Source of the DNA: Dacryopinax spathularia
Lineage: Eukaryota; Basidiomycota; Dacrymycetes; Dacrymycetales; Dacrymycetaceae
Assembly (NCBI GenBank): GCA_037974965.1
Contig: JBBPFI010000005.1
Coordinates: 1,488,001-1,552,000 of the forward strand
DNA length: 64,000 bases
Direction of reading: 5' to 3'
The notes under the pieces were generated by a model, which was not told the DNA's origin, searched no databases, and worked only from the letters and a program-made list of their open reading frames with translations. The position numbers and the translations under genes are program-made. Shown here piece by piece: positions 1 to 64,000 of this stretch. Within the stretch, counting starts at the first letter, position 1. Each line of letters opens with the position of its first letter.

Positions 1-703
1 CGGCGTGGATCACGATCTGGATACTCATCCCAATCTTTGTCATCTTCGCCATGGCTGGACTGGTCGTCTCCCCCAGTCACCCTCCCGTCTCAACCACTCG
101 GTTTCTCAGTGGAGCTCACGGCATCCGGGGCTGATTGGCTGCTCCGAGTGTTCTACTTGTTGGCGGGTTACGAAGCATGCATGCGCACACCTTGCTTCCT
201 CTCGTCCAGTCTAACCGCGGCATTTAGTGGTATTTCTTCTGACTGTACTCGGAGGACTCCGTCAAGGTACGTCATAATCAGACGGATGAGCGGCAACCAA
301 AATGAGCGGTTCGTAGTCTATAGTCCAACTGCCGTTGTCTTCACTCTATACCGTGACGGTCAGTCTACCGGCTCCTCATACTAGGCTATCATTGCTGATC
401 GTGCCGGTGAAAGCCTTGCTTGCTTCTATCACGCTGCTAAGTCAGATTCTCCCCGCCCGGGACTAAGCCCACAACTGATCCTTTTCAAGGCCTCACTTTA
501 CTGGCCGCCTGGCTGTCCAGCACCAGCATCGCCGCCTTCACCTTTCCTTTTCAGCTGACCTTGGCCTTTTACTTCATTTTCCCCTGTCGGTTCATCTTGA
601 ACCTTCGAGCAGCAGCAGACGAAGCGGGCACAGGGGACGTGGAAGTAATCGAAGGGGGGAGTACATCGGAATCGTCTTGGTCTTCGGAAGGGAGCCGCTG
701 GTA
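1..703 (+). CDS. DUF6533-type multi-pass membrane protein, copy A (3' part; possibly broken)
   Basis: The 3' part of a gene whose start lies left of the window. Family hallmarks appear in order: a hydrophobic segment (WITIWILIPIFVIFAMAGL), then WLLRVFYLLAGYE just before an intron, FLLTVLGGLR after the acceptor near 227, a short exon ending TLYRDG near 356, and the conserved end FYFIFPCRFILNLR from about 570 to the stop at 703, with an acidic, Ser-rich tail. The first hydrophobic segment and the WLLRVFYLL block are in different frames, and I found no clean intron between them (about 85-110), so the copy may be frameshifted. The intron after GYE would need a GC-AG boundary. Function is unknown; members are basidiomycete membrane proteins. 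It converges on copy B. Confidence 0.6.
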
Positions 704-1036
704 AAACGGCAAATCAATTTCTTGCCGTTCCGCAACACGGCGAATGCGCATTCTGAGCTGCGAGCATGGATGAATGTACATGCGGAAGCAGCAGTGGTCG
801 TCAAAAGGAATGTTCTTCGTATTCCTTGAATTCTTCCCGCGCCATTCTTCTGCGCGAAACTGTATGCGTGGACCGGCCATCTCATATTGAACCACCATAT
901 TCCATAGCCGATAGCTGATTCTTCGTGGCAGTGCTAGACCAGGCTACCTTCTTTAGGGGATTGCAGCTCGATGAGGAGATCGTAACTGTCGCATCGGACG
1001 TTAGAGGTTAGCATCATAGATTAGAAGAAGCGGATC

Positions 1037-2458
1037 TCAGACCGGTGTTTGATCCGTACTCGACCACCAACTATCGGTCCTCGACCACCTCGACCACCAA
1101 CTGTCCGAGGACTCCTCTGTTTGGTCGGATTCTTGTATATTCGGTTCCGTAGTTGCCAAATCCCACCCGTCGATGTGACTGACCGCTTGGCGAAGGTTGA
1201 GTATTATGCGACACGGCACAATCAGATATAAAGGCACGCCAATCAGGTAGCCCAGATAGAAATGGGTGCTTTGCAAACTGTTCAAGACTGAGTTCGTTAT
1301 GGTCACAGCTAGAGTTGTAGTCAGCGAGTCTGTCACTCCACCCTAGGACGATGTAGTGCACCGACCAAGTAGACATGCAGAGGCGTAGAATGCTACGAGC
1401 AAGATCAGCCCCCGTCCTAATCAGTTGGGAGAATAATACTTGCCATCGCGGTATAACGTTAGCATCAACGCGGTGGGTCGTCGGACATCATGGACTGTAC
1501 GTGTGGTCAAATGATACCCAGAACTTGCTATGACGCTCGGGCCTCACAATATTTGAAACCGCGAATAACGGTCAAGAGGAAGATCACTATATCACTGGTA
1601 AGCACACAGAATATGGAAGAAAACAGCGGCACGTACAGCCCTCATATGCAACGAAGGACATGTAGAACCGGAACGACCAAGCGGAAGTGGTCGGCGTGTA
1701 CAAGGGGATACAACCAGATAGTTCAAGTCCGGGAAACACTGCGCTCGGATCTGGGAGCAAACCCGTCACGCTGTGATAGCTGAACACAGTTGCCATGATC
1801 GTGACGGAGAGCCAAGCCAAGCCAACGATTAGGCCACAAGCCGGAGTACGGTTCCAGATCGCCCATGTGCGCAGGGCGAGTACCAGGTTTGAGCAAACCA
1901 TGACCACGAAGGTCGCCTCTGCATCAAGATAAGTGAGAATGATGGAGGAAGATCTCGGTGACCCACCGATAGCTACAGTTTCCAGCGCTTTGCAAGGCAG
2001 AGGATGTGGAGAAGAGCCGACTGCGTCTGGAACGGAAGATTCAGCACAGTCAGGCTCTGTGCGATGAGCCTTGAACTTCGCTCACCGAAAGCATAAAGGA
2101 CCAATATGAACACACCCATATAGCGGATGAAGAGGAAGACGGCCTTTCCCCATGTCCATCGTGCTTTCCAGATGACTCTCCTTTCTTGCTGGAAAGTAAG
2201 GATGTAATCGTACGCCTTGTACATCGATGAGCTAGGGACGACAGAATTTAGATTGTTTCGGCGCACATAGAGGGTAATAGCGCTCCCTTTCGCTGCGAAG
2301 TCAGCGAAATCGCCATGATCATGCAAGATGATGCTTACAGATTCCATACTACACAAGCACGTACTCCTTTCAACCCATGGCGTAACCACATGCCTGAAGA
2401 ATGAACTCACAAGGCCATACAACCTGAACTCGACCAGAGCTAGCAGTTCCGATGACAT
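1037..2458 (-). CDS. DUF6533-type multi-pass membrane protein, copy B
   Basis: A complete-looking family member with about eight short introns. The start at 2458 gives a short first exon (MSSELLALVEFRLYGL) followed by a GTGAGT donor, the same layout as the other copies. The DUF6533 domain begins YDYILTFQQERRVIWKARW and continues into a membrane segment (FLFIRYMGVFILVLYAFG). Later come LVLALRTWAIWNR, YMSFVAYEGC and the end block PCRIILNLRQ. The tail is Ser/Trp-rich with small repeats around SWWS. The family role is unknown. The tail motif WDLATT is shared with copy C, so B and C form a subgroup apart from D, E, G and H. It runs tail-to-tail with copy A, 333 bp apart. Confidence 0.75.
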
Positions 2459-3714
2459 GAGACAATAGATGGTGAGTCACGCCGAGGCAGTCACAAACAA
2501 GCTTCAGCCCAGAGTGAAATCTGACCGATACGGCGCAGTGGGTATTTAGAGGAGTGAACCAGGTAAAGCGGATCAAGCGTGAAACAGGAACGGCACGCTA
2601 TGCGAACGGCTGTGGTGTGATGCGACTGAATGTAAGACCCCCACGGCGATTACGGCACAGGTCGCGGTATTCATTCATAGTCTGATCGGCAATGTGGGGC
2701 CAACAGATTGTCGGCAAAGGGCAGGAACAACATAATCGCCTCGAACAAGCTCCCGGGACTTGAAGAGGCGAAAAAGCGACACTTTGCATGTTTTGCCAGG
2801 CACCGTGAACCTCCCGTGACTCGAAAGACAAAATATCTGTCTGAGCGGCCGTGTATGTTTCCAATAGTCTCGGAGGATCAGACCATCATCTTCAAGAAAG
2901 TTGCCGCCTTGCTCGACGGAAAACAGTGAACGGAAAATGACCCCCGGTTGCCGATCGCAGTCATCCCCTCACCCTTTGCCCTGATTGCTCCCGCATTCGC
3001 TCGGCTCCGTTTACGTCGGCCTTAGCCGGTAGTTCCCGTAACTCCGCGGAGGGACGGGCACCCTTCACTTAGACTGGCACGATCGCTCGCCGCGGCCCTC
3101 AATGTACCTTGTCTATCCTCACGTTCCTGCCATACATAGCACCGTGAACGATCTCTCTTGGACCGTGCCGACCGCAAGCACCGCGGTCCGGCGGCAACCC
3201 TCACAGTACTACTCACACTCCATTCCATTAGTTCGACTCGTAGCTCGATGAGATGACAAAGATTCAAAAAAGCGTGAACACAGGTCTACCAGATACCGGA
3301 TAACAGGAACGTCCATTCCGCACAGCGGACCACCAGATAACGAGATGACGGGATAACATGAGGCAGACGACAGATCATCAGATGTGAGTTGATTTGAGTT
3401 TGAGTTGGATTGGTGCGCGTTCTTGCTAGCCGGTGAAGGGCTGGCATGGGTTTGTTGTTTGTTGTGGTTGCCAGATACGATGGGTTTGAGATGCGGCGTA
3501 GGCTGAAATGAGCGAGACGTGAGCGCCGGTGGGCGGTATTAGTGTGACTGTTGTAGTCTTTTGGGAGTTTGTGGTCAGAGTTCGATGCGAGGCCGCGGGG
3601 CAGCTCAGTACTGCGGCATGCCGTTGAACATCTTCCACTCGAGCCGGAGCGTATTCGATGCCTGTCGGACGACGAGCAGGATGCTCTTGGGCAGGACGGA
3701 CCATATGCTGTCGC
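2459..3714. other. intergenic, no gene seen
   Basis: About 1.25 kb upstream of copy B and downstream of the F-box-like gene. Open frames here are short, and none shows a domain or plausible splice pattern. Direct inspection shows only short imperfect repeats around ccagata/gataac at 3290-3370. Confidence 0.5.
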
Positions 3715-4531
3715 CTATGATGACCACCACCACCAGGTCAGCTTGCGGTTGTTCGCCTGCTGGGTCGAAGGCTGCTTGCCTGGTGCGCCCGGTGCAGGCG
3801 GTTGCCCTCGGCTCGCCGCACGGCGGGCCTCGTACGCCTCTTTCTCCCTCACAGCGGCCTCGTACCCCACACAGAGTGGGCAGGGGATCGTGCATCCGCA
3901 CTGGGTCAGGGCTCGCGAGAAGCTGAGAGCCACGTGTCAGAGCCACATTATGAATTACCGCATTAGGAAACACTCACCCGGACTTGCCGCACCCGGCGCA
4001 TTTGCTTCGCTTGCCTTGGCAGACTTGGCAGTTCTGCATGAAACGGTTGCGGAACGTTTCGCCGTCGAGGACCTTGACGCGTCCCCGAGCGGCTTCCTGC
4101 AGCCAGTTGATCTGGCCGGCTGGGCTGCGCTGGTACCCTGGTGAAGGGCCGGACCGGTATCGTGGATCCAGGTTGATGACGTCGGATTCACAGTGGATGT
4201 CATTTCGCTCGTAGCCGTACGCGTCGTAGGTTGGGTACCGGATCTCGACAGCTCCGGACTGAGGATCGATGGATTGCACGACGAAGGGCGCGCCCGTCCG
4301 CATCCGGGCGTCAATCCCCGAGGCGTCCTTCTCGTTCAGGTCCAGGTAGAAGACGGTGCCCTCGCGCATGAAGCGGCGAAGCAGAGAGGGGGAGAAGGTA
4401 GAGAGGAACCATTTGTTGAGTGAGAGTACATTGAGGCATTCCTGCGGCGGCAGCTCGTCGATTACTCCATACAGGACGTCCGCCGGCAGAGAGGGAGCAG
4501 CGTTCCGAGGTTGCATGCGTCGGGATGTCAT
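3715..4531 (-). CDS. F-box-like protein with Cys-rich (zinc-binding-like) C-terminus
   Basis: A short protein of about 250 residues in two coding exons. Near the N-terminus, SLPADVLYGVIDELPPQE followed by CLNVLSLNKWFLSTFSP fits the F-box consensus, suggesting an SCF-type ubiquitin ligase adaptor (inference). Further on, NCQVCQGKRSKCAGCGKSG spans an intron (about 3934-3975) and is followed by LTQCGCTIPCPLCVGYE. This gives at least eight Cys in CxxC pairs, likely a zinc-binding knot. The chosen start (MTSRRMQP) follows a likely 5'UTR intron (donor near 4684, acceptor near 4637). A TATAAG-like box lies near 4880 on this strand. The last exon can also be read in another frame ending EWKMFNGMPQY at 3605, so the true C-terminus may differ. 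Confidence 0.6.
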
Positions 4532-6617
4532 TGTTGTAGATACAGATGTGGGATAGCTCGAGATGAGAGCCAGAAAGAGAAAGGCAGGACTTGAAAAGAG
4601 GCCGAAGGCGAAGAGGAGTATTAACTGAAACGTGACATGATCGTTAGGAGCGTTGCTGGTGGGAATAGGGGACGCGCGACTCACTCGAAACCTTTGTGCG
4701 GTACTGACGACACCGCCACAGAAGACAATAGAAGAAGCAGTGTACGAGCCTCAGGTCGCTGTGCGCGGTGTTTCGTAGGTCGATGGCGGTCGTCGAGAGT
4801 CAGGATGACCGGTGCAGACGGCGGCGACGGAGAGCAGGGTGAAGTGGGTGGAGAACGTAGACTATGCGGCGACGATGGCTCCTTATATGCTTGAACGCCT
4901 CGAGGCAAAGCAACTGCGTGCTAGCGCAAATGAGTGCTTCTCGCCATCAGAGAAGGCACGTCCCTAATCAATAGGAATATCAGCACCGCCGCCGACGGAT
5001 CACGCTGCCTGTCGCAGCCAGCAATCCCGGATTGGGTAACGTCCAGAGACAGCATCCACCCGCACAATGGCAGGAATCCACCAAAGAGCAGAGGCAGAAT
5101 CCACGGCTCCCCCCAGCCATTTCCTATGCGGGCCAAACAGTCGGAAAGGGAAGATGGGAAGATAGGAGTAAACGCCATTGTCTGACACCCTTCTCTCACG
5201 CGATCACACTCAGTCTGCGTCACAATTTGGTTCCGTCCAGGAACCCATCCTGCTTCCCGAGCTTCTTCATTGTCCTCTCTCCCGGCTTCTGCGCCATTGT
5301 CCCCTCTGCTCATCGTTAAACGTTCTCGCACCCCGAGCACTCAGAAGGGTCGCTATAGGAACTACCGCATTCCAGCTGGAACATGAGCCTCGATGAGGAC
5401 AGCGGTCAAAGTCCGGGACGAATCGACCCGCTCGCTGTCCGGCCTGCAGCGTGTGACGCCGAACATGGGGAATGCATGTCTCAGCATATCTCGATATCTC
5501 CCGCATTGTCACAATCTGCTCTATTCGAGGAATGTTCTCTCGATCTGTGCTGAGTCTCTGGAGACGTCTCTACGTCGCTGAATCCTCTGGCAATCGAAAT
5601 CCTGCTCTCTTTGCTCTTCAGACAAGATTGACATCACCATTCTGATCGGCGTGCGTTCGATCTCATCTGCTTCACGCACTCCTCTCTATGCCTACATATC
5701 TGATCCAGCTCATCCATAATACCAAAAATCCCGCAATATCAGCAGATCGGCGAACGTGTACCGCTGTCTCAAGCAGACGTGTCCTCGAGCCCAATCATCA
5801 CGTGCTCCTCATACCCTGCCATGTCGTCGCCTTACCAACCGCCATCGACCTCCATCGTTGGGATCATTGCTACCCTATCGGTCATACGGACAATGGCTTA
5901 TCATCCATCCCCATGAATATGGACAATCCAATCATCCGACAAACCAACAATATCTCCACAACCCGTTCGAACCTTCCATATCCTCTTCCAGCCGAAGACC
6001 CTAACCATACACAATGGCGCGAACCCCCGCAACGGCCCAGGCACGCTCTCCTTCCCTCGCTTCGTCATTGTTCCAAGGCGCGAGTGTCGGCTGTTGCGCT
6101 CGGGGTTTGGCCGTACTTGGCCATAACGACGAGGTTGGCCATTGTCTGTGGCGGTGGGGAGGGACGGGTGCCGAGCGGTTGGGGGTTGTTCCTTCTGGGG
6201 CTGGGCGTCATTTGAGGGGTTGTCAGGCGGGCCGGGTGGGATGTATGAGGGTTAGTTATGCGGTGAGAGCGAGAGGAGCCTGATTTGAGCTTGTTTCTGT
6301 ATGTGGTCATTCGATAGGCTGCGCTATTTAGACCTTCCATCTAGAAAGTGGGGCAGTATCGTTGTCAGGTCGCACTGAGCTCGATAAGCCTCAATTGGAG
6401 AGGCCAACTTCTGGCTGACCGTTTCGAGGAGTTATGATCACAGTTTCGGTTAGATATGGTCGAGCCCTGTCGGCTCCGGCGACCGATACGGACGACGCTG
6501 TTCAATAATGCTCCACCACACGACAAAACAACGTATGCATCTGATTCTTCACGTTCTACTACACTTCGATCTTTGACGTTCGCTATGTATGTATGTACGA
6601 GAGCAGTCAAGTCCATC
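4532..6617. other. intergenic, about 2 kb, only the 5' leader of the F-box-like gene recognised
   Basis: The first few hundred bases hold the likely promoter and 5'UTR intron of the F-box-like gene. Beyond that, several 80-175 residue open frames exist on both strands (for example 4921-5340 minus, with a hydrophobic stretch, and 5688-6215 plus). I recognise no family, and no frame is supported by coherent splice sites, so none is called. Confidence 0.4.
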
Positions 6618-9555
6618 TTAAAGCTTTCCCCGAATGATGTCCGCGGCTGTCGAACGATTAGCCGTGTCGTTCTATGAACTTGGCGCATGAACGTACCTTG
6701 TTCCGCTATACCATAGACAGACGCTACCCGATATGAGTACAGGGATTGGGCTCATGATGAAAGGGCTTACCTTGGGGATGGGACGCAATGTGCAGGGGTA
6801 CAATGGAAAGATCTACCACGCGTACGTTGCTCGTTCCGTACACCTGTGCATTGTTATACTGAGCAAGTGAGGTAGAAAGGACATGGATGGCGGGATACCT
6901 TCAGTTCAGGATCGACCACACCGCCCTTCTCGCGGGGTAGCATGGAACAAGAGCCAGCGGTATCTGATCCAATTGAGTAACGGTAATCGGCGAAATCTGC
7001 GGGCAGACTCACGGAATGTGGTTGTCAGCTCGTTGATGATGTAGTCTGCCACAATCATTAGTGTCTTTTCATACCGGATAGTAACAGATTCCGCACCTCG
7101 CATTTGTTCATCGGTCTGCACAGCCGGACCGGGATCGACTTCGGCAACAATCATGGACTTGAAGGGCTCGGTTTCCTCTAGCTTGCGTACAAACTTGAGT
7201 CCCTCGACAAGGATCTGCATGTCTATATGTGCTTAGTCAGCGATGCGATCAAAGATCTGCTATAAGGCATTCGTACCAAAGTCTCGCTCGAGGTAGTGCG
7301 GGTCGCAGATGGGTTGCTGTTGTGGGATAGTGGAACCGATGTGCTGAGTTGTAACGCAATCAGTGACATTTCAAGCCATGGAGGAACCGTGCAACTCACA
7401 ATCGATCCGCGGGAAAATGGATGGTTATGAGTCACGAAGATCGTCATGTACTCTTTGCCCGGTTCAGGCTTGGAAGAGACTGTGGCGAACTGGAACTCAT
7501 GGGTCAGCTGGGGATGGTACGCTGTTGACTTGCGACATACGTGAGGCATAACCAGAAGCTCGAGGTCGACCGATGTCTCACTCCTGAGGGCTTTGAGCTG
7601 CAGATCATATCGTTCCCACAGCGCAGCAGTGATGCGCCCACTCTCGTAGTCGGATTCCAGCTGATCCGAAAGGGACGATATAAGCTGTTCGGCCTGCGCG
7701 GACGCTTTCTGCAGAGGGAAGAATGCAAAGCTGGAAAGACCGATAGTATACAGCCCTCGTCGGTGCTCCCTAGCGTAACAATGTCAGTGTCAACGACATG
7801 ACGGGAGGCGGATATAGGTTACATGAATGCTTGCATCTCGGCTCCGGCGACGAACGGATCCCGCATCTTATCGAGGGTGTTCCATCCGTCCTTCCTAGTG
7901 GGATCCAGCTCTACTCCGAGCACGTAAGGAAAGGCAAGGTACACGCTGACAACCGTAGCACGCACCAAACGAGCAAGCAAAGGAAATGTGCTCCTGGACG
8001 TTCTCGCCCACTCCGGGTAAGGGCACGACACATTCAATTCCAAGCTTGCCCAGGATCTGCGGATCTCCGATACCGGAGAGCTCCAGAATTTGAGGCGACT
8101 TGATGGCACTGCAGGAGATCAGCGCGCGTGTTCATCGAGGACATATATGCAGCCTACCCAGCGGATATGATCACCTCCCGCTGAGCATGCACAGCATGGG
8201 TTTCGTCATTATAGCTGAAGACGACCCCCTCGGCTGTTCGCAACTCGTCTCCGTCCATCGCCTGCGGCCCGAACACGATCCTATCCACAGACACCTCGGT
8301 CAAAACAGTAAGGTTGGGCCTGTCCTTGAAAGGCACATAGAACGCCTTGCTTGCAGTCAGCGGGCCGACATTACGTAGAAGCTTAAAGTGGGCTGACCGT
8401 CGCCGCATACGAGCGGGTCTTTGCGATAGGATCTATCGACAGTGAGGTCGCTTGAGAGAAGGACAAGCAAGGCAACATACCGATAGTGTTGGCGGCCATC
8501 CAAGTACCGTTGTTCTTGAGCATCGTAAGCGGTGTTTAGCGTGCAAACGAGAAAGAACCAACCTCGCCGCCCATCTGCGGAATGTAAGTCAATTTTTACA
8601 TGGGCTTGTCATTGTTTATGCTCACCGCATCTTCCAGTGTTTGGATGCCCATATTGTTCAAGGTCTGACACAGGTCTCAGCATATTGCGCTACTTCTTGA
8701 CGCACAGCAATGTCGAGGCTCACCTCCTGGAAAGGCACTTCACCGTCCATCACCAAGCTGGGATAACCGACTTGCAGCGGTCCCTCGCTTCCATGATGCT
8801 CCAGAGCACAACTTTGCTTGAACCGCGCCTGCTGCTCCGGGGTGGGTGGCGTCATCCTGGCTACGGTCAGAACAGGCACTTCAACTTAGGCATGATGGAT
8901 CACCTTTGGCCTCGCTTCATGTACTTCAGATGGTTGTCCCAATTCCACCCAGGATTGCCGAGCTCTTCCCAAGCTAACCGCGGCGTTAGCATCGTGAGTG
9001 AGCATGTTGAGCCCAAAGAATGTTAAGGGATAGTAGATACCATTGATGTCCTCAGCGGGTGGACGGATATACGCAAGGAAGTTCATCGCGGAGGAGCCAC
9101 CGAGGCTTTTGCCTCTACGAAGCATTTCAATCAGATGGATTGGACGAAAGATCGTATTGCGAGCGTACCTGGGCCAAAGGAATGACCGATCCTTGGCATG
9201 CTTCTGAGGTGTTGTCCAAAACTTCCAATCATAACGATCATCAAAGATCTGGCGCAGATATTGAGCGGGCACCAAGATGTTGGGATCGTCCAGGTTGGCA
9301 TGTCCCGCGTCGAGGACGAGGACTGAGACGTTGCTGTCTTCAGAGAGTCTCGCCGCAAGCGTCAACCCTGCCGTCTACAATGCTGCATTCAAGTCAACGC
9401 GTCATTTCAGGCTCTTAGCATACTTACACCGCCTCCTAAGAGTCATTCAGCCATGCGAAATGACAGAAAGAGGAGGAAGACTCACCGCATATGATGTAGT
9501 CGAACGTTCGGTCTTTGACGTCGTCCAGTTCAGCGAGCGACTCTTTGGTACCCAT
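6618..9555 (-). CDS. GMC (glucose-methanol-choline) family FAD oxidoreductase, copy 1
   Basis: A gene with more than ten introns encoding about 600 residues. The start MGTKESLAEL leads to FDYIICG; the FAD-binding GGGTAGLTLAARL is assembled across two introns, then VLVLDAGHANLDDP. Other GMC blocks are RGKSLGGSSAMNFLAYIRPP (signature 1), WEELGNPGWNWDNHLKYMK, KSPQILELSGIGDPQIL (signature 2), AGSCSMLPREKGGVVDP and VYGTSNVRVVDLSIVPLH near the C-terminus, ending AADIIRGKL. This architecture matches fungal aryl-alcohol/glucose oxidase-like GMC enzymes, which oxidise alcohols or sugars and release H2O2. The substrate cannot be read from sequence, and I see no clear signal peptide. It is divergent from DUF6533 copy C. 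A close relative lies at 48831-51787. Confidence 0.85.
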
Positions 9556-9604
9556 AGCGGATGATGGCTCGTTTTGAGCATCGTACGGAGCAACACCAGC
9601 CCGC

Positions 9605-9610
9605 TATATA
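9605..9610 (-). promoter_or_regulatory. TATA box of GMC copy 1
   Basis: TATATA on the minus strand, about 50 bp upstream of the chosen start at 9555. Placement fits a core promoter and supports that start. Confidence 0.45.
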
Positions 9611-10807
9611 TCGGTTGAACAATAGCGCTCACTTCCCATTCTGCCTGAAGAGATACGACCCGCTTTGAGGCGCGTGCACAGTAAGCTCCAACAATGTGTC
9701 TCGCCCACTTTGGATCAGTCCGGCTCCCATCAAACCGGCTTCACGGCGAGAGAAGTCATGGTTGACATCGCCGTCCATCGGAACCATGAGAGACCGCAAG
9801 GTACACAAGGTGGCACATCCCAAAGATAGGTACCATCAGGAATGCGGCGACGCGTGCGAAAGGTTGAACGGCGGAGCGCTGATTATGATCCGAGCGAAGA
9901 GCGGCTTTCGGAGGAATAGGTTGCCGACGAAGGACCCACATATTGCGATTCGCAGATGGAAGAGCATACTGACACAAACCTTTTAGAGATTAAGCCTGAC
10001 AAAGAGTGGTTCACAGAGATATCAAGACTTCATGTGCAAGAAAGAGGAAGACATGTAAGCTATATGGGGGAACGCCCAACGCCGGCTTATGTAAACTATG
10101 TTTGTGTTTACCTCCGCATTCCGATCGATCAAAAGGCTCGTGTCTTCTTGTCTCTTCACTCTGCTTCACCACCCTCCATATTTGGCTATGCTCACGAACG
10201 GCGCCGTCTGATATCTCATTCTAGAACATCTCTGCTCTTGGGAAATGAGGACCTCACCTCATCGACATCAAGCCCTGGAATGTCTGCGGCGTCGCATAAA
10301 GCGATCACTCTTATCGGCACAATCTTGCAGCGCGCGACTTGCTGCATCTTGCGGCGACCATCGAAGTTCAAGAAGGAGGAATCTGCCAGTGAATGGGAGA
10401 AGAACACTTGAGCTCTAGGCTAGGTGCTACTGTCGCCTCACCACAGACCATGACAACCTCCTCAGGCTCGTAGCCTGATCCGAGGAGTACTCCGCACGAC
10501 AGTATTATGATCACGTCTCCCTTCAAAGACATCTTCGATCAATATGCTCTGGGTGTGCGGCCCCTTATCAACCATCACTCGCCAACCCCGTCCAAGCGCG
10601 CGATCTGTCGGCGGCCGTCTCTCTGAGGAGAGCTCTCTGCGGCGACTCCGTTGTATCCTGAAGCAACAATGGCTCCTATCAATGGCTTTTATCGGCATAT
10701 ATACAGCTTTTCTGCCCCTTCCGGCTCGTATATGCGCTTTCTCGCCGAAAGCCAGTGTGTGAAACGACTTCTCTGGGATACTTGTGGCTGTTCGTGGGTT
10801 TGGTGCT
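9611..10807. other. intergenic between divergent GMC copy 1 and DUF6533 copy C
   Basis: About 1.2 kb shared by two genes pointing away from each other, so it should hold both promoters. Several open frames cross it but none is recognisable or consistently spliced. No repeats were noticed. Confidence 0.45.
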
Positions 10808-12185
10808 ATGTCTTTCGATTTGGAGGCTATCGCGCAGCTCAAGATCGCTGGTACTGTGAGTCTCCGCACGATCTCCCAGCATACACAACTGATGACCTCT
10901 GTGCTCTGACAGTATGGTATCTGTGCGTATTGTGACTTTTTCGTGCCATGAACCTGAGCTGATGGTGTGGTAGGCATTGCGGCGACGCTTTTCGTATGTC
11001 CCCGCTCTCTCCAGGCTGGAGAGAAGTGTTGACTCCGAGCAGACATACGACTGCATCCTCACCTGGGAGCAAGAGAAGAAGCTCATCTGGGACGCGAGTT
11101 GGTCTTATGGGAAATTCATATTTCTGCTTATCCGCTATACGGGGCCGCCGGCCTTCATCGGGTTTGCATTCGGTAAGATGCCTGAACTTCCGCCCATCTG
11201 CTTGTGTTAACGGCTCGCAGTCCAGTTTGGCTCGCCAACAAGCGACTTGTCCTGTAAGGTCCTGATGTACTTTTGTCTCGGTACGTCAGCTCGCATGCCA
11301 TGTCAAAGTGGACGAAGACCTCAACATATGAAGCAGGCAGTACGATCGTCATCATCCACTGTTCCGGGCTCGTCCTAGCTCTGCGAACCTGGGCCGTCTG
11401 GGACCGTAACCGCCTATGCGGCGCCATCGTCGGCATCGCCTGGATGTGCGTGACGATCCTCGGCAGCGTCTTCCTGGTGTACAGCGGGATCGGGCTGGTC
11501 ACGGACGGGAACTCGCAGTTTCCGGGCATCCCGCTGGCCGGGTGTAACCCGATCGATACTCCGTCCACGTCTGCAGCGGCGCTGAAGCTGTATATATGCT
11601 TGGCTACGTATGAAGGAGGTGAGTGTACGCATCGCCTTGCATGCCCCGCGGTTCTGACAGTGTATGTATGCAGTGGTTTTTCTTCTGACGGTGGTACGAG
11701 GCCTGAAGTACTGTAAGCTCCTTCATCACTGCGCAATCCTTCGCCTCAATAAGACACTCCGGTAGTGCACGAGGCCCGCCCAACGTCTCTAATGCTGATC
11801 CTATACCGTGACGGTAACCCCCCTCAACCCACACCCTCTTCCCAGCCCGCTCACCGCTCCACAGCCTTTCTCGGCTCCGTATGTCTCCTCGGTGAGTCTC
11901 GCGCTCTCATCCCACCCACGACACTTGACTGATGAGTCACGACCCCTCACAGCAATGACATCAACCAACGCGATCCTCAACAGCATCCAAAGCCCGCATT
12001 TTTACCTCCCTTACCTGATAGGCACGGCGTTCTACTTCATTGTTCCGTGCAGGATCATCCTCAATTTACGGGAAGCGACGCGGCTTGTGGATGAGTGGGA
12101 TTTGGCCACGACGAGGCTGCATTATAGGGATATGGTGGATCATGTCGTGTTACAGGATATGCAAACTGGAGTTCGCGAATTTTGA
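10808..12185 (+). CDS. DUF6533-type multi-pass membrane protein, copy C
   Basis: A complete-looking gene. Exon 1 reads MSFDLEAIAQLKIAGT up to GTGAGT; a tiny exon encoding YGIC and a further small exon (AATLF) follow, as in the sister copies. The main DUF6533 domain starts YDCILTWEQEKKLIWDASW and runs into FIFLLIRYTGPPAFIGFAFG. Later exons give LVLALRTWAVWDRN, a membrane segment ending in SVFLVYSGIGLV, LYICLATYEG, VVFLLTVVRGLKY, LYRDG and the end block FYFIVPCRIILNLRE with WDLATT in the tail. About 320 residues with several membrane spans. Function is unknown. It is divergent from GMC copy 1 across 1.25 kb, an arrangement seen again at H and the second GMC gene. Confidence 0.75.
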
Positions 12186-13024
12186 ACGTGTGAGATGATA
12201 ACATTTGCGTGACCGTGAGGGGGATGATCTTACTATGCCGCTGATTTCTATCTCAACATGTATATCGGGTTGGGGGGCCTTTTTAAAGATCTGCGCCAGG
12301 TTTATGATGGAGACGACGCTTAGTTCCTCTTCCAGCAGGTATAGTCGTCGCGTTCAAACTTGGAAACGGGCAGCTTTGGATGTTGGAAGCATAGTTAAGC
12401 GCCGACACCGCGGAGAGCGGCGACTGACGCTTCCTCAGCAATCAGATCAACAAGCGTCATACCCGGTTATACATGCGAATTACCGCCTTACACTGACCTA
12501 ATTAACGAGAACCTCGTGCTCGTTCTCACGTCCCCTCCTCACCTCACCTAAGCATCTCCAAATTTCGCGCTTATACCCGACTTCCGCGTCGGAGCTATGC
12601 CCAAACCAGCCAAAGCCATCGGCCATAAGTGGTTGCCGGTTCCCCCGACGAGCTATGTCCGAGCCGGACGAACCCGATCGGTCGCTTGCTTATGACAGCA
12701 TCTCAGCTCAGCCTACCCTGGCTAATCTAGATTACTACGGAAAAGATCTGGAATGTGCTCAAGCTTGTACCTGCTGCCTGCCACCGCGTATAGGACCATG
12801 ACAACCGCACGTCCCCCCCTGCGCATTTCGCCAGCACGCATGCGATAACGCCATCCGATGACGAAGCAAGCAGGTGGTTTTCCGAGGTGTTCTCTCCGCC
12901 GGTTGGTAGGGGGATATGGATATAAAGCCGGCCTGTGTATTCCGGGCGAGGTGGCAGCAGGATCGCAGCTACTACTGTATACCATAGACGCTTCAGCCTA
13001 CGGACCTTTGCAAGGTAAAGCAAG
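12186..13024. other. intergenic with promoter of the flavin oxidoreductase
   Basis: About 840 bp. The right end holds the core promoter of the next gene (TATA at 12921). Nothing else is recognised. Confidence 0.5.
12921..12926 (+). promoter_or_regulatory. TATA box of the OYE-type gene
   Basis: TATAAA about 100 bp upstream of the start codon at 13025; spacing is typical for a fungal TATA promoter. Confidence 0.5.
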
Positions 13025-14577
13025 ATGACAACGACGACCAACGGCACTGAAGAGCTTCTTTTCCCAAACCCGCGCGTTGAGGGTGCGGACCAGTTCTACC
13101 CGGCCAACGAGCCCGTCCAGATTGGGGAGGCATACCCACCCGTGCGTCCTCCTCATTCTCGTCCTAGGGCAGGCAAGAGACAGTTGCTGACAATGGGAGG
13201 TAGACGATATATCCCAAGAATGCGAACTTGCCTATCCTTTTCCAGCCTATTAAGATCCGCTCGATGGAGTTCAAGAACCGGATATGGGTCGCGCCGATGT
13301 GCATGTACTCGAGCGATAACGGCCACGCGACGGACTTCCACCTCGTCCACCTAGGGGTACGTCTCTCCCTTCTCGCATTTAAACGCATGGTGGAACACTC
13401 GCTGATGGAGAGTTGTTGTTGTATGTACGTAGTCCATGGCCCTCCGCGGCGCAGGCGCAATCATAGTCGAAGCGACCGCCGTCCTCCCCGAAGGCCGTAT
13501 CTCGCCTGAAGACGCGGGGATCTGGCAAGACAGCCAGATCGAGCCTCTTGCGCGGATAGTCAGGTTCGCCCATGCGCACGGGACGAAGGTCGGCATCCAG
13601 CTGGCGCATGCGGGGAGGAAGGCTTCGACGTATGCGCCGTGGATCCAGATGAAACATGATCGCGCGACGGGGGTGAAGAACGATACGGCGAGCGAGAAGG
13701 AGGGCGGGTGGCCGGATAGGGGTGCGTGCTTGTGTGCTACTGCTATCTCAGCATAAACTGACTCATCCGTAGTGGTTGGCCCTTCGGACATCCCGTACGA
13801 CGATGGCTACCCACAACCGAACCCACTCAGCAAAGAACAGATCAACGAGCTCGTCGAAGCGTACGCCGCCGCGGTCGAGCGGTGCAAGAAGATCGGCTGT
13901 ACGTACAGACTCGCATACGCACGCGTTATGGAATACCGCTAACTCCCGCTTTAGTCGACTTCATCGAGATCCACGGCGCGCACGGCTACCTCATCCATTC
14001 CTTCTGCTCCCCTCTCTCCAACAACCGGACAGACGAATACGGCGGCTCACTCGAGAACCGGATCCGTCTCCCTCTCCAAATCGCCAAGCGCGTGCGCCAA
14101 GTCTGGGGCGCCGACAAGCCCCTCTTCTACAGGCTAAGCGCGACGGACTGGGCCGAAGGACCCGAGCGCGATCCCAAGACGGGCGACTGGCTCCAGTGGG
14201 GCGTGGAGCAGAGCACGCTCTTATCTGCCGAGCTGAAAAAGGTGGCCGATATAGACCTGATCGACGTGTCCTCCGGCGGACTGTGGAAACACGCCAAGAT
14301 CGCCGTTTTCCCCGGGTATCAAGTCCCGTTCGCGAGGCATATCAAGCAAGCTCTGCCGGACGTGCTTGTAGGGGCAGTGGGGAAGATAACGAGTGCTAAG
14401 CAGGCGGAGGGCTACTTGCAGGACGGGAGTGCGGACGTGGTCCTTTTTGCGAGACAGTTTTTGAGGAACGTGGATTTCCCCCTGGCTGCGGCGGAGGAGC
14501 TGGGCGTGGCGGTCAAGCCTGCGAGTCAGTATGAGTCTGCGTGGGGGAAGATGCTTGGCTGGGGGATGCCCTGGTAG
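13025..14577 (+). CDS. NADH:flavin oxidoreductase / Old Yellow Enzyme family (YqjM-like)
   Basis: Five exons encode about 435 residues. After a short N-terminal extension come [20 protein letters not shown] and MCMYSS (the FMN-binding start of the class III OYE barrel), then [33 protein letters not shown] (conserved His pair region), [30 protein letters not shown] and [17 protein letters not shown]. These are textbook motifs of the FMN-dependent ene-reductase family, which reduces activated C=C bonds with NAD(P)H. The presumed location is cytosolic, as no targeting signal is evident. Introns are near 13142-13203, 13358-13433, 13721-13771 and 13904-13953. Physiological substrate unknown. Confidence 0.88.
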
Positions 14578-14875
14578 GAGGATGCTGGAGCTAGAGGAGT
14601 GTGTGGGTTATATAGAATAGGCTAGATTAGAAGGATAAATGCTAACTAACTAACTATGTAGAGGGTAGAATGCCAAGCTAATGTAGCGGTGATTTCCTAA
14701 AATAGAACGCGTCGTAGTAAGGGTCGAAGCGGGGAGCGCGTTTCGGTCCATGCTGCCTCTCATCTTATTGCACATGTCGGAGAAGTCGCATTCCATCATC
14801 TGATCATATACCCACCAACCCACTCATTACTAAAAGGGCAGTCTTTACTCTCTACTGCTTGTCTCTTAAGCACGC

Positions 14876-16606
14876 ATGACGATGCACCCCCTCCTCGCAC
14901 TCATTCTAGCATCTCCGCTCACCGCCGCCCAATCCCTCCCCATCCCCTCCGAACTCTTCTCCCCCCTCATCGCCCAAAAACTGCTCAAAACCGCCCAATC
15001 CCAGTCCATCGCCTCCTCCTACCCGCAATACACCTACCCCGGTCCATCAGGCAACGGCAGCTGGGACCTCTTCAGCGCCGACACATGGACATCGGCGTTC
15101 TTCTCCGGCTCTCTCTACCTCCTTAATGACCGTTTTACCCGCTTGTGTCCAGGCAGCCAGGCCGACGTGAGCGGTACGAACTGGGTCGCCGAGGGTCAAG
15201 ATTGGAGCGAGGGCCTAGCAGGGCTGACGGGGGGGAATACGCTGGGGCACGATGTAGGGTTCGTGAGCCAGCCTTTTCGGGATGACTTGGCTTTGAACTG
15301 GGCGAACGGGACGGCGTGGGAGGTCGTGCAGGGGTTTAATGCCGATCTGGCGGGGCGGTATAGCCCGGTTGTGGGGTGTACGAAGAGCTGGGACGGGCCG
15401 ACGGATAATGACTTTGAGGTCATCATGGACAATATGCAGAATCTCGTCGTACGCCCTCCTCCCACTACCTCGGCATGCAGCTAAGGCTGACGGGAAAACA
15501 GTTGTTCTTGTTCACCGCTTCGCTGAATGGGAATCAGACGCTGGTGGAGATGGCTATGTCCCATGCGAACAAGACGATCCAGAACCATGTAAGGGAGGAC
15601 GGGTCGAGCTTCCATGTGGTGGACTACGACCCGACAACGGGCGACGTGCAATGGCGAGGGACCGCGCAGGGGTACTCGAATGACTCGTGAGTATCGCACT
15701 CTCGTCTGTCTCCTGGTTAAGGAGCTGACAGGTGTGGATAGGACCTGGAGCCGCGGTCAAGCATGGGGCATATACGGGTTCGCGACGGTGTACAACTTCA
15801 CCCGCGTACAGACGTACCTCGACACATCCCGAAAAATGGCAGACTACTTCGTCTCCCACCTCCCGGAGGCAGGCGTCCCATACTGGTCCGTCCTTCCCTC
15901 TCTTCACACCTGCCTCCTCTGAACCCGAGTCTAGGGACTTCGACGCCCCCACCTCCCCTCCACCGACATACGATACCTCAGCAGCAACGATAGCCGCCTC
16001 GGGCCTGCTCTTCCTCTCCACGCTCGAGAACCAACAGTCGCCCGCGAACACCAGCGGCGCGCAGCACTGGCAACAAGCCGCCATCTCCGTTCGTCCCATT
16101 CCTATTCCCTACCCACATCTCCATTTCTCCTAACCCTCAAACTCAGCTCCTGAGCAACACAGTCCAACTCGGCTGGCAGCCCGGGTCAGACTGGGACAGC
16201 CTCCTAAGCAACGGGACAGTAAACAACCGCGCCACCCCACCGAACAACAACACCGGTATAATCTATGGAGACTACTACTTTATCGAGGTGCGTCCCGCGC
16301 CCCGCGCCCCTCCCCTCTCCTCTCCTCTCCTCTCCTCTCCTCTGCCTCTCTGTAGTTACTCATGTGGTTTTGTGTTGGGTGTGATAGGCGGGAAATAGAC
16401 TGCTCGAGATGGGTCTTGTGAACTGTTCGGGCGGGGCGGTTAATGGGAGTTCTGCCGCTGGGGGTGCGAATAGTTCGACGGGGTCGACCGGCGGGGGGTC
16501 TTCGGGGAGCGGAGGGAAGTCGTCGGCAACGTCAGCTGGTGCTGCGGTTGCTGGCTTGTGGGCAATGATGCTGCTAGTGGCTAGCTCGCTGGTCATGAGC
16601 TTGTGA
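14876..16606 (+). CDS. secreted GH88 unsaturated glucuronyl hydrolase
   Basis: Begins with a signal peptide (MTMHPLLALILASPLTAAQS). GH88 motifs follow: WDLFSADTWTSAFFSGSLYL, GHDVGFVSQPF, DNDFEVIMDNMQNL, GYSNDSTWSRGQAWGIYGFA across an intron, PYWDFDAP, DTSAATIAASGLL and GIIYGDYYFIEAGNRLLEM. The Asp in GHDVGF and the Asp in IMDNM match the two acidic active-site residues known for the family. GH88 enzymes remove the 4,5-unsaturated uronic acid left by polysaccharide lyases. The tail is an Asn/Ser/Gly-rich linker and a hydrophobic C-terminus (AGLWAMMLLVASSLVMSL), which looks like a GPI-anchor signal and would tether the enzyme at the cell surface (inference). About six introns; one carries a CTCTC repeat. 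Confidence 0.85.
16311..16344 (+). repeat. (CTCTC)n pyrimidine microsatellite in a GH88 intron
   Basis: About six near-perfect 5-bp units form the pyrimidine tract of the last intron, upstream of its acceptor near 16387. Confidence 0.7.
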
Positions 16607-16855
16607 GACTTCGGGGATTGGGAGGCATTTGGAGGGAGAGAGGATAGCATCAGACTTTCGATATCGGACAATGTATTTATTGGACTCGTTTGGAGGACGC
16701 ATACCAGCCTGATTGATACGAACACCATAACATTCCACTTCATATCTCCGATATCCTCGACATCTTCTGACCAAGTCATTTCGGATTTTGGAGTTCTAAT
16801 CTCCGGGCAGGTGGATTGGTTCCGAGGGGAAAGTAAAAGAAAGAAAAGAATGTTT

Positions 16856-16954
16856 TGCGTTGGCCGGGAATCGAACCCGGTCCCCGAGCAATTTCTCTCT
16901 TTGTGAGAGCCAGATAATGGGAAGCTCGGATTCTAGCCATTAAACTACCAACGC
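16856..16954 (-). tRNA. tRNA-Gly(CCC): tRNA-Gly(CCC) with intron
   Basis: Read on the minus strand, the 7-bp acceptor stem GCGTTGG pairs with CCAACGC, followed by discriminator A. The D arm GTTTAATGGCTAGAAT and the T arm (stem CCGGG, loop TTCGATT, stem CCCGG) are canonical. The anticodon stem CGAGC/GCTCG closes a loop TT-CCC-A, giving anticodon CCC (glycine). An insert of about 27 bases follows the position after the anticodon, the standard place for nuclear tRNA introns. Total 99 bp, 72 without the intron. CCA is not encoded, as expected for a nuclear tRNA. Confidence 0.93.
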
Positions 16955-17182
16955 GTTGACATGTTTTGGTTCACCCTTCCCTGTAAATGAGCCATTCAGA
17001 TACGGCAGGCTTAAAGAGAAGACCGTTGACATCGCCACCCGCACGCGGTAACGGGACGCGCGCGACGTCGTGCTGCGAGTCGCATTGACAACCAGGCCGC
17101 ATATACCCAGCAAACCGGTCATATCCTCCATTTTATTGGCATCGTATCTTATGAAGGACGGACATATTGGCGCGGACAGCCG

Positions 17183-20100
17183 ATGAGCTACTTTACCAAG
17201 GTCTTTCGTTCGACGCCGAAGCCTGAGAGCAAAGATCCAGAAGCGGACCTCGCGTCCTTCACGCGGTCATGGGAGCATGTCAAGGTGCGCACGACGTCGA
17301 GGTGGATGTACGATGTTGATGACCATCTATAGGACACGCTGCAACGTCCAGATGAACGACAACTGGCGCGCGGGATTGCGTTCACCGACATACCTGCGGA
17401 ACTGCGATTACTGGTGAACCACCTCGTACTGGAATCCAGCCCGGATGCGGAGTATGTGGCCTCTCGGGTTTCCCAGATCTCGCTGACGGGGTATGCAGTA
17501 CCACCGGGCCATGTCTGGAATATACCCTCAAGCATGGTGTGATATCCTCATAAGCGCTCGGTGGCGTGCTGACAGTCTTCTAGACGTCCTCAACACCCTC
17601 GTAAGGCTCAGCTCCAAAGACCGGCCTTTCGGAATTAAGGCCGAGGTGGTGAAAGCCATGCTCAACCTTGTCGTTCTGATGGACGAGCACTTTCTCGTGC
17701 ACTCTACTGTCCACAAGGCCGTTCTACGACTGCTTCGAAGTTGTGTGAGAGATGAGTCGCAGAGTTTTGATGGCGGAACGAGGGCAATGGGAGCTGCTGG
17801 GGCGTCACGAGGAAGGCCAAGCGACTATGAGGAAGACCGTGCGTGTGCTCCGTTTCCACCTGGATGTCGTACTCAATCATATTCCAGTTGTCGACCTTAT
17901 GTGTGCTCTATGTTCACGAATACGACTATACCCGCAATTACTCTTGATATTCTTCCACGACAAACATATATACCACGATCTGGACGACGATGAAACCGTG
18001 CATGCCGACGAAGGTGAAGAAGATGACGAGTTCGACACCTCCTTCTCTTCAACGACATCTACAGTCATAGCAGCGGCTCCGCGCTCCATTTCGCCAACTC
18101 CTTCAGCAACCACAATCACCTCTGCCCCTACAACATCTTCCTTCTATCGACGTCCGGAATACGAGTTCTTGGTCTACAACTATCTACTGCGTTTCGTCCA
18201 TCGGGAAGGGAAGATTGGAGATTCTGCTCGTACTGGACTGCTTTTCTTGATGGACGTGGCCATGTCTGCCCCTGAGCGTCCGGCCTTGAAAGCATCAGCC
18301 TCACCGCCATCCACCGACCCACTCGCAGAAGCATCGCTCGCCTTCGCCGAGTATATTTTAGAGAGTGACTTTGCGGATGTGCTGGCTGCCGCTCTTGGCG
18401 CAGTGTATTCGTTGTTACCATCCAAGCTTATCGTTCGGCGGCGAGGTAAAGGCAGCGAGGCAGCCACCGGATCGATGGTACTTGGTGGAGTAGAAGAACA
18501 TGAGGATGAGAGCGAAGAAGAAGAGGAGCTCGAGCGAGCGAGGGCCTTCGGAATGGACGTCTCCTCCAGCCCAGAGTTCAAAGCAAGACTAGCACACTTC
18601 GTCAAGATGATCGACTTCGTCCAAGAGGTGATCCTTCGACAAACGCCGCCGTCCGACGACCCTGCGAGCTCTACCTCGAGTACCCTGGGCGCGTCCATAG
18701 CAAAGTCCATCCTCAAGTTCATGCGTTCCTCCTTTTTGGCGAACGTGTTATATCCCTCAATCTTGGAATGTTCGGACGAAGATGGCAGCGCGATCGCTGT
18801 TATGACCTATCTCGATGCGATCCTCACGACAGTCAAGGATGAACAGATGTCCGAGGTCATCATAAACTTCTTGACGAACGAGGATGAAGACGAAAGCTTG
18901 AAGGACCAAGGTAGCTCCAAAGGCCGTCGAAACCATACTGCGAAGCCTGGCAGGCGAAAACGGACACAGAGTCGAGCGATGACGCTACTGCAGCTGGAGA
19001 CGAAGCCGCGGAGGAAGTCAAGCTACTACAACTCTCTAGGGAGATTTACGGTGAAAGACTTGCTCCTGTCCAACCTGGAGAGCAAGTCTCAGCCTACGGC
19101 CAGTGCAGCCCTGAAGTTGCTGAATACACTGCTCACGCAACATGGAGTCGCAGCCCTTCCTCGCATCTTCACACTGCTGCCTGATTCCGCAGCGAACGGT
19201 CATTTCTTGGATGAAGAGGACTTGAAGACTCCCAGACCTGGATTTACCACCCCAGACGGGGATCTCTTTAGCCCTCAATTTCCCCGACTATCCAACAACT
19301 CGAGCTCAGACGACGATCTCACGGCTTTGCGACATCTTCCTCGTGAGATGGATGATGCCGATCTATGGCAGCAACTGGTAGCTCGCATCGACCCGAAGTT
19401 TGCCGCAGAAGCACGGCGAGGCGGCAACGTACAATACCTCGAGGACGCGCAAGATCAGCTGGAAGCCCAGCTACTCCTAATCGATGCGAGCTTAGTCGGG
19501 GAAGTCGATCCGGATCAGTCTCTGCCCCTGCCGCAGCAACGATATCGACTATCGCCGACCGACCCACTGCTTGCGCAGTTGCTCAACGTCACCCAGCGGT
19601 TCTTCTCCCATTCAGCCGAGATGAACCTATCCCTCACAGGCGTCATCCATGCGATCGCTTGCAGTCCGCAGCTGTCACTTGCAGACTGGCTCACCCATAA
19701 CATCACCTCGTCCAGCTCGGCGCAACCAGCGATGTATACCTGCTTGGCCAGCCTCGTAGCACAACTCCCGAAGTATCGAGCCCAAGTACCGAAGTTCGAC
19801 GACTACCTCGAACAACGACGCCGAGGCCTGCTTTCCTCCAAGCCAGCCGATACAGAGGCGCTCAACTCCCCCGTAGCGCTCCCGTCGACCTCACAATCCC
19901 CAGCGGCACCTACACAACCGGCCCCTACGACCCCGCCGAAGAAAAAACGTTACTCCGGCTTCGTAGCCTACTTCTCACCCTCTCGAGCCCGAGCGCACGA
20001 CACCCAGTCTACCGACCCCCAACCAGCGCACTCACGTCGGCAGTCTCAGGACGCACTAAACCCGCTCGAGCAGCATTATCGCGAGACACGTACTGTGCAC

Positions 20101-20433
20101 CTTACGCCGCTCAAGGGTGCACTGCCAGAGGCAGGCCCATGGTCCCCCGCCAAGTGCCGACGTAGAGTAACAGAGGCTCAGGCGGAAGCGTCGTTCGACA
20201 ATGTCGCTACTGCCTGGGGTGCTGCTCAGAGCGAGGAGGACGAAGATGAAGAAGAGGGGAGCAGGCCAAGGACGCCTGAGCGTGATAGGCAGAATGGAGA
20301 GCAGGACGAGGAGGAGGAGGAAGGGCAGACGACCCTCTCTGAGCTGCTGGATAATCTGGTAGTGCTGGAGGAAGCGCTGAAGGAGGTTGCGGCTGTTGTA
20401 CAGATGCGGAGGGTTATGGGGATCGATGATTGA
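17183..20433 (+). CDS. RAI16-like / FHF complex subunit HOOK-interacting protein
   Basis: About 1,015 residues in five exons; the last exon holds most of the protein. The start MSYFTKVFRSTPKPESKD is followed by the RAI16-like domain: LARGIAFTDIPAELRLLVNH, CLEYTLKHG, LVRLSSKDRPFGIKAEVVKA, LNLVVLMDEHFLVHSTVHKA and VVDLMCALCSRIRLYPQLL. In animals and Aspergillus such proteins join Hook and FTS to link early endosomes to dynein; that role is inferred here. The middle has acidic low-complexity stretches (DDDETVHADEGEEDDE and EDESEEEEELERA), and the C-terminal third is Pro/Ser-rich then very acidic. Introns lie near 17285-17329, 17453-17500, 17541-17583 and 17742-17805. The start codon is about 230 bp from the divergent tRNA gene. 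Confidence 0.82.
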
Positions 20434-20918
20434 TGATTGAGATCCCGAAATGGTTCGTTGGTGGTGGTTCTCTTGACTTGGAAGCGGGTGGGGCTGCACG
20501 GAATGGATAGGTGTTGGCCGACAGATGTTGGTGGTGTACATGGACTGCAGGCTGCAGGGAATACCATACTCTACGATGCTTATGAACTTACGAACGCCTA
20601 ATTGACTCAAATCTCACTCCATCACTTATTCGCAGGAGTCGAGGGTCTCGTGTGCAGACTGCTCAAATGTTTGGATCAAGAACGGGGAATCATGCATTGC
20701 ATACAAGCTGAGTGGATGTCAAAAGCAAACAAAAACAAAAACAAAAGAAAGGCAGGACTCCATCCGCGTTCCTTCCACATGAGGAAGGTAAAGGTATCAT
20801 ACACCACCCTCAACAAAATATACAACGACCGCTTCAACAGTCTATTTTATGATCCACCATCTGCTCGCTTCCTGAACGCTAAACGAGCCCATCGGACCAG
20901 GGGAGACAAGTCGGTCGC
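20434..20918. other. intergenic between convergent genes
   Basis: Holds the 3' ends of the RAI16-like and transporter genes. No further coding signal is seen. Confidence 0.5.
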
Positions 20919-22148
20919 TCAGGTCTGCACTTCTAAGATTCTCACGCATCCGAATGCCGCTCCGGCCGCTGCGCCGCCCACGACAAGCATCGACAGTGCC
21001 CCCTTCGCGTACCCCCACGGGCCGCCAGTACCGCCCGTAAAGTGCGTCTTGAACGCTCCGAACAGGAGTAAGATGATACCGGTCACGACGCACGAGTAGG
21101 CCAGGGCGGTATTGGCGTCCTCGACGAAGAAGTAGGGCAGGAGAGGGACGAGGCCACCGAGGAAGTAGCCGAGGCCGATGGTCAGTGCGGAGATGTATAA
21201 GCGACGAGTGGGCACTTCTTCGAGCCCTTCCCCGAACTTCAGCAGGAATGCCGTAAGGCCAACGTCGTCGCTCCATTTCAGACCGCCGTCTTCTGGGTGC
21301 GGGAGGCCGTTCCCGTTCTCGTTCGCGTGCAAAAGGCTGCCGTTCTCGCCTTTTGTCTTGGACCGCCCAAGCGTGCGGAGCCACATCCCCCAGTCGAACT
21401 TCCCATCATCGGAGGAAGGAGGTTGTGCGGCGCACATATCGGCCTCGACCTTCCGCAGCTGCATGGCTACTTGCCGGCTGGTGTGTTCGTCCACCCCGAC
21501 AGGACCAAGAACAGCATACACCTCGCGCATCATCTCCCCGTCGCAAGAACGAGCAACGCGGTCGTGTGTCTGCTTGCGGAGATAGCGGAAATGGTCGCGT
21601 TCGGATTGGGAGGCGACTATATGCGCATATATGCGTCAGTCGTCAGTATATGACCCTAAAACACGTAGGAGCGAAGGACATACGGAATCCGCCAATGCCC
21701 ATCGAGATTGCGCCGGCGATGAGTTCTGCGAACCCACCGAGGACGACGATACGCGAGTTACCAAGGCCGGAAAGACCGGCTGTAAGTGCGAACGGTACTG
21801 TAAGCCCGTCGCTAAGGCCGATTACACTGCATCAAACCGGTCAGCCACTACTTGAGCTAGGAGGAGGAAAGGAACGTACATGTCCCGCACAACATCAGGG
21901 TCTATCAGAGTTCGCTCGTCGTCGCCCTTCAAATCCTTGCAACAGACGCCATCCGGTCGCGCGCACTTCTGTGCTAACGGCGTCTCCGGCAAGTCGTCGC
22001 CCGAGGTCCCGTTCGGCGGTGTCTGGAGGGACCAGACGCTGGCGAGCGCGTTCCGTGGAGCTCGTCTAGGGAGCGGTACTGAGGTTGGCGTTTGAGGTGC
22101 TTTGGGAGTGGTCGGAGCGCCTGAGGCGGAGACGGCAGGCGCGGCCAT
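20919..22148 (-). CDS. CCC1: CCC1/VIT1-type vacuolar iron/manganese transporter
   Basis: Three exons encode about 370 residues. A Pro/Ser/Thr-rich cytosolic N-terminus leads to RTLIDPDVVRDM, then VIGLSDGLTVPFALTAGLSG and LGNSRIVVLGGFAELIAGAI with SMGIGGF. These are the hallmarks of the VIT family's first two membrane helices with their metal-pathway residues. The cytosolic metal-binding region follows (RDHFRYLRKQTHDRV, EMMREVYAVLGP, VEADMC), and the last exon ends with three membrane segments (IGLGYFLGGLVPLLPYFF, SCVVTGIILLLFGAFKTHF, GALSMLVVGGAAAGAAFG). The family moves Fe(II)/Mn(II) into the vacuole in exchange for protons. A 60-residue insert in the cytosolic region (KTKGENGSLLHANENG area) looks lineage-specific. 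Confidence 0.88.
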
Positions 22149-23402
22149 TGTGCCGTAGGAAGGAGGAGGGGAAGAGTGAGAGGAAGCCGTGGTGATCGTT
22201 GCGCTTATGGTGGTAGATGTAAGCCTAGGAGGTGGTCGTTGTCCAGAGAGCTGGTCGAGCTACCAGCAAAGGGGTGATGGGAGGTGAAAGAGGGGAACAA
22301 GGGGATATCTGATGTCGATGGTCGCTGTTGCAAGGGAAGATAAGTCTGAGCCGTTCTCGCACCGTCCGTCCGTAAGCAGTCCAAGCCATTCGGCGGCTCC
22401 CACCTCGGGTCCCTACACAACGGAACCAAATGCTACATACAGTAGGCTGCAAGCGGATGACGCGCCCTCTCGCCCAGAAAAGCAGGATTTCACAAGCGAG
22501 ACCCCCATCGCCTTCCCCGTTTGCTTCCGTTTTCTCACTCGCGCTCCGGAGATGTGAGCGAGCCAATGAACCGACGCGCTTTACGACGCGCTATGGCCGG
22601 TTTATTGAGTTCCTGGACGGCCTGCGACGCGTCGATATATCGCTCGTTGGGTGGGCGAGACAATTGACGATTCCGAAGCGGCTTATTGGCTCGAAGCTTC
22701 TCGCTGTTACATATTTGGCTCGTCTGCTTCGCTCGCAACGGGCAGCCGATCGTTCCTCCGGCGCATATATCAACTACTCCGAGCTCCGCGGAGCTCCGCA
22801 GTACTGGGCGGATGAGCGCCGCGCAGTTCTGCTTACCCAAATGCACGAAAATACTGGCAACGCGAGACGATCCACGTAACCCGGGGTCTCTCCGAGGAAA
22901 ACACCAGCATGTTCCGAGCTGTTCCTTATCTCGCTGACATACAACGGAGATCGTAGCATCTGCTTATCTTATCCGAAGCTCTCGGGCCTGTCATGATCCT
23001 TCCGCATGGGGGAGCGGAAGGGAGATCTAATCTTATCGCTTCCCATTCTGTTACTGCAGTGGAGAGAGCGGAAAGCAAGAACTGTTCGCCTTTCCGCGCG
23101 CCGCGTAGGCAAGACCAACTGCGCTCTCGACGAGATTCCTGTTTCGCTCTCGCCGCGTACCATGTATGCGGACCACGTGGAGCTCGAATCTTTCTGCTGG
23201 ACGGGCGGTGGGATTCACGCGGTCAGTCACTGTGGGCTGCTAGGCTCCTGGAACAACAGCTCTTGGATGAAGGGATACCCATCCGGGCTTCTAGCGGCTC
23301 TCCACCTTTGCCATCTGCCTGCCACCTCTTTTCTCTATCCATTTCATCATGTGCTGCCAAAACCAGTCAAAACCCCAGTCAAAACCGGCAAACCTAACTC
23401 GT
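22149..23402. other. intergenic, promoter side of CCC1 gene
   Basis: About 1.25 kb. Open frames up to about 150 residues exist on both strands but show no domain or splice logic. Palindromic GAGCTCCGCGGAGCTC occurs near 22780-22797. No iron-responsive site is claimed. Confidence 0.4.
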
Positions 23403-24803
23403 CTATTCGTCGCTATTAAGACCACTAAGCGAAATCGACTCGGTTGGCGTGCGGGTTTCCCCCATCGTTAACATCTCCGTCCAACCAGGAAGCGCTCCAG
23501 CGGTGCATGCCCTCAGATTAAGGATGATGCGGCATGGCACTATGAAGTAGAAGGTGAGGCAGATATGGTAAGGTAGGTGGAACCATGGGTTTTCTTGGTC
23601 GCTGAGAACAGCGTTCATGATGTTGCAAGCTGTGGGAAGTGTCAGTGTATCAAACCATCTCAAGCGGGCTCGAATGTACCGAGGAGACATGCAGAGGCCA
23701 AGAAAGCTTGGGAAGCCATGTAAGCCTCCCCCCCAGCCAACACCAAAATTTCAAAAATTACTGACCGTCGCGGTATAGAATCATCGTCAGTCCCGAGGGT
23801 TTGGCGTCCGAGACTGTCATCTTTCAGTTCAAAAGGGCCGATGCGGACCAAAACGTTGGAGCTAAGCAATGCTTACCATAAAGAACACCTCGTATTGCCG
23901 TCATAATGAATATGACCGTGCAAGATGTAAGTCTGCTTTATCCCGTAGACATGCGGTCGGTTATACTCACAACCCTCATACGCGGACCAGCAGGTATACG
24001 CCCTAAACGACCATAATGCGGCCATAGGTGTTTCGGTTCCACCACAACCGGTTATGGACCCCGGAACCAAGGGGAGCCCCATATTCCCCTCGGGAATAAA
24101 TCCGATCGTTACGTACACCACGAAGATAGTCGTCATCACAGTCACAGTTGACCACACGACAGCAAGGAGAACCCCAATGTTGTACCTGCGTTCCCAGATC
24201 GCCCACGTGCGCAGGGCGAGGACGAGTGCTGAGGCGTGTGTGACGAAGAGGTACCCAGCTATTATCGATCTCAGATTCCAGGCCATGTGGGACAGAAATC
24301 GAACCGCACCAATGCAGAAGTAATAGCCGAATGCGCAGGACAGACTGCCAATAGAAGTATTGAATTGCGCTACAAATGACCCAATTTAATCATGTGGAAT
24401 ACGTGTAGAAAATCAAGGCCTACCCCAGATAAATAGGGCTCCGACGATGAAGCCCAGCATTCGGATGATGAGGAAAAGCGCCTTAACGTACGACCATCTG
24501 GCATCCCAAATGAGTCTCTTTTCTTCCGGCCATGTGATGATGTAGTCGTAGAGCTTTGTCGGCACGCTGAATCAGTAGAAGAACATGCAGAATCACTGTC
24601 GCGTACAAATAGTGTAGCTCCTGCGCCTTGCATTCAATGAATCGGTGAACAGTATTTCCCTGAAGATGGTAGAACAGACATACAGCTGCCATACTGTGCA
24701 CCCAGGATGCCTCCGACTAAGCTGCAGTACAACTGACGCCGGCAAGGGGACTCACATTCCCAGCAGTACCCCATGCAAGGTCAAGCTGAAGGAGTTGGGA
24801 CAT
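23403..24803 (-). CDS. DUF6533-type multi-pass membrane protein, copy D
   Basis: A complete-looking family member. Exon 1 MSQLLQLDLAWGTAGN runs to GTGAGT. The DUF6533 domain is YDYIITWPEEKRLIWDARW followed by the span KALFLIIRMLGFIVGALFIW. Then come GYYFCIGAVRF, LVLALRTWAIWERRYNIG, TTIFVVYVTIGFIPEGN, GCGGTETPMAALWSFRAYT and the end block FYFIVPCRIILNLRACT with tail MLTMGETRTPTESISLSGL. The last 80 bp are nearly identical to copy E, so D and E separated recently. Several predicted membrane spans; function unknown. Confidence 0.78.
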
Positions 24804-25809
24804 GCTTTCGTACGTTCCCGCGTTCTGACCGTAACCACACTGGTGTGGGCGAGCCGTTCCACCTTAAGTAGCCCATTCACGACACTCACAACGGGGCTAT
24901 ACAACCATAAGCCAGCATCCTGTAGAGCGGCTGTTCACCCTTCCGAAAGATTTCTGGATTGTCTCCAATGAACCTGCTAGCAGCAGCCATAGCCGATCAG
25001 AAGTTGATGGCTGCGTGATCCCTTCCAGTTAAGCTCCATGACAAACTCGTCAGGACCTCCCACCTCGGCACTTTTTTGGTCCTTGTCGGCGATTACGAAT
25101 GGCACAATCTGCGAGTTAGACCTGACAGCAGGCTGTGCGAACAGATTCAACTCCAAGAACGAGAGGCGTTGGCGAGCTGTGAGTGGATGCCTGTTCTCAA
25201 GAAGTCTAATGGGCGCCACCTGCGGCCTGCCCGCGTGAAAATAAGAGATCTTGTGCGGGCAAAGGACAAACGCGCCAGCATGATCGCCAGCTGCACACCG
25301 ACTCAACCTGTTCCTCACAGCAGTCGGAACACTAACCTGCAGATCTTAGATAGAATTGACACTGCCATGGCTAGATCTCACTGATAGGCATTGCCGATAT
25401 AGGCGTCGTTGCCCCAAGCATGATGGGGAACTGTTGGTTACAGGCCGTTCGCTAGCCTCTTTTGCTGAAAACTGGTAAACGAAGCTGAGCACTATCAAGC
25501 CGAAGGCTTAGAATCAACACATGCGAGGATGCCTCCGATATACTTAGCTTATTGCATAGTACTAACTAGGATCTCCCTTCGGTGCCATGTGAAGACGATC
25601 CTAGTCAAAGGAAGCCATAACCATGCGCCCGACTGTTGTCGATGACAAAAGGCTGTATTTTGCCCAGTTGCAATACCCCGAGGGCGTTGGCCTGCAGTCT
25701 GTTCTCGCGCATGCTTGGGTGCTACATACTGGCCAGGTTCGCAATGGCTGTAGGAAGGTTGAATTCGAGCTCTCCAATCCAATGACTTAAATCAGCGCCG
25801 GGAACTCAT
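24804..25809. other. intergenic between DUF6533 copies D and E
   Basis: About 1 kb upstream of D and downstream of E. Open frames such as 24977-25318 (minus) have no recognisable content. The segment resembles neither the D nor the E upstream DNA by eye. Confidence 0.4.
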
Positions 25810-27192
25810 CTACCCGTCGCTATTAAGACCACTAAGCGAAATCGACTCGGTTGGCGTGCGGGTTTCCCCCATCGTTAACATCTCCGTCCAGTCAGGATCC
25901 GCTCCAGCGGTGAACGCCCTCAGATTGAGGATAATGCGGCATGGCGCTATAAAGTAGAAGGTATGGCCCAGATGGTAGGGGAGATAGAACCAAGTATTGT
26001 CCTGGCTTTCGAGGATGAGGTTGATGACGTTAAGGGCTGGCGATGCTTCAGAGTGAGGCCACGGAGCTGAGAAAGAAGCCGTACCAAGGAGGCAGAAGGA
26101 CGCCAGAAAGGCTTGACAGGGCAACCTCGGATTCTTTTCATCAAGTCAAGAGGAAGGGAACTCACCATCGCGATAAAGGACAAAGGTCAGACCGGAGGGC
26201 TTGGCGTCGTAGACTGTCATTGCCCAGGATCAGCGACATAGAACATGCCTGAGCGGGGACTACGTGCTTACTGTAATGCGCTCCACGGATCACAGTCATG
26301 ATGAATATGACTGCGGACAAGAGCTCAGCGCAAAAGCGGCATCACTGGAAGAGGCATGTACGCACAACCCTCATAAACTGACAAGCAAGTAAAGGTTCTC
26401 AAGCCCCACGATGCTGCATCCGGAGTTTCTGGTGCTTCCGTGGAACTGCAGCCAACCAGAACGCCGGGGTCGACAGGCATACCCAGACTGGGATTTAACC
26501 CGATGCATGTGTAGATAAGAAAGACAGATGAGATCACTGTCACACTTGTCCACACCACGCCGACGAGGACCCCGACAGTAAACCTGCGTTCCCAGATAGC
26601 CCATGTCCGTAGCGCGAGAACGAGTCCTGACGCGTGTGCGAGGAGAATATAACCACCTGTGATTGCGGTCAGGCTCTGACTCAAAGATATTTTCACCATC
26701 AGGACCCATGCAAAAGTAATAGAGAATGCCACAGGAAAGACTGCTGAATGACGTGGTAGTTTGCGCTGTTGAGCGCCAGATCAGCTAGACTGCAGTCCAC
26801 AAAGCGTTCGACACTCACACCATAGAAACGCGATGGTGACTGTAAGTCCCATGCAACGAATGAAGAGGAAAAGCGCCTTGACCAAAGACCGCTTTCCCTC
26901 CCAAATGAGCCTCTTCTCGTCTGGCCACGTGAGAAGGTAGTCGTAGAACTGTCGGGTAGGGATGACGTCAGCATCGGCCATGAAGCAAAACATTTGAACA
27001 TACATGAAGCGTAGCTGCTACGACTTGTACGAAGTCAGAGTTTTATCGCTTTAAGTAGTCAATTGGCATGCAAGATACGCACAGATACCGTACTATACTC
27101 ATTTCTTTCAGTCACACCGCAGGAACGAGAGGGCATAACGTGCTCACACTTCCCGAAATCTCCGCGAGGACAAGTGGCAAGATCGCGGACAT
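25810..27192 (-). CDS. DUF6533-type multi-pass membrane protein, copy E
   Basis: Exon 1 MSAILPLVLAEISGS runs to GTGAGC. The DUF6533 domain is FYDYLLTWPDEKRLIWEGKR, followed by KALFLFIRCMGLTVTIAFLW. Then come LVLALRTWAIWERRFTVGVL, SSVFLIYTCIGLNP, GCSSTEAPETPDAASWGLR, a short LYRDG exon and FYFIAPCRIILNLRAFT, with the same tail as copy D. A TATAAA on the minus strand near 27281-27286, about 90 bp upstream, supports the start. The DNA beyond the 5' end carries a truncated GMC gene start in the opposite orientation, so E once formed a divergent DUF6533-GMC pair. Function unknown. Confidence 0.78.
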
Positions 27193-28039
27193 GGTATTGC
27201 GCAGTTCTCTTTTCCTTGTCGACTGACAGCACCCACAGGATGTACTGTTTTCCAACTTGACGTTGATGGTATCGGCCGGGCTTTATAGTTGTCCTATGTT
27301 GCCTGAGACGAGAGGCTGTACGTCATACGCAACGTACGTTCAACCGCTAGGTCTTCCCACCGCACAATGTACAGGCGTCGTTTAAGCAGCATCGTTCGCT
27401 CTTTTCTGATGTACTGGGTGATCGCAGTGAAAGTGATCCTTGCCGAGGAGACATGACCAAGGTATTGTGAGGTGTACCCGTGAGCTCGTCGTCCATCCAT
27501 CAGAGCAGAGCAAGAGATTCATGCACATCATGCTCCAGAAGTGCCCCGATTGGGACCTGAGCTTGACAGCAAGCACTCAGAAGCAGAGAAGTTTGGTGAA
27601 CAAGAGACGATGGTAGGCCTTGGGCGGAGGGCAGTTGTGAAGCTGGCTGCAGCGTCCATGTGTTGACAGCCACGATCGAGGGCTTCTTAGTCTCGTGACA
27701 CCGTCTTTGCAAACTTCGCGACGGCGCGCCCCACGCATTCGCCCCGCCCCATGCGATGCGCTCTCCAGATTCTTCCCCACAATGCACATTGGTGCGGCGA
27801 ATGGAAGCAAGCTCTCGCGAGGGAAGGAGTGCCCCGCGCAACTTCAATCAGAAAGGGAGACTCCTGCTGTTCTGCCGGAGCCCTTGTTTAGGTTTGGCTG
27901 TGTCGCGTCAACCTCTAAACCGAGAAAGAACTATGATAAAGGTACTAACAATGAGATCATCAGGTAGGTCCCCAGGGACACCAGCGCAGCGCAATCGTCC
28001 GATTCGCTTGTTTCGCCATTGAGAGCACAGCCCGATTAG
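27193..28039. other. duplicated intergenic DNA upstream of copy E
   Basis: Contains stretches similar by eye to DNA upstream of copies G and H: 27540-27660 versus 46850-46940 (agcttgacagcaagcac / agttgaacagcaagcag and following), and 27935-28040 versus about 48310-48430. No gene is called. It looks like the eroded spacer of the duplicated DUF6533-GMC unit. Confidence 0.5.
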
Positions 28040-28500
28040 GGGCGTGTCTAAATCACGTGCACGTCGATTCCAAACAGAGCACCTCGCCCTTCAAGTCGGG
28101 TTCTCCCTATTCGACGTCGTGCTGGCAGTACCCTTGGCTCACTCGTGACCATGCAGCTTACGTCCTGAGCCTATGCGGAAGGCGAGATAGCGGCGGCTAT
28201 CGTGTTGCGGTTCTTCTGGCTCGCCGCGGTGATTCGAGGCCCTTTAGTATCGGGGACCGTTATGCAACCTGGAGCTGGAGTTCTGATGCACTGGTATCGC
28301 TTTCACCGCTGTGTCTTGCTGGATTTGGGCCGCTGTGGCGAGACTCATGTCCAGTGATAGTGCGCTATCCTGGATTTTGATATTGGATGGCTCGCCAAGG
28401 ACGCTTCAAAGGTCATGTCAAGTACAGCGCCGTTCGCAAAGTGTCGGAGGTCGTGAACGAGGATTTCGATTACAACCATCTGGGATTTCGGATATGCATG
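28040..28500 (+). pseudogene. relic of a GMC oxidoreductase gene: promoter and first exon only
   Basis: Aligns by eye with 48430-48900, the promoter and exon 1 of GMC copy 2. Shared stretches include atcacgtgc, aaacagagcacc, a long block around ctcgccgcggtgatt, agttctgatgcactg, cgagactc, and the start ATGTCAAGTACAGCGCCG (28412 onwards), which equals MSSTAPFA of copy 2. A one-base loss soon after breaks the frame, and GMC homology stops near the end of exon 1 or intron 1. The TATAAA present at 48768-48773 has no counterpart here. It is a dead 5' fragment, left after duplication of the divergent unit and 330 bp from the CACTA element. Confidence 0.75.
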
Positions 28501-28824
28501 ATCAGGTATCCATGTACCCAAGGGTCGTTGCGACCGTAATGGAAAGAACGTCTACAGGGAGCAGAATTATAACCTCCCAAGCGGATCATGACTAAGGAAC
28601 TCACCGTGTACCCCGCGCCATCCACACCTAGCGCTTCGCTCGCTTAGACGCCCGCATCTCCGTGTCACACAGATTCTCTCCTGCTCGCCCGGCGCACCAT
28701 ACACGCGGATGGAGTGGCTATCATCCGTGCGGGTTCGATCAGGGAGAGTAGACAGGTATGTACAGGGGCTTGTGAGAGGCGGCCAGCCATCGGCATTTCG
28801 GTTCGCCTCACGGCCGAGTGATAT
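28501..28824. other. unique DNA between GMC relic and CACTA element
   Basis: About 320 bp. No similarity to the GMC body, no gene and no repeat seen. Confidence 0.4.
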
Positions 28825-28827
28825 ATT
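28825..28827 (+). repeat. target-site duplication ATT (left)
   Basis: ATT directly abuts the left inverted repeat and is repeated at 39569-39571 just outside the right one. Three base pairs is the CACTA-typical length. Confidence 0.75.
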
Positions 28828-28855
28828 CACCGCATTTAGGGTGCGGATTACCTGA
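28828..28855 (+). repeat. CACTA left terminal inverted repeat (28 bp)
   Basis: Exact reverse complement of 39541-39568; outer end CACCGCATTT, inner end TTACCTGA. Confidence 0.95.
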
Positions 28856-28943
28856 GGCAGGATAGATGAGGTAAGGGAAGGGAAGGGTCTCTGGTCAGCT
28901 TGTGCTGATATAGTTTAGTAGCGCTGAATTGTATTTTATTTAG

Positions 28944-28977
28944 GCCAGTTCAGACGTACTAAACTGTCTGAACTGGC
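28944..28977 (+). repeat. perfect 12-bp hairpin in left subterminal region
   Basis: GCCAGTTCAGAC and GTCTGAACTGGC flank a 10-base loop (GTACTAAACT). It lies 116 bp inside the left end; possibly a protein-binding site for transposition (inference). Confidence 0.75.
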
Positions 28978-29329
28978 GTAGAAAAAATTGATAAAACTAA
29001 GTCGTAATTAATACGCGCTGAACTCGCGAGGGAAAGCTCGCCTGGACTCGTTTCTTAAGGGTTGCTAGAAGAGGCCGGCTGAAGCAGAGTAAACGCGGTA
29101 AGGACAGTTCTCATTTTCAATAGTACTAAACTAGTAGTACTAGCAGTAACAGTAGGGCTCTTGTAACGACAGGTGTGAAGTGATGTTGTTGTGTTGGCCG
29201 CAGGCGCCAACCACATCACTAATGTGATGTTGTTGTGTTGACCGGCGAAGGCCAACACAACAATTTACAATGAAAAAAGAAAAGAAAACAGGAATTGTGG
29301 GGCAGGAATCATTCTGTGGGGGGTATTCG

Positions 29330-30432
29330 CTAGGCGGGGCCATGAGTGAGAGCCATATAACCTACGAAAGGATTAGATTAATTAGAATGAAAGGTTAAAA
29401 AAAATACTTACCGCCAGCCACGGTCAACTTCGCGATCTCCGCCTTGTGGTCCACAACGAACTCGCCCGTAGCCTTTCCGCCGGTCTTGACCTTCTCCCAG
29501 CCATTCTTGGCGGCCGTCTTGACGTTCGTCTTCGCATGATCCATGCGGACGACGTTGAGCATCTTGAAGTCCGCCCAACGTTTCTTGAGGGGCTCGGCAG
29601 GGCGGGCAGCGCGGGCCTTGGCGAGCTCAGCCTTGACCGTCGCATCCCAGATGCGATCGAGTTCGGCACGGCGAGTCAACCCAACGCCAGTCCTAATGCG
29701 GCCCTCCCTGACGTCCTCCTCGAACAGGGCGGTCTTCTGGGCGAAGACCTCGGCGGTCTTCCTCACGCGCTCCTTCTCCACCTCGAAGTCGACCACGGAG
29801 GCCGTTTCGAGCTCGATCTGAGGCTCGCGGAGAGCCTCGAGCTCGTCAAGGTCGAGGCGGGAGATGTCCATACGGACAACGGTGACTCCGTCGCCGTCTT
29901 GCTCTTCAGGAGCGCCATCCTGCTCCTCAATGCTCGTCTGCGGCGAGCGTTAGTACTGATGACTCGTGTTGGCCTTCGCCGGTCAACACAACAACATCAC
30001 ACACTAGCATATAGCTAGGTGTATGCGCCATGTTGACCGGCGTACTCACCAAGACGCCCCCCACATTCTCCCCATCCTTCCCATCCCCATCCCCGTCCCA
30101 ACGCGCCTCATCCATCACCCCAATCCCCTTCTCCTCCATAAGGCGATACGCCTTACGCAGTATCGCCTTCTCCTCCGGCGTAAGCTTAGTTCCTCCCCCA
30201 CTTCCTCCCCCTGCCCCCCCAGCATCGGGCACGTCGATATTCTCCTTCCCCTTGTTGCCCAAGAGGGGGAAAGAGAACGACGACGAGGTGTCCGTCGAGG
30301 CCTGGCGGAGGCTCACGTTGAGCCCCACCTTTTCCGAGCCGGCGGGCGACATGTTCGGGAGCGAGAGCGAGTTGAAGGAAGTGGGAGATCCGTTGCAGTC
30401 GTAGTAGACGTCGATTTCGACGTCGGACATGG
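29330..30432 (-). CDS. CACTA-encoded accessory protein, unknown function
   Basis: The start MSDVEIDVYYDCNGSPTSF begins exon 1 (30432 to about 30050), with a Gly-rich stretch and TKLTPEEKAILRKAYRLMEE. A 112-bp intron holds the 19-bp motif and a 12-bp inverted repeat. Exon 2 (29937 to about 29412) encodes a highly charged, helix-prone chain (DISRLDLDELEALREPQIEL, RVRKTAEVFAQKTALFEEDV, ELDRIWDATVKAELAKARAA). A third short exon after a GTAAGT intron probably ends at 29330; otherwise the frame stops at 29395. About 320 residues, coiled-coil-like. No family recognised. CACTA elements of other kingdoms carry a second, DNA-binding protein; an equivalent role here is only a guess. Confidence 0.6.
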
Positions 30433-31307
30433 TGGCGGTTGTGATGAGAGAGAGGGAGAGCAAAGACGAGTGAGCGCAGGGTGTTATCACCCGCGCGGAA
30501 ATGTAGTTTAGGGGCGGCTCGCCACAACTTGATTTTGAGTCGAGGTTGAATCCGAAGGGAGTAAATGATCCTATTGTCGAGTGGGAATAATGGTTGGTAA
30601 GTGATGTTGTTGTGTTGACCGACGAAGGACTTGGCAATCGCCAGCAGAAGGGCACGAGGCTGCTGGTATCGCCTCGAGAAGTCATCGCTCGTTTTCCGGA
30701 GCGGATTTGAGCGAATATGGTGGAAGTCGCCACGTAGCTCCGTTCACGACTAGAAGTCAATGTAGAGCTTGCAGAGGTCGTCCAAAGAGTAGCATTATAG
30801 TCAAATGATAATGGTTTCAGACAATAATCAAACAACAAAGAACATCAATCTCCCGATGCTGCCTTTTACCATATCAGGAAGGAGCGGCATCTAAAGTCCC
30901 TGGTCTGACAAAGGGCTAGCTCATCGCCTCATTCCTCCTCCTCCTCCTCCTCCTCCTCGTACTAGTACTACTGTAACCAACATCAGCAATATTCTCCGTA
31001 CCCTCTCGTCTACCTACTGACCTGCGTAGTTCATGTAAGTAATCTACCAAGTAGACTCCCTATGGATCGACTGACTTCGTGCCACAGTAAACACCAGACA
31101 GAACGAAATGCTTTCATGCCAGGGGGGCTTGTCTGGGCGGCTGCTTAACGTCTCGTTTGATCATGCAAAGGCGGATGAGAGCCCTCGTACGCCCATATAC
31201 CCTCGATTCGATACTCCATGGTCTGACAATCTGTAGGCTCGCTCCCCAATGGTCGTACCTCTGGATATGCGGGCCCCGAGCGGGCGATCGATGGGGTCGC
31301 TCGGGGC

Positions 31308-32396
31308 ATGCAGGCTACCGTCGCAAGCGCCTCTCCTGAACACCACAACATCGCTAAATTCGCCCACTGCCTACGGAAGGGACTAGCTGCCGTCACTGCA
31401 GTTGCCTCTGTAGCTACTCACTGCCCTGTGAACGCTGCACACTCCTCCGTCCAACTTGAGACCAATCAAGACACCCTTCGCCTTCGGGAGGGTCAGGTCG
31501 CCGTCACTGCGACCACCACCACCGATGCCGCCGGTTCTGCGGTCTTCGCCGGTCAACACAACAACATCACTTCCGCTCCCTGCCTGAGGGGGAGCACCGC
31601 TACCAGCCTGAGGGGTAGCCTGGTCGCCGTCACTGCGACCACCACCACCACCGATGCCGCCGGTTCTGCGGTCTTCGCCGGTCAACACAACAACATCACT
31701 TCCGCTACCAGCCTGAGGGGTAGCCCGGTCGCCGTCACTGCAACCACCACCACCGATACCGCCGGTTCTGCGGTCTTCGCCGGTCAACACAACAACATCA
31801 CTTCCGCTACCAGCCTGAGGGGTAGCCCGGTCGCCGTCACTGCGACCACCACCACCGATACCGCCGGTTCTGCGGTCTTCGCCGGTCAACACAACAACAT
31901 CACTTCCGCTACCAGCCTGAGGGGTAGCCCGGTCGCCGTCACTGCGACCACCACCACCGATACCGCCGGTTCTGCGGTCTTCGCCGGTCAACACAACAAC
32001 ATCACTTCTGCTCAAGAGGTCTCTCTGGCAGCTCCTAGTCCTCCCCCTCCTGTCTACACGCCGCTTTCTTCCACCGATGCTCTCGATCTATCTGCTGTGG
32101 ACAACAACATCTCTAATGTTGCCTCCGGCGACGAAGAGCTGCCCGCGTATCGTAGGCATGATCTTCCTCCTGTCTACAGCCCTCCGCCTCCCCCGACTCC
32201 CAAGAAGCAAAGGCGTGTACGCATCGAGGTGGTGGTGGACTGGGACGTAGTGAGGGAAGATGCCCAGGAGAGAGCAGCCCGCAAGGTGGCAGAAGAAGCG
32301 CAGCAGATGAGAAGGCAGCAGGCTGCCCTGCGCTCGAGGCGTACCCGTCAATTTGGTACGGCTCGTTCGAGCGGGTTGATTGCTTCGTCCGCCTAA
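31308..32396 (+). CDS. repeat-rich CACTA open frame with PPxY motifs
   Basis: A 362-residue frame. Residues about 60-235 are five tandem copies of a 34-residue unit containing AVFAGQHNNITSATSL and VAVTATTTTDTAG, encoded by 102-bp DNA repeats. The C-terminal 130 residues look like ordinary protein: two PPVY motifs (PPPPVYTP and DLPPVYSPP), PKKQRRVRIEVVVDWDVV and a basic, helix-forming end (ERAARKVAEEAQQMRRQQAA). Upstream exons may exist; the first 50 residues are not convincing. Because the repeats are multiples of three, the opposite strand is open too. Either a genuine accessory protein with a swollen repeat region, or a shorter gene whose intronic minisatellite happens to be open. Confidence 0.45.
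   Translation: MQATVASASPEHHNIAKFAHCLRKGLAAVTAVASVATHCPVNAAHSSVQLETNQDTLRLREGQVAVTATTTTDAAGSAVFAGQHNNITSAPCLRGSTATSLRGSLVAVTATTTTTDAAGSAVFAGQHNNITSATSLRGSPVAVTATTTTDTAGSAVFAGQHNNITSATSLRGSPVAVTATTTTDTAGSAVFAGQHNNITSATSLRGSPVAVTATTTTDTAGSAVFAGQHNNITSAQEVSLAAPSPPPPVYTPLSSTDALDLSAVDNNISNVASGDEELPAYRRHDLPPVYSPPPPPTPKKQRRVRIEVVVDWDVVREDAQERAARKVAEEAQQMRRQQAALRSRRTRQFGTARSSGLIASSA
31495..32010 (+). repeat. tandem repeat, 102-bp unit, about five copies
   Basis: Motif copies at 31552, 31681, 31783, 31885 and 31987 give spacings of 129, 102, 102 and 102 bp; the first interval contains an extra 27 bp (a duplicated part unit). Later units are almost identical, implying recent expansion. Each unit contains one 19-bp motif. 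Confidence 0.9.
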
Positions 32397-33084
32397 CTTC
32401 TGCGGTCTATTGCACCACTCGAACCACTCGAACCATTCCAACCTCTTGAAACTCTCATCCCTCGTAAACCTCTCGAAGAATTTCCAACCTCTTGAAGTTC
32501 TGCAACCTCTCCAGATCCCTCCGACCTCCACAACCGTACAACACGGAGTGGACTACACCTTCCTTTCATCACTCTCTACTACCTCTGCTGATTAGTTCTC
32601 TCTTCCATAAGAGCAACAAGCAGCTTTGTAACACACAAGCCCTTTCTAGCTCATGCATTCCTGCTACCCTTCCATCCTTTCTCGTAAAGAAGGCCGCCTA
32701 GCGGCACTTCCCGGATCACTCCTTGTTTGTACCGCCCTAGTGGCATATCCTGTATTAGGGCTGACAGAGCCAAACCAACTTAATCCATTCTTTCGTGTTG
32801 ACGAACCGGTAACTATTACTTAATACGCCGAAGTTAGGGAACCGTGTGGTCGAAGCATGTGGTCCAAGTACTTTGAGCCCGATCCGCTTTGACCGCATGC
32901 GTACGTTTGACCGGTCAGACGTCCTCCTCCCCGACCTAGCCTAATCATCGTGCTCGTCCACTCCATCATTGTTGAAATACAGCTTCAACTTACTGGTCAA
33001 CGTTGGGTGAGTTCAGATGTCAGGCTCGTGCTCTGCAAGAAATTTACACCCGCATATAGATTTTCACCTCTCAGCGCGTCACAC

Positions 33085-36000
33085 ATGGGTGCAAGCAAGA
33101 AGAGACAGAAAGCTATCCCGTCTAGACGACTCGAAGATATCTGGTGCCAGTGCTCAGGTTGCAAGACGCCCGCACGACCGAATGGTCTACAATGGACTCG
33201 GGAGTCGATTCGTACGCACAAGCGTACGAATACCTTCCGAGAGTCTCAGATGGCACTCGTTAGTCCGCCAGTCCTGGGTGCACCCTCGCAAGCCTCTACT
33301 AGTCAAGGGTTGTTGCGATCTCAGGCAAGCGAATGGATGGGGGGTTGGAGAGAGCCGGCAACAGGTTGGGAGGAATCAGCGGGGGAATCGGCAGGAGGAG
33401 ATGATGATATATTGACGAACGAGGGAATTCAACGCCTACCCGAATACACCTGCTCGCCTCCATCTCCAACTACAGCTCCTCCTCCTCCTCCTCCTCCTCC
33501 TCCTCCTCCTCCTCCCTGCTCATCTCTGGTTCGACCAGGCGAACCGTTCCCTCCATTTGATCTCCCACCTGCTGAACTGGTCAACACAACAACATCACTT
33601 CAGGAGAAACCTGAAGTGACGTTCTCTGTGGTTTCGGCTTCCCAGATACTCCCTACTCCTGCGCCTCACCAAGTCGAACAGGATCAGTACCATCCTCCAT
33701 CTGGTTTCACGTCGGCTCAGATTGTCGACACAGCAACATCACTTCAGGAGCCGATGAACACAACAACATCACTTCAGAACCCAGTCAACACGACAACATC
33801 ACTTCAAGACCCAGTCAACACGACAACATCACTTCAGAGCCTTCCTGAAGCGACCGCCTTCACGACCGCCTTCCTCCCTCCCCCTCCGCCTCCTCCCCCT
33901 CCGCCTCCTCCCCCACCGCCTCCAGGAGCACTTGGTAGAGCAAGACTGCGCTCTTCTCGCTCCGAACGCCCTGCTCGCATCTGGGACGAATCGCAGATCG
34001 GAAACCAGCCCGACCATGGCCTTTCTGTTGAGGAACTACACATTCCGCTCCTCACAACATCAACCGAGCGGGAATTCGAGCTGGCTGCGGAAGAGCCTTT
34101 TCAGAGGTTTCTGTCGGTCCATGCCAATGCCGCCGTGCGCGGGTTTTGCCTTGTGCTCCTACACATGCACGCTCACTATCAGCTGCCCCATGTTGCCTGC
34201 GCTCTCTTGGCAACGCTTGTATACGGCATCCTCGAACATCTTGGCGTCTTGGCTTCGGCGGCGGCGTTCTCCCAGGCTACTGCTCCGCCCCGCACGCTGA
34301 AGACCATCTATAAACGCATGCGACTACTGGACCGTTTTGAAGTGAAGACACTCTGTCCGAGTTGCTGGGAGTTCGAGGGCTTCGATGAAGAACATCCGGA
34401 CACGGAACTGGCCGACGAGTTGGGCTTGGAGGAGAAACAATCCAGCACTGATTGGCAGCGACACTGTCCTGCATGCTTGGAGCCATTGTATATGCTTGCC
34501 TCAAAGTCCGGCAACCCTCGGGCGCGTCGGGAAGCGCCATACGATTTGTTTTCCGCGCAGTTGGCTGATTTTCTGGCTCAACCGGGCTTTGAGAGCGCTT
34601 GCGAATCCTACCTTGACAACATGAGCTCGCCCGATGTCTACGCACGCCTTCAAGACGGCAGCGTATGGAAGAACATGAAAGGGCCAGACGATAAGCCGTT
34701 TTTCCCGCGATCTCGAGAGGAAGCGGACGAGCAACGAGAACTACGCCTAGGGGTACTCGTTTCAATGGACTGGTTCAACCCGAATCAATCCACGGTTGCT
34801 GAGTCTCATTCAACTGGGCCACTGTCCATCTGCGTTGCCAATCTTCCGCCTGAACTTAGGTGGGCTACCTCTCTGTTCGCACCTTTTCCTCACTCAGCTG
34901 TCTAGGTTTCGCGTCCGTAATCTCTGTCTAATCGGTATTCTCCCTGGACCGAAAGAGCCGAACGCAGAGCAGCTACAGCGGTTCCTTCGTCCGCTTGTTG
35001 ACGATCTTCTGTTACTCTGGAGGGATGGAGTGGTATTGAAGACGCCTAAGTACCCCGAAGGTGTGCCTCGTCGGTCAACACAACAACATCACAGCCGCTA
35101 ACGTGATCCATTCTATACAGGGCGCAGAGTCAGAGTCGCTTTGCTTGCACTAGTTTGCGATCACCCAGCCCTTTGTAAGATGGCTGGCTTTGCAGACCAA
35201 CGGAGCTCCGAGCGTCCATGCACGCAATGTGAAATCAAGCGTAGCGCCATGCTGAAGTCCGGATGGCAGACAGAGGGAATTCCGTTGCGGGATGGCGAGC
35301 TCCATAAACGACGTGCGGCCAGGTTATACGATCTTCAACAGGGTGTCGCTAGCAAGAAGGAAGCGGACGAGTACGTCAAGAGGTATGGGGTGAGGTGGTC
35401 GGAATTCAACCGTTTGCCATACTTCGATCCGGTCTGCATGGGGGTAATCGATCCTATGCATACCTTTCTCCAAGGTGAGCCACTTGACCTTCTGACTACT
35501 AAGCTGATTTTGGCCTAGGTCTTACCAAAACTCTATGGTATCATACCTGGGTCGGCGGAGGCAAGCAAGAGCCCAAGAAGACCGTACTACGAGAGCGAAC
35601 AAAGCGTGGAGTCAGGCGTGAACTCGACGATATCCACGATGCCTTGAGCACGTTTGAAATGCCGAGCTGGTATGCTCGTCTTCCGACCCAGGTGGGCTAC
35701 CCTGCTGGTGGTAGCTTGACCACCGACGAGTGGAGAGCTCTTGCCGTTCTGTACGGGCCGGCCGTGGTAAGTGCCTTGCGTTTCAGCCAGAATCATCTGC
35801 TTAACTTATGCAGATACCGCCGGTTCTCCTCAAGTCCACCTCTCGCGCACATCCTCAAGCAGCGGGGAACTATCTGAAACTCGCGTGTGTGCTGAAGATA
35901 TACACGCGAAGAGAATTGACCGAGGAGGAGCTGGTACGGGCATCAAACCTGTACCTCGAGTTTTTCGCAGAATATGTTGAGGTATGCAATACAGTCAACA

Positions 36001-37149
36001 CAACAACATCACACAGGAGATGCTGATGTGCTCACCTTCTTTACCCTCTCACTTGATCTAGATATATGGTGAAGCCAATGTCACCCCGACGTTCCACTGG
36101 GTGACCCACATGGCGGCTCAGGTCCGCCGATACGGTCCCGTCCATGGCTTCTGGACGTTCCTTTTCGAGCGCCTGAATAAGGTCCTAAAGACCTTCGAGA
36201 CAAACGGGCATAAAGGAGGAGCGGTCGAGGTTACCTTTGCAAGGGAGTTCAAGCGCGAGATGAGTCTGGCTTGAATGGTAAGTCTCTTCCCCAAACCAAC
36301 CTGTATATCTCACCTGAACCGCCAAAAGAACGCCATTCTCGCTCAGCAAGAGCAAGATCGCCTCGCGCGCTGGCTCGCCATCAGGCTGGAGGAGCGAACA
36401 CGGGATGTAGCTCGGCTTGGAACGCTAGCTGCTATGGCAGCGGAACAGCAGGAGGCCTCAGGTAGCCCTTCGCGCTGCCTTCCGTCTGGCACGGCACGAA
36501 TTGTACGACTAGGTCAAGCGCGGCAGGCCGAATTGCTGGACTGGTACGGTCGCCATCATCCGGAGCTCAAGCTGTACCGCGCAGGCGATCCCGACGCCCC
36601 GTTCGGTGCCAACTTTCTCACCAGTAAAGCGACCTTCTACTCCGAGCTCCGCATTGGCGACAGGCGCATTGTGACAGCACGGGAGGAGAAACATAGTAAG
36701 TCAGATTCGCTTATCCTGTATCAAGTGCAGCAGGGTACACAGTGGGTCGGCAAGCTGCGAGAAGTGTTTCGACACTCGCAGAGAGGATTGTCCAAGCCAC
36801 TCACCTTTGCCGTCGTCGCTTGGCTGGTCCCTCTTCAGCATACGCCACCACATGCCCACCTTTACCAAGATTTGTACGTTTCCATTTGGGTTTGGGCGAC
36901 ACTGCTTAAGGGTATTCAGGAAGGAGCTTGAAGTGGATTTTTGGCACCACCAGCGGTACCAGTCTCGGGACGACTTTGGCGTACAACCGCTAATACTGGC
37001 GCACGATATACATGGGATGGCTGCACGCTGCACAATGGAGGCTTGGGGGAAACAGATATGGATTACTATCGGCATGAGCCAGGTAAGCAAGGAGAAGCAT
37101 GATCATTGCCTAACTAAAGTATCTACTCTAGAACGGTCGATCGTTGTAG
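33085..37149 (+). CDS. Tnp2-family (CACTA) transposase
   Basis: The start MGASKKRQKAIPSRRLEDIW leads to the CxxC pair WCQCSGCKTP. A long low-complexity region holds poly-proline runs and VNTTTSLQ repeats made by the 19-bp motif. The Tnp2 core follows: GVLVSMDWFNPNQSTVAES, ICVANLPPELR, NLCLIGILPGPKEPN, LALVCDHPALCKMAGF, RPCTQCEIKRSAM, FNRLPYFDPVCMGVIDPMHT, then HWVTHMAAQVRRYGPVHGFW and FLFERLNKVLKTFETNGHKG. Introns are 34860-34905, 35061-35120 (with motif), 35475-35518, 35767-35813 and 35982-36061 (with motif). The frame meets a TGA at 36272-36274. A plausible C-terminal continuation (ELEVDFWHHQRYQ, AWGKQIWITIGMSQ) runs in later exons to a stop at 37149, but the linking splice is unresolved. 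It cuts and joins element ends. Confidence 0.85.
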
Positions 37150-37386
37150 GACAAGAAGCTCAAGGCTATGTACTCTCATAAACTGCACTCTGTCAAAACT
37201 ACTGAGTTTAGGGGCAATGCTTGTATGGTAGATAGCGGTGCAAAGTAAGTACTCTGGCCGCCGCGAACTCACAGGACTGAAGAACTCATCAGCATCTTTG
37301 GTCAACACAATAACATCACCCAGGCCAACAGGACGACATCACTCAGAGAAACCCAAGCCGCATCACCTACGATCAACACAACAACA

Positions 37387-39197
37387 TCACACCTGTGCAG
37401 CAGGTGTGATTGGCTGAGAGCCTCCGATCATCTCATCGCAGAGGTCTTCGGGGACGTGCGATGGGTATCCTGGACGGCGTACCCACTTCGAGAACTTCGG
37501 CAGCTCCTCCTCGACCCAGTCCGCGTCGAGCATGAAGTCGTAAGGCTCTTTAATGGGCATCAGGTGCGAGACACGCCCCAGATCAACCCGTTTCGTGTCC
37601 TTAGGTTGTTTCCCCCCTTCGGTGCGTCGATCCGCAATGAGCTGCTTTTCCCACTCCCACAGCTGCAAGACTTCAGTGCGTAATTCCTCTGCGGATCGAT
37701 TCACTGACATTTTTGTTTTTCCAAACCGGCCTCCGCTCCTCCCGTACGCAAAGTTTCGGGTCATCGCGCTCTTTGGCCGTGATTTGGCCCGTTGCGTAAA
37801 GCTGCGCTCTCCAGCCAGGGTTCATCTCGCCATCCTCGTCGGCACTCCACTCATCGCCATGCCAATCATTCTGGGACAGCTGCGACTGGATGGGAGCCCA
37901 AGCAATATGGCGAGCCTTGCAATAGGTTTCGATGCCAGCGCAAAACTTCTCGGCACGCTGAGATTTGGGTGAGTTCTGCAAATTGCCGCTTCAGAGCAAG
38001 GAACTGACCGTTTTCCGTCTCTCGGTACGCCGCTGCTCTCTTTCTTTGGCTCGCTTCTCAACCCCACCATCGACAACAGCAGCCTTCTGAGCTCTCCACG
38101 AGCGGACCAAATGAGGGAAGCTCTGGCGGATGAGTACGTGCAGTACCTCCTTGTTCAGCCAGCGCGCACGAAGATCAGGATTGTGGTTGACCCTGCCTTC
38201 TGGTCCCTACATCGAGTAAGTGATGTTGTTGTGTTGACTGGAGAATGATCACTCACCTACACATCGAGTAAGTGATGTTGTTGTGTTGACCGGCATGCAG
38301 ACCACTCACCTCCTCGTCCTTCAGGACTTCCGACACAGCACGCTCAAAGATGATCACGTTCTCTCTCGCTCTGATCCCACGGCCGAAGTTGAATCTCAAG
38401 GTGGCCTCACCCTCGGGCGAGTCGGGGTCGCTTACGTCTGGGAGAAACAGTACACCCTTCTTGTATCCGACGAGGTCGTACATTTTGTAGAGGAGCTCCC
38501 GCTATGATGGTAAGTCATCTCAGATGATGGCCGTGGAAATTGATCCGTACCTGCAGATAGTTGTTGATACGTAGGTCCGCTGTTGGTAGCCGCTTCTTGG
38601 GAATGGCGGTGATGAGGTTTTCGGGCTCGTCCCCGACGCCATCGTCCGGCGGTGCCTCTGCCGCCAGCCTCCTCTTCTTCTTAGGTCGATGGCATGAGGG
38701 CCTGTTCTCTAGCCTGGTGACGCGCTGAGCAAGGCTGTCGATGTCTACGGCTCCCGTGGATGGGTCGTTGGACGAATCGGACGAGCGCGTGAGGGCGAGG
38801 ACGTCGCTAGGAGGCCGCTGCGGCGGATGTGAGGGCTGCGAGACGCTCGGCGGAAGCTGCAAAGGGGCTGTGAAGGATCTGAGGGTGGAGATGCAAGAGC
38901 ATAAGTGATGTTGTTGTGTTGACCAGCGAAGAGAGCTAACCCTCCATTATCAGAGGCCCTGTCCCGCCGGCTCTGCTCCGACACCATCAACTCAAGTACG
39001 ACCCTCCGTGTCGAATCGTCGCGCGCATCTCGGTATGCCCTTTCGAGCCAGTCGCGGCTTGCGACCGACTGTGTATCGCTTTGGATGAGCTGGGTGGGGG
39101 GTGAGAAGTCTCCGGTGGATTGGCTCCAGTGCTGCGCCCCGCCTTCTATGAAGGGGTTGGCCTGCTGAGAGCCGTCGGAGGAGGAGTAAGATGGCAT
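37387..39197 (-). CDS. CACTA second protein, unknown function, convergent to transposase
   Basis: The start MPSYSSSDGSQQANPFIEGG begins a Ser/Gln-rich N-terminus. An intron (38940-38879) contains the 19-bp motif. Exon 2 has IDSLAQRVTRLENRPS (short coiled coil) and HRPKKKRRLAAEAP (nuclear-localisation-like). Later exons give LLYKMYDLVGYKKGVLFLPD, LRFNFGRGIRARENVIIFER, ARWLNKEVLHVLIRQSFPHL, AEKFCAGIETYCKARHIAW and, at the end, LQLWEWEKQLIADRR and KEPYDFMLDADWVEEELPKF. The intron at about 38309-38207 is a tandem pair of motif-bearing units. The last junction (near 37700) was not resolved cleanly. About 470 residues. No family recognised; the NLS suggests a nuclear, perhaps DNA-binding, partner of the transposase. 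Confidence 0.65.
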
Positions 39198-39264
39198 CGA
39201 GGGGGAATGCTGAGACGGGGAAAAAGGTGGTCTGAGCTCGAAGATATTTGAGTCGAGTAAAAGC

Positions 39265-39382
39265 GGCCTTGCCCGGTCAGTGATAGATGGGCGAAGCCCG
39301 CCTTAGCCAAAAAAATTTATTGATAAGAAAAGATCTTCTGGCCGAGTCAGTCCATGTTAGCTAAGCCCGCCTTGCCAAGATT
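39265..39382 (+). repeat. right subterminal direct repeats
   Basis: Two diverged copies of a roughly 40-bp sequence, 39268-39307 and 39340-39380, share TCAGT at the start and AAGCCCGCCTT at the end. The position, 190-300 bp inside the right end, fits subterminal binding sites of CACTA elements (inference). Confidence 0.55.
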
Positions 39383-39540
39383 AGGGAAGGCGAGATCCCC
39401 TTGTTTGGCCTAGGATAGTTAAGATTGATATTACTATTTTAAGTCAGGTAGATACAGGTCGTTATAACTATCTTATCTGGAAAAGGAGGGGAAGATCTTT
39501 CCTTCCCACGGTCAGGTGACCTTTTTGCACCTGAACCAAA

Positions 39541-39568
39541 TCAGGTAATCCGCACCCTAAATGCGGTG
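39541..39568 (-). repeat. CACTA right terminal inverted repeat (28 bp)
   Basis: Exact inverted copy of 28828-28855, followed directly by ATT. Confidence 0.95.
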
Positions 39569-39571
39569 ATT
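39569..39571 (+). repeat. target-site duplication ATT (right)
   Basis: Matches ATT at 28825-28827, outside the opposite end. Confidence 0.75.
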
Positions 39572-40355
39572 GCGGTCCAGTCCTAAGGTGAACCAGTCTG
39601 ACCGTCTACAACCGAAGGCGGTCGGTGAAATGCTGATCAGAACCTGCGTACGCGTCAATCATATTTCACTACAATTTCGGACAGTTCAGGAAGACGCACA
39701 TTCTACCCATTTATCAGCTAGCTCTCATTGTTCGACACCGTCAGGTGGACTGCTTAGGCCGCTGATTTTGCGCGGCGAGCGATGGATGTAGTGGTCATGC
39801 GTCTGCCGCGTCGCGTGTATGCGGTCACGTGCCCATTATTACTCTGCGTGTTGCACTCCGCATCGAGCGATCTTTCGCAGCCCTCGGGTCAATAGACATC
39901 CACATATGCTGTTCTTTGTCTGTCAGAATGCTGTTGCTTATATCCTACATTGCCGCCAACTGGTCAGGAGTTCTGCGCTCGCCGGGACTCAGACTTTGAT
40001 GAAGTCGTCTCAGGCCTGAATCACGCTCCTTGCAGCCTACCGGATTCACAGCTGGAGGACAACGCGCCGCTTTAAGGGGCGCCGCTCTTCTGTGGTTGGC
40101 TGAGTGCTGTCCTACCCGACTTCCCGGAAGGTCTCGCATCAACCTCGAGTACTCGCTGAAGCTTCTGGCAACATAGGATGCTCTGGCGTATGTGGAGACT
40201 ACGGCTTTTCATTCAGCCAAACTGGTACTTTTGCGACAAGCGACATCGACCAAAGAAACAACTATAGGAAGGAGAGACACGTTGCATCCTGTGTCGCCCG
40301 TGAAGACGACTGATTGCGAAGGGGGTATGGAGCGTCCTGATACTGTGCCACTTGC
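39572..40355. other. intergenic between CACTA element and copy F
   Basis: About 780 bp. No gene, and no visible continuation of the GMC relic that lies left of the element. Confidence 0.4.
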
Positions 40356-41768
40356 CTATGCTGATTCCGTGCTGAGATCGCTGAGAACAATCGCCTCTGC
40401 TATTACTATTCCCGACGGGTTCGTCATGAGTGTATCGAGCGAAGTTGCCTGGTTCGCACTCCTGAGGTTGAGGATGATGCGGCCTGGTGCTATGAAGTAG
40501 AAGGTGAGGCAGATCATGTAGGGAACGAAGAAGGATGTGCTGTTCTGCTGACTCAATACCACGCTAGTCGTGTTCAGGGCTAGCAACTGGGTCAGCTTGA
40601 AGGACTATGTCGTTGCGCTGTACGATCCGTAGATGCGCTTGCAAAGTGACGTACCGAGTTGACAAGCGGACGCTAGGAATGCTGCGGGGTCGAAGTAAGC
40701 CAGGTTGATCGTGCTCATGCGAACGGAAGAGCTTACCATCCCTGTACAGAACCATTGCAAGCCGAGAGGGTTTGGCATCATATACTGACGACAAAGCTTG
40801 AGGTTCGCAAACTGGGAAATATGTTGAAACGGCTGCTTACTATACATCAGACCACGTAGGACCGTCATGAAGAAGATCACTGAAATAACGAATGAGCCTG
40901 ATCTTCGAAGGGACCGCTTCGAGGAGGACGCTCACGAGTTTCGTAGCTCACAAAGCCAAGAAAGACCTTCAAGCCCCATGGGGTAGACTGTGGCCCGTAG
41001 ACTGCGCCGCATCCGGCCACGCTTGTCGCTCCCGGCATGTTAATCAGATCGAGGTTCCCAATCGGATCCATCCAGATTCCCGTATAGACGGTGCAAACGG
41101 CAGTGAATACCAGCACGGCCAACCACGAAACGCTCAAAATGGCGCCAGCGACAAAAGTACATTCCCAAATTGCCCAGGTTCGCAGAGCGAGGACCACACC
41201 CGAACAGTGAGCGATTCCCACGTAACAACCTGAAGTAGACATTATTAATAATTTATTGGCAGATTGATCGCGGATGTGGAAGCGTACCGAGTAAGGAGTA
41301 GAGAACCACTTTGCAAGATAGAACGGAGATCTCCTTCGTGAATTGCGCTGCACGGAGAGGCTATGGGCGTAATGCTCCGTCTCTGCAACCTGGTTGCTTA
41401 CCCCAAAGATGGCCGACCATGAGAAGAAACCCGGTATATCGCATGAAAAGGAAAACCGATTTGACGTATGATCGAGGCGATTTCCAGATATGCGTATACT
41501 CCTCCCCGCAAGTGAGAAGATAATCGTAGAGCTCAGTTGAGGTCAGTCTCTCCAGTAATTGGATGTCGTTCGTTGATATGACTCACGAAGAGAGTAGCAA
41601 ATACGGCTTTCGAAGGGTTAGTGCTGGAATAGAGGGACGAAATCTGGTAAGGTGCGCACAGACTCCATACTGTACTATGTATCAGATTGACGATCAGTCT
41701 TCGAAGCCGTATCTGCTTACGCTTGCGCCGAGCTCCAGCCCAGCAAGGGCGCCTAAGGACCCAGACAT
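40356..41768 (-). CDS. DUF6533-type multi-pass membrane protein, copy F (divergent)
   Basis: Exon 1 MSGSLGALAGLELGAS runs to GTAAGC. The DUF6533 block is altered: YDYLLTCGEEYTHIWKSPRS, where most copies have LTWxEEKxLIWEA. It is followed by KSVFLFMRYTGFLLMVGHLW. Later segments are normal: HCSGVVLALRTWAIWECTF, VCTVYTGIWMDPIGN, GCGAVYGPQSTPWGLKVFL, FYFIAPGRIILNLRSA and a tail ending DLSTESA. The C replacing the domain Trp and the loss of KxLIW suggest relaxed constraint or altered function; no stop was seen in the exons read. It is the first array gene to the right of the CACTA element. Function unknown. Confidence 0.7.
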
Positions 41769-42705
41769 CGGAGGTTCAATACTGTACCGCTTCGTTGGGC
41801 TTTCGGACAAATGACGTTTATTCTTCCTCCCAATAGTCCTGTCTGTGAATGAGAGGCTCTATTGGAGTGATGAATGCCGACGAGCTACGAGGACTCTTCG
41901 CTAGCCCTCCTTAAATACTGCCCAGGCAAATAGCCCGTGTGGATAGAGCCTCCTCCTGAGTGATTCTCTGTCAGTGCCGGGCGCTGCAAGATATCAAGAA
42001 GTGGGCGAATACTTTCCAGCACCGGCAGGCTTCCCGCAGGAGATCAGAAGTGAACCACGCTCAGTGTAAGCTCTTCACTACGATCTGTGTATACGATATG
42101 TATGTTCATTGTCATTGTCCATCTGGAGCAAGACTTCCAGTGCGGAGCGGCCGTCGGTCCTTCCCGAGGATGTGGTCCTCTGATTGATTCCTGGTCTGTG
42201 CAGTTGGCACTGCCAGGGTTCAAGGTCACTTCTTGCGCCTTCCGTTGCAAGCCAAAGCGATACGACTTGCCGGGTCGGTTGAGAGAGCAAATCGGCAGAC
42301 GGCGTCTCGAGCGTGAAGGAGGTGCGTGCAAGTCAGATGAGTACTGTTCCGAACGTCTATCAATGCTTCAACCCAGAGCGACGTAACGACAGAATCCGCC
42401 GTGTGACTGGATGTACGGCCCACGGTGTTAATCAGAAAATCCCGGCTGGCTGTGCCACTGGGAATTGCCAGCGATCACTCGCCAGGAGGCAAAGGGTGAA
42501 GGGCCGAGATGCAATATCGACCACGGCAAATAGGCAAGATGCGGCCACCCTGGCATCAACCTGAGACAAAACTTCGCTTCTTTACATTATCTACTATCCG
42601 CGTCGGAATTGCGGGTAGCTTACATTATATTACGGGCTTCTAGGTGGTCAATCCTGAAATCTGCAGTTGCAATATCACCATCGGCATTGTGGACAGAAAC
42701 TTTCT
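41769..42705. other. intergenic between copies F and G
   Basis: About 940 bp. Promoter side of F and 3' side of G. Only weak, unspliced open frames. Confidence 0.45.
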
Positions 42706-44086
42706 TCAGTATGAACTACCGGTCATGCGACTCAGAGGGATCACTTCCCGGTCGGGCTCTCCCATGGTCACCTCGTGCCAGCCAGCATCCCCCCGGACGC
42801 TGATTTCTCTCAGGTTTAGGACGATGCGGCAGGGCACGATGAAGTAGAAGGTGAAGGCGAGATGGTAGGGGACGTAGAACCATGCATTGCCTTGAGCATT
42901 GAGAATAGCGTTGATGATGTTGAGCGCTAGGAGGTGTATCAGAGTGAAGTCACCACACAAAGCGTTGAGAGAGTCTGCGTACCGAGGAGGCAAAAGGACG
43001 ACAGAAAAGCTTTGAAGGCCAAGTCAGACTCATTCAGGAAGCAGAGAAGAAGGTAGCTCACCATCGCGATACAGGACAAAGGTCATCCCGGACGGTTTGG
43101 CGTCGTACACTTTCGTTGTTTCAGCTCATCGACCCATCGCATACCTTTTATCGGAACAGATGCTTACTGTAGTTCAAGCCACGTATGACAGTCATGACGA
43201 AAATGACTGCACACGAGTTCATTGTTAGGGCGCATGGAGAACTGTGCGGGGATTCGTCGACTCACAACCCTCATATGCAGACAGGCAAATAAACGTCCTC
43301 AGTGCCCAGGGTGCTGTCTGTAGCGCTATCGTAGGACCGCAGCCAGTCAAAGATCCCGCACCAAGGGGCAAGTCCACAGTCAGATCCCCATCTGGAATCA
43401 CCCCGATGCATGTATAGACAAGGAAGACAGTCGTAACGACTGTCACACTCGTCCATACTACGGCCATGAGGACACCAACAGGAAAGCCCCGTTCCCAGAT
43501 TGCCCACGTCCGCAGGGCGAGGACGAGTCCTGATGCATGGGCAACGGATATGTAACCACCTGTGAGCGCCGTCAGTGCGTGGTTCTCGGGACTGACTGAG
43601 AGCTCGGACCCATGCAAAAGTAATAGAGGATACCGCAGGAACGATCGTCGCCTGAAGTAGTAAATTGCCCTGCATAGGGCGATCAGCTGAGACCGCAAGC
43701 TCGGCAGAAGACGACACCCACTCCATAGGAACATGATTGTCAAAGTGAATCCCATGGACCGAATGAAGAGGAAAATTGCTTTGACATACGACAATCTTGC
43801 CTCCCAGATAAGCTTCTTCTCTTCTGCCCATGTAAGGAGGTAGTCGTAGAACTGATTGGCAGCAAGCGCGTCAGTATCCGATAGTACAGGATGCTCAGAA
43901 ACATACATAAAGCGTCGCTCCCGCGCCTGGTAAAATGTCAGAGCACATCTACCGAGATGACAATGAATGTGCGCACAGATACCATACTACATGCACTTGC
44001 TTCAGCTACTTTGCACGAACGGCAAGACAAGCACTCACTTTTCCTGAGACACCCAACGCAAGGACGTGTGACAAAATCGCAGACAT
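42706..44086 (-). CDS. DUF6533-type multi-pass membrane protein, copy G
   Basis: Exon 1 MSAILSHVLALGVSGK is close to that of copy E. A YGICA mini-exon and ATLY exon follow; the domain is FYDYLLTWAEEKKLIWEARL, then KAIFLFIRSMGFTLTIMFLW. LVLALRTWAIWERGFPVGVL, TTVFLVYTCIGVIPDGD, GCGPTIALQTAPWALRTFI, a short YRDG exon and FYFIVPCRIVLNLREI complete it, with tail VTMGEPDREVIPLSRMT. It looks intact with several membrane spans. It lies head-to-tail with copy H, whose sequence and upstream DNA it shares, indicating tandem duplication. Function unknown. Confidence 0.78.
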
Positions 44087-45098
44087 TGCACCAAGCAGTT
44101 GTTTGTCCTGCCCAGTTGACGTTGCCCCTGTATTTGCTGATCTCCATCCCGATGGTGGGTTGGACTGTGCTGGATCTCAAGGCGATCTCATCCTGTTCGA
44201 GAGCAAGGCTGTACACCGCAACAGAAGCACATCCCGCCAGGCAGCGTAGACTGTGCTCGCACACCGTACCATGCGTCAGGGGGTTCATATAAGTACACTT
44301 GCTAGGTTGCCTCTGATGCAGCAGATGGCCCAGAATGCGAGTGGGCCTTGCGGTGGGTATTGGATGATATCATTGGAGGTCGAGCTCACGTCTGTGAGCA
44401 CCTGCTACATCAGAATGCAAGACGCTCCGCCAGATCATCCTGCAAGCCGTAGTGCTATTGGCTCTGACATTGACAGCAAGCATGTCCAAGTATGTCTAAC
44501 TAGGCAAGTTGGGCGAGCCAGAGGCGATTGTAGGCTTTGAGGCGGGTAACAGCTCTAAAGCAGGTCACAGCATCATGTGTTGACGCTGCAGGATCGCTGC
44601 TGCGGGGACGCACGTTCGTTCAGGGACAAGCGCCACGTCCTTCGTATAAGAAGTCTCACAGTCATTCCTCATGCGCGCGGGTGATGGGCGTTTCGGGTGT
44701 GCGGCCTAGTCAAATGGGTACTCTCCCGGATAACTCCGAATACTCCTCTTAAGAACAACATAAAACGGCAAACGACATGTCGCGTAGCTGCATGCACTGC
44801 GCTCCAACAAAGGCCCAGCGTTGAAGTTTGAAGATGAGGGCACAAGCGGTAACACCTCCTGGAACTGCAAGTGGTCATGCACCCAGATGCTCAAGGAAAG
44901 AAGGGCGGCACCAGTGCTCGGTGCAACAGGGAAGCGGTAGCAGCCCCTTAGACCGTCCTGATAAGACTGTGCTTCTTTACATTATTAATTATCCATCGAG
45001 GGTGTCTTAGGTATTTTACAGTAGACGCAAGGCTGGTTAGTATACTATCCACAACTTCAACTGCAAGATCGACGCGGCTGATGTGAAATCAACCCCTT
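44087..45098. other. intergenic upstream of copy G, duplicated upstream of H
   Basis: The stretch at about 44280-44650 resembles 46670-47030: gggttcat..agtacacttgc, a tggatgatat block, gacagcaagca, gcgggtaacag and agggacaag. This marks the duplicated unit as gene plus about 1 kb of upstream DNA. Confidence 0.55.
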
Positions 45099-46476
45099 CT
45101 AAGACGAACTCCGAGTCATTCCGCTGAGAGGAATGGATTCAGGGTCAGGTTCCCCCATCGTTACCATCTCGTGCAATCCCGCAGGCGTTCCGGCGCTGAT
45201 TCCTCTCAGGTTTAGGATGATGCGGCACGGCACTATGAAGTAGAACGTAAGGGCGAGATGGTAGGGGACGTAGAACCATGTATTCTGCTGGCTGTTGAGA
45301 ATGGCGTTGATGATGTTGAGAGCTGGGAGGTGAATCAGGGTGAATGCACCTGACAACGACCTGTGAGAGACTGCATACCAAGGAGGCAGAAGGACGCTAA
45401 AAAGGCTTTGAAAGCAAGGTCAGACCCGGCCATGAAGCATAGAAGAAGGCAACTCACCATCGCGATAAAGGACATAGGTCAGGCCGGACGGTTTGGCGTC
45501 GTATACTGTCCGCGTTTTCGCTCAGCAAGATGGACCATGGTCTCATGGAGAAGGTATGCTTACTGTAGTTCACGCCACGTATCACAGTCATGATGAAAAT
45601 AACTGCGCACGAGTTCAGCAAGAATACGGGAGCACGAGGGACCCGCCTACTCACAACCTTCATACGCAGACAGACAAGTAAATGTTCTCAGCGCCCAGGC
45701 TGCTGCCTCTGCTGTTTCCGTGGGACCGCACCCCGTGAGGGAGCCGGCGCCGAGCGGGACGCCCAACATGAGATTCCCGCCTGGTATCAACCCAGTGCAC
45801 GTATAGACAAGAAAGACAGTTGTAATGACTGTCACGCTTGTCCATACGACGCCGACGAGGACGCCAATAGGCAAGCTACGTTCCCAGATTGCCCACGTCC
45901 GTAGGGCGAGGACGAGTCCTGATGCGTGGGCCACAACTATGTAACCACCTGCGCCTACCGTCAGCATTTTTTTCTCAAAAATAGCTGAACGTACGAACCC
46001 ATGCAGAAGTAATAGATGATACTACAGGAGAGACTGGTGATTGAAGTAGTGAATTGCGCTGCACAGAGCCAGGTCAGCCTAAACCCACGTCCAGAAGAAG
46101 CCAACGCTCACTCCATAGAAACATGATTGTCAGGGTGAATCCCATGCACCTAATGAGGAGGAAGAGTGCCTTGACATACGACGGTCTCGCCTCCCAAATG
46201 AGTCTCTTCTCCTCTTGCCATGTTAAGAAGTAGTCGTAGAACTGTTCGACACAAAATGCATTAGTTTCCGGCCGTGCAGCGAGTTCACGAACATACATAA
46301 AGAGTCGCTCCTGCACCTTGTACAAAGTCAGAGCCTGCCTTGCCCGCGGGTATTGACAATACGCACAAATACCATACTGTATACATTTGCGTCAGTTACT
46401 TTGCCAGAACGGCCAGGCAAGTACGTACACTCCCCGAGAAGTTCAATGCAAGCGCAAGTTGCAGGGGCTCATCCAT
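45099..46476 (-). CDS. DUF6533-type multi-pass membrane protein, copy H
   Basis: Exon 1 MDEPLQLALALNFSGS runs to GTACGT. The domain is FYDYFLTWQEEKRLIWEARP, followed by KALFLLIRCMGFTLTIMFLW. LVLALRTWAIWERSLPIGVL, TTVFLVYTCTGLIPGGN, GCGPTETAEAAAWALRTFT, CLSAYEGCE and FYFIVPCRIILNLRGI follow, with tail VTMGEPDPESIPLSGMT. It looks intact and is the closest relative of G. It is divergent from GMC copy 2 (48831), as copy C is from GMC copy 1. Function unknown. Confidence 0.78.
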
Positions 46477-48767
46477 CGTATCGCGCACTTCTGTGTTCTT
46501 TCCGAGGGAAAGTTCACACGGGATATGCTGTTCTTCAACCTGAAGTTGATGGTCTGTGCTGGATTTTAAGGCCTTCCTATCCCGCCTAAAACGACAGGTG
46601 GTGCACCGCAACAGAAGTATATCCGGTAGGTGGTATAGACTTTCCTCCTCACGTCGTACGGCGTATCAGAGGTTCATGTAGGGTACATTTGCTCGGTTAT
46701 CTCTGATGAAGCAGATGACCGGAATGAAGTGACCCTTGCCGCGGATATTAGATGATATTATTAGTCGAAGGTCGACTTCACGGGTGTGAGCACCTGGTCC
46801 ATCAGAAAGCAAGACGGCCCTCCGAATCATTCTGCAACGCGGGTAATGTTCTGGGCTTTGAGTTGAACAGCAAGCAGGTAGAGGTAGAACAGTTTGGCGA
46901 GCGACAGGCGATTGCAAGCTTTGGGCGGGTAACAAGTTCTAAAGGAGGATGCAACCCGTTGGTCGCGCCACACTGTCCCTGAGTTGGGGCCGAACCTTCC
47001 TTAAGGGACAAGGGCCACGTGCTCCCTATAGGTCCCGGCGTATTCCTCGCAAGAGTCCCACCGGCCACGCTCCGAGCCCAGCCAGTCGCTTGAGATACGA
47101 ACAGAACTTCTTCGAACATCAATGTTGGCCGTGTTCAACCGTCATCGTTTTTGACTGATGCATATGACTCCCTCTAGGGGTCAGGCGATTCAGAAGACGC
47201 CAATTCTGGTACGCCGCCATGTGCAACGTCTTATCGAGATCAAACAGAAAGCTCCGAATGTTGTGGCATCAGCCGGCTGCCCAAGAACACTGGTGATCTT
47301 CGGTCTTGGACGGTGAAAAGGACAGCTCTGTCTTGTCTTCGAGTTACGATCCGTTGATATCGCATTGTACAAAAAAGGATTCTGGCGCGAGCCGGCTCTC
47401 CGCAGGGTTTCGGTCCTAACTCGAGAACAGTCTGGCTCTTCCGCGCAACCGGCGCGCACAGCAGTTCGGCATTTGGGTAGAGCCGGAGCAGGCAAGAGTG
47501 GGAGGAAAGCATATACCCGTATGACGCACCTGCTCACGTGAGTCAGGCACCTGCCTAGCATCTACGAAAGAACGTGGAACATCTAATTGTTCATTGCATT
47601 AATGTACGGTAATACCGTTCGCTGGCGTCAAGACATTGACTGGAAATCATCTAAGTCTTACAAGGTCTGAGCCAACCACACAGCCCTTCGCCGCTGATTT
47701 CTCGGGCGGTGGAGTAGGGGATTCGGGGCATGCCGCGCCCTGACCCACGCTAGGAAGTTGGACCTGTTTCCCCGGCCACGCTAGCATGGAGGAAGCACAA
47801 GCGGACGTGACTCTGATATGTCCAGCCCTGGGCAAACGTCGTCCCCTGTCGAGAGGCAAACCCCCGACTTGTCTCACGCGAGTCAGTAAACGAGCGAAAA
47901 CGAACTTCTCCGTGTCGACGGTTGCAATGTTCAACTAGATCAAATCAAGACATCCAACTCCAAGTGACCCCCGGGAAAGCTTTGAGAAGGTTGACCAGGA
48001 CTGGGCACCTGGTGCGCAAGCGGTGATGCGCTGGCGCGGTAGAACAACAATCAATCAGACATGCGAACATGACGAACAGACAGTTGGCCATGTTTCAGGG
48101 CTGCTCTCTGGAAGGCCCCAGCTGCCGAGATCGAGCGTTTTTTGGCCCACAATCTGGATTGTGTCTTGGACGATTCCAGTAGAAGCACCCTCCAGTGCGT
48201 GGGAAGCAGGACCGTCCATAACTTCGATCAGAATAGGCTCGCTCCTGATGTTCTGCTGCTACTTACACGGCTTCCATTGCGCAGCATCATTGTCTCGACC
48301 GACGAGGAATGTTGATGGTGCTGTTTATGATCAGGCCATCAGGCAGGTCCGCCGATGTGATTCAGCAAAGAAGACTCGCTGCTTCCAGCGGGACCGTACC
48401 GTGGGTCGCAAGCGATCGAAGGCTGTGCTTGAATCACGTGCTCCCCGTTCTAAACAAAGCACCGCGACCTGGAGTGCGAGCTTCCAGGTATCGTTGGCTC
48501 GCACTCCAAATGTCGTTCTTCCTACACCTGTGGGTGTGGTGCTGGCAGAAGATGCCCGGCCCTACCAGTGACGACGTATTTTAGATCTCGAGCCTATGCA
48601 AGAAGCAAAATAGGGGATGGTAATCCGAGGTGCTCCAGTCCTTCTGCCTCGCCGCGGTGATTGGGCGCCACAGAAGTCCCGTGGATCGTCAGTTCTGATG
48701 CACTGCTATCGCTCCCATTACTCTGTCTTGCTGGACCTCAGGGATGGCGGCGAGACTCGTGACCATT
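46477..48767. other. intergenic between divergent copy H and GMC copy 2
   Basis: About 2.3 kb. The left part repeats DNA upstream of G; the right part (from about 48310) repeats DNA around 27935-28400. The middle (47150-48300) has only unconvincing open frames. Confidence 0.45.
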
Positions 48768-48773
48768 TATAAA
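48768..48773 (+). promoter_or_regulatory. TATA box of GMC copy 2
   Basis: TATAAA 63 bp upstream of the start codon at 48831. The matching place in the relic at 28040-28500 has lost it. Confidence 0.5.
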
Positions 48774-48830
48774 GCGCACTAGCCTGGATGTCGATATGGT
48801 GTATCACTTGTTCAGAACGCGCAAGACAAT

Positions 48831-51787
48831 ATGTCAAGCACGGCGCCATTCGCAACCGTGTCAGAGGTTCTCGAGAAGCCATTTGACTACATCATTTGCG
48901 GTTCGTCCCTGTATGCTCAGACGCTCATATATGCGCCTAACTTTCAATAGGTGGGGGTGTACGTGCATCACCATCACCTTCACCTTGTCGCCGCAACTCA
49001 TAGTAAGGTAGACCGCCGGTCTGACGCTTGCCGCTCGTTTGACCGAAGATCCCAACATCTCCGTTCTGGTTCTCGACGCGGGCAAGGCCAACCTGAATGA
49101 TCCAGCCATCCTTCTTCCTGCCCAATACGGTCGCCACTTCCTTCAGGATCAGTATGACTGGAAGTTCTTCACTGCACCTCAGAAGCACGCGGCTGGTCGC
49201 CGTTTCCTCTGGTCCCGGTACGTGCACTTTCCACCTTCGTTCATCTCCGGAATGTCTAGTATCTAACCATGTACGCAGAGGGAAGAGCCTGGGTGGATCA
49301 TCGAGCATCAACTTCCTCATCTACATGCGACCTCCCGAGGCGGACGTAAATGGTGCATATATCTACCTATTAGCCCGCATATAAGTCCTAACAACCTCGC
49401 TAGAATGGGAGGAGCTCGGGAACCCTGGCTGGAACTGGGAGAACCATCTCAAATACATGAAGCGTGGAGAGAAGTACGTCCTGGCGCATTGCAAGAGGAC
49501 TATATGCTAAGCTTTATTAGGATTACTCCGCCTAGTGCAAAGCAAGCGGAAGTGAACCATCAGACTTATGAGCCCGCATATCACGGCACGGAGGGCACGC
49601 TCGAAGTCGGATTCCCGACCACGATCATGGGGTGCGATGTGCCACTGCAAGAGGTGAGGGTGCCGCATTGTGCGACCTGACATTGACTAATACTCGGAGG
49701 GTGCAGACAATGCACAAAGTGGGAATGCCGATAGTCAAGGACTCGGTACGGTGCACCTTCCTCGTGCTAATGCTGTATGCTGACCGCCGATGCAGATGGG
49801 CGGAAACGTCAGTCTACCCGCCCCCACCTCATCTCTTCCACTGAAGACTTTCTAGGTTAATGGCACTTGGATGTCAGCGGCCAGTATCCGTAAGTCAGAA
49901 CTTCTAGCTTCTGAGCAGTGGCTAAGACCGTCGTCATTTAGGAGGAGGGGTGTTGACCCGTTCTTACGCCGCAAATGTACGATTTCTACCCCTCGGCATG
50001 GGATGGTTCTCGGCTTAAATGTTTCCAGGCCTTCTATTCGCCGTTCGCAGACCGGCCTAACTATAAGGTCCTGCCCGAAGCGCACGTGAACAAGATCATA
50101 TTCGTCGAGTCTGCCGACGATGGTCAGCGAACCGCAGAGGGGGTGGAATTCACGCATGACGGACAGACGTACGTGGCGAAGACTGCGAAAGAGGTTATCG
50201 TTAGTGCCGGGTAAGCGTTTGCAGCACATCCTTGGACGCCGCTAACACAGGTTCATAGCTGCATTCAGTCGCCTCAAATCCTGGAGCTGTCTGGTATTGG
50301 TAACCCGGAGATTCTCAAGCCCCTCGGAATCGATACCATCGTCCCTTTGCCTGGTGTCGGCAGCAATGTTCAGGAGCATCTTGTCTGCGGAGTCGTCGTC
50401 GGTGAGTCTCGCGCGTTTATGGACGATCTTGCTCTCACCACTGCATAGAACTTGATCCTGCGAAGGAAGGCGGTTGGAAGACGCTAACTCCGCTGAGGGC
50501 GGGAGCTCCTGACTTCGTGCAACTTCAGCAGAAGCTCTTGTGAGTAGAACACGCTGCCCTGTTCCCATATCTTGGACTGAGTGCTTTCACAGCGAAACTC
50601 AACAGGGCTTGCATACGTTGGGTATTTCAAACCTTACTTTCGCCCCGTTCCAGAAGGTATCTCCTGCCGCCAACGAACTCATCGCCAACCTGTCCAAGAA
50701 ACTCGAGGAAGACTACAAGGAAGGCCGAATTAGTGAGGGTCTGTGGGAGCAATACCAGATCCAGCTTCGTGGCTTGAAGGACGAAGGATCCGTTGATATG
50801 GAATTTGCTGCGCTGCCCTACGTGCGTCACAGATCTTCAATTACATGCGGTCATTGCTGAAGTTTCGGCTTGCAGGTGCCAGGAGGCCCCCCTCCGGATC
50901 CCAAGAAGGAATATCTGACCATCCTTGTTTGCCTGAACCGGCTCTATTCACGTGGTACAATCGTGCGTTGTTGTGCTCTGCAATGCATAGATACTTATTT
51001 TCGGCAGCACATCAACTCCACCGACCCTAAAGCACCACCTGTGTGCGATCCCAACTACTTCGAAAACGAGTTCGGTAATACTCTATCCTATGCGTTTCAA
51101 GCAAATGTTCATGAGACGCATTGCCTCAGACATGCAAATGATGATCGAAGGGCTGAAGTTCGTCCGCAACCTGGAGACTCTGGAGCCCTTCAAGTCGCAG
51201 ATCAGTGCGTTTCTGTGCCCTCCGAGGTCATTGAACCCATCTGACGTTCGGTCTTCGCATACAGCGCAGGAGATAGCTCCAGGACCAAACGTTCAGACTT
51301 ACGAGCAGTTGAGAGGTAAGTCCGGCGGCTGACGCGACGAACCTTGCCAATGTTTTCCGCAGAATATGTCATTAGCAAGTCGCAAACGACCTTCCGTACG
51401 TCGCGTCCACCGGCTACTCTCGCTCTCTCATGTGTTGCTTCCAGACACGGCTGGTTCTTGCTCGATGCTCCCTCAGGAGAAAGGCGGCGTGGTGGATCCC
51501 AAGTTGAAGGTAAGGAAGAGATTTGAGAAGCTTTCTCGATCGCAGCTAACAAATGCCCAGGTGTACGGGACTACAAACGTCCGAGTCGTGGATTTGTCCA
51601 TCATGCCATTGCACGTCAATTCGCATCCTTTGGGTAAGATGCATGTCACGGGCATCCAGCCGGTTATTGACTCTAGCTATAGCGTCGGTGTACGGCATAG
51701 CTGAACAAGGTACGCTTGCGCAGACTGCGCATGTCCCGCTAGCTAACAGTCTTTGCAGCTGCCGACGTTATTCTCGGAAAGATATAG
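48831..51787 (+). CDS. GMC (glucose-methanol-choline) family FAD oxidoreductase, copy 2
   Basis: An apparently intact gene with more than a dozen introns, about 600 residues. The start MSSTAPFATVSEVLEKPF runs to DYIICG. GGG-TAGLTLAARLTEDP is spliced from small exons; then VLVLDAGKANLNDPAILLP, GKSLGGSSSINFLIYMRPP (signature 1), WEELGNPGWNWENHLKYMK, RSYAANAFYSPFADRPNYK (across an intron) and SPQILELSGIGNPEILKPLG (signature 2). The catalytic region FHTAGSCSMLPQEKGGVVDP has its His codon split by an intron, then VYGTTNVRVVDLSIMPLHVN, SVYGIAEQ and AADVILGKI. The His of FHTAGS and the His of NSHPL are the expected active-site pair. It oxidises an alcohol or sugar with FAD (family knowledge); substrate unknown. 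No signal peptide is evident. Confidence 0.87.
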
Positions 51788-52044
51788 GAGCGATCGGCGC
51801 CAACCAACTGATAGCGCGTAGAAGGTTCTCGCAACGATGAATTGTCCGATAGTGTAGCAAGTATAAAATCCAAGAAAGTTGACATGCGGTTACAAGGCGT
51901 CGTTCCGTGGTCAACGCTCTGAATTTTTGGGCCAAATCCGCGAACCACCTGGTTTTGAACTCAGGCGTCACCAACGGTTCCGCAACGTACACAGCTTTCC
52001 TACATACGACGTGGAATCGACTCGGCTTTGACTCCTTCCAACTT

Positions 52045-53453
52045 TTAACCTACGTTATCCAGATGGATCGTCTCCCCATCCTCTCGGGTCCATAGTCCGA
52101 CGCCCTGCGAGCTAAGAGGTGCTGACTGATTGACGCCTCTTAAGTTGAGGATGATTCGGCAGGGCACTATAGTGTACAGAACGAGGGTCAGGAGGTAAGC
52201 GATATAGAAAGAGGGACTGTCTTGGCCGTTGAGGACAGCGTTGGTTATGGTGAGTGCTACCCGAAACGAGATTGAGTGGTCATTCGTCGCTAATCGCAAG
52301 CCAGAAGCGGGGACAAGTACAGTACGCACCGAGTAGGCCTGCCGAGGCGAGGAATGCTTTACTCGAAATGAGCCCGCTCTCCACGAGAAAGAGCACAAAG
52401 CCGAGCTCACCATCTCTATACAGCACGGAATGCAGGCGCGAGCGTGTGACACCCTGAGACTCCCAAACTATACATGATTTGGTTGACGAAACTCAAGAAG
52501 AGGACAGACGGTCATAACACCGCTTACCACGGCTCAAGCCACGAATGGCTGTCATTACGAAAATCACTGCTCAATAGTCAGTCTGTGTTATCTCCCGTCC
52601 GATTGAGTGTGTTAATGCTCACACCCTTCATAGCTCGCGTAGCAGATATAACCTCTTAGTGCCCAAGTAGCCGCCACTGGACCATCAATGGCCCCACATC
52701 CCGTCAACCCAGTCACTCCGCTGTCAACGAGTGCTACATTGCCATCCGGAACCAACCCAATCCCTGAGTAGACAATGCAGACGCATGTCACTACCAGAAC
52801 GCTCGTTCAAGCGATACCGACGATGACAGCACTAAGAAAAGTACAGTCCCAGATCGCCCATGTTCGTAGGGCCAAGACCAGGCCGGAGCAGTGAGAAAGG
52901 ATGAAGTAGCTGCCTGAGAACGGATGATGAGCATGCTATTATCCAGACCAGCTCATACGACCAGAGCTTACCGAAGAGGATATAGACGACAACCGTGCAT
53001 GGAAGGTTTGAGATGTATGTGGTGAATTGTGCTGCAGATGGAGCGTCAGGTAGGGTTGGCCGTCTCCAGAGATTGGGCGTACCCCATAGAAACCCAAGGG
53101 TAACAACGACTCCCATGCAGCGAATAAAGATAAAGAGTGCTTTGCCATACGATAACGGCGCTTCCCATATCAGCCTCTTCTCTTGCGGCCAGGTGAGCAG
53201 ATAATCATAGGACTGCAATTACGGTGAGCTTCGATAAATAAGCATTCCGATAACGTAGCCGCACGTAGAGCGCTGCTGCGGCGCCTACATATGTACTTGG
53301 TCAGACCTCGTCGTACTATAATCCTGTGCTGCATGTAACGCACAGATGCCGTACTGGAGGGAATGATGAGATCATCCTGCAATCTCCAGCTTTAAAGCTA
53401 CTCACGTTCCCCGAAACGTCTAGGTATGTGACGAACTGCGCAAGGCCTGACAT
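52045..53453 (-). pseudogene. DUF6533-type membrane protein, copy I, with in-frame stop
   Basis: Family layout is preserved: exon 1 MSGLAQFVTYLDVSGN, domain YDYLLTWPQEKRLIWEAPLS, KALFIFIRCMGVVVTLGFLW, an LRTWAIWDC segment, VYSGIGLVPDGN, GCGAIDGPVAATWALRGYI, LYRDG and YTIVPCRIILNLRGVNQ with a late stop at 52045. In the exon where sisters read GVVWTSV, this copy reads GIA-stop-TSV: the Trp codon is TGA at 52807-52809. Unless spliced around, this truncates the protein in the middle of the membrane region. Otherwise the frame is well kept, so the loss is recent, or the base should be checked for a sequencing error. It converges on GMC copy 2. Confidence 0.7.
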
Positions 53454-54287
53454 TGCAAGGAGACGACTGTCGTCTTTCGTATTGCGGTTGGAATACTCAA
53501 CAGCGCGATGTCCTCCGACCAGACGTTATGAAGTCCACCCTTCATGGGCAAAGGTAGTCCTCTTATATGCCCTCCTCTCTCACCTGTGCGATATGCTGTG
53601 GAATGTCAAAGCCGCAAGAGAATGCGCAATGCACTGTCCAATCCTTGCATCCACCAAATGTAGAATCGACGGCTCGCGAATGGACTGCCAGTATCATGCC
53701 AGCTCTGATGCAAATCCGGACCAGTACGATTCGAGCCAACCTTATCGCACTTTTTGCGTCATTTGTGCTTCCAATGCCTGACCCGATTATGCCAGGTGGT
53801 ACGTTTTGCCCAATCCTGGTCTACTGATGTCGAAATTTGCGAGCATCAGAATTGGCATAGCCGGCCGCAGAGGTAAGCATGGCGGGATCAACACTCACAG
53901 ATTTCGAGAAGGCAATCGCCGACAATTCCGAATCTGGGTAGACTCACGATGCGTAAAGCTTGGACACGTCGCGCACGAGAGTTCAGCCGACACTGCATGT
54001 CCAGCCTCACCTTCCAGCTTCACGATTTCTCTTCCCGCGATAACGCCTGATGGACAACGAAAGGATGAGCTGGCGAACTCAGTGAATCACGAAGCCAGCC
54101 CTATCAGACGCGGTCCCAGCGTAGGAGACGAGGGCGATGACATCGTCTCCCGTTTGAACATGTGCCTTAGAGCTCCACAACCTACACAGCGACATAGCTA
54201 TACAACTACTCGCCCTATCCATCTTCCTTACTGTGGGGCAAGAGTCGTCGCACCCACGCTGAAGATCAGTGTCTACACCGGCACATA
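53454..54287. other. intergenic, promoter side of copy I
   Basis: About 830 bp. A TATAAG-like box lies near 53560 on the minus strand. No gene recognised. Confidence 0.45.
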
Positions 54288-55363
54288 TCAGTATTTGTTG
54301 ACAGGCAGCCGCGAAGAGGGAGTGAGACTCACGATAGGCTCCAAATCGCTGACTTTCAGCGTCTGGGCAAGGACGTCCACATCGCCCGTCACGTAGATCC
54401 TGTTCTTGCTGGCAGAGTAGACCATGTACACATCGGGGTAGGCTAGAACCGGGGAGGTTAGCTGACTGCAATGAGGGAATAGGGGAGGAACGGGACGGGA
54501 CGCACAGCCGTCGGTGTTCACCCAGTGGGCGCCGAGCGAACCCGTCGCCGGGTCGATCGAGAAGACGGTCGTCTCTGACCAGCCTGCTGCAGCACCTTCA
54601 ACAAACACGGGTGGAGAACCGAGCGGCGCTGGATAGAGTTTTTATCAGGACTCGTCTTCGACAGGTTGGAGCAGGGGAAGAGAATACGCACTGTTCAACC
54701 CCCAGTCGGAGAAGACGAGATAGTTTGCGTTGCCTACTCCGAGCGACATGTCGTAATCGATCCACGAGTTGGTCGCGTCGTCCCAGCCAATGTGGTCCGG
54801 GAAGAGACCGATCAAGGAGAGGAGTCGTCCATCTGGACCCTGTGGTACGTGTTAGCTGTCTGTCACCACAAGTTGGGTAAGGTAAGAGTGGACGCACATC
54901 CCACTCGATCTGGATCAGCTCGCTCGCGTCGTTCGGCACCGTGAATTTGAACGGCTGAGGCGTGCAGCCCGGGTTTGCCCTCGAGCAGGCGACGTAGAGC
55001 AGGTCGTAGGGGTCGAGCGACCCACCAGCGGCGTTGAAGTACCCCAGGGAGTTGTCCTGTCGCTTCTTGCTTGGTCCGGATCCGACATACGCCTGTACGA
55101 GACCGGAGACTTGGGTGCCGGGGATGAGCGCGGTGGACGTGCTGGAGCGTTTGGCAGCGGGTGCACCTGGACAAGATTCAGATCATCATGAGCAGGAGCA
55201 TAGAGGAGAAGTACGTACGAGTTGTGCGGCTACCCAGCTGCCGCCGGCCGAAATCATCAGCGTCCTTGCGAACGTGTACGCGCGGCAGCGTTACTGCAGA
55301 CACAGCGGAGACCGCCAGAGTGAGAGCGAGCAGAGCCCGCGAGAAATTAGCGGAGAAAAGCAT
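54288..55363 (-). CDS. secreted protein, unknown family
   Basis: Five or six exons encode about 290 residues. A clear signal peptide (FSRALLALTLAVSAVSAV) is followed by a dibasic-rich propeptide-like stretch (RVHVRKDADDFGRR). The mature part includes TALIPGTQVSGLVQAYVGSG, GYFNAAGGSLDPYDLLYVAC, PFKFTVPNDASELIQIEW, SLIGLFPDHIGWDDATNSW, DMSLGVGNANYLVFSDWGLN, FSIDPATGSLGAHWVNTDG and YPDVYMVYSASKNRIYVTGD, and it ends SRLPVNKY. The pattern suggests a beta-rich extracellular domain. No catalytic motif is recognised. Splice donors were read near 55216, 54898, 54689 and 54507. Confidence 0.6.
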
Positions 55364-56130
55364 ATTGGTAGTGAGAGGTCAAGGACAGGACGAAGGACAG
55401 GAAGCCTTCAAGGTAGTCGACGAGAACTAACGAGTGGACCGAGCGGACATTGAGCGCTCAAATAAAGGCGGCGAAGAGGATGGCCAGACCGAAGCAGGAA
55501 AACAAAACGGGGTGAATTTCTGCTGGAAATGCGGCGCATTCCATGCTGCATAACGCCGGTTGGCCGCAAAGGGTTCAAACCTGTAACCCCGGCTTCTGGA
55601 GGCGCGCGTCGCGTAAGGGGCCGTGCCTGGCCCCGCACGTGGCAATTCATTGACGCGTTCCCGCTCTTTCGGCTGCCTTCGGGCCCCTGGTTTTTTGGGG
55701 TTTTCCACAGCGCCCTTGTGGTACTTCTCCGTTTAGTAGAGCGATATGTTACGGAGGCTCGCTGTAAGACTGCGTCTCAACTTGGAAAGTCCGATGTATC
55801 TCAGGTACCCCGGGGCCGTAAGTATTGCCGAGGACAACCGGTAAGCGTGTCTCCCCTCGCGGATGCGGAGGTGGCACGACTGTGGTATGATCGAGCTGCT
55901 CTCACCGTACGGTCTGCGGAAGATGGATGACTTCCCGTGGCCCTAAACACAGATTTAGTCCTGCGCCTGGAAGCTATCTAAGCATTTGGGATTTGGGTGG
56001 GCTCACCGTCGCGAGCGTTACACAAACCAGTCCTAGATGTTGGTACCTAGATTTCCACCAATCAACGTCGTCTAGGCCACCTGAGTCTCTTCACTAGCGC
56101 CACAAACTTGTGCTTGAGGCGATGTGCGTC
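55364..56130. other. intergenic, left flank of KDZ element
   Basis: About 770 bp between the secreted-protein gene and a change in base texture near 56,100-56,150, where the transposon-like DNA begins. No terminal repeat could be identified because the far end of the element is outside the window. Confidence 0.4.
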
Positions 56131-56304
56131 TTCTTCACAAATTAGTGAACAAAAACACTAGATCTCTCATCCAGCGAAAATCCAGCTTGCAACACATCAA
56201 GATCCCTGGCTTACGTCAACAATTTCATGTGCTTGGGCACCTTCGTCGGTCCTGGACCGTCATCTATGCCGACCTGATCACGGCATGGTCGGCAAGCAAG
56301 TCCC

Positions 56305-56604
56305 TTGTCCATCTTCACGCACACCACCTTCGAGATTGATGCTCATGGATGCCGTCTGGCATGTCCTACAGTCATGGGCAAGTTGCCTTCCACACGCGTG
56401 CACAAACGACATCTTCACATGTACGTAAAATTCCTATACATGCTCGCAAAAGCTCATGCCACTACACAGAACGCAAGCTCATGGTCGAGAGTATCAGCAA
56501 GAACAGACGACGAAGATGCACTTGAAGAAGATGGAGAGGGAGAAGAAGCGCTTGTTGCGCTTGCAGAAGTGAAAGCAAGGAGTTGCGCTTGGACAGGTAC
56601 TTGA
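56305..56604 (+). CDS. possible 3' exon of a plus-strand element gene
   Basis: A 99-residue frame whose end looks protein-like (RTDDEDALEEDGEGEEALVA then LAEVKARSCAWTGT). Base texture matches the KDZ element. Upstream exons were not found, so this is weak. Confidence 0.2.
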   Translation: MSIFTHTTFEIDAHGCRLACPTVMGKLPSTRVHKRHLHMYVKFLYMLAKAHATTQNASSWSRVSARTDDEDALEEDGEGEEALVALAEVKARSCAWTGT

Positions 56605-56660
56605 AGCTATAATTCAAGAATAAATCATGTAACGGAGCACAAACAAAAACGAAGCCTTGT

Positions 56661-56887
56661 TTAGAACATCAAAGGCATGCCTGACGAACCTTGGTTATCG
56701 AGCGCATTCAGGTCCATGAAACCTGCAAAGTCCATGGCGAAGGGGGCTTCGTCGATCGGAGGCATGGCGAAACCCATGCCCTGCCCAAGCACAGGAACAT
56801 CGAGCTGCTGGCCTGCTTGCGCAAGAGCCGCGTGGGCGGTGAGCTTTCTCGGCTTCTTCCTTGATGCTGCTGGTCTTGTTCCTGTCG

Positions 56888-56921
<34 letters not shown>

Positions 56922-58194
56922 AGCCGTACTAGTATCTTGATTCTCCGCGTGGTCTTGCAGCATGGCTTGGGCGGATCGCTTCTGCCTTGAAGTCTTTGGC
57001 TGGGACGGTTCTCGCGCACGTTCTTCAGCACGACGTTGAAGGTCTCCTTCGTGCATCTTGCGGAAGAAGCAAGTGCCATCTGCAAGCGCTTGCTGAACCT
57101 TCTGCAAGTCCCGTAGTGTCGTAATGTATGAAGGGTTGACCAAGGTGGGCAAGGGCCAACCTTGCAGGGTGATCTTGTGTCTATCCTCAATGTCGCGGCC
57201 GAAGTTCTTGTAAGCCATAGTCAAGCTGTTGTTCCCCGTGATCTTCTCTGTACCAAGATTGAGCATGTACCAGCACATGAATATGGAACTTACGAAGTCC
57301 TCCATTCAAGACAAGGCGGATGTGCGCCTTGAGCTCGTTGACCTTGTTGTTCAGTGTATCGGCAGCCCCTGATGCATGATAAGCTTGCTGTTAAGGAAGG
57401 AATGAAGCACTTACCTTGCGCGCCTCCGCTTGTGCAGTATGCTTCCAAGCCCATGGCGATCTGCAAGACTGGATAGCCCATGATCTCCTCGAAGAACTGC
57501 TTGCAGAGGTCATCGCCGAAGAAGTGGGGTTTGGCGTAGTCCTTGATATTGCCACGCACAACGAAGCCGCACGCATGACCGCCTGTACGAGTGCTGAAAG
57601 CGGCACACTTGACCAAGTACATCAGCCGATGCCCACTGCCAGCATATGTGCAAACTCACCTGTTTCTCCAGGGAATCTTGCACTTGTACCGTATCGGCCA
57701 GGCGAGCTTTGGTAGGGAGACGAACTTGGCGAAGGTTCTTCTCTCGCTTGGCCATCACTGCATGTTCTGCAGACAAGGCTGCTTCGGGATGCTCACGCAG
57801 CCAGTTCACCTTGTCCTCAATGATGGACTTGTTCTGTGGAAGCGCCCAATGAAATACAAGATCTTGTAGTTGATCAGTACGATGACCTCAAAGAAGGTGG
57901 TCGACACGCACCTTGGGCTCGGGCTTCCTCTGCAAGTACATGTTTTGCAGCATTGTACAAGTTCACCTTCCGCCTTGAATTGAAGTACCCTGCCTTCCTC
58001 CCTTTCATGTTCCCATTCAAGACCTCCTTGTTGATGCCCGTGTCTGCAGCTATTTCGTCAAGGGTTTGCAACCAAGCTTGTTCTGCAACATCAAGCATGT
58101 CGCAGGCTTTTTCATGTCGAAGACGATTCGCATCACGGATAAACTTGCGTTCCGCCCAAGCTTTCTTTGGCGTTCGGTGCCCTTGCGTTGCCAT
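56661..58194 (-). CDS. KDZ-associated accessory protein 1, unknown function
   Basis: About five exons. The start MATQGHRTPKKAWAERKFIR (possible extra exon upstream), then KACDMLDVAEQAWLQTLDEI, GRKAGYFNSRRKVNLYNAAK, WLREHPEAALSAEHAVMAKR, KQFFEEIMGYPVLQIAMGLE, TLNNKVNELKAHIRLVLNGG and the conserved-looking NFGRDIEDRHKITLQGWPLP with LRDLQKVQQALADGTCFFRK. The tail has a poly-Thr run from a CAA/TTG repeat, a basic patch (RKKPRKL) and a Met/Asp-rich end. Proteins with the K-N-F/Y...H-x-I-x-L-x-G-W-P pattern are common in mushroom genomes beside transposases. The function is unknown; a transposition partner or target-gene capture are both possible. Confidence 0.55.
56887..56920 (+). repeat. (GTT)n microsatellite inside accessory gene 1
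   Basis: Eleven GTT units encode poly-Thr on the minus strand. Confidence 0.85.
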
Positions 58195-58642
58195 GAGATT
58201 GTTCGAAGCTTGAACTTGGACGAGGATGTAGTCCAAACTGCAAGGTGAAGAACACGGTCGTCGACCTCTGTATTTTCATGCGGATGCTCTTACGCGTGGC
58301 CGCTGGATATCACGTGGACTTGTACATAAGGCACGAGCCATGCTCATGCTTACGGGGCCATGCTTTTTCATCAACAAGGTGCCATTGCTCATGATGTACT
58401 ACAAGAACTCACAACAAGCGTTGTACATGAATGAGAAGGACCACTTGCGCTTTTACCAGACAATAACGATCTCGATGAACTTGCGCAGGCCAAGTTCATG
58501 TTGTAGGACGCAGACGATGACGATGAGCATGCCCCAATCATGCAGATGAGGAAAAACAGAAGACATGCTGCATGCGCAGGCCATGCAGCGTACATGATGA
58601 AACAGGGGGAAAAGAAAAGAAAACCTTGACCTTGTTCTTGGA

Positions 58643-60540
58643 CTAGAATGTGCCGTTGCACAAGTCCATGAGGCGATCCTCGCACATGATCGGATAGATG
58701 GCCTTCCAGTACGTGGGCGAGAGCAAGCCGTCAACGGTCGACGACCAAGTTCCGGGATGGTCGTAGGAATACATGAGGCGAAGTTCATGCTCAACCCTCT
58801 CGTACTTCTCCTTGCCCAAGTCCTTGGCCATGTCCACCATCGCAGCACGTGTGTTGTACGGGAGCTCGCGCGTACGAGCAAGGACTTCGGGATCCGAGGG
58901 GCGCACGAAGACCAAGCGCTGGAACTTGTTCGTAGGGTTGGGGGTGATGAGCAAGCCCGAGCCGGTATGTACAAGGCGGCTTGTACTCTCCGCATCAAAG
59001 ATGTTCACGGGCGAGCCCAAGCTGCCAGGCGTGCCGCGCATGGTCATCGGCGAGCTCGACATGCCAGGAGGGACAGGCACACGGGGAGGAAAGTCGGTCA
59101 AGGGCGAGGTCATGGGACCAGGACCTTCGCCGGGCGTGGAAGATGGGGTGGTGGAAGCACCAGGCCTTGGCGTTGCAGCCCTTGGCGTCCCAGCCCTTGG
59201 CGTCCCAGCCCTTGGGACACTAGTCCTTGGCGTGCCGGAGAAGGTGGCCGGGCCCTTGCCCTTGGCCGAGGGCAAGCCCTTCTCCTTCCTCTCCCACTCG
59301 ATGAAGGCCTTGGCGTATGCCACGATGGGCAAGTCGTCGTCCAAGATCTTGCAGTCCTCGATGGGCAGCGGACGCTCCTTGGCCTTGGGGACAGGCTTGA
59401 GCTCGGGTTTATCGGGCAAGGGACCACCGGTGCGCTTGGCGTGCGCGACAGCAGCATCATGGCGGGCGTTGATGCTGGCGTTCTCGTCCTTGGCGATGGC
59501 AACCGCCTTAGCTTGATCCATGAGGTCGGCCTTGATCATGGCCATGGTCGAGAAGATGCTCGTGTAGTTGTTCTGAACACGCTGGAAGTCCTTGTTCAGC
59601 CAAGTGTTGCGGCTGAACCAAGTATGGATAACCGGAGATGTGCCTGGGCCGTTGTCGATGCGAGCAGAGCGGAAGTCGATGACCACGCCGCCAAGGACAC
59701 GATCGATGATGGTGAACTAGACCATGGTTAGCTTGCTCAAGATCAAGAGGAAGGAGAAGAACATGGCGCACGATTTTAAAGAGCTCGGGCAAGACCTTGT
59801 TGTAGTAGATGTCCCGACGAACATCTCCACGGATCTCCGTTGTGAGCGGATGGGTGTCGAAACCCACAAGGTCAAGCCCATCGCCGTCCATGTTGTCCCA
59901 GTCCATGTTCGTCTCCAACGCCTTCTTCCTGTTCTCCTTCCAATTCTTGTCGAAGGTACGGATGACCTTCTGCACGGGGCCATGAGGAAGGTACGAGCCT
60001 CCAGCCTTGGGATCGTTGATCCACTCGTCGAAGGGGAAGATCACGGTTGGGTACTTGGCTGCGAAGAGCGTCAGCTTGAACTTGGCCAAGAAAAGGAAGT
60101 ATATGCTTACGAGGATGGTCAGGAGGCGCATATGCGGAGACCTCGGCCAAGGTCTTGTCCATGTCGCCACCACGTTCATGGGCACGCAAGATCATCTGCG
60201 CACCCACAGTGCCGAAGGGATCTTCAGCAGAGTCCATCTCCATGGCCGTGCTCGTGTCCTTGGTCTCGGTTGCTGGGGTGCTTGAGCTGAACTCGGCGCG
60301 ATCTTCAGGATCAAGGAGATCAACCAAGCGGATGGCCTTGGACATGTGCTGCGACAGTGCCTTGTTCCTTGTTGGCGTCCACTTGTACTTGTTCCGTCCT
60401 TGATATGTCGATGCGGATGGGTATGGGTATGGTGATGATGATGGTGGTGGGGATGGGGATGGGGATGGGGATGGGTATGGGGATGGGGATGTGGATGGGG
60501 ATGGGGATGTGGTCGGAGAGGAGGACGTGGGCAAGAACAA
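58643..60540 (-). CDS. KDZ-associated accessory protein 2, unknown function
   Basis: A Ser/Pro-repeat N-terminus leads to NKYKWTPTRNKALSQHMSKA, QMILRAHERGGDMDKTLAEV, KFKLTLFAAKYPTVIFPFDE, DWDNMDGDGLDLVGFDTHPL, ARIDNGPGTSPVIHTWFSRN, DDLPIVAYAKAFIEWERKEK, a TPRAGTPRAGTPRA repeat, FQRLVFVRPSDPEVLARTRE, MVDMAKDLGKEKYERVEHEL and a final YWKAIYPIMCEDRLMDL. Three to four exons, about 550 residues. No domain recognised. Same strand and DNA texture as the transposase and accessory gene 1, suggesting one element. The start is uncertain because the first 30 residues are a simple repeat. Confidence 0.5.
60417..60520 (+). repeat. (GGGGAT)n simple repeat
   Basis: GGGGAT-type units with GTATGG and GTGGAT variants. 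On the minus strand they encode the Ser/Pro-rich start of accessory protein 2. Confidence 0.85.
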
Positions 60541-61333
60541 GGAGGGTAGGGACTTGCGACGCGCGAGTCATGTAAACACTTGGCCAAGCGGAAGCTTTCT
60601 TGGGGTTGACGGCAAGTCATGGGACATGGAACAACGCCGTCAATCAGAAAAGAATAACTACAAGTACATGGAGAGAAGTGCTGATAAGCAGCGAAGACCA
60701 TGAAGAAGAGCTTGAATTCTTCAAGGTTCTGAACTTATTTGGTGACTTGCGCTGCGCCGGCTTCTAGTAGCCAAGGTCTTCGTCACGCGGATGGGCTTCT
60801 GCATGGGCTTGCCGGAATGCAGGCTTGCATTTGTCATTGTAATGTTCTTCAATATGATAAGGATGATTAAGCCCGAAGCTAAGTACATGCTTCTACATGC
60901 CTATCGGCCGAGGAGTTGAAGTGGTACAATGCTTCTTCTTCTTGTTCTTCATGCTTCTGAGGGAGTTTGTGCGGGGATAGAAGCAAATGAACCTTGACGG
61001 TGAACTTCTTCTTCTCCTGTCATGGACATCTTCCATGATAAGTCGACAAGTGCTCGTAGTTGTTGTTCCGGTCAGGCACAAGGGCAACGGAGACGTGCCC
61101 TTGGCATGTACGTCTGCTTGTGCAAGCACAGTGGTTGGTCGTTAGAAGAAATAGTACTATTCAAGCTTGGAATTCAAGCAACCTCGTACCGAGTTGTAGG
61201 CTGCTTGTCCATGTCCAAGTCCTGCCGAAGAACGAGCCATCGAATTATACATGTTCCTTGTTCCAATCCTGGTTCTACTACATATGCGTGTTCTACAGGC
61301 GAACAAGTACATGCGCTCCAAGCAGATGTGTAT
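60541..61333. other. spacer between KDZ transposase and accessory gene 2
   Basis: About 790 bp, with A/T-richer patches and ctt/gaa runs. No gene is called. Confidence 0.45.
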
Positions 61334-64000
61334 CTACTGCGCCAGACCCATGTTCTCGAATGCTTGGTTCAAGCGCTCGAATTCGTCGAGCACATCATCA
61401 TCAACTTCACCATCATCAAGAACATCTCCTGGACCGATATCTTCCCATGCATCCTCCTCAGTCTTGGGCATGGGCATGCACTCGTCCTCGCTAGACATGT
61501 TTGTGTCAGGTCGATGATACTGACCCATGCGGATGCCGACCGATCTATCCCCCGAAAATCCTTCCAAGTCGAAGATCGCCAAGATACGCTTGTACAAATG
61601 TTTGCTGACTTCCTGATGATGAGACAAGCGCAAGCGCATGTTGGCCGCAAGCAAGACATCGCCTTCAGCTTCCACACGCCGGATGGCCTTGAGCATGCGT
61701 AGAGGTTCTACATGTAATGCCGTCCAAACACGGCGAATCTCCACGTTCAAGCGCTTGATTTCTTCCTTGGCGCATCGTATGAGCAACCAGTTCAGCATGG
61801 CTTGACGGATGAGCGGGTCAGACCAACGACGCTTGCGGATGTCATCTCTTGAATATCTTAACAAGGCGAAGTCGGAAAGGAAGGACATGTTGATTACATC
61901 TTGATAATCCAGAGTTGGTCTCGGAGGCTGCAAGGTTGTGGCCAAGGCATTGTACTTCTCCAAGGCCGAGCGAATCGCGCCGCTGCGCTCTTGCATGGCC
62001 TTGGCAATGGACGTGCGCATGGCGTATCCTGCAAGAATCAGAATTACGTGCAGAAGTGCATGAGCTTGCGCACCAGTGCCACGGAGATGAAGCTTCTCCA
62101 TCTCGAACAGACGCTGCACAACCAAGCCTTCAAGCTCATCAAGTGCAAGGTTGTATTTGCGTCGGGCAAGAGCAAGTTCTGCTTGCTTCCACTCAGCAGA
62201 GTCTGCAGTCCATCGATCAGTGCCAAGTTCAGCTTCATATCGCAAGGCCAAGCGTTCATATCGCTCATGAGCTCGCAGCATGCTGTTGTAGTTGGCCTTG
62301 AGCGTGCGTTCCTTGATGTTCCTGGGCAAATCATTGAAGGTCTCGGGAGTCGTGTTGATGAACACGTCGAAGGACTGAAGCTGCTGCCTATAACACATCA
62401 AGTTCATGCAGCAGTACTTCGTCTGAGAAACGTACGTGGCTGTTTGCAACTCCTTAAGGGTCTCCAGGTACTTGAACTGCAAGTCATCAGCATCATCTTC
62501 ATGCTGTAGGCGATCGAAGTAGTCTTGCTCCTCTTGTATGTACCGCTGTATGTCTTGATCACTGAGATGTTGTTCAACTTGAATGCGGTGTAGCTCGGGC
62601 AGCGTCTCGGAGATGATGTTCAAGGCGTTGACGTAGTTCTTCAACATGAGATCAGCTGCACTCGGATTAGTTGAAGTTGGGCATGACGTGTTGGAAGTAC
62701 ATCACCAAGTCCAGCTCGACGGTCTTCATCCCAGCGCATCCAAAAGAAATGCAAGGTCATGTGTCGATGGTATGCAGATGCATACCGAAACAGATGGGCG
62801 GTCAAGTTCTGCTTGGAGAAGATCCACTCATTCGTCTCGAACGTCTCCAAGCCCGCAGTCATCAGGAAGCGAGGATGAAACATGAGCTGGCACTTGCGAT
62901 TATGGGCATACCCATGAAAGGCGCCCACGTACATCCGCAGGTTGAGTTCTTGTGCTTGCTTGCCGATCGTGCTATTGGCCAAGGTCTTCTGATGGTCACA
63001 GCCGATGTCGTATCCTATACCAAGACCTTGTCCATATACAGACAAGGTCTTCTGCATACACGCAAGCGGATATTTGGACCTGGGATTCTTGTCAGCCAAG
63101 AAGTTGCAGATGAGCAAGGCACTCACAGCTCTCCGCTCTGCAACATGTCCACGGAGCAAACGATCATCCCATGCCTGCACGAGCACAGGAAGTTCCCCGT
63201 CGCATCAAGTCCATCCATCCAGTGCGATGGCCGTTCTCTTGCATTGGACGTCTTCCACTTGTCCGTGCACTTGATGTCTTCCCCTTGGGGATTGCCATGT
63301 GGATGGGTCAACTGCAAGGTGCTTGGTTATAGATGTGCAAGTACGCAGATGGACCATGACTCACTGTCTTATCCTTTGCCGAACCATGATCTTCTTTCTT
63401 GAACTGGTCCACAAAGTCGGACGACAGCATGTAATCGCTCTTGAACTGCCGATGGTCTTGATGGCCAGCATGAAGGAACCTCTTGCTCGAGTTATGCCCA
63501 TCCATGCTCATCAGCTTGGTGTGCGGTAGCTCTGGCTCGCCTTCCAACTTCAAACGGCTCGTCAACAAGGGCAAGTACAAGATTCCAAGAGTGACTTACA
63601 CGGTAATCACATGCTGAACATGCGTTGAGCATGCGCCAGTTTGGCACATCATGTCCAAACGCATGCTTGACAAGTCGCTCAAGCTCAAGGATGATGAGCA
63701 CGTATGCGTCATATGCTTGCGACAGCTGCAGTCGGAAGTAGGGCCTGTACAAGCGCTAAAGACATGAGCAAGTGCTTGGACATGTCGATAGGTTTCCTAG
63801 TACTCACACCTTGAAGGTCGCACAATATCCGCATGAATGCTTCATGTGAAACATATGCTCGCAAGCGCGCATGATGTAGAAGCTCCATGACTTCCATGCA
63901 GATGGCCATTCGAGGCTGAATCGGAGAAGTTGGAAGGAAACCTCGTTCAAGCAGATGGACAGCAAGGCTTTGTCCATCTTCTTCACAGATGAATGAGCGC
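61334..64000 (-). CDS. KDZ transposase (5' end outside window)
   Basis: Six or more exons on the minus strand; the N-terminal CxC2-type zinc region lies beyond 64000. Visible KDZ blocks in order: GFLPTSPIQPRMAIC, MEVMELLHHARLRAYV, QLSQAYDAYVLIILELERLV, the Cys pair CSACDYR, LMSMDGHNSSKRFL (conserved Asp and Asn), TDKWKTSNARER, GLDATGNFLCSCRHGMIVCS, GLGIGYDIGCDHQKTL (conserved Asp), MYVGAFHGYAHNRKCQL, GLETFETNEWIFSK, FRYASAYHRHMTLHFFWMRW and a long helical C-terminal region with QEQDYF-like charge patterns. Its acidic tail ends LNQAFENMGLAQ. The RNase H-like fold catalyses cut-and-paste movement. No stop was noticed in the exons read. The terminal exon ends at 61334. Confidence 0.85.

Follow-up and report, generated by a model that had tools for sequence, protein, structure and literature searches.

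Why should one short sequence recur in the introns, coding stretches and gene-adjacent DNA of a single transposable element, in both orientations, and what might read it? The question is raised by the 19-bp motif GTCAACACAACAACATCAC, found in one element of the window, i.e. the whole 64,000-nucleotide stretch of Dacryopinax spathularia DNA analysed here.

Element F1 and its 19-mer

The element, F1, has perfect 28-bp terminal inverted repeats (CACCG..CGGTG), of the 5'-CAC..GTG-3' form characteristic of CACTA/EnSpm elements, and is flanked, as such elements are, by a 3-bp target duplication (ATT, 28825-28827 and 39569-39571). A second copy, on C3, has other flanks and a different duplication (AGT); it is 99.2-99.7% identical to the window copy across two long blocks and shorter by one repeat unit (~0.1 kb, one motif copy). 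Between the two elements the gene 2 array holds five versus four motif copies, i.e. motif-bearing tandem repeats vary. The hand-spliced transposase matches Tnp2 (Transposase_21, PF02992), as expected of CACTA/EnSpm, at 70 bits (cut-off 28.6), the first exon by itself scoring under the cut-off; the Pfam profile search gave 16.7 bits for Plavaka (PF18759), below its cut-off of 26.3. The features of the element are as follows.

28828-39568, no strand assigned: CACTA/EnSpm-type element F1, 10,741 bp, defined by paired ends and a second copy elsewhere
28828-28855, + strand: left terminal inverted repeat, CACCGCATTTAGGGTGCGGATTACCTGA
39541-39568, - strand: right terminal inverted repeat
29411-30430, - strand: gene 1, modelled by hand with its start at 30430, an intron at 29938-30049 and perhaps a second one from 29411
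31227-32396, + strand: gene 2, an open frame whose 34-residue repeats hold the motif
33085-36274, + strand: Tnp2 transposase, hand-spliced; more exons to ~37.2 kb likely
37676-39197, - strand: gene 4, hand-spliced

The motif copies are placed on these models as follows.

29180-29242, - strand: copies at 29180 (one mismatch) and 29224 (exact), past the 3' end of the gene 1 model
29982-30000, + strand: exact copy, antisense inside gene 1 intron 29938-30049
30601-30619, - strand: exact copy upstream of the gene 1 start codon
31552-32005, + strand: five exact copies (31552, 31681, 31783, 31885, 31987; the last four spaced 102 bp) in gene 2 coding sequence, frame GQHNNIT
33580-33832, + strand: five copies (33580, exact; 33724, 33754, 33784 and 33814, spaced 30 bp) in transposase exon 1, frame VNTTTSL
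35074-35092, + strand: exact copy inside intron A of the transposase, 13 nt past the intron start
35994-36012, + strand: exact copy inside intron B of the transposase, 12 nt past the intron start
37301-37390, + strand: copies at 37301 and 37372 (one mismatch each) and a degenerate copy at 37324, between the transposase and gene 4 models
38220-38290, - strand: two exact copies (38220, 38272) in the duplicated gene 4 intron 38207-38309
38905-38923, - strand: exact copy in gene 4 intron 1 (38879-38940)

Scanning the window at ≤3 mismatches gives 21 copies, all within 29180-38923 (14 exact, five with one mismatch, two with two; 15 on the + strand, six on the - strand), and none in the remainder; degenerate extra copies, at four mismatches, lie at 31336 and 37324. 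Chance or a simple repeat is ruled out by the expectation of 0.01 copies (mean of 100 dinucleotide shuffles), and by the best 16-mer (≤2 mismatches), which occupies 15 bins of 200 bp in the element but no more than three in any of six shuffles. Genome-wide (29.2 Mb), where repeat counts are lower bounds, all 41 matches at ≤2 mismatches lie inside F1 (21) or its C3 copy (20). At exactly three mismatches there are nine further matches, two in sister elements, one in a motif-rich C4 relic and six elsewhere; the reversed pattern, as a control, has 10 genome matches at ≤3 mismatches.

Between the left end of F1 and the first copy lie 352 bp, and between the last copy and the right end 645 bp, so that the subterminal concentration of plant CACTA elements is not seen for the 19-mer, the one motif tested. 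Open coding frames hold 10 of the 21 copies, both GQHNNIT and VNTTTSL being open, and six copies (29982 in gene 1; 35074 and 35994 in the transposase; 38220, 38272 and 38905 in gene 4) are intronic by hand-made gene models predicted from sequence, one of the six being antisense. The earlier note's description, of about 22 copies in both orientations, confined to the element, clear of its outer 350 bp, read in two frames and with at least six in introns of three genes, is borne out, and at ≤2 mismatches the 19-mer is not equally common outside CACTA elements.

Sister families and concerted change

The same genome holds sister elements whose transposases are 47-58% identical to that of F1 (40% for F9), and which have motif spellings of their own, YCCAGCACAACTACATCAC, GTCGGTACAACTACACAAC, GCGCCAACATAATACTTCACC and YCCGAYACCATCACATCAC. 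All genome matches to the motifs of F7 (36/36, ≤1 mismatch), F8 (31/31), F9 (32/32) and F10 (27/27, these three at ≤2 mismatches) lie within this clade's elements or four shorter relics. The strand order -, +, -, many +, - is found in 8/8 scored full elements of five families, and -, +, -, + in 4/4 relics scored; the tally does not count the C3 copy of F1 separately and leaves out F11 (C10:932-941k), which gave seven matches only, using another family's query. One F11 match, C10:941198, may not fit the shared order.

Among seven transposase loci, the motif is clear in intron A of five and diverged in F11, and clear in intron B of six, F11 having a diverged inverted pair. It begins, by eye, 12-14 nt inside the intron in 6/6 bearing loci for A and 4/6 for B. 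In the cross-locus comparison that the earlier note had proposed, the motif recurs in both introns, in each family's spelling. Introner-like insertion of whole introns is rejected, introns A and B being common to families at 47-58% identity, and B also to F9 at 40%. Separately, an intron of gene 4 has undergone local duplication.

At the transposase N-terminus, the motif is in one frame in 5/5 readable families (VNTTTSL, SSTTTSP, TGTTTQQ, LDTITSH, SDNITSH), with the peptide differing along with the family's DNA motif, and the intron copies are of the same DNA. Selection on the peptide is rejected because F1 uses two frames and its intron copies bear identical DNA, yet the N-terminal frame recurs in the sisters. 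The sequences thus support the proposal made in that note that conservation acts on the nucleic acid, possibly as a binding site for an element-encoded protein, with the recurring frame partly contrary. The converse it had considered, that sisters conserve peptides rather than the DNA motif, fails as worded, since places are kept and the spelling is replaced per family, although the shared N-terminal frame is of the kind envisaged.

For N-terminal, intron A and intron B sites, in a comparison omitting F9 and F11 because the motif differs in length or is too degenerate, the difference is 1.94 bases for different sites in a single element (n=35) and 6.75 bases for the same site in different families (n=76). 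In a set of 14 selected copies, the most frequent base per column reaches 98% in the motif, 64% in the eight columns directly upstream and 41% in far flanks, the flanks of dispersed copies being mostly unrelated. Family confinement at the mismatch levels given, fixed places with a fixed strand order, and concerted sequence change characterise these motifs. Conservation of the F1 motif relative to random placement over the element gave P 0.49, F1 being too young to tell. A hairpin as the recognised form was rejected, since inverted partners lie beside some sites and none were seen beside others (by eye); those observed adjoin 29180, 29224, 29982 and the intron B sites of F7 and F8.

In a second Tnp2 clade, five families were examined, with motifs in C16 and C5/C7b and a palindrome in C14/C8/C7a. 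Motif substitutions there number 2/272 versus 69/1353 in flanks of 40 bp (Fisher p 0.0005); in three copies of the palindromic-site family they number 1/108 versus 46/480, 1/108 versus 55/480 and 0/108 versus 20/480 (p values 0.0012, 0.0002 and 0.034). Compared with motifs placed at random along the entire element, conservation of the second-clade motifs is not significant (P 0.09-0.13). Matches inside the element are 10/22 at ≤3 mismatches and 4/5 exact for C16 (control 7), 4/4 at ≤1 and 19/38 at ≤2 mismatches for C5/C7b (control 5), and 9/9 exact and 15/28 at ≤2 mismatches for the palindrome (control 8). These motifs are less tightly confined than those of the F1 clade. This looser confinement counts against the reading preferred below, as do the comparisons with random placement in both clades, the C9/C10a/C2 family (low-complexity words only, no clear motif), the C10b family (two palindromes only) and, among more distant F1 relatives, C2:731k, with no clear motif in 3.4 kb; C2:731k was the one covered, C12:726k, C1:1495k and C13:239k being left out.

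A proposed self-recognition array and its rivals

The reading preferred, to which a probability of about 60% is given, is that the motif copies of this fungal CACTA element may form an array of sites for self-recognition, whose reader, encoded by the element, would act in VANC/VANDAL-like anti-silencing. Each element would encode its own trans-acting, family-specific factor, which would bind ~12-20 fixed places along its own family's elements, in introns, low-complexity coding stretches and gene-adjacent stretches, while sparing relatives; if the specificity of the factor shifted, the family's sites would shift along. Sites that are kept while their spelling shifts in concert would be the natural outcome of each family having its own factor to read them, and the differing spellings inside one genome point to element-encoded readers; together they suggest that each family marks itself for its own reader. 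The reader would probably be a DNA-binding protein, and its job, by analogy with VANC on Arabidopsis VANDAL, may be to keep the chromatin of the element open. The 19-21 near-invariant bases are long for a protein site, which counts against this proposal.

Candidate reader genes are 1, 2, 4 or the transposase N-terminus. Gene 1 had no match in Pfam (exons), PDB or a protein-database search, and neither gene 2 (three matches below cut-off) nor gene 4 had a Pfam match above cut-off; the VANC domains DUF1985/DUF287 found no Pfam match among the three, so naming the reader by domains yielded nothing, which counts against the preferred reading. No TnpA homolog was identified in F1. Gene 4 homologs adjoin six sister transposases (three of F7, and those of F8, F10 and F11); none was found next to that of F9.

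The motif might instead act in RNA, where an element factor on pre-mRNA or mRNA would aid splicing, export or stability, or help in evading RNA interference, a reading considered unlikely. It would account for the coding-strand placement of 15 of the 16 F1 copies within gene models; sites read as DNA have no need of such a bias, and it counts against an array of DNA sites. It also fits the A/C-rich character of the motifs on the transposase/coding strand, the 12-14 nt that mostly separate them from the intron start, and the absence of copies at ≤3 mismatches from the likely promoter stretches at 30.65-31.3 kb and 32.4-33.0 kb. All 39 sites (≤3 to ≤5 mismatches) in seven transposase loci are on the transposase strand, but these are not independent, as strand is inherited at fixed sites; moreover, two frames of the antisense form contain stop codons, and exon constraint may thus explain part of the strand bias. 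Against a role in RNA, the intron copy antisense to gene 1 has a counterpart, defined by order and strand with gene 1 read in F1 only, in 12/12 scored loci, copies antisense to adjoining gene 4 exons occur (two in F10, one in F7 on C2), weaker inverted copies (5-6 mismatches) are present in loci L020, L021, L022 and L048, and the palindromic sites of the second clade suit DNA dimers. The intronic splicing signal envisaged earlier does not stand in its narrow form, the F1 copies being restricted neither to introns nor to the sense strand; it survives within this broader RNA role. A small chance is given to a barcode on nascent transcripts or guide RNAs, by which a family-specific RNA-binding protein or small RNAs derived from the element would exempt its own transcripts from silencing; tags would then drift in concert because reader and sites form one matching set. 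The tags, at 19-21 bases, are of small-RNA length and at most sites on the coding strand.

Functionless spread and homogenisation of the 19-mer by local tandem duplication and gene conversion, also raised in the earlier note as a self-spreading mini-repeat, is regarded as very improbable. Neighbour spacings of 30, 44, 52, 71 and 102 bp, and the one motif-bearing repeat unit by which the two F1 elements differ, are in its favour, but dispersed copies have largely unrelated flanks, lie on opposite strands and hold fixed places and strand order across families. We know of no gene conversion over 19-bp tracts where homology in the flanks is lacking. Rather improbable, too, are TnpA-type sites, at which an accessory protein would assemble the transposition complex or control transcription as in En/Spm, without anti-silencing. 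The element type fits CACTA, for which subfamily-specific repeated motifs are described in the available part of PMC2613891; known motifs are, however, subterminal, whereas both ends of F1 are copy-free at ≤3 mismatches and most copies are kilobases away from them.

Meaning and known systems

If the self-recognition array is real, element-wide, family-specific self-recognition would have arisen in CACTA elements of fungi separately from the VANC system of plant VANDAL elements, and co-change of reader and site specificity would be open to direct tests. Within 29 Mb, this genome contains no fewer than six families of one clade whose tags differ, as well as a second transposase clade with unrelated or palindromic tags; such tagging could explain how related elements within a genome avoid cross-activation. 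The literature searches listed no report of a VANC-like self-recognition array for CACTA elements of fungi. In its CAC..GTG ends and its 3-bp duplications, F1 fits EnSpm as described for fungal EnSpm/Plavaka elements, a description that, in its available part, makes no mention of repeated interior motifs (PMC12730594).

With the TnpA/TNP1 motifs of En/Spm, Tam1 and soybean Tgmt*, F1 shares the CACTA type, the 3-bp duplication and a family-specific repeated motif; CACTA motifs, the presumed binding sites of TnpA-like proteins, vary among subfamilies, according to the part of the source available (PMC2613891). By contrast with those subterminal motifs, that of F1 is interior, across genes and introns.

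The likeness to Arabidopsis VANC/VANDAL, as far as the accessible portions of two accounts describe it (PMC5735166, PMC10398659), lies in many short, family-specific motif copies inside the element, introns included, in related families of one genome differing in motif, and in local repeats that bear it; VANC targets vary by family, occur also in introns and expand as tandem repeats (PMC5735166). F1 has a PF02992 transposase in place of the Mutator-like transposase and VANC protein of VANDAL, and the VANDAL motif is 8-9 bp compared with 19-21 bp here. The VANDAL system works through an element-encoded protein that recognises the motif and strips off DNA methylation, steps that are putative in the fungal elements. 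Unlike in VANDAL, the fungal motif occurs also in coding exons, and its places and strand order are kept between families.

The F1 element and its motif copies

The earlier note had claimed about 22 copies of a 19-bp motif within one element of the window. This is borne out, in that 21 sites between 29180 and 38923 match GTCAACACAACAACATCAC with ≤3 mismatches (14 of them exactly), the chance level being 0.01 on average (100 dinucleotide shuffles), with no match at ≤3 mismatches elsewhere in the 64-kb window. The confinement extends to the genome (29.2 Mb), where 41 of 41 matches at ≤2 mismatches lie inside two copies of the element, F1. The second copy, on contig C3 (10,627 bp), has different flanks and an AGT duplication; the two are 99.2 and 99.7% identical in their two long alignment blocks, the C3 copy being shorter by one repeat unit carrying one motif copy. 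On sequence grounds F1 is classed as CACTA/EnSpm-like, because its hand-spliced transposase matches PF02992 (70 bits, cut-off 28.6). Fungal EnSpm elements are described in PMC12730594 with CAC..GTG ends and 3-bp duplications.

F1 and its genes (hand-made models)
28828-39568: F1 element, 10,741 bp, 28-bp perfect inverted repeats, 3-bp duplication ATT
Gene 1, start 30430, minus strand: antisense motif copy in intron; further copies past both gene ends
Gene 2, plus strand: five motif copies within coding repeats of 34 residues
Transposase (Tnp2), plus strand: five motif copies in first exon, one in intron A, one in intron B
Gene 4, minus strand: three motif copies, all in introns

Fifteen of the 16 copies falling inside gene models are on the coding strand; five (29180, 29224, 30601, 37301 and 37372) lie outside them. 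Over 14 F1 copies, a chosen set leaving out most of the tight coding-array copies, column uniformity is 98% in the motif, 64% in the 8 columns directly upstream and 41% in far flanks; thus the unit is sharp-edged at 3′ and fades across a few bases at 5′, where some copies have CTTCGCCG in common.

An inner inverted repeat (CCGCA..TGCGG) lies inside the terminal inverted repeat at 28828-28855. In gene 4, 38207-38309 seemingly holds two introns (53 and 50 nt) that adjoin directly, without an intervening exon, each GTGAGT..TAG with one motif copy; either an entire intron seems to have been duplicated in tandem, or this is a single 103-nt intron. Reading frames with LALRTWAIWxR or a near-identical stretch flank F1 on both sides (1.6-2.1k, 11.3-11.7k, 23.9-24.4k, 26.3-26.8k, 40.9-41.5k and 43.2-44.0k of the window) and look like a local cluster of paralogous membrane-protein genes. 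Long minus-strand frames at 61.3-63.2k resemble a fungal KDZ-type transposase and may encode one.

Sister families and their spellings

A genome search with the first transposase exon of F1 located relatives at 47-58% identity on contigs C12 (two), C2, C1, C10 and C3, six of which are adjoined by gene 4 homologs, and at 40-44% on C12, C5, C17, C2, C1 and C13. Sister families F7-F11 each have their own motif.

Family motifs and their matches
F7 (C2, C3, C12), YCCAGCACAACTACATCAC: 36/36 at ≤1 mismatch inside three elements; at 2 mismatches 5 matches, 2 in F7, 2 in F1, 1 elsewhere
F8 (C1), GTCGGTACAACTACACAAC: 31/31 at ≤2 mismatches in C1 (18) or relics on C4 (4), C2 (3), C6 (6)
F9 (C5, C17), GCGCCAACATAATACTTCACC: 27 exact, 32/32 at ≤2 mismatches inside two elements; at 3 mismatches 2 of 4 elsewhere
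F10 (C12), YCCGAYACCATCACATCAC: 27/27 at ≤2 mismatches in C12 (15), C17 relic (10), F11 element on C10 (2); at 3 mismatches 31 more, 13 in these loci and 18 outside (control 8), 2 of the 18 within F1 copies
F11 (C10): variants around TCCGGCAnnnTCACATCAC

The right half ACATCAC, common to the F1, F7, F10 and F11 motifs, suggests common descent. Not all relatives conform: the 3.4 kb of L024 (C2:731k) that was examined yields no clear motif. Of the site array, four relics that are absent among the transposase matches carry just the left portion, towards gene 1 (C17:355.9-358.7k, C6:396.3-398.5k, C4:1197.8-1200.0k, C2:3083.7-3086.1k); their spelling differs slightly in each, with identical strand order (-,+,-,+), and they are probably truncated or non-autonomous relatives.

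Fixed places and concerted change

Besides being confined at the mismatch tiers given, the motifs keep fixed places and change in concert. With the transposase on plus, and including some 3-mismatch matches within clusters, site strand order is -,+,-,many +,- in all eight full elements scored, a set made up of the window copy of F1, three F7, F8, two F9 and F10, without F11; the four shorter relics all read -,+,-,+. Across seven transposase loci, all 39 sites scored at family thresholds share the strand of the transposase, weaker inverted copies (5-6 mismatches) being present in four. Intron A (after LKTPKYPE) has a clear motif in 5 of the 7 loci, a diverged one in F11 and none in F9; intron B (after FFAEYVE) carries the motif in six of the seven, and the F11 locus shows a diverged inverted pair there. 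The motif starts, by eye, 12-14 nt into the intron in 6/6 cases for A and 4/6 for B. F7, F8 and F11 pair the intron B motif with an adjacent inverted copy of itself (L019 ~460-510, L021 2700-2760, L020 224-274), a potential hairpin or cruciform.

At three shared places, F9 and F11 being set aside for motif length or degeneracy, comparing separate sites within an element gives a mean of 1.94 base differences (35 comparisons), and comparing a given site across families gives 6.75 (76 comparisons). Independent decay of sites would be expected to give similar values. Gene conversion would need to act on 19-bp islands with mostly unrelated flanks and on opposite strands. The pattern of fixed places with changing sequence is fitted with least strain by a reader, that is, a postulated family-specific factor recognising the motif, which would differ between families.

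A second clade and known systems

A PF02992 search gave 17 other loci, seven of them kin of F1; 20 kb around each of the ten non-kin loci was scanned for motifs. The C16 element has a dispersed motif, CTCACGATTCTAACACACC (11 copies at ≤5 mismatches), and the C5/C7b elements another, TGGCACCCATTTCGCT, both unrelated to that of F1; the CACTAG-ended C14/C8/C7a elements (L034, L036, L038) have a recurrent 18-bp palindromic site, GACCTCTNTCAAGAGGTC, and C10b two palindromes. In C9/C10a/C2 the scan found nothing but low-complexity words, and in either of the window's outer 20-kb parts no dispersed motif. The best word fills 15 bins in F1, 9 in C16, 8 in C5 and 5 in C14 (shuffles at most 3, six each); the C14 word is purine-rich and its palindrome fills 4 bins. 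The second-clade motifs are conserved relative to 40-bp flanks (substitutions 2/272 versus 69/1353; palindrome family 1/108 versus 46/480, 1/108 versus 55/480 and 0/108 versus 20/480), though not significantly so when set against randomly chosen positions anywhere in the element (P 0.09-0.13), and they are less strictly confined than the F1-clade motifs. C10b carries GACCGCTGTCAAGCGGTC and C16 GTCCTTCTGAAGAAGGAC; single copies of the C16 motif outside its element (C4:89442, C13:69382, C1:666836, others) may be relics of deleted relatives.

Among the matches listed in open-licence PubMed Central, none describes motifs that are specific to a family and spread along the whole body of fungal CACTA elements. 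The closest parallel in the literature is VANC, of the Arabidopsis VANDAL anti-silencing system. According to PMC5735166 and PMC10398659, VANC is encoded by the transposon and binds short motifs in the noncoding DNA, introns included, of its own family. Each family has a different motif, the motifs multiply through tandem repeats, and silent marks are lost from an element that the protein has bound. By VANC logic, we infer that the F1-clade reader would be encoded by the element itself, with sites spread along the element body, the likeliest benefit to the element being anti-silencing. An alternative pedigree for the putative reader is a TnpA-type protein (TnpA being the En/Spm accessory protein); in CACTA elements such proteins bind family-specific motifs, as PMC2613891 describes, but those motifs are subterminal, whereas the F1-clade sites are interior.
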